A stretch of DNA of 39,012 nucleotides from an uncultured Mycoplasmataceae bacterium (lineage in GTDB: Bacteria > Bacillota_I > Bacilli_A > Mycoplasmatales > Mycoplasmoidaceae), in contig CAMWTZ010000002.1 of NCBI GenBank assembly GCA_947177385.1, forward strand, positions 1 to 39,012, in the 5' to 3' direction. The notes below the pieces were generated by a model. That model worked only from the letters and a program-made list of their open reading frames with translations. It did not search any database and was not told the DNA's origin. Shown here one piece after another: positions 1-39,012 of the stretch (position 1 is the stretch's first letter; each line of letters opens with the position of its first letter). Made by a program: the position numbers and the translations under genes.

Positions 1-121
1 TTGTATCAGCTGTTGGTCAAGTTTCTTCTAATAGGCTAGCTGGTAGAACTAGTTCGCCAGTTTTGCTTGAAGCAACAGGAGATTTTGCGAAGATAAGTTT
101 AGTGAAGTTAGTGCTAGGTTG
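1..121 (+). other. Unidentified GC-richer segment at window edge, possibly the 3' end of a structured RNA or of a truncated gene
   Basis: About 40% GC by count (48/120) in an otherwise much more AT-rich window; contains short hairpins (ctgg...ccag; ttgct-tga-agcaa); followed directly by a strong terminator hairpin. An open frame exists (VSAVGQVSSNRLAGRTSSPVLLEATGDFAKISLVKLVLGC...) but is not recognised. Confidence 0.3.
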
Positions 122-183
122 TTTTATTTTTACATTTAAAAAAACCACATTAATTTGTGGTTTTTTTAAATGTAAAAATAAAA
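122..183. terminator. Strong bidirectional terminator-like hairpin
   Basis: Perfect 28-bp inverted repeat ttttatttttacatttaaaaaaaccaca / tgtggtttttttaaatgtaaaaataaaa with 6-nt loop ttaatt. Confidence 0.85.
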
Positions 184-188
184 TAGAA

Positions 189-1766
189 CTAAATTTTATT
201 CTTAGAAGATGATTTTAAAGTTATTTTATTATTTGTTTTTGATTTTTTGGATTTTATAGATGAATTATTCTTAGAATTATTCAATTTATTAGTTCCTGTT
301 TTAATAGAATCTTGAGCTGCAATAGAAGTTTCATTTATTTTGTTTAAGTTTATTCCTTTAGAATAAGAATCTTCACCTAAAAGAGTTTTGTCTAAACCTT
401 CGATTTCTTCATCTTTAGTTGTTCTTCCTTTAATTAAAATTGCTAAATAGAATATTCCAATACTAAAGATAAATGTTCATGCTGTAACAACAAGAATCAT
501 AATTAATTGAGTTAAAAGTAAATGGACAGAACCTAATTGATTAGTACTATTCAATCCTTGTGTTGTCCCTAAATTAGCATTAACCATAATTGTAGCAAGT
601 CCAGACACAAGAATAGAACCTACCAATCCACCAATTCCATGAACTGGTCAAACTTCAAGTGCATCATCAAAATGAATTTTATGATTCAAGTAACACATTG
701 TATAACAAATAGAACCACCAGCAAATCCAAAGATCAAACTAGCTCAAACTGGAACAAATCCAGCAGCTGGAGTGATTGTTGCCAATCCAGCAATTCCTGC
801 TGTTAATATTGATAATAAAGATATACGTTTTTTAAAACATAAATCAATTAATGCTCATATTAACATTGCAATAGACATACTAATAAATGAATTAATAAAG
901 GCATTAACACCTATTCATAATTGTTGATTATTAGCTGGTAAAAGTGTACCATTTTCTATTATTGTTTGAAGAATATTGTCAGAAGTAAAAGCATAAGATG
1001 TAAATGTTGCACCACCTGTATTAAAACCAAATCATCCAAAAAATAATAATGCAGCACCAATAGAAACTAATGGTAATGAGTGTGGAGCTGATAATTCATA
1101 ATTCATAATTGTTCTTTTTTTAAGCACAAGAACAGATGAAACAGCTGCTGCACCACATGTAATATGGATAACTACACCACCTGCTCAATCTAATGCACCA
1201 CCATTAGATAATCATCCACCTCCTCAAATTCAATGACAAACTGGAATATAAATAAAGATAGTAAATAAGATAGTAAATAATACATATCCTCTAAATTTCA
1301 ATCTATCAGCAAATGCACCAGAAACTAAGGCAGGAGTAATAATTGCAAATGATAATTGAAATAAGAAAAAAACAATGAATGGAACACCATTAGCAAGTGT
1401 AATATTTGTTATTAATCTCGGTGTTCCTCATCCATTAGAAAATAAAATATTTCTAAATGCAAAATAATCTGTGGGATTTCCAATTACACCACCTGCACTA
1501 GTTCCAAATGCTAAACTAAATCCACCAAAAATTCAAATCAATGTCACAATAGGAATTGTAATTAATGATTGTGCAATGATTGTTGAAACATTTTTACGAC
1601 GTTCTAATCCCCCATAGAAAATTCCAAGTCCTGGAACCATTAAAAGAACAAGAGCAGTTGCAATTAATAAAACAATTGTTGATGGAATATCAATTGTTTT
1701 ACCAACAAGTTCTCCTGATATTAATTGATGTGGAAAAAAAGAACCATTTCCAATATCTGTAATCAT
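189..1766 (-). CDS. amt: Ammonium transporter, Amt family (525 aa)
   Basis: Continuous code-4 frame; LMVPGLGIFYGGLERRKN start, ADRLKFRGY, WFGFNTGG and DDALEVWPVHGIGG motifs; Ser/Lys/Asn-rich C-terminal tail; stop TAG at 189-191. Confidence 0.95.
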
Positions 1767-1847
1767 ATTAACTCTTTTATGTTTTTAATTAATTAAAAAA
1801 TAAATACAATTATTATAATACTTTGAAATAATCAAGATTATTTTTTT

Positions 1848-3662
1848 ATGAATAGCAATCAATTATTTTTATTATTAACACTCTTAATAATCTTAATATT
1901 CGAACTAATTATTGATACAGTTCTACTGAAGATTAATATTTTTAAAAAAACAAAAATTAAAAATATTAATTCTGAAAAAATAATGGATATTTTTAGAATC
2001 TTGATAATAACAATTAGTTTAAATTTATTTTTATATATTCCTAAATTTTATTATTTGCAATCAAATAATGTTATTTTCATAAACTTTTGCTATATTCCAT
2101 TATTAGTAATAATTAGTTTGATATCAACATTCAATGTTTCAATTTATATTTGAACTCTATTTTCCTTATCTATTATTGGTCATTCGTTTGTATTTACTAA
2201 TAGTTTAAACGGCATACTTGGGTTATCAACAATTCATCTAACTATACTATTAATTTTAGGAATAATAATTTATTACCTTAAATTAGTTAAAAATGAAAAA
2301 ATATCTAATTTTTTAATAATTTTTTCAATAAGTATTCTTTTAATAATATTGGTTGCTATATTTTTTAAAAATTATGAATTTCAAAAATTTAATTATTTAG
2401 CAATTACATTGTCGTTTGTTATTGAATTAATTTTTTATTATGGTTTAAATCGATTCATACCATTTATTCAAAATTTGAACAGATTAGACATTCTTAAAAA
2501 ATATGAAAAACACTTTTTTTATAGCTTTAATGTTGCTCAAAAAATAATTAAAGAAAAAATTAAACAAAATAATCTCCAATATGGATTAGTGATGATTTTT
2601 GACTACATAAATATTAGTAAGTTACCAATATTATGAGGCAATAGCAAAACTAATGAAATCAAAAAAATTATAATTGATGAATTATTATATGCATTCAAAG
2701 ATGAAGATGTTATTTTTTTTATAACTTTAAAAAATGAATATGCTGCTTTCATTCCTTTAAGAAATAAAACATTCAGAAATATGCTAGATATTTATAAAAA
2801 CAATAATAAACAAATTCGTCCTATAAATGATCCTTTTTGTGATCTTCAATTAAAATTACTAGATATACCTAAAATTATTTCATTTAATAATAAAACTCAA
2901 AAAATATATACAGGAATGTATTCAAGTATTTATGGAATTCATTCTTGCGACATTAACGAATTAATTGAATTTGCACGATATACAAAAACTAAAAGTTTAA
3001 CCAATAAAAAAGGTGGGATAATTTTAGATGTTTTTGATCCACTTATTTGATCAGAATTTAATATTAAAAATAATGAATATGAATTTAATCAATATTTTAA
3101 TTCTAACAATATTGCAATAAAAATTGTTTTAGATACTTTTAATAAAATTAACATTATTAATTTTCATGTTTCTTATTTGAACAAACTTTTACTTAATTAC
3201 AATGAAATAAAAATATATGCAAATAATAAGAACGTTTTAGATAAGACAATACGACTAATTGCAATGGAATCATTGAAACAATTAAAAAAATACAATTGCA
3301 AAACCGAAAATAAAAAAATAAACCTACAATATCCGATAAATTATGTTTTAAGTTATGAATTTAGCATTCATAATTTTAAGGAAAAGATTAATCTCTTAAA
3401 TATACAATTAGATAATTTAATTTTAGATTTTGATTTAAGTTATCTATCTAGCAATAATTTAAATAAAATTAATTTTTTAAATTTAAAAAACTTAAAAAAT
3501 AATAAATGCATAATTAAATTTAGTAATTTTAATCTTGAACATTTAGAAATATTAAGTAGTTTTCAACCAGATTGAATATCTTTATCTAGTAATTCTAAAT
3601 TGAATAATTTCAAAGATAAATTAGAGAAAGATTTTAATATTAATGTTATTAATCATTGATAA
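1848..3662 (+). CDS. Multi-pass membrane protein with degenerate GGDEF-like and EAL-like domains (604 aa)
   Basis: Pieces 1848, 2349, 2781 and 3177 share one frame with TGA=Trp. N-terminal hydrophobic helices; GGDEF-like pattern (YGLVMIFDYINISKL...; SIYGIHSCDINELIEFARYTKTKSLTNKKGG); EAL-like tail (LILDFDLSYLSSNNLNKINFLNLKNLKNNKCIIKFSNFNLEHLEILSSFQPDWISLS). Domain call is by eye. Confidence 0.6.
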
Positions 3663-3710
3663 AATATATATTAGTAGACAATAAGTTGAGAAAATATAAG
3701 ATGTAATAGC

Positions 3711-5171
3711 ATGAAATTTAAAAAATTAACAAAGACACAAATCATTGGCAAACAAATTATTGAATGCTATGAAAAAAAAGATGTTACTACTATTAATAAA
3801 ATAATTAAACGTAACAAAATTGACATAATAAATGAAAGTTTAATAGAAATTGATAATCCTGAAGTTATTTTATTCTTGTTAATGGTTATTAATAAAAATA
3901 AAACAAGTGCAGTTTATCGATATTTGCCAGATGAATTACAAGATAAAATAGTAGAAATAGCAACAAATAATCAAATTAAAATTATTTTTTCAAATTTATT
4001 CCCAGATGAAATAGTAGATATTGCCAATCGTAATAAGGATAGTTTTAAAAAAATTTTATTGAATTTATCTACCGAACAACGATCTATGGTCAAAAAAATT
4101 GATAAATTTGAGAATGATGAAGCTGGTTCAATTATGAACCCAGAATTTATAAATTTTGATGAAAACTGAACAATAAAAAAATGTTTACAAGTAATTAAAA
4201 ATATAAATAAAACTAAAAATATTGAAGAATATGAAAGTGTTTTTGTTTGCAAATCTGATGGATATTTATTGGGATTTGTGAATATTCAGGATTTATTTTT
4301 TGCTGATAATTATAATAAAAAAATTATAGATATTCTAAATGACTCATTTATTAGTGCAAAAGCAAATGATGATATTGAAAATATTATTGATATTTTTCAA
4401 GAATATCACTTTAAACATATTCCAATAGTCAATGAAAAGAATCAATTAATTGGTTTAATTAACAACAATGATATTCTTCCAGCAATTGAAGAAGAAGTTA
4501 CAGAAGACATTTATAACATGTATGGGATTCAAAAAATAGATGAATCTTATATTCACTCATCTATATGAAAAATCGTAAAATCACGTTTATTCTGAGTAAC
4601 AATATTAATGATCAGTGCAACATTAACATCTATTTTAATTACTTTATTTGAACAATGAGGAATTAAAGCAACTGCTGGATTATCTACTATTTTATTGATA
4701 CCAATTTTACCAGTCATAACAGGCACATCTGGAAACACGGGATCACAAGCATTTGCCACTACAATTCGTACTTTAGCAGTAGGTGAGGCAACTAATAAAG
4801 AATATTCTAAATTGATTTTTAAAGAATTCAGAATTGCTATAATATTAGGTTTTTTATTAGGATTTATAAATTTTATTAGATTGCTAATTTATTTTTCTAT
4901 TCCACAATTTAGATTATTAAATACTAATACAGGTCAACATATAGAAATAGAATATTATAAAACAGTTTTTGTTGCTATAGGAGTTTCTGTTGCATTATGA
5001 GTTGCAATAATATTTGCAAAATTACTTGGAGTATGTTTACCATTATTAGCAATAAAATTTAAATTAGATCCTACTATTATGTGTGGACCATTAATTGCTA
5101 CATTGTTAGATATTACAAGTACATCTTTATTATTTCTTATAGGAATAGCAATATTATCATTAATTGCTTAA
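3711..5171 (+). CDS. mgtE: Magnesium transporter MgtE (486 aa)
   Basis: MgtE_N helical repeats, ENDEAGSIMNPEF, CBS domain (HFKHIPIVNEKNQLIGLINNNDIL), TM region with PVITGTSGNTGSQA and GPLIATLLDITS. Confidence 0.95.
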
Positions 5172-6040
5172 TCAGGTTCTTTGTAAGACTCAATTAAAAT
5201 TGAAAAATTGTTTGGTCCTGTATGACATTGAACACAACCAGGTAATTCTGAAATATAACATTTATCTTCATTGCCTAATATTGACTTAATATATCTAATG
5301 TTTTTGTCATTTTCTTCTTCATCTTCTAGACTAGTCATTATTGTGTAACGTTTTATTCCATACTTTCTAAATTCAGTTACTAAATCAATAATTTCTAAAG
5401 ATTTATCAATAGCATTAAAAAAATTATTAGATTTATTTGCAAATTCTAAACCACCGTGGAATTTAATAATTAACTTTAATTTTAGTGTTTTTACAATTAA
5501 ACCTTTAAATCCACTAATTCTTCCACCAGAAATTAAATATGAAGAGTCAGAAATTATTAATGATCCACATTGGGATTGGCGTATTCTTCTTGTGATGTTG
5601 TCTAATTCATCTTGATTTATATCGCCATTACTTTCAATATATTTTTTAAGATCTGAAACTAATCAATTTCCAGTAATAGACATTGTATTTGCATCTGCAA
5701 CTAAAAATTTTTCTTTTCCATATTCTTTTTGAAGATTTAAAAAAGTTGAATATGTAGATGAAAGGACAGAAGAAAAAGGAATAGTAATGATTTTTTCATA
5801 TTGTTGAAAAATTTCATTAGCTTTTTCCATAATACTTCCAATTGTAGGTTGACTAGTTCGAATTATTTTTTTACTATTTAATATTTTATTTAATTCATCA
5901 TTTGTGATATCAATTTGGTCTTTATAGCTTTGTGTAGAATGTTTATCAACAACATCAATAATCATTGGCACAAAAAAACAATCTGGTTCTAAACCAATAT
6001 TGTAGCTTGATCCTGTATCTAATAAATAAGCAATTTTCAT
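5168..6040 (-). CDS. DegV family fatty-acid-binding protein (290 aa)
   Basis: MKIAYLLDTGSSYNIG, TSQPTIGSIMEKANEI, IPFSSVLSSTY, ISGGRISGFKG typical of DegV; stop at 5168-5170. Confidence 0.9.
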
Positions 6041-6098
6041 AAATTATGTTTAGTAATTATAATATTATAATAAATAAATTTTTATCAAGGTTAAATAG

Positions 6099-6689
6099 AT
6101 GACAATTTTTAAATATTCAAATAATAATAATAATGAATATATGATTATTAATTTATCATATGATGAAGTTAGCAAAAAAGAAAATCATAATGATTATGTA
6201 ATTTTAAAAAATCAAAATGATGAAATAGTAGGAATCAATTTTTTTAATCTTGATGGATTAAAGTTAGATTTTAATGGATTTATTTATCCAACTAATGAAA
6301 TAATAAATTGAATAAAAAATAAAACTAAAATTAGTAATTTAGAAGCAAAAAATTTAATTATTACTGCTAAAGTTATTAAATGTGAAAATATACCAGATAC
6401 ACATTTACATAAATGCATTGTGACCGATGGAATAAATAACTATGATGTTGTTTGTGGAGCTAAAAATATTGCTGATGGTGAGATTGTTGTATTTAGTAAA
6501 ATAGGAGCTATATTACCTAATGGGATGCAAATAATTCCAAGAAAAGTTGCTGGTTTTCAATCAGACGGAATGATATGCAGTGAAAAAGAACTAGGTTTAA
6601 CCAATGAAAGTAATGGAATTTTATTGTTGGATCAAAATACAGAGATTGGAAAGCCCTTCATTAATATATATAAAAATATGATAAAATAA
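6099..6689 (+). CDS. ytpR: YtpR-like protein with tRNA-binding (PheT B1/EMAP-like) domain (196 aa)
   Basis: NLIITAKVIKCENIPDTHLHKCIVTDGINNYDVVCGAKNIADGEIVVFSKIGAILPNGMQI matches tRNA-binding OB fold in YtpR context. Confidence 0.8.
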
Positions 6690-6734
6690 TTTAGTTTTAT
6701 ATATTAAATTTCTTAAAAGAGGTATTCCAGATAA

Positions 6735-7745
6735 ATGGAAAATTCGGCTACTATTGAAAAAGTTGAATCAACAGAAGAAACTGTTGCAAATGCTAATGTT
6801 GCACAAAATAAAGCTGCAACGTCGCCTGCTGAATCTGTTCAGAATAAAGCCAATGCTAATTCAACTATTAAAAAATTAAAACCATTAGTTTCAGCTTCAA
6901 AAATGATTGAAGTTGGCGCTCATATAGGTCTTAATCCAAGAAAATGAAACCCAAAAATGCGTCCATATATTTATGCACGTCGACCAAATAATCATGTTAT
7001 TGATGTTTTAAAATCATTAGTTTGCTTAAATAAAGCATATCAATTTATTAATGAACTAACTAAAGAAGGTGGACGTATCTTAATAGTTGGGACAAATGGA
7101 AAAATTATTAAAGATTTAATTAAAGAAGAAGCTAAACGTGGTCAAGCTTTCTATGTTGTACAACGTTGACTTGGTGGAACTTTAACTAACTTTAAAAATA
7201 TTTCAAAATCAATTAAAAAATTAAATGATAATTTACAATTACAAAAAACTGGTGAAATTGAAAAATACACTAAAAAAGAACAAATTTTAATTCGTAAAGA
7301 AACTGAAAAATTAGCTAAATTCTATGGTGGTATTCGTACAATGCGTAAATTACCAAATGCATTAATTGTATTAGATCCATGTCATGATGCTAATTCAGTT
7401 GTTGAAGCAAAAAAATTAGGAATTCCAGTTATTGCTCTTGCAAATACTAATACAAATCCTGATAACATTGATTACATCTTACCTATTAACAATTATTCTA
7501 TTCGTTCAATTATGTTAATTTTAGGTGTATTAATTGATGCTATTGCTGAAGCTAAAGATGAACCAACAAAAATTGTTGGAAAAGCTGATGATGAAATAGT
7601 TTTACCAGAAGTACAAACTAAACGTGTTTATAATGGAGAAAATGCACAACGTGCATATATTAACCACAATAAACAAAATAATCGTTTTGTAAATAATAAA
7701 GAAGAAACTAAGACTTCTGAAAAATCAGATAAAACAGAAAAATAA
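6735..7745 (+). CDS. rpsB: 30S ribosomal protein S2 with N- and C-terminal extensions (336 aa)
   Basis: MIEVGAHIGLNPRKWNPKMRPYIYARRPNNHVIDV..., LGGTLTNFKNI, DPCHDANSVVEAKKLGIPVIALANTNTNPDNIDYILPINNYSIRSI. Confidence 0.95.
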
Positions 7746-7747
7746 TA

Positions 7748-8989
7748 ATGAACTGATTTGATGATTTAAAATGAAGAAATTTAATTAATTCAATTACAAA
7801 TGAAGAAAAATTAAATTACTTTGATAAAAATAAAAAATCATTATATGTAGGTTTTGATCCAAGTGCATCTTCATTACATTTAGGTAATTATGTGATGATT
7901 TTGTTGCTAAGAAGATTCAAAATTGCTGGTTTTAAACCTATTGCAATTATTGGTGGGGCTACTGGGATGATTGGTGACCCTAGTGGAAAAAGTAAAGAGC
8001 GAAATCTTCTAGATAAAAAAACTTTAGAACAAAATAAATTATTAATTAAAAAGCAATTAGAAAAATATGCTTTTTGTGAACTAATAATTGATAATTATGA
8101 ATTTTATAAAGATCTTAGTTTTTTAGACTTTTTACGAGATATCGGTAAGTTAGTTAATGTTAATGATATTTTACAAAAAGAGATTGTAAAAACACGTCTT
8201 GAAACTGGCATTTCATATACAGAATTTAGTTATAATCTGATGCAAGCATATGATTTTAGCAAATTATATAAAGAGTATGAAACCTGATTACAACTAGGTG
8301 GTAGTGATCAATGAGGTAATATCACCTCTGGAATTGAAATGATACGAAAAATGTATGGTGATGATAATCATGCATTTGGAATGACATTTAATTTATTAAC
8401 TACTAGTGATGGTAAGAAATTTGGTAAATCTGAAAATAATGCAATTTATCTAGATAAAAATTTAACATCACCATATCAAATGTATCAATATTTAATTAAT
8501 CAATCTGATAGTGATGTTATTAAATTATTAAAATGCTTAACAATGCTAACAAAAGAAGAAATTGAAAATATTGAAGCTGAACAAATAAAAAATCCTAGTT
8601 TGAGATATGCGCAAAATGCATTGGCAGATTGAATACTAACTGATATCCATGGAATTGATGAATTAAATAAAGCAAAAGATATTAGTAAAAAATTATTTTC
8701 TAATGAAATTTCTAGTATTGATATAAATGACTTAAAAAATGCATTGGAAAATGTTCCTACAACTTTCTTAGTAAATGAACAATACAATATTGTGGATTTG
8801 CTTATTGCTTTACAAATTGCAAAATCAAAAACACAAGCCCGTGAATTGTTATCTACAAATGCAATTATGGTTAATGGGAATAAAGTTAATCTTGAATCAT
8901 TTGTAATTAATAAAAGTGATTGCATAAACAAAGAATTTGTTGTTGTAAAAAAGGGAAAGCGAAATTACTTTGTTGGTAAATGAAATTAA
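7748..8989 (+). CDS. tyrS: Tyrosyl-tRNA synthetase (413 aa)
   Basis: YVGFDPSASSLHLGNYV, GGATGMIGDPSGKSKERNLL, LQLGGSDQWGNITSGIEMI, KKFGKS motif, S4-like C-terminus. Confidence 0.97.
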
Positions 8990-9026
8990 TAAAAAATGGA
9001 GATTAAATTTCTCTATTTTTTATTAA
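8986..9026. terminator. Bidirectional terminator hairpin between convergent tyrS and tsaC-rpiB-like genes
   Basis: 16-bp stem ttaataaaaaatggag / ctctattttttattaa (one G:U), 9-nt loop. Confidence 0.75.
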
Positions 9027-9985
9027 TTATTTTCCTCATATTCAACAATAGTATTAACTCTATTTAAATGACGACCACCTTCAAATTTAGTTTCTAAATA
9101 CACATTAATTTGATTTAATATTTGCTCATTAGTAAAAAGATTCAAATCAAAATTAGCAACATGTACATCATCATGCAATTTAATTAAACTTGCTAATTCA
9201 TCGCTATATACAATTCCACTTCTAACAAATTGAGTTTTATTAGCCAAATAATCTCAAATATATGGTTCATGAGAAATAATTAAAGCATCATTATTAGAAA
9301 TATTTTTTATTGTTGAATTAAACTTCTTTTCATTTAATTTTAGAATTTTGATTCTTTTATTTTTAGCTAATTTAGAACTAAAAAAAGAATATTCATTTGG
9401 TTCTACTAATATATAAACAATTCTTGTTTGGACAAAATTTAAATCATTAATTCACGCTTCAATTGCTTCGACATTTGCACCACGACGTAAAATCTCTCAT
9501 TTATCAATATTAACAATTGTAGATGGTTCAGTGCCTATTCCAGGTTCATCAACTATAACTAAATTATAAAAATATTTTGAAACATCAAAAGTGTTATTTG
9601 CTTCTAAAGGATGAGAAATACAATTATGATTGCTAATATTTGCACTACTACAATACAAATAATCAAACTTATCTAAAATATAAAGCAAATGACTTTCATT
9701 TGGTATACGATATGAAATATTTGACTTAATAATTGTTAGTGATCCAGGTCAAAATTTGTCCAAAAATTCTATTTGTTCTTTATTTAAATTAGGTATTACA
9801 TCTTTATTAGAAATAAAACGAATAATTTTTTTATTTGTTGAACGTTGCTTAATTTTATAAATAATATTTTTATCTTTAGCTAATATTCCAATAATTGTAT
9901 CTGTTGGAATAATTACTGCTTTATTATTCATTAATTCAAAAATAATGCTATTAATATCTGAATATTTATATGTTTTAAATGTCAT
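9023..9985 (-). CDS. Fusion: TsaC/Sua5/YrdC domain + RpiB/LacAB-like C-terminal domain (320 aa)
   Basis: Single frame: AVIIPTDTIIGILAKD, FWPGSLTII, YCSSANIS, GTEPSTIVNIDKWEILRRGAN (TsaC) followed by RSGIVYSDELASLIKLHDDVHVANFDLN...FEGGRHLNRVNTI (RpiB C-terminal half). Confidence 0.85.
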
Positions 9986-10823
9986 AGTTTTTATATGCAA
10001 AAATGAAACGATTAATATTATTATAATCTTTAATAATGTCTACTTTAACTTTTGGATCTCAAGATAGCAACATATTTTTAATTTTTTCTTCTTGTCCCAT
10101 ACCTATTTCAAAAGCTAATAAAAATTTTTGATTATTTTTTATATAGTTTGAATAATTAGAAATAATTTCCTCATAAATAAAATATCCATTTTTTTCTGCA
10201 AATAATGCATTTTGAGGATCATATTTTTCAACAAATCCAATATCTTCATCAAAACTAATATATGGTGGATTGCAAGCAATTATGTCAAATTTTTTTTTCA
10301 AATTACTAAATAAATTTGAACATATAACATCTGCTTTTAAATTATATAATTTCAAATTTTTTTTAGAATTTACACATGCATCTTCATTTATATCAACTAA
10401 TGTTAAATTAAGATTATTTTTAAATTTTAGTTTAGCAGAAATTCCAATGACTCCCGTACCACAACACATATCTAAAAAATCTATATCTGAAATAAAATTA
10501 AATTTATTTATATATTTAGACAAATATTCAATTAGCAATTCTGTCTCAACTCTTGGAGAAAATACATTATTATCAACAATAAATTTATTACAACAAAAAT
10601 ATGTACTACCAAAAATTTTAGAAAGAGGTTTTCCTGCTAAATATTCTTTTAATATTAATTCACATTCATTATTTTTTATTGCTTCTAAAGGAAGAATATT
10701 CATAAGATCTGTATAATCATCCAAATCATAAACATGCATTAAAATCCAATTAGAAATCTTCTCATTTTGATTATTTTTAATAAGTGATTGTTTTAATTTA
10801 AATAATAATTCAAAATTTGTCAT
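9975..10823 (-). CDS. prmC: Release factor glutamine methyltransferase PrmC (282 aa)
   Basis: PLSKIFGSTYFCCNKFIVDNNVFSPRVETELLIEYL, DMCCGTGVIGISA, ACNPPYIS; 11-bp overlap with downstream ORF. Confidence 0.95.
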
Positions 10824-10824
10824 C

Positions 10825-11904
10825 TTAAATATCTAAATTATTCATTAATTGTGCTTGTTCATCTGCAATTAATAAATCTATTATTTCATCTAATTCTCCA
10901 AGCATGACATAATCTAATTTGTTTAATGTCAAAGAAATCCGATGATCAGTAATTCTATTTTGTGGATAATTATATGTTCGAATTTTTTCAGATCTTTCAC
11001 CAGTTCCAACTTGATTTTTCCGAGCGCTAGCTTGCTCATCATGTTTTTCTTTTTGAGCTGCATCTCACATTTTAGCCCGAAGCATTTTCATTGCAATTTC
11101 ACGGTTTTCAATTTGCGATTTAGCTTCTTGCGAAGAAACGACAATTCCAGTAGGTATGTGAGTGATACGAACAGCAGATTCAGTTCTATTAACATGTTGA
11201 CCACCGGCTCCGGATGCACGATAAGTATCTACTCTTAAATCTTGAGGATTTATATGAATTTCAATTTCATCTTGTTCTGGTAAAACTGCAACAGTAATAG
11301 TTGAAGTATGAACTCGTCCTTTAGATTCAGTAGCTGGTACACGTTGAACACGATGAACTCCAGATTCAAATTTTAAACAACTATAAACATCAGTACCACT
11401 TACAGAAAATGAAATGAAATCATACCCATGAGCTTGTGTATTTAATTCCAAAACATTTAATTTTCATCCCTTTGAATCTATATAACGTTTATATGTATCA
11501 AATAGATCTGCAACAAATATTGATGCCTCATCTCCACCTGCTGCTGGTCTCATCTCAATAATTACATTTTTACCATTATTAGGATCTTCTGGTAATAAAA
11601 GAATTTTTAATTCCTTTTCAATTTCTGGAATTGAATTTTTTATTTCATCTAATTCACTTTTCATTAAATCCAAAAATTCTTTATTAGTTTCTGTTTTTAA
11701 ATTTTCTTCTAAAGCTAACCCTTCATCAATCATCTTTTTATAAGACAAAAATGGCAAACTCACTTTACTAGTTTGCTTTAATTGAATATTGATTTCTTTA
11801 ATTCTAATTGGATCATTACCAACGGTTTCTAATAATTTATTTAATTCATCATTTTTATTATTAATTTTTAATAATGAATTGTACAATTTCTTGTTATATT
11901 CCAT
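10825..11904 (-). CDS. prfA: Peptide chain release factor 1 (359 aa)
   Basis: [56 protein letters not shown] (GGQ); stop TAA 10825-10827. Confidence 0.97.
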
Positions 11905-11925
11905 ATTTAATACCAATAACTAGCA

Positions 11926-11952
11926 AAAATACTAGCTTTAAACTAGTATTTT
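11926..11952 (-). terminator. Hairpin downstream of rpmE
   Basis: aaaatactag-ctttaaa-ctagtatttt perfect 10-bp stem, 7-nt loop, between rpmE and prfA. Confidence 0.5.
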
Positions 11953-11972
11953 AGTATATTACAATTTAGTTA

Positions 11973-12263
11973 CTATAAAGAACCAAAACCAGATTCTGGT
12001 TTATTTTCTTTATTAGTTTTTTGTGTAGGTATGATTGTTTTTTTAGCTTTAAATTGTTTACCTGCATCGAATTTATTAGATAATTTTTCAGCACGACCAC
12101 GTAATGAAGAACTACTTGTAGTTCCTACATAAAATGGATGACAATTTGAACATACATCTAGTGAAACGTTAGGACCTTTTGTGGAAAGAATGTTGTATTT
12201 GTTACCACAAGAGGCACAAACATATTCACAATTAATTAATTTTGGTTGAATTTCTTTTTGCAT
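11973..12263 (-). CDS. rpmE: 50S ribosomal protein L31 (96 aa)
   Basis: MQKEIQPKLINCEYVCASCGNKYNILSTK...LDVCSNCHPFYVGTT...GRAEKLSNKF; Cys pairs. Confidence 0.95.
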   Translation of the reverse strand: MQKEIQPKLINCEYVCASCGNKYNILSTKGPNVSLDVCSNCHPFYVGTTSSSSLRGRAEKLSNKFDAGKQFKAKKTIIPTQKTNKENKPESGFGSL

Positions 12264-12381
12264 AACGCCTCAATAAAATGACACGAATTTATAAATAACA
12301 ATAGATATTATAATATAAAAAAATTAAATTATTTTATAACAACTAATTTATTCTTATAAAGAATAAGTTCTAAAATTAAAT

Positions 12382-12407
12382 TGCCATAATTTTATAATAA
12401 TATGGCA
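12382..12407 (+). promoter_or_regulatory. Candidate promoter/operator upstream of the M28 lipoprotein gene
   Basis: TATAAT-like element within an inverted repeat tgccata-N12-tatggca, 17 bp before the ATG. Confidence 0.35.
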
Positions 12408-12423
12408 GAAAGTGTAACTAAAA

Positions 12424-14025
12424 ATGAAATCTAAATTTTTTGGAGGACTTGCATTAGCATCGTTAGGTGCAATTTCTCTAGTAACTTCAACTGTTTTAAG
12501 TTCTTGTCAAACACAACAAGGATCTTATAATAAGCAAACAATAAATCAAGAAGTTGCTCAAACATTTAATGATTTCTTAATGCAAAATCATGGTAGATGA
12601 ACAGGTAATATTTCTAAATATGGCGTGGATAATTTAATCTCATTAAATTATATAGATAATAAAAATGTAGAAAAAACAACATATATAGGTATAAATAATG
12701 ATGCAAAACCATTATATAATTTACAAACTAAAATTGATACAAATATAAATAACTATGGTAGCTATCATTCATATTTATATATTTTGAATCAATTAACTAA
12801 TATGGGTTTGGCAAATAATTCAGGAAAAATATTAAATTATCCAACCCCAGCAAAAGTTACATTCGATTCTAGTACAAAATCATTTAATGTAAATTTATCT
12901 AGCAATACTATGTATGCAAAATATGAAGATACATCTAATCCAGGGACAATGATAGATGATACAAATATTATTATAAGTAGCACAGAGTCTAATGAAGACA
13001 TATTAAAAGATGGAATAGTTGTTCAACCATTCCTATGAAATGGTAATGATAGTGCTAATGGTGTATCTAACACTTTTAATAATGAGGGACAAAATATTAT
13101 TGCAACAATTGTTCCAAATGATATCGCAACAAATGATTTTTATATTGTTGCTCATTATGATTCAACAGCAAGTGGACAAAATAAAGCTAGTTGAGGAGCA
13201 ACAGATAATGCAACTGGTGTAGCTGTCGCACTAGAAATTATTAATTATATTAAAGACCATAAAGATCAATTAGGACAAACTAGATTACATGTAATTTTTA
13301 GCGATGCAGAAGAAGTAGGAGTATATGGAACTAAAGCATTTGTTTCGCAATATTTACTTAACAATGGACCATTAAATTCAATAAATACAAATAACATTGG
13401 GATGATTAATATGGACACTGTTGCAGGTGGTGATTACATTTATGCACATAGTCCAAATACTAGTCCTGTTTTAGGATACAATGGAACTGGAAACACAAGT
13501 ACTATTATTCGTGATCAATTAAATGCTTTAAGTAGAATTAGATCTGAAAATTATAATGATACAAGTTTAGAATTAATAATCCATCCACAAGTTGATAAAA
13601 CAGAATATAGAGCTGGTGAAACAGGCGACTGAAGTGATCATATGCCATTCTATAAATATGCAAATATTCCAGTCACATATATGGAATCCACAAATTTTCA
13701 AGTTAGATCTAATAATGGGAAATATGATGGATATAGTCAAACAACAAATTTGAATGCATATATTTTAAATGATGGAACAACTTTAGCAGAATTAAATGAA
13801 AAATTAAAAGTTACAAATATTAATAATTCTGATTTAGTGGTATATGATTTACCTAATTATGTTGATATAAAATCATATGATGATTATAAAGTAACAGGCA
13901 ATATTTGACATTATGATATTGATACTTTAGATTGAGTCCAAAAGTATATTGGAGATCCTTTATATCAACAACTAACAACAATGTTTGAAAGTTTAAAATT
14001 ATTCTTACAAACATCAATTAATTAA
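12424..14025 (+). CDS. Lipoprotein, M28-family zinc metallopeptidase (533 aa)
   Basis: Signal peptide with lipobox VLSSC; FYIVAHYDST, WGATDNATGVAVALEI, VIFSDAEEVGVYGT, MINMDTVAGG, GDWSDHMPFYK supply the expected H/D/E/D/H ligands. Confidence 0.9.
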
Positions 14026-14040
14026 TCATAATTAATATAA

Positions 14041-14089
14041 ATAAAAAAACATTTATCTTTTTCTAAAAACTAGATAAATGTTTTTTTAT
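14041..14089. terminator. Bidirectional terminator between the convergent M28 and CotH genes
   Basis: aaaaaaacatttatct / agataaatgttttttt stem with about 13-nt loop and T-run. Confidence 0.8.
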
Positions 14090-14116
14090 AAGATTGAATA
14101 TGGTATTTTTAATTTT

Positions 14117-17100
14117 TTATTTCTTTCATAAATTATTCAAATTAGTTAAACGTGTTTTTAACCAATCTTTTAAATAATTTTTAGCGTCTAATTGACTGAC
14201 AACATTTTTTCAAGTAGCCTCAGGAACAATATCTGCTCCCGCTACAGCATTCCAATATTCTAATTCAGGTGGTGAATAACTAGTAGTTTCCAATTGACTA
14301 TACTTTAAATATTCTTGTCTTGCATACTCACCAATATTTTTTCATTTATTAAAATTAATTTCATAATTTTGACTATATAAAGTTGAACAATCATCTAAAT
14401 ATTTTATTAATTTTTCAAAAACATTATTTGAAATCATTTCTGCCCACTTGTCTTTAATTTTTGTTTGAATTAATTTAGATTTATAAAGTAATACCATTCA
14501 TGGATTTGATGAATTAGCAGCATATAATCCTTTTGGTTGAACAATAAATGTTCCATTTCATGGATATCTTATTCCAAAAGCGCAATCAAAATCTCATGGA
14601 ACCTGCAATTTTAATTTACCATCTCCAAATTGTGATAAATCAACACTCATATAAAAACTTGAATTAGATAAATCTCAATCACAAACAATTTCTTGCAAAA
14701 TTAAAGAAGCTACAACAGAATCGATATCTAAAACTCTAGATATACATTCATCAGTGGTTTTGATATTATTAGATTCAATAATATCTGTTTTATCATTGTT
14801 GAATTCATAATATTTGTTTTCAATTATTGCTTTATAACAAATTCGATAAATATTTTCTAAATAATTTGAAATAAATTTATTTTGCTCATTACTATAGATT
14901 TTACTTTTTATACTATATGAAAGAACACCTAAAGATTGAAAGATATTTTTGTCAGGATTATCTTCTGGTGGTAATTTTGCTTTATTATTATAATTTAAAT
15001 CAAATCTAAATAAAGGTTCTTCACTATCTGCATATGCATCCATTTCTAATAAATAACCAATATCTAAATTTGAAGAATTTAAAATTGGTTTATTAATATT
15101 AACTCGATTAGTAGATACCTCATTTTGTTCACATAACAAATACATCCCTTGATATGTGTTATTAATATAAACTTCAATTTGTCTAAAATCACTTGAATAT
15201 AAACCAAAATCTTTATACAAAAACTGCCCTAAATATAATCCAGTAGCATTGCGTAACATTGAAGGATCACGTCAATCTGCTAATAAAACTCAATCTTTAA
15301 ATTCATTGTTGTAATTTAAATTAAGCATTGATGTTTTTTTATCTAATTTGATTCTATACGGTTTCTTAGGATAAACTGATGTGGAATTACCCCGCACTTT
15401 TATTTTTCCTGATAATGTCGGAGAAACATTATTAGTGTTAGGATCAGTAACTATAAAGTTAGCAGATTGATATTGATTAGTAATATTGTTTGGATCATTA
15501 GTATTGATGCTAATATCAATTCTTGGTAATTGTGTATCTAAATGTGGAGTGTAACTATATGGAATTGGTGATATTGGATTAGTAACAGGTGGAGTTAGTG
15601 ATTTAAAATTAGTCAATGTTAATTTATCATTTTGTGAGTCTATTCCATTAGAAAATACAACATTAAATGATAATGCATCTCGAGAGTGACTTGCTTCTAA
15701 TAATGAATTTGGCTCAATTTGTAGTGAAATTTGTGTCAAATTAAGATTTGATGAATTAAAAAAATAATTTTTATATTTTGACAATCAATTATTAATATTT
15801 TGTTCATTTGCAAAATTATTTTCAACAAATTTAGACATTTCAATGTCTAAATAATTTGAATTAATTAAACTAATATCAATATTATTTTTTAAAGTTGGTA
15901 ATGGGATAACAATTGGGTTGGGTTTAAAATTGGATAAAACTAATTTCCCAGTAGTTGGCAAATTATCGATATTACTAATATTTACATTAAGTTCAATTGT
16001 TGTATTAACAACATTAACATTAGTATTTGGAGATAAAACAATTTCTAATGAATCGTCATTAATATTTTCATTAAAAAGATAAGATTTATGATTTTTTAAT
16101 CATAAATTAATTGAAATTTCATCATTAAAATACTTCTTCTTGAAATCATCAGCTGTAAGTTGTGCATAAGATGAATCAATACTAGATACATCGATATTTG
16201 ATTTTAAAGTTGGTAGATTAATTATTGATCGAAAACCGTTAATTGCTAAATTTAACTCTTCTGATAAATTATTGAATGAAACAACAATTGTTAAGTTGAT
16301 TGAATTATTATTTGAATTAATAGATGGGTTTGTATTAGATTTAATACTAATATTTACACCTGGATATTCACTAGAATCAACAATAATTAAATTTCTATAT
16401 TGTGATAATCAATTATTAATTTTAGTTGGTGTATCTAAATAATTGGTTATAAATTGTTGAGCAGATAATTGAGATAAATTATCAATATTAGAAATATCAA
16501 TACTTGTATTTATGTTTGGTAGTGAACTAGAAAAACCTATTAAATTAAAATTACAATATTCACTAAAATATTTATTTGATATTTTTAATCCAGTGACATT
16601 AATACAACCATTTATAGAATTAAAATTAATTTCTGAAATATTAGAAACATATGAAATTGTTAAATCATCTTGCTGCTCATAATCATCAAATAATAAATGC
16701 TTATAATTTTTAAACCATTCATTAATTTTAGAATCACTACTTCAATAATTAGTGATAAAGTCATCCACTGTTCAATTAACTAAATCGTAGTCAATTTCTT
16801 TTATATCTAATTCATTTATAAATGTTGGTAATGGATCTGGTTTTTTAAATCCAATTAAAATAATTGTTTTATTAGTTGATTGGGAATCATTAGAAACAAT
16901 TAAATCAAGCTGAATTGTGCCATTTAGTATATTAATTTCAATATTTGAAATATTTTTTATTTCAACATGTATATTACTTAAATTTACACTATCCAAAAAT
17001 AAATAACGTTTATTTTGTTGTAATCAATTATTAATATCTGATAAATCACCAAAATATTCTTGTCTAAATTCATCACTAGTTAATGTTGCATAATTAGAAT

Positions 17101-18181
17101 CAATTGATGCAATACTAATTTGCGAATTAATTTCTGGTAATTTGTTAAATATAAAGCCAAATAAATTAATTATTTGATTATTATCACGATATTCATTTTT
17201 TATATTTATTGATAAATCAATTGAACCATCATCTCTCAATACATACTTGTTAAGATAAATAAAAATATTATCTGTATCTTCTGTGTTTGGGAAAAATGAT
17301 GTTTTATTATCTGAAAGTCATTTATTTGCTAAATCAGCAGTTGATAAATATTTTTTAATAAATTCTTGACTAGTAATTTGTGAATAAATAGGATTAATAC
17401 TTGAAATATTTAATGATTTTTTGAGAATAGGTAATTGTTCAATTACAAATCCAGTTAGTTCTAAATATTGAGTAGATGAATTATGATATGAATTAGTAAT
17501 TTCTATTTTTATACTTAAAGACTCATCTTTGTTTTTATTTAGTTCTATTAAATTAATTCATAATTCATTGATTAATTCATCAGATTCAAAAAAATAGATT
17601 TTATTATCATTTAATCATTGATTAATAAATTGAGTATTTTTGAAATACAAATCTATGAATTGATCTAATGTTAGTTTAGAATATTCTCCACTAATTGAGC
17701 TAATATCTATATTAGATTTAACATTTGGAATCATGAAACCTTTTTTAAAATTAGACAATTTTAAATCATAAACTTTATCAAAAGATCTATTTTGATTATT
17801 TTTTTCCAAATATACTTTTAAGATAATTGTTCCATCACTAAAATTAGAATTTATTTCATTGTTATAACTTTTTAATTCAACTAAATTAGAGTCTAAATCC
17901 TTAAGAATGTTTTTTTTGTTATTTTGTAACCAATCATTAGTTGCAAAAATAGAACCAAAATTTCCATTAATATATTGATCAACAGTATAATTAGATGTAT
18001 CAGTATCAACTATATTATTAATATCAATTCCATTACTAAATAATGTATCATAAGGATCAATATTAGAATTGGATGAACATGAAATTAATGCAAAACAAGA
18101 TAATATAGATGATGCACAAAAAAATGCTGCAATAATCTTTAATATATTTTTCTTATTTTTTATTAATTTAGTTAATTTCAT
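14117..18181 (-). CDS. Large surface lipoprotein: tandem about 125-aa repeats + C-terminal CotH kinase-family domain (1354 aa)
   Basis: 18181, 17239, 16996, 15784 and 15259 ORF pieces share one frame; lipobox ALISC; repeated pattern LP.I.S.IDISSI.S.Y..LT...F...YF....IN.WL..NK.YLF; CotH motifs GKIKVRGNSTSVYPKKPYRIKLDKK, CDWDLSNSSFYMSVD...LQVPWDFDCAFG. Confidence 0.85.
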
Positions 18182-18186
18182 TATTT

Positions 18187-18690
18187 CTATAAATTATTTT
18201 TAAAATATTCTTTTGTTGATTGAATAAAATCAATGAATCCTTTATCATCGGAATTAGAATTCATACAATTATAAAAGAAAAATTGTTTTTGGTAATTTGC
18301 TTTTAATCTTTTTAAAACACTACTAAAATTGTTTAAATATTGGCCAGCTGTTCAACCAAATCCTTCGTCTCCATAAATCTTTTCAGGACTTCCAGTTGTA
18401 CAAACTGTATAAAAATTAATGCCATTCAAATTAAAGTCATTTGCTTTTCAAACTTCAGCCATATAACGAGACATGTCTCATGGTAAATTAAATCAATTTA
18501 TTGTAAATAAAACAATAACATTATCAAATTGTTTAATGTAATCTTGTTCATATTTAATATCAAATGGTTTACTACCATCTAATTTTCTTGCAGTAACATT
18601 TGGTAACGTTTGTAATTCATTAAATAATTTAATTGTAAATTTTGACTCTCATGGACAAATGCGAGAATATAGTAATAATGTTTTCTTCAT
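18187..18690 (-). CDS. NAD(P)H dehydrogenase/flavodoxin-fold family protein (167 aa)
   Basis: MKKTLLLYSRICPWESKF..., FDNVIVLFTINWFNLPWDMSRYMAEVW, GINFYTVCTTGSPEKIYGDEGF: pattern of KefF/MdaB-like NAD(P)H oxidoreductases. Confidence 0.65.
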
Positions 18691-18692
18691 TT

Positions 18693-19295
18693 TTAACCTC
18701 TTATTTTATTTTTATTAATAAATGAATATTTAATTGTTTCATTGTCAGCATAATCCAATGCACTATTAATTGGTAATCCTAATCCAATTCGATATATTCT
18801 ACCATTAAAATTATTAAGAGATTCACATAATTTATTTGAAGTAAATTGACCTGATATTGTGAAATTTGTAGCAATAATTATTTCTTCAATTTTGGAGTTG
18901 TTATTTAAATTTTTTTGAAATTTATCAATTAATGAAACTATTTCATTTGGCTTACGAGGATTAATTTCAGCATGAAGAACATAATAGATGCCATTATATA
19001 CTCCACTCTCTTCTATCCTTTGCAAATCCTCAATATGAGAGACAACACATATTTGTTTATGATTACGATAATTATCACTACAAATAGAACATAACTGAGT
19101 TTTAGAAAAATTATTGCAATTAATGCAATATTTAATTACATTTTTAGCATTAATGATTCGTCGGGTAAATTCATTTATATAATGACTATCTTTATTAATT
19201 AAGAAATAAGCTCATTTTGCTGCAGTTTTATATCCAACGCCAGGTAAAGACTTTAAAGAATCTATTAAATATTCTAACTCTTCGATTGCATGCAT
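18693..19295 (-). CDS. recR: Recombination protein RecR (200 aa)
   Basis: LIDSLKSLPGVGYKTAAKWA, CxxC zinc finger YCINCNNFSKTQLCSICSD, QICVVSHIEDLQRIEESGVYNGIYYVLHAEINPR (TOPRIM). Confidence 0.95.
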
Positions 19296-19299
19296 TATT

Positions 19300-19587
19300 T
19301 TAGAAGAATCCTTTAGGCATACCTTTAGTTGAGTTTTCTAATTTACTGCGTTCTGAATCAATAAAATTTTTAGCTTCATTGAATCCCATAACAATAAGAT
19401 CTTGTAGTGTTTCAGGATCTTCTGGATCTACTAAAGCAGGATTAATAGTTACTGAAATAAGTTTTGAATTACCATTAAGTTTAAATTGTATATATCCTTT
19501 GTAATCATAATCAAAAACTTTTTCATCAAATTCCTGAATTTTTTTTTGCAAACGTTGTACTTCTTGCATCATTTTTTGAATGTTCAT
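19300..19587 (-). CDS. ybaB: YbaB/EbfC nucleoid-associated protein (95 aa)
   Basis: MNIQKMMQEVQRLQKKIQEF...INPALVDPEDPETLQDLIVMGFNEA; located between dnaX and recR as expected. Confidence 0.93.
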   Translation of the reverse strand: MNIQKMMQEVQRLQKKIQEFDEKVFDYDYKGYIQFKLNGNSKLISVTINPALVDPEDPETLQDLIVMGFNEAKNFIDSERSKLENSTKGMPKGFF

Positions 19588-19591
19588 ATTT

Positions 19592-21238
19592 TTACTCCTT
19601 TGAATTATTAATTTCTAATATTTTTTTAATCTTCTCTTCTTCAGATAAAGCTATATCTGGAAAATATTTATCAATATCTACATCAAGATACTTTTTGTCA
19701 ATATCAATTTTATTTTTTCATAATTGAATATCTTGTTTTGTCCCACCTAAAATGATTACTTTTTGATCAAATAAATCACATATTTTATTCATTATTTTTT
19801 CATTTCAATATCATTCATCAAATTTAATTAAATCACTTGAAAATTGAAATAACAATAATATTCCATTATTCGAAGAAGTAACCACTTTTTCTGCTAATAA
19901 TAATGGATTATATTCTTCTTGTGGTGACAATTTTAATGAATTAAATATTTTTACAAATTTATCTTTATTTTTAGATGAGGTGTTAGTTGCTATTTGATTA
20001 AATAAAAATTGCTTTTCTTCAATAATTTTAGAAACATTAATTTTATTTTCAGGTTCGTGTTCCATCACAACTCTAGTTGTAAAGCATGATCTTGGTTCAC
20101 TATTATTAATTAAATCTTGTTTAATTTCATTAAATAATTTATTAGATTTAATTGTTGAATCACTAACATTTAATTTTTGCTCTAAAGTTTTATTTAAGAA
20201 AGTAATAATTTGAGTTTGAAAATAAAATAAACCTTTATCAAATAATTTAATTTTTTCATAAATTGAAACAAATAAATCCAATAATGATTGACACATAGAC
20301 TCATCAAGATCGATTTTATAAATATTTGATATTGTAAGAACTTTTAATAAATTTGCATCATTAGTATACAAATAAACTAATTTATCCATAATAATTTCAA
20401 TTAAGTCAGATGCAAAATTTAAATAATTAGTTTTAAGACTAGATAATTTTGAAATTATTGAAGTTGGATTGGTTTTGAATAAATTGATAAAATCAATTTT
20501 TTCATCTAAATTTAAAAAACCAAAAATTTCATTAATAGCTTCAATTGTTATAGATTTATTTGTATAGTCACTAATTTGTTGCAAAATAGACAAACAATCA
20601 CGAGCAGACCCATTGCTTAATATATTTATTTTATATTTTGCATCATTTGAAATTAATATTCCTTCTTGTTGACAAACATAATCTAAAAGATTATTAATTT
20701 CTGATGAATCTAATCGAACAAAATCAAAACGTTGACATCTGCTCATAATCGTCATTGGAATCTTATTAATTTCTGTTGTAGCAAATATAAAAATTACATG
20801 TTCTGGTGGTTCTTCAATTGTTTTTAACAAAGCATTTCATGCAGAATTAGACAACATATGTGCTTCATCAATAATATAAATTTTCTTTTTAAGTTTTATT
20901 GGTAAATAATCGACGTTTTCAATAATTTTACGTATTTCATCAACGCCACTATTTGAAGCAGCATCTATTTCAATAATATCTAGAGAATTATTTGAATTTA
21001 GACAATTCTCACATTTATTACAACAATCATTATCTATTGGTTGAATACAATTTAATGCTTTTGCAAAAATTCGAGCTATTGATGTCTTTCCGCAACCATG
21101 ATTACCAAAAAAGATATATGAATGAAAAAAAGAATCACTACTAATAGAATTTTGTAGAGTCTTAATTATTGGTTTTTGTCCAACAACATTTGCAAAACAA
21201 TTAGGTCTATATTTTCTATATAAAGTAGTTTGTTCCAT
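19592..21238 (-). CDS. dnaX: DNA polymerase III subunit gamma/tau (548 aa)
   Basis: [91 protein letters not shown]. Confidence 0.97.
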
Positions 21239-21313
21239 AATATGTATAATTATAACAATGGAAATTAATTAAATTTTAATGTTAAATTTAAAACAATATT
21301 GGACAATATAATT

Positions 21314-21715
21314 ATGGAAGATAAAAAAAATAAAATTATTTTTATTGGCGGAGACCACACTTCATATGATGAACGCGAACGTTTACAAAAATATCTAACA
21401 GAATTAGGGTATTTAGTTTATGATAAGGGTTCATATAGTAAAGATCCGGCAAATTATGCTGAACATGCAATTAAAGTAGCTAAGGGCGTGCAAGAAAACC
21501 CTAATAGTAATGGGATAGTTGTATGTGGTTCTGGAATTGGAGTAAATATTGCTGCTAATAAAGTAAAAAATATTAAGTCAATTTTAGTATATAGTAAATT
21601 TACAGCTAAAATAGCTCGAGCAAAAAAATATAATGTTATCGCGTTAGGTTCTAGATTTTTAACATATAAAAATTTAGAAAAATATGTAAATATTTTTCTT
21701 GGAATAGAAAATTAA
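21314..21715 (+). CDS. rpiB: Ribose 5-phosphate isomerase B / LacAB family (133 aa from the ATG)
   Basis: IIFIGGDHTSYDERERLQKYL, GIVVCGSGIGVNIAANKVKNIKSILVYSKFTAKIARAKKYNVIALGSRF; lacks the GGRH tail. Confidence 0.9.
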   Translation: MEDKKNKIIFIGGDHTSYDERERLQKYLTELGYLVYDKGSYSKDPANYAEHAIKVAKGVQENPNSNGIVVCGSGIGVNIAANKVKNIKSILVYSKFTAKIARAKKYNVIALGSRFLTYKNLEKYVNIFLGIEN

Positions 21716-21760
21716 TTTAGATATTGTTTAATCAAATTAAATTTTTATAAAGGAAAGAAG

Positions 21761-22227
21761 TTGGTTATAGTTAATATCAATTCATTTAATAAATGTATTG
21801 AAGAATTGAATAAGTTATTCCCAACATTTAATGAAAAGATCAACTTTATAAAAACTTGTAAAGATGATTTAAATTTTATTAATAACAAAAAAATTATTCT
21901 TATCAAAAGTGCAATTAATTTTTAGTTATTAATGTATCTGTTGCTAAAATTCTTAAAAATAACAAGAAATGTAAGTGATGAAGAAATTATTAATTATTTT
22001 AAAGATAATAATTTTATTTTCATTATTTTATCTAACATATCTCACTTTTTTAATTGAAGAAAGTTAATCTAAAACATATTGTTTTAATAGAATCTTTTAG
22101 ATTAGAATCATTGCTTTATTTACCATTATGTTTACAATCTGTAATATTTGTTATTCTAAATTCTAGATATACAAGATTTATTAATAAATCATATAAAAAT
22201 TACAACAATTTAAAAATCCACCATTAA
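21761..22227 (+). pseudogene. Decayed ORF remnant, unidentified
   Basis: SD-like aaaggaaag then TTG ORF (54 codons), followed by coherent peptide stretches in other frames (VSDEEIINYFKDNNFIFIILSN; NLKHIVLIESFRLESLLYLPLCLQSVIFVILNSRYTRFINKSYKNYNNLKIHH*). Confidence 0.45.
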
Positions 22228-22239
22228 TGATGGATTTTT
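22212..22239. terminator. Terminator hairpin between the ORF remnant and tdk
   Basis: aaaaatccacca-ttaa-tgatggattttt. Confidence 0.6.
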
Positions 22240-22252
22240 TAATATATTTACA

Positions 22253-22840
22253 TTATTTTTTATTTATTTTAAAATCATGATGATTATAACAACGAGCTTC
22301 ATAATAATCGTCATCACCAATTAGAATGTCTTTTTTAACTTTAACTTCTTGGTCGTCAATTAATTTTGAAAATGTAGCATAAGCACCGCATACATTGCAA
22401 GCAGCAGATAATTTCTTAACCGAATCTGCTATTGCCAATAAACCTGGCATTGTTGAACCAAAAGGTTCTCCTTTGAAGTTTTTATCCAATCCTGAAATAA
22501 TAATATGATATTTTTCTTTGGATAATTTCATGCATACATCTACTAATTCATATGAAAGAAATTGTGCTTCATCAATTGCTATAACTTTATATTTTTCAAC
22601 AGAATTTTCAAGAAATTGAATTATTTCTTTTGGATCAGAAATTTCAATAGCTTTATCTCATTTTTTTGTACGTGATTGAATTATTCCACTGGTTCTTGTA
22701 TCAATAACAGGTTTAAAAACTATATATTTTTCTTTTGCGTATTTAATTTTATTAAGCCTATTTAATAATTCATCAGTTTTTCCTGAAAACATTGGCCCAC
22801 AAATTACTTCTATTCAAGAACTATAAACAATTTTTTCCAT
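22253..22840 (-). CDS. tdk: Thymidine kinase (195 aa)
   Basis: [73 protein letters not shown], CxxC. Confidence 0.95.
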
Positions 22841-22845
22841 ATTAA

Positions 22846-23952
22846 TTATTTTGTAACATTAAATTTAAAATTACAAATATCCCCATCTTGCATTAAATAA
22901 CTTTTGCCTTCAAGTCTCATTTTACCCATTTCTTTTGCTTTTAATTCATTTCCGCAATTTATTAAGTCATCATAGCTAATAACTTCTGCTTTAATGAAAC
23001 CTTTTTCAAAATCAGAGTGAATAATGCCTGCACATTGAGGAGCTAACATTCCATTAGAGAAAACTCAAGCATGAATTTCTTGCTCTCCACAAGTAAAATA
23101 TGTTGAAAGATTTAATAATTTGAAAGTAGCATTTGTTACTTTTTCTAATCCAGTTTGAGTAATATTTAAATCATTCATAAATATTTTTTTACTATCTTCA
23201 TCTAATATACTTAATTCATGTTCAATTTTTATACTAATTGGTACTACTTCATTATTTTCTTTATCAGCAAATTCTTTGAAAGATTTGAAATATAAATTTT
23301 GCTCAGGATTAGAAATATCATCATCTGAAACATTTGCAATATATATCATTGGTTTTAGTGTAATTAAATTAAGAAATCTAATAATTTTTAATTCATCTAT
23401 TGATAAATTTGCAAATTTAGCAAATTTACCTTGTGATAATATATCTTTTAATTTATTTAAAATTTGTACTTCAATAATAGATTCTTTGTCTCCAGAATCT
23501 GCTTTTTTCTTTATTTTAATAATTCTTTTTTCAACTACTTCTAAATCTGCAATTGATAGCTCTAAATTAATGATTTGCGCATCACGTATTGGATCTATTT
23601 TTTCATATTCATGCACAACATTATTATCAATAAAACAACGAACTACATGACAAATTGCATCTACATCACGAATATTTTGTAAAAATTGATTTCCTAAACC
23701 TTCCCCTTTAGATGCACCTTCAATCAAACCTGCAATATCTACAAATTTAAATGAAGCTGGGATAATTTTTTTAGATGAATAAATTTTTTGTAATTTTTGT
23801 AATCTTTCATCATAAACATCAACTAAACCAAAATTAGGTTCAATTGTTGCAAAACGATAATTTATAGCTAAAACATTTGAATTTGTTACTGTATTAAATA
23901 ATGTAGATTTACCAACATTTGGTAATCCAACAATTCCTGCAAATAGTCCCAT
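22846..23952 (-). CDS. ychF: Ribosome-binding ATPase YchF (368 aa)
   Basis: [67 protein letters not shown]-terminal [23 protein letters not shown]. Confidence 0.97.
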
Positions 23953-23974
23953 TATTTCTACCTATTTACAATAA

Positions 23975-24850
23975 TTAAAATTTGCCACTACTTTGGAATA
24001 AAAACATCTTTGCAAGACAAGTTTTAATAATTGCTTGTTTTCCTAATTTTAAATATTTACGAGGATCATAATTATGATCTATTGTCAAATCTTGATTCTT
24101 TTTAAAATAATCTTGTAGAGCATTACTAAAAGCTACTTGACATTCGGTATTAACATTGATTTTTCTAATTCCTAGAAAAATTGCTTTGTTAATTTGTTCA
24201 TCTGGGATACCGCTACCACCGTGCAATACTAATCCAGCTTTTACACTATCAGATATTTCTTTTAATAATTCAAAGTTTAATCCCTTTCAATCTTTTGGAT
24301 ATAAACCATGAATATTACCAATTCCTGCAGCTAAAAAATCAATTCCTAATTCATCCATTTTTTTACATTCATTTATATCAGCAGTTTCTCCATTTGTTAA
24401 TGAACCATCTTCATAACCACCAATAGTTCCAACTTCTACTTCAATACTAGCATCATACTTTTTGCATAATTCAACTAAATATTTTGATTTTTCATAATTT
24501 TCTTCAAATGGTAAACTAGATCCATCAAACATAATTGAAGAAAATCCTGATTCTAATGCCTCTATTGATGCATCATAATTACCATGATCTAGATGCAAAC
24601 AGACAGGAACTGATATATGGGAATTATTAATTGTATCAATAACCATATCAGTAACAATTTTATATCCACCCATATATTTGGCTGCACCCATAGATACACC
24701 CAAAATAACTGGAGATCTTGCAATTTGGGCAGCATCCAAAGCAGATTGGATTCATTCCATATTATTAACATTAATGTGAGGAATAGCAAATTTATAGACT
24801 TTTGCTAATTCCAACATTTTTTTCGAATTAACCAAAGGATTAGTTTTCAT
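23975..24850 (-). CDS. fba: Class II fructose-bisphosphate aldolase (291 aa)
   Basis: SPVILGVSMGAAKYMGG, VCLHLDHGNYDASIEALESGFSSIMFDGS, GYEDG, LVLHGGSGIPDEQI; ATG at 24850 overlaps rpoE end by 11 bp. Confidence 0.95.
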
Positions 24851-25298
24851 CATATTCATATTTCATTTCTTCATCATCATCATTTAAATCTGAATCAGAA
24901 GAATTATCTAAACTATCTCTTGAAATTTCAAATTCATTTTCATCATACACTTCATTATCTTGATCAATAATGGCTTGTGGTAAAGCCTCTTCATCATATG
25001 CTTCTTTTACATCATTAACATTTTCATAATTATAAAGTGCAGTTTGATTATTTCTCAAAAATTCTAATGTTTGTAGATTTCGAAGAGTTCATTTGTTATT
25101 ACCAATAAATACAAATCTTGGATCCTGTAAGAAATCTGTATACAAAGAACCTAAAATACTATCTAATTCAACTTTATTCATATTAGTTGATTTTTGAATT
25201 AAATCGCAAATTTGATTAAATGTTATACTACTTTTAGAATCCTTTAATTCTTTAGAAACTAAATCATAAGCTAAATCTAATAAATCTCTATCTAACAT
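24840..25298 (-). CDS. rpoE: DNA-directed RNA polymerase delta subunit (152 aa)
   Basis: LLDLAYDLVSKELKDSKSSITFNQICDLIQ...LDSILGSLYTDFLQDPRFVFIGNNKWTLR + Asp/Glu-rich tail. Confidence 0.9.
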
Positions 25299-25311
25299 AT
25301 ATTACCTTTCG

Positions 25312-27526
<2,215 letters not shown>

Positions 27527-27534
<8 letters not shown>

Positions 27535-28357
27535 AAAAATAATTAAATAAATTAACAAAAATATCTGGTGATATTTCTTGTGCTCTTGTATTTGTTCGAA
27601 TATTTAAAGTAACAAAAGACTCTAAAATTTTATCTTTACTAAAAATTTTCAATAAATTGTTTAATAAAGTTTTGCGACGATTAGAAAAGCATAAACGTAA
27701 AAAATTATTAAATTTACTATTTAAATTATTTAAATAAATATTTTCTTTTCTTTTAATTTCAATAACACTAGATATAACTTTGGGAGCAGGCTTAAAATTA
27801 TTTGGTGAAACATCAAATAATACTTTTGTATTAAAAAATAATTGACTAGACACAGAAAACATATTGTAATGTTTAGATCCAACTTTTGCAGACATTCGTT
27901 GAGCGAATTCTTTTTGAACCATTACAATAGCTAAATTGATTTGCGGATAATTTATTAATTTTAAGACTAATGCTGAAGAAATAGAATATGGTAAATTTGC
28001 AATTATCTTAAATTGTTTTCCTGGATAATTAGATAGAAAAATGTTTCAGTCTAATTTCAGTGCATCATCATTAAATAAAGAAAAATTATTATTGGAAGCA
28101 AACTTTTCTTTTAAATATGAATATAATCTTTTATCTAATTCAATTGCAAATAAGTTAATTTTATGAGAGAGCAATATTCCTGTAATTGCCCCCATTCCTG
28201 GGCCAATTTCTAAAATGCAATCACCATTAATTAAATTAGAAGAATTAACAATTTTTTTTTGAATTTCAGAATTAATAAGAAAATTCTGTCCCATTTTTTT
28301 TGATGCTAAAAATGGTTTATTTTTTAAATGATTATTTAGAGATTGATTAATACTCAT
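27527..28357 (-). CDS. rsmA: 16S rRNA dimethyladenosine transferase KsgA/RsmA (276 aa)
   Basis: KKMGQNFLINSEIQKKIV, DCILEIGPGMGAITGIL, IIANLPYSISSALVLKL, MVQKEFAQRM. Confidence 0.96.
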
Positions 28358-28360
28358 TAA

Positions 28361-29479
28361 CTAAATACCAAATTTAGTAAGTTTAGATTCAATTGTTGTT
28401 CCTTTTGATTTTTTAGAAACAATAATCTTATGAATAACAATTGATTGAACCATAGAAAAAATTGAGTTAAAGAATCAATATAAACCAATACCAGAAGCAG
28501 AAATAACTGAAATCACTGCCATAAAGATAGACATAACTAAATTTACTGTCTTGTTTCTTTTCATTGCTTTATTGTTGCTTACACCAACAGTAATAGCATT
28601 TCTAGAACGTTTTTTAGCTAGATAACGAGGAATGGATTGGGCAAAAAATTGACTTGGTACAACTAAGATTAAAAAGAAAATATAAGGTCATCCCGTAGAT
28701 GTAAAATTATTAAATAATTCAGAAATTGGAGATTGCGTTAAGTCTCATGCATTAAAAATAATAGTAAATTTTAATGGACGTAAAACAGTTACAACACGAT
28801 ATACAATTAAGAAAATTGGTAAAGTAATAAAAATTTGTTCCATTGCCGAGAATGGACTAATATTATGTTTACGATATAATTCTTGAATTTCTAATTGTTT
28901 CTTTTGCCGAGATTGCATATCTTTAGCGTCTTTATACTTGGCATTTATTTCTGCCATTTTACCTTGTAATTCAGTCATTTTTTCTGAAGCGAGCATTGAT
29001 TTAGCTGATACTGCCATTGTAACTAATCTAATAATTAATAGAATTAAGAAAATACCTACTAATGCATTTAAACCAACTGGCCAAGTGCGAGTAGCATACA
29101 TAAAATGTAGTAGAAGCATAGCAAATGGTCACACAAATAATGCATAAAATGGTCCATATGCCATTGTAAATTCTGTTGACATTGGGAAATATCCACCAAT
29201 ACCTGAATACATCAATGTAAATGCAGGATCACTAATTCCACTAGCTGGTGAAAATCCAATTTCCATACCACTACCAATTGTTGTACTAGAAACGGTTCAA
29301 TAATCGGTCATAGATTGGAAACATCCATATAAACCTATTCCAAAAAAGAATAAATAAACTAAAATTTTAATTACCAATATAGTAATTTTTTTAATTTTTT
29401 TTATTAACAATTTACGAGAATCATCAGCAGAAGCAGCTGTTGCAAAACCAGGTAAAACTAATTTAGTTTGTGAACTCAT
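28361..29479 (-). CDS. yidC: Membrane protein insertase YidC/OxaA (372 aa)
   Basis: [49 protein letters not shown]...[32 protein letters not shown]; follows rnpA. Confidence 0.95.
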
Positions 29480-29822
29480 TATTTTTACTCTCCTTTTTGC
29501 AAATTCGTCTTAATAAATTCTCTAGTTGATTTTTATTTTCTATATAAGCAAATTTTAATCAATCTTGCTTAACTACAATAACAATATTATAAGTATTTAA
29601 TTTAATAATTCATTCCAAGAGAATTGATCTAACTTGGCGTTTTATTTTATTTCGTGTTACTGCTAAATTAAATTTTTTTTTACTAGCAATAATTGCAATT
29701 TGTGGTTTGTCTAAATTATTAGATTTATAGTAAACATTTGCTACTTTGCAAAATAATTTATTGTTACTTTGTAAGACATCACAAATCACTTCGCTTTTGC
29801 ATAAGCGATATTCTTTACGCAC
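29463..29822 (-). CDS. rnpA: Ribonuclease P protein component (119 aa)
   Basis: AIIASKKKFNLAVTRNKIKRQVRSIL; between rpmH and yidC; 17-bp overlap with yidC. Confidence 0.93.
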
Positions 29823-29825
29823 AAA

Positions 29826-29972
29826 TTATCTTTCGTCAGATACAGTTAGTTTGTGACGACCTTTTGCACGACGACGAGCTAAAAGATTTCTTCCTGATTT
29901 AGTTTCCATTTTAGAAAGAAAACCATGAGTTTTTGCACGACGACGTTTGTTTGGTTGATATGTTCTTTGCAT
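29826..29972 (-). CDS. rpmH: 50S ribosomal protein L34 (48 aa)
   Basis: [48 protein letters not shown]. Confidence 0.97.
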
Positions 29973-30091
29973 AATTATTACCTAAATAAACTTTTAAAAA
30001 TAAATTTTATACTTATAAATATACTTTGTTTATTATAACTTTTTTTTAATGTTTTTTTGTAACAATTATATGCTAGACAAAAATTAAATAT

Positions 30092-30844
30092 TTATTTTTT
30101 ATAAAAAGAAATTAAGATATTGTCTCATATGTATTTATTGCTTTGAATTCGCAAATTTTCAAAACGAGAATCGTTATCAGAACAATCATTTGTATAATTT
30201 TCCAACATATTAATTAGTTGATCTTTTAGATTCATTTTTTGATTTGGGCAACGATTTTTTGGCAAATTACTATATTTGAAATAATATCCAAAATTACGCA
30301 ATAATATTTGTAAAACTGCTTGTGCCATTCTTTTATTACCATTTTCCAATTTATGCTCAGTTATTATAGATATAAAAATATCATTAATAAATTCTATAAT
30401 TCCATAATTGATATAACCATTACATATATTTGTTATTTTTCTAAAAATTAAATTCTCAATTTCATTACGTTTAGATTGATCAATTGGTTCATCTTTATAT
30501 TCTGGATAAACATTTATAAAAGTATTTTTTATTAATTCATAACCATAATCAACAATTTTAGTGGAATTTTCTTTCCAAAATAATTCATCATAATAATTTA
30601 AATCTAAAACTAAAAAATTAATATAAAGGTTTAATTCTTCATTATTCTTTCTTTTTAAAATTACATTAAAAAATAGAGAATTATTTTGTTGATTGCAATC
30701 CAAAACTTTAATTTTGAGATCATGTTTTTTATATAAATCAACAATTCAAAATTTTGCAAAATTAATTAAATCAAGCTTGCCATTTTTTGAAAATTTTTGT
30801 AAATCTGAATCAAAGACATAAACTAGAATATCTTTATTATTCAT
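30092..30844 (-). CDS. Doc/Fic-fold family protein, candidate toxin (250 aa)
   Basis: IITEHKLENGNKRMAQAVLQILLRNFGYYF contains an HxLxxGNKR motif close to the Doc HxFx[D/N][A/G]NKR signature. Confidence 0.7.
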
Positions 30845-30962
30845 CAGCTAATTCTTTTAAAAACTCAATAGTTTCTTGATAATTTTCTGTTTTTTTTCAT
30901 TCTTCCATACGGACATCAAGTAATTCAGATGGATTTAATTTTTTCATTTTTTCAATTGACAT
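30837..30962 (-). CDS. Small ORF (41 aa) translationally overlapping the Doc-like gene; candidate antitoxin
   Basis: MSIEKMKKLNPSELLDVRMEEWKKTENYQETIEFLKELADE*; SD-like ggaggt upstream; 8-bp overlap ATGAATAA with the Doc-like start. Confidence 0.6.
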
Positions 30963-31111
30963 TATATTTACCTCCAATTACTTAAATATATATATTTTTT
31001 TAAATAAAAATATTACTAATATTTTAATATTTTTTTAACTTTTTTTCTATTTATTTTTGTTGTTTTGTAATATTAAATTAATGTATCAAAAAAATAATAA
31101 AATAAGAATTT
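30963..31111. promoter_or_regulatory. Divergent promoter / possible origin region upstream of dnaA
   Basis: Extremely AT-rich interval between divergent small ORF and dnaA, with 9-bp palindrome AAAATATTA-C-TAATATTTT at 31007-31025; no clear TTATCCACA DnaA box seen. Confidence 0.35.
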
Positions 31112-32464
31112 ATGAGTGAATTTAATAATTCTGTTAATTGAGATAACTTCATTGATTACTATTGTAAGCAAAATAATACTAACTTACTATTTAATAATGA
31201 AATTCTAAAAAAAACTAAATTAGTAGACTCCGATACTAATAACTTTGTTGTTTTAGTTGAACAAAATAATCATATTGAACTAATGGAACAATATCAAGAC
31301 AATTTAATTATTGCATTTAGCCAATTATTTGGTATAGTTCCAAAATTTAAATTTGTTGATGAATGAAAAAAACAAGATAATAAAAAAACAAACATTATCA
31401 TAATTAATGATGAAGTTGATCCCAACATTAATTTTTCTAATTATGTTGTTGGAAACTTCAACAAAAACGCTATTCGATTAGCCAAGGAAGTTTTAAAAAC
31501 ATCTACAAGCACATATAACCCTATTTTTATTTATAGTAAAACAGGATTAGGAAAAACACATTTATTGAGTGCAGTAGCAAATGAATATAAAATTAAATGA
31601 ACTAATAAAAAATTACGATATGTTAATGCTCAAACATTTCTTAAAGAGTTGTATATTATCTTTGAAGAAAAAAATAATAATTCGTTAAAAATTGAAGAAT
31701 TTAAAAACATTTATTCTGAGTACGATATCTTATTGATTGATGATATTCAATATTTAGCTAATAAATCTAAAACTAATGAAATTCTTTTTACAATTTTTAA
31801 TAATTTAACAAATAAAAAGAAAATTATTATTTTGTCGTCTGATCGTAGTCCAAATGAATTAAATGGGTTTGAAGATCGATTAATATCACGTTTCTCTAGT
31901 GGTATAACTTGTAAGATAAATGAACCAGAAGATGACTCATTAAAATTGATTATCAACAATACATTAGGTGATAAGCATATTAATTTAACAGATGATGCAA
32001 TTAGTCTTGTGACCAACACATTTAACAAAGATATTAGAGAATTAATTGGCGTTTTAAATAAGATTGCATTTCTAAATTCTAATCTTGAAAATAAAGATAC
32101 TTTATTAGATCTAAAAGAAGTCCAAGAAGTATTGGAAATTGATAGCACTGTAATTGGGTATAACAAAAAAATAACAGCACTTCGACCTAGTACTATTATT
32201 GATGTAGTTGCAAAAATTTATAACATTAAATCAAGTGATATTATTGAAAATAGTAGAAAGAAAAATATTGCAACAGCTCGACATATTTGTATGTATATTA
32301 TGAGAGAATATGGTAAATTTCAATTAAAAGATATAGGTTATGCAATTGGAAACCGTGACCATACAACTGTATTAAATGGAGTAGAAAAAATTAAATCTAT
32401 TATCTTAGAAGATAAAGAATTTAATTCTTTAATAAATTCAATTATTAAAAAGATTTCTATTTAA
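31112..32464 (+). CDS. dnaA: Chromosomal replication initiator DnaA (450 aa)
   Basis: PIFIYSKTGLGKTHLLSAVANE, DILLIDDIQYLANKSKT, LSSDRSPNELNGFEDRLISRFSSG, ARHICMYIMREYGKFQLKDIGYAIGNRDHTTVLNG. Confidence 0.97.
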
Positions 32465-35400
32465 TTAAATAAGTAATAAAGATCATAATATTTATCAAAA
32501 ATTTTATGCAGTTCATTTCGAACTTCATTGTTTTTATTTATACTAGCATTAAAGAATAAAGAATTATTTTTAAAAATATTTGAGATTTCAGTTCCATTTT
32601 CTTTGAAATAACCTTTTTCAAAGCAATATTCCAAAAAATTGAATGTTTTTTGTTCATCTAATGTATTTGGATATTTTTCAAATAATTGATAAATTTCTAA
32701 TTTCTTTTGAACGTTGCAATATTCTTTAAAAGCGTCATAAACATTTCCGATTTCACTAGAAGATTCAGAATATTCTTTTCAGAAACTAAAAATGAAATTT
32801 GCATATTTTGATGTTTCACTATTCAAATGAATTTTTTGTAATATATCCTCATCACTAAAATTAGATTTATCTTTATTACTAATTAAATTCATAATATATT
32901 TTGCATCAATATCATAAGATTTGATGATTTCCTCATTAAGTTTAATTTCATTTAACAACGTTTGATTTTTCTCTTTAGACTTTTCTTCTTGTTCTAAATT
33001 ATTTTTGTATTCATTATATTTTGATTGAAATTCATAAAGTTGTTTTTCATTAATAACTTTATCACATTCACTAAACTCTTTATCATGCACACGGATATGT
33101 TCGCGGACAAGTAAAAATTTTGGAAATAACTTAATAAATTCAATTTTTAACTCATCTGATAAATTAGAACCATTTATTTCATTGAACAATAATAATTTTT
33201 TTGCAATTTCTACATATTCTTTGTAAGTTTCACTAAATGGAGTAATAAGAATAGAAATGTTTTTATTGTTATTACTATAAAGTCTAATTGCTTCATCAAC
33301 ATTATCTTTGCTTGTTGCATAACTAACAATATTGCCACAAATTTTACTAGAATTATAAATTCGGTTTGTTCTTGAAAATGCTTGAATTAAATTATGAGTT
33401 TTTAGATTTTTGTCTAGTCAGAGTGTATTTAATCTTGGTGCATCAAATCCTGTTAGAAACATATTAACAACAATTAGAATATCAATTTCAGTGTTTTTCA
33501 TTCTGCTTGATATATCTTTATAATAATTTTGAAAACCATCATCTTTTTCAATATCAAAAGAAACATTAAATATTTTGTTGTAATCAGCAACCATTTTTTT
33601 TAAAGATTCTTTATGAGGTACAGATAACCCATCAATTGAGTCTGGATTTTCATCAAATTCAAAATCAATGTCATTGATTAAATCATTGTTGTTAAAAGAG
33701 AAAATGCTAGCTATCTTTAAATTGGTATTATCTTTTATATATTTTTGAAAGTATCGTAATATTTAATTGCATCATCTATTGATGAGACAGCGAGAATAGA
33801 ATTAAATTCTCTATTATTATTGCTGTGTTGCAATGTAAGATTATCAAAACGATTCAAGATGTCTTGAACAATAACACCAATTCTAGAGGAGTTGTCAAAT
33901 TGGTTTGCATCTTGTATAAAATTATCATGTAAATTAAATTTTAGAACGCTGCCATCATTAATAGCATCTAGGATATTGTAAACATGTAATTGGTCACCAA
34001 ACAAAGATTCTGTTGTTCTATTAGTAACATTATGTTTTTTACTAAGATCTTTATTAACTAAACTAGTACCTGAAATTTTAGTAGAATTTTCATCAAAAAT
34101 TGGCGTTCCTGTAAAACCAAAAATTGCATATTTTTTAAATTTATTAACGATATCAGAATGCATTGTTCCAAATTGGCTACGGTGACATTCATCAAATATT
34201 AATACAACTTCTTGTTTATATATTTCATTAATAGGGTTATTCTTAATAAATTTAGTTAGTTTCTGAATTGTTGTAACAATAAATGGTTTATCGTTATCTT
34301 CTAAATTTTTTTGTAATTGTTTTGTATTTTTAGTTGAGAAAGCAAATCCAGCCTTAATTCGTTCATACTCCTGATATGTTTGATAATCTAAATCTTTGCG
34401 ATCAACAACAAATATTACTTTTTTAATTAATTTATTAAAACAATTATGAATAAGTTCAGCGGCTTTGAAAGATGTAATTGTTTTGCCACTACCTGTTGAG
34501 TGCCAAACATAACCACCTGCACTTTTTGTACCTAATTTATCTTTAGAGTTAACTGCTATGTTAACTCTATTTAGTATTTTTTCTGTTGCAACTATTTGAT
34601 AAGGACGCATTGCAATTAATTCTTTTTGATCTTTTAAAATAAAGTAATAAATTAAAAGATTTAATAATGTTCTTTTTGTGAAGAAATTATCAATCAAATC
34701 AAAAAGATTTTCTATTTTATTATTTTTACTATCTGATCAATATGTTGTAAATTTTTTAGAATGAATTACTTTGGATTTTTTATTTTGCCCACTAACATTA
34801 ATTGTTTTCTCTGAATTAGCAAAATACTTTGTTTGTCTAACATTAGAAATAACAAATAATCTAATGTAGCATAACAAATTAGGGTTTTTGGAGATAGATT
34901 CTCTATAACGAGAAATTTGACCAAATGCATTATCTAAATCAACATCAAATTTTTTAAGTTCAATTTGAACAAAAGGTAAACCGTTCACTAAAATGACAAC
35001 ATCATATCGATGACTATCATTACTGCTTGTTAATTGTAATTGTTGAATTACTTGAACATAATTATTATTAACATTTTCTTTATCAATTAATTTGATATTT
35101 ATTGGAGTACCGTCACTACGAATTAGTGTATACAAATAATTATTTTCTATACGTGGCACACTCTGCATAAGATAAATCTTTGAAAATTCATTCTTTTTTA
35201 ATTTTTTCTCATTCAGAATCTGAAAATTCTATATTATTTAATTTTTGTATTTTGATCTTTAAATTTTCGTCTAAATCATCAATTTTAGTTATTGATAATT
35301 TTTCATATCCTAATTTTGTCAATCTTTTAACAAATTCATCTTCTATTTGACTCTCTTTAATGTTATAGTCATAAGAAAATTTAGAATTCGATTCATTCTT

Positions 35401-35475
35401 AACAAAATTTTTAATAACTGTTGGATGTTCATTATCAATGATTGTTGTATAAAGAGATTTTGGATTATTAATCAT
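32461..35475 (-). pseudogene. hsdR: Type I restriction enzyme R subunit, interrupted by two homopolymer frameshifts (phase-off or pseudogene)
   Basis: RYDVVILVNGLPFVQIELKK (nuclease), VWHSTGSGKTITSFKAAELI (Walker A), [52 protein letters not shown] spread over three frames (breaks near 35194-35207 and near 33740). Confidence 0.85.
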
Positions 35476-36583
35476 CTTTCTTCTCCTTGAATGTTAATAA
35501 CTTATTCAAATAATATTCATATTGTTTCTTACGTAATTCAATTTCTTTAGGAATACCTTGATTCGCAGAATCAATTAAAGCAGAAAACTTATCCAGAATT
35601 TCCACAATGCGGGTTTGGACAGATAGTGGTGGGATGGGGATTGGGAGAGATTTTAAATTAGTTATTGGCAAACAATCTGGAATTGCTTTTGTAGTTAATT
35701 CATAGATATAATTTTGTTTTGAAACTAAAAAATAATACAAAAATTTGTTTATTAATATCTGCTTTGGTAAGACACAATAACACACATCATTCGCTCAAAA
35801 TTTATTTAATTGATATGAAACATAACCTGCAACACCATACTGAGAAATTGTTATAGTATTTTCATTTCTATTAAATTTGTTATATTTGCCCATTGGTTTA
35901 ACTCCACCAGATATAACAAAATATTCACCATCATCTAATAATTCTGATTTCGTTACTCTTTCACCTCTAACAATATCAGCAACCTCTCCTAACTCCTTCC
36001 ATTCACATTCTTGATCACCAAAATTGAACATTCCTGCCTGATAGTGTTCATATTGAATTTTTCGTTTCTCTAATTCTTTCTCTAATTCTTTCTCTAATTC
36101 TTTCTCTAATTCTGTAAATTTGTCCAGAATTTCCACAATGCGGGTTTGGACAGATAGTGGTGGGATGGGGATTGGGAGAGATTTTAAATTTTCTTTATTT
36201 AATCTATCTGGAACCGCTTTTTTTGTTAATGAATAAATTTTATCTTGTATAGACTTCAAATAATAAAACAAGAATTTTGCATCAACAATATTTGATTTTG
36301 TTAAAGAGTAACAAGCATCACTTAAACAAAATTTTTCTGTTTGATATGAAACATAACCTGCACATCCACAACGAACTATAGTTATAGTATTTTCTTCACG
36401 ATTTCATTTATCAATTAGTCCAAATGGTTTTGTACCTCCACTGATTGCAATATATTTACCATTATTAATTAAGTCAGTTTTTTTAATTCATATTCCGCTA
36501 TCTATATCAACTAATAATCCCAAATCTTTATACTCACACTCATTTGGACACATCTCATTAAGTAATTGTTCGAACTTAGTCAT
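35468..36583 (-). CDS. hsdS: Type I restriction enzyme specificity subunit, two TRDs (371 aa)
   Basis: Two homologous TRDs (ISGGTKPFGLIDKWNREENTITI / ISGGVKPMGKYNKFNRNENTITI) each followed by NLKSLPIPIPPLSVQTRIVEILDKF. Confidence 0.93.
35592..35659. repeat. 68-bp exact direct repeat in hsdS, copy 1
   Basis: tccagaatttccacaatgcgggtttggacagatagtggtgggatggggattgggagagattttaaatt identical to 36123-36190. Confidence 0.97.
36067..36113. repeat. 12-bp tandem repeat (four copies) in hsdS encoding repeated ELEK
   Basis: tctctaattctt repeated in phase (minus strand GAATTAGAGAAA), peptide TELEKELEKELEKELEKRK. Confidence 0.95.
36123..36190. repeat. 68-bp exact direct repeat in hsdS, copy 2
   Basis: Identical to 35592-35659. 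Confidence 0.97.
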
Positions 36584-38134
36584 TTTCAATTTCCTTAATT
36601 AAAGATTCGATATCAAATCTTAATTGTTGATTTTTATCTGAAATATTTTTAATTTCTTCATTTAGTTGCTTAATATCAATTTCTTCTTTTTCGATATTTT
36701 TAGGAATATATTTATTTACAGATAAATCATAGTTATTGTTTTTAATAATCTCATTACTAATAACTTTGCTGTATTTACCATCTGAGTGTTGTGTATAAAT
36801 ATCAAGAATTTGTTTAATATGTTCATCAGACAAATCATTTTTGTTTGTCACTTTATTATAAAAATCAGATGCATTAATAAATAAGACATCATTATTAGTT
36901 TTGTTTTTCTTTAAAACAAGAATAACTGTATCAATACTTGTTCCAAAGAATAAATTATTTGGAAGACTAATTAATGCTTGAACATAATTTCCATCTACTA
37001 AATATTTTCTAATCTTATATTCAGCTCTTGATCGATAGAAAATACCTGGAAAACAAATAATTGATGCGCATCCAGTATCTGATAATTGATGAAGTACATG
37101 CAATATAAAAGCAAAATCAGAGTTTGTTTTTGGAGCTAATATGCCTGGTCCAGAATATCTCTCATCGTTAATTAATGTTGGTTTATTTTCTATGTCTCAA
37201 GATTGAGAATATGGCGGATTAGAAACAATTACATCAAACTTCAAGTCCCTATGTTTTGGGTCTAGTAATGTATCGCCATATTTAATATCAAAATTAGAAT
37301 AATTTATTCCATGTAAAAACATATTCATTCTACTTAATTGGTATGTAGTAAGATCATTTTCTTGACCAACTAAATAAATCGATTCATTTGGATATTTTGT
37401 CTTAAATATTTTATCTACTTGTAATAATAAAGAACCAGATCCACAAGCAGGATCGTATGCTTTTTTAGGTTTAATATTTGAAAAATCTAAGCATAAATGA
37501 GCAAGTAATTTACTTACTTGTTGCGGAGTAAAATATTGCCCCCCTTCTTCCCTGCTTTTGAAGAATACATTGATATTAAATATTCGTATGCATCACCAAA
37601 AATGTCAATATTATGGTTTTTAGGATCATCTAAATCTCAATTATTTATTTCACTAATAATTTTTATTAAAAACTTATTTCTCTCTAATGGATTAAGTCCT
37701 AATTTTTCATTATTTAAATCTATTATTTTGAACAAACCTTTAAAATTATCATAATTTTCGATTTCATTAGTGCTACTTTCAATATTAATAAATATTGAAT
37801 TAAGAGCTTCATTTAAATTTTCATAATCATTTTCATATTTGTTATAAACATTAGAAAATAACTCACTAGGATAAATAAAAAAACCAATTTCACTAATTAT
37901 TTGTTTTTTTGCTTCATCTGAAATTTCATCATCTGATAAATTTGAATAAGAAAAATTAGGATATCATTTTTTTTCTATTTCATTTATATGGTTACAAATA
38001 TAATTAGACAAATAATAATAAAACATGAAACCAAGAATATATTCTTTTGATTCTCATGATTGACAACGTAATTTGTTTAAAATTTTTCAAATATTACTAA
38101 ATAAAGTATTTCGACTATTGCTAGAATTTGACAT
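36576..38134 (-). pseudogene. hsdM: Type I restriction enzyme M subunit, frameshifted at a G6 tract (phase-off or requires -1 frameshift)
   Basis: N-terminal frame 37514-38134 ends ...[16 protein letters not shown]; -1 frame continues [12 protein letters not shown]...AYDPACGSGSLLLQ...DVIVSNPPYSQSW. Confidence 0.88.
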
Positions 38135-38404
38135 ATTTATATTATTTTATTAAATTAAGTTATTATACATTTAAAAACAATATATAGAAATGAAAAAAGG
38201 AGTAAATTAATACTCTTTCTTAAGTACTATCATAAAAAAAATATGTGTAAATCTACACATACTAATATTTTTCATGCTATAGCAATATTTCTCAAATTTT
38301 ATTAATTTGGAGTTGATACTAATAAAGTAGCTAATAAATTTTGAATAACAATTATTATAATATTTAGCACACTCAAACTAAATTAATTTATAAAATAAAT
38401 TATA

Positions 38405-39012
38405 TTATTTTAGTAATTCAATCATTTCATCTAGATGATTTTCCAAATCATTAGTATATCGTTCTATATTAGGATTTTTTATAACATCATTCATAGATAA
38501 AGATTTTAATGGCTTCATTCCTAAAAATTGAAACATTTTGTGGACTGATATTAGCAATTTATCAAGATCACAATCAAAGAAATGATTTTCTAAAAATGCT
38601 TCTTTTGGTGCATTTATTGTTACAATAATCATATATTTTTTATTTTGTGAAATGCCACCTGTTCCATAATAGTTTGCATTTGGAGTTTCTCTGGTTCTTC
38701 CATCATTTAATCATAATTTATTTTGAACAGTTCCAGCTTCCATTAATACATTATCAAAATATTTTTTTGCAACCGATGGCATATTAAATCATCATAAAGG
38801 AAAATGAAAAATTATGACATTGGATTCATCTCATTTTTTTTACTTCTTCAGATAAAGAATATTCTTCAGAAACATTACTTATAAAAAAATCGAAACCTTT
38901 AGTTTTTAATTTATTTTTTATTTTTTTATTAATTCATTTATTTAATTCTCCACCTGAACTACCACTTGAACTAAAAAATTTATCAGAACCGTTAATTATC
39001 AAAAATTTTGTA
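38405..39012 (-). pseudogene. mdaB: MdaB-like NAD(P)H-quinone oxidoreductase, frameshifted at an A8 tract; 5' end cut by window
   Basis: FLIINGSDKF...SSGGELN; then another frame KKWDESNVIIFHFPLWWFNMPSVAKKYFDNVLMEAGTVQNKLWLNDGRTRETPNANYYGTGGISQNKKYMIIVTINAPKEAF...FLGMKPLKSLSMNDVIKNPNIERY. Confidence 0.85.

Follow-up and report, generated by a model that had tools for sequence, protein, structure and literature searches.

A candidate heteromeric ribose-5-phosphate isomerase B divided between a stand-alone protein and a TsaC-fused domain in gut Ureaplasma-like bacteria

Described relatives of the two proteins

The closest described systems are the galactose-6-phosphate isomerase LacAB and the homodimeric ribose-5-phosphate isomerase B (RpiB). 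LacA and LacB of L. rhamnosus (PDB 4LFK-4LFN), encoded in a single operon, are two RpiB-fold subunits with a composite active site at their interface, to which LacA contributes M92, H96, N97, R130, H131 and R134 and LacB contributes D8, H9, I10, R39, Y42, C65, T67, I69 and T73 (PMC3755991). LacA or LacB expressed separately shows no activity; mutation of LacB C65 (C65A), D8 or H9 abolishes the activity of LacAB, and LacA H96A lowers it ~25-fold (PMC3755991). LacB is further characterized by a C-terminal helix, alpha7, and by the phosphate-binding Arg39, which replaces Arg113 of the loop after strand 5 in MtRpiB (PMC3755991). In the RpiB homodimer one chain supplies both sides of the pocket, and each dimer has two active sites; the version from M. 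genitalium (PDB 6MU0), solved with ribulose-5-phosphate, has HD at the site that is typically HN. TsaC and Sua5 (TsaC2) share their N-terminal domain, which in Sua5 is followed by a C-terminal domain of its own.

Here we describe a pair of RpiB-like proteins from an uncultured Mycoplasmataceae bacterium that combines features of these systems. Like LacA and LacB, the two have the RpiB fold and the same split of residues (His/Asn/Arg/His/Arg on the LacA side, Asp/His/Tyr/Cys/Thr on the LacB side), with a complex and composite interface site that are predicted in our case. Unlike lacA and lacB, their genes are on opposite strands and separated by ~11 kb, TsaC is joined to the A-type half, and the stand-alone protein is without both alpha7 and the Arg39 equivalent, keeping R110 instead. 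With the M. genitalium RpiB the pair shares the fold, the catalytic residues and the best family scores (38% identity between 6MU0 and the stand-alone model; HD also in the fused half), but the two sides of the pocket are on separate chains. The fusion has the N-terminal domain of TsaC and Sua5, with an RpiB-like domain where Sua5 has its own. We therefore did not file the pair as LacAB, given the absence of Arg39 and alpha7, or as an ordinary RpiB, given that neither chain has a complete site. Among the papers searched, none combined TsaC, RpiB and fusion.

Complementary halves of an RpiB active site

The window, i.e., the whole stretch of 39,012 nucleotides analysed, is contig C2 of a fragmented assembly (563,883 bases in 56 contigs, 85.7% complete) of a genome that uses the Mycoplasmatales-type genetic code, with TGA read as tryptophan. 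The relevant features are:

9023..9985, minus strand: TsaC-RpiB fusion gene; ATG at 9985 (same Met start in relatives), with a TTG at 10000 that also opens the frame
9446..9985, minus strand: TsaC (threonylcarbamoyl-AMP synthase) domain, PF01300; 49-53% identity to the TsaC of sister species
9026..9445, minus strand: RpiB-like half, putative A-type subunit; sequence of the N-terminal part degenerate, fold predicted to be kept (AF2, Foldseek)
9167..9175, minus strand: HDD, at the EcRpiB H99-N100 region, kept (alignment)
9059..9082, minus strand: EGGRHLNR, with EcRpiB R133, H134 and R137, kept (alignment)
21314..21715, plus strand: stand-alone RpiB, putative B-type subunit, 133 aa; ATG at 21314, TTG at 21299 possible
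21353..21358, plus strand: D14-H15 (EcRpiB D9-H10), kept (alignment)
21524..21526, plus strand: C71, the catalytic cysteine (EcRpiB C66), kept (alignment)
21623..21631, plus strand: KKY replacing the HN (EcRpiB H99-N100) of complete RpiBs, lost (alignment)

In the fusion, a match to PF01300 (E 1.5e-16, 60.9 bits vs a cut-off of 25.1) is followed in a single frame by one to PF02502, which covers roughly profile positions 71-138 (E 1.3e-8, 35.3 bits vs a cut-off of 24.7). The more specific models score below their cut-offs: TIGR00057 for the TsaC domain (65.1 vs 123.2), and TIGR00689 (45.4 vs 88.3) and TIGR01120 (31.8 vs 138.65) for the fused half. The stand-alone protein matches PF02502 over about positions 1-124 of 138 (E 7e-31, 107.4 bits vs 24.7) and scores above the cut-off of TIGR00689 (104.2 vs 88.3) and below that of the rpiB equivalog TIGR01120 (90 vs 138.65).

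To compare residues, the two proteins were aligned with 23 complete RpiBs, namely 22 from the survey described below and the E. coli RpiB (EcRpiB), in a sequence that agrees with the 1NN4 stretch. Using EcRpiB numbering, we define D9, H10, Y43, C66, S/T68 and R110 as the B-side pocket residues, and H99, N/D100, R133, H134 and R137 as the A-side ones. By analogy, we infer from the replacement of MtRpiB Arg113 by LacB Arg39 that the LacB side includes R110. The first-pass annotation had proposed that the stand-alone protein keeps the N-terminal catalytic elements while lacking HN and GGRH..R, and that the TsaC-fused copy keeps HDD and FEGGRHLNRV while lacking the N-terminal elements; the alignment confirms both halves of this picture. 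The stand-alone protein has all six B-side residues and none of the five A-side ones: it contains the motifs GGDHTSYDE and VVCGSGIGVNIAANK, has KK in place of HN and misses the GGRH..R segment. The fusion has none of the six B-side residues and all five A-side ones, with an Asp at the N100 position: it contains KLHDDV and FEGGRHLNRV and is without the DH and the CGTG loop. These sets are the two sides of the LacAB crystal pocket. At the LacB Arg39/R-T-H-Y motif the stand-alone protein has P-A-N-Y, and the D42 position is Asn in every stand-alone copy, as it is in several complete RpiBs of the alignment; the Leishmania RpiB D45N mutant is inactive (PMC4783025).

A conservation threshold of ≥90% of the complete RpiBs defines 26 positions; the pair together keeps 24 of them, and only two are common to both proteins (hypergeometric P ~0.003, by our own arithmetic on these counts). 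B-side residues are mostly N-terminal and A-side residues C-terminal, so loss of opposite ends could yield part of this pattern. However, H99 and R110, which lie 11 residues apart in a stretch common to both proteins, also sort correctly, and this interleaving led us to reject plain truncation as the cause.

The AF2 model of the stand-alone chain (mean pLDDT 94.2) has the RpiB fold without the last helix, alpha6, and ends after alpha5; with Foldseek it matches the top RpiB structures at TMq 0.84-0.90 and LacB at 0.89. The model of the fused half has all strands and helices at residues 195-324, and its Foldseek matches include RpiB structures. Its alpha6 is present but poorly placed in the monomer, as would be expected if it packed against a partner chain, although low confidence alone is no proof of this.

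Phyletic distribution, gene neighbourhoods and constraint

A PF02502 (LacAB_rpiB) survey across the order (320 genomes, with the window genome as G000) recovered the fusion together with a stand-alone gene in five genomes of the genus (G000, G298, G300, G302 and G303) and a single complete RpiB, with no second match, in five others (G296, G297, G299, G301 and G304); the split pair and the complete RpiB are mutually exclusive within the genus. The sister genomes with the fusion are named Candidatus Ureaplasma intestinipullorum and uncultured Ureaplasma spp. In G302 the contig stops within the fusion, after the HN region. A third RpiB-like match in G298 (L094, 1799-2284, plus strand) is below the cut-off and very degenerate, most of its active-site residues being unrecognisable. 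The split holds to within one residue in each of the five stand-alone proteins and in the four complete fusions, and E-G-G-R-H..R is invariant across the latter four.

The fusion locus has the order prfA-prmC-tsaC-(rpiB half), and prmC-tsaC-rpiB is found in the same slot in G296, G297 and G304. The stand-alone rpiB adjoins tdk in G000, G300, G302 and G303, and the two genes almost abut in G300 and G302. In the window they are separated by ~530 bp (21716-22252, plus strand) that resemble a decayed gene in several frames and had no match in the ORFs of the loci retrieved. The stand-alone proteins of G298, G300, G302 and G303 (L093, L095, L096 and L080) have in common a C-terminal tail of ~50 aa (DFSGTNN or DFTGTNN ... 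SKIMN or SKILN). This tail is missing in the window protein, and a tblastn search for it elsewhere in the window gave chance matches only.

In the close trio G298, G300 and G303, amino acid identity is 70-77% for the fused A-side part and 70-76% for the TsaC part, vs 35-54% for the degenerate N-terminal part of the RpiB-like half. The dN/dS is 0.13-0.29 for the A-side part and 0.19-0.23 for the stand-alone protein. Comparisons with G000 give a high dN/dS for the fused half, but on short, saturated segments too diverged for reliable ratios.

Two further architectures were found in relatives. In a related genus, TsaC is fused to RpiB in the same domain order and in one ORF, with no second RpiB copy (G242, G269, G267, G268 and G270; L060, L066, L067, L069 and L070, respectively), and the catalytic residues are complete in the four aligned (G242, G267, G269 and G270). 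In G226, G227 and G224 (L098, L099 and L100), ORFs of 300-340 aa comprise a LacA-LacB tandem, the A-half of which groups with LacA; as in the window, complementary halves are present in one cell, but they are joined to each other and not to TsaC, and by its sequence such an ORF is a natural single-chain heteromer. Apparent TsaC-RpiB fusions in Acidimicrobiia (L129 and L137) were rejected, their ORFs ending after TsaC; the ORF filter applied yielded none for L144. An adjacent LacA/LacB-like pair is the sole PF02502 content, with RpiA absent, in G001, G004-G007, G009, G247, G248, G252, G254, G255, G277 and G310; Rpe was not found in G004-G007, G009 and G277.

The proposed heteromer, its alternatives and its origin

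We consider it probable that the stand-alone protein and the TsaC-fused half together make up a single, obligately heteromeric ribose-5-phosphate isomerase B, an RpiB variant that resembles LacAB. The stand-alone chain would supply the Asp/His, the catalytic Cys-Gly-Ser loop, the Tyr and the R110 phosphate ligand, whereas the C-terminal domain of the fusion would supply the ring-opening His, the neighbouring Asn/Asp and the two phosphate-binding Arg residues on alpha6. As in LacA/LacB, the heterodimer would have one composite site where the RpiB homodimer has two equivalent ones, and each protein is expected to depend on the other for function. We infer complex formation, activity and ribose-5-phosphate (R5P) as substrate from these comparisons; since R110 (MtRpiB R113) is kept and the LacB Arg39 equivalent is absent, a pentose phosphate is favoured over a hexose phosphate. 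A heteromeric isomerase had already been advanced as a candidate in the first-pass annotation, and the match to the LacAB pocket, the recurrence in five species and the lack of another Rpi in the assembly lend this reading support. Indeed, a full-length RpiB or RpiA elsewhere, which that annotation had set against its own proposal, was sought in the ~86% complete assembly and none was found: the profile search returned no PF02502 match beyond the stand-alone protein and the fusion, and RpiA was likewise not found at this level of completeness (85.7%). Moreover, the four sister genomes have no RpiA and no other, complete RpiB. Rpe, transketolase (Tkt) and PRPP synthase (Prs) are all encoded in the assembly, and R5P-Ru5P interconversion is therefore expected to be needed. 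Points that weigh against the heteromer are the Asn at D42, the C-terminal tail missing from the window protein, the high dN/dS of the fused half in comparisons with G000, the complete RpiB of G301 alongside a TsaC grouping with that of the window, and the share of the complementarity that follows from the N- and C-terminal placement of the two sides.

The stand-alone protein could instead be active by itself, as a homodimeric isomerase with lower or changed activity, the fused half being a structural appendage of TsaC (e.g., in the role of the Sua5 C-terminal domain), but this appears unlikely. The H99N mutation of EcRpiB cuts kcat only 26-fold (cited in PMC3755991 and PMC4783025), and the C. 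immitis RpiB, in which the His and the majority of the phosphate ligands are missing, may act on a different substrate (PMC3212906); the stand-alone protein, however, misses the alpha6 Arg pair and the His altogether. Foldseek does align the entire fusion with two-domain Sua5/TsaC2, but with an rmsd of 18-21 Å over ~350 columns, and the Sua5 C-terminal Pfam domain is not reported for it; further, the alpha6 Arg pair and the His are exactly what the fused half has retained as its N-terminal part diverges. It is quite improbable that both copies are relics of genome decay, with R5P isomerisation dispensable or its product imported. An RpiB match is absent in several genera of the same family (g3, g4), and the window stand-alone gene has lost its tail and is followed by apparently decayed sequence; against this stand the retention of Rpe, Tkt and Prs, the active-site halves kept in five species, the low dN/dS in the close trio and the confident AF2 models.

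Least of all do we expect the pair to be a LacAB acting on a hexose phosphate, with the LacA half fused to TsaC. Adjacent LacA/LacB-like pairs are frequent in related genera, and on an unrooted tree the fused half joins LacA (support 82/92), a position that was not rejected. However, the R39 and R-T/S-H-Y motif are absent, and the NCBIfam bit scores favour placing both proteins nearer to RpiB than to LacA/LacB: 126 for RpiB vs 90 for LacB with the stand-alone protein, and 61 for RpiB vs 31 for LacA with the fused half (G298), whereas in the control adjacent pair of G272 LacA/LacB score highest. A clade of the stand-alone proteins with the LacB of adjacent pairs was rejected (AU p 0.019), but not once the tandem B-halves were added (p 0.134). 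Together with the synteny, i.e., the fused half occupying the rpiB slot, the family scores favour descent of this half from RpiB rather than LacA.

The heteromeric RpiB probably originated by duplication of an rpiB beside tsaC, after which the copy beside tdk would have lost its A-side, and the resident copy would have fused to tsaC and lost its B-side. In the TsaC tree, G301 (64% complete, with an unfused TsaC and a separate complete RpiB) is sister to G000 (support 99/96), and the AU test weakly disfavours grouping the fusions in one clade (p 0.048); the fusion may have arisen once and been replaced later in G301, or have occurred twice in parallel. This appears to be a natural example of how a homodimeric enzyme becomes an obligate heterodimer via duplication and complementary loss of the halves of a shared active site. 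The precursor (tsaC-rpiB operon), fused-complete and split-fused states all occur in living relatives, so that the route is directly testable. Annotation of single genes as 'RpiB' would miss the expected mutual dependence of the two copies in these gut Ureaplasma-like bacteria.

The physical link to TsaC suggested by the first-pass annotation is borne out by the presence of both domains in one frame and its conservation in the sisters. The tether is physical, whereas a functional tie to t6A is hypothetical and may be incidental, because the same clade also has a neighbour fusion of a GHMP kinase with gltX; fusion of neighbouring genes may be a general tendency here. The latter is a 748-aa ORF in the window (25312-27558, minus strand) combining an IspE-like GHMP-kinase domain with glutamyl-tRNA synthetase, and the same fusion is found in G300 and G302 (746 and 751 aa, respectively). 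Elsewhere in the window, 14117-18181 (minus strand) encodes a lipoprotein-like protein of 1354 aa that contains repeated segments and, at the C-terminus, a CotH kinase domain.
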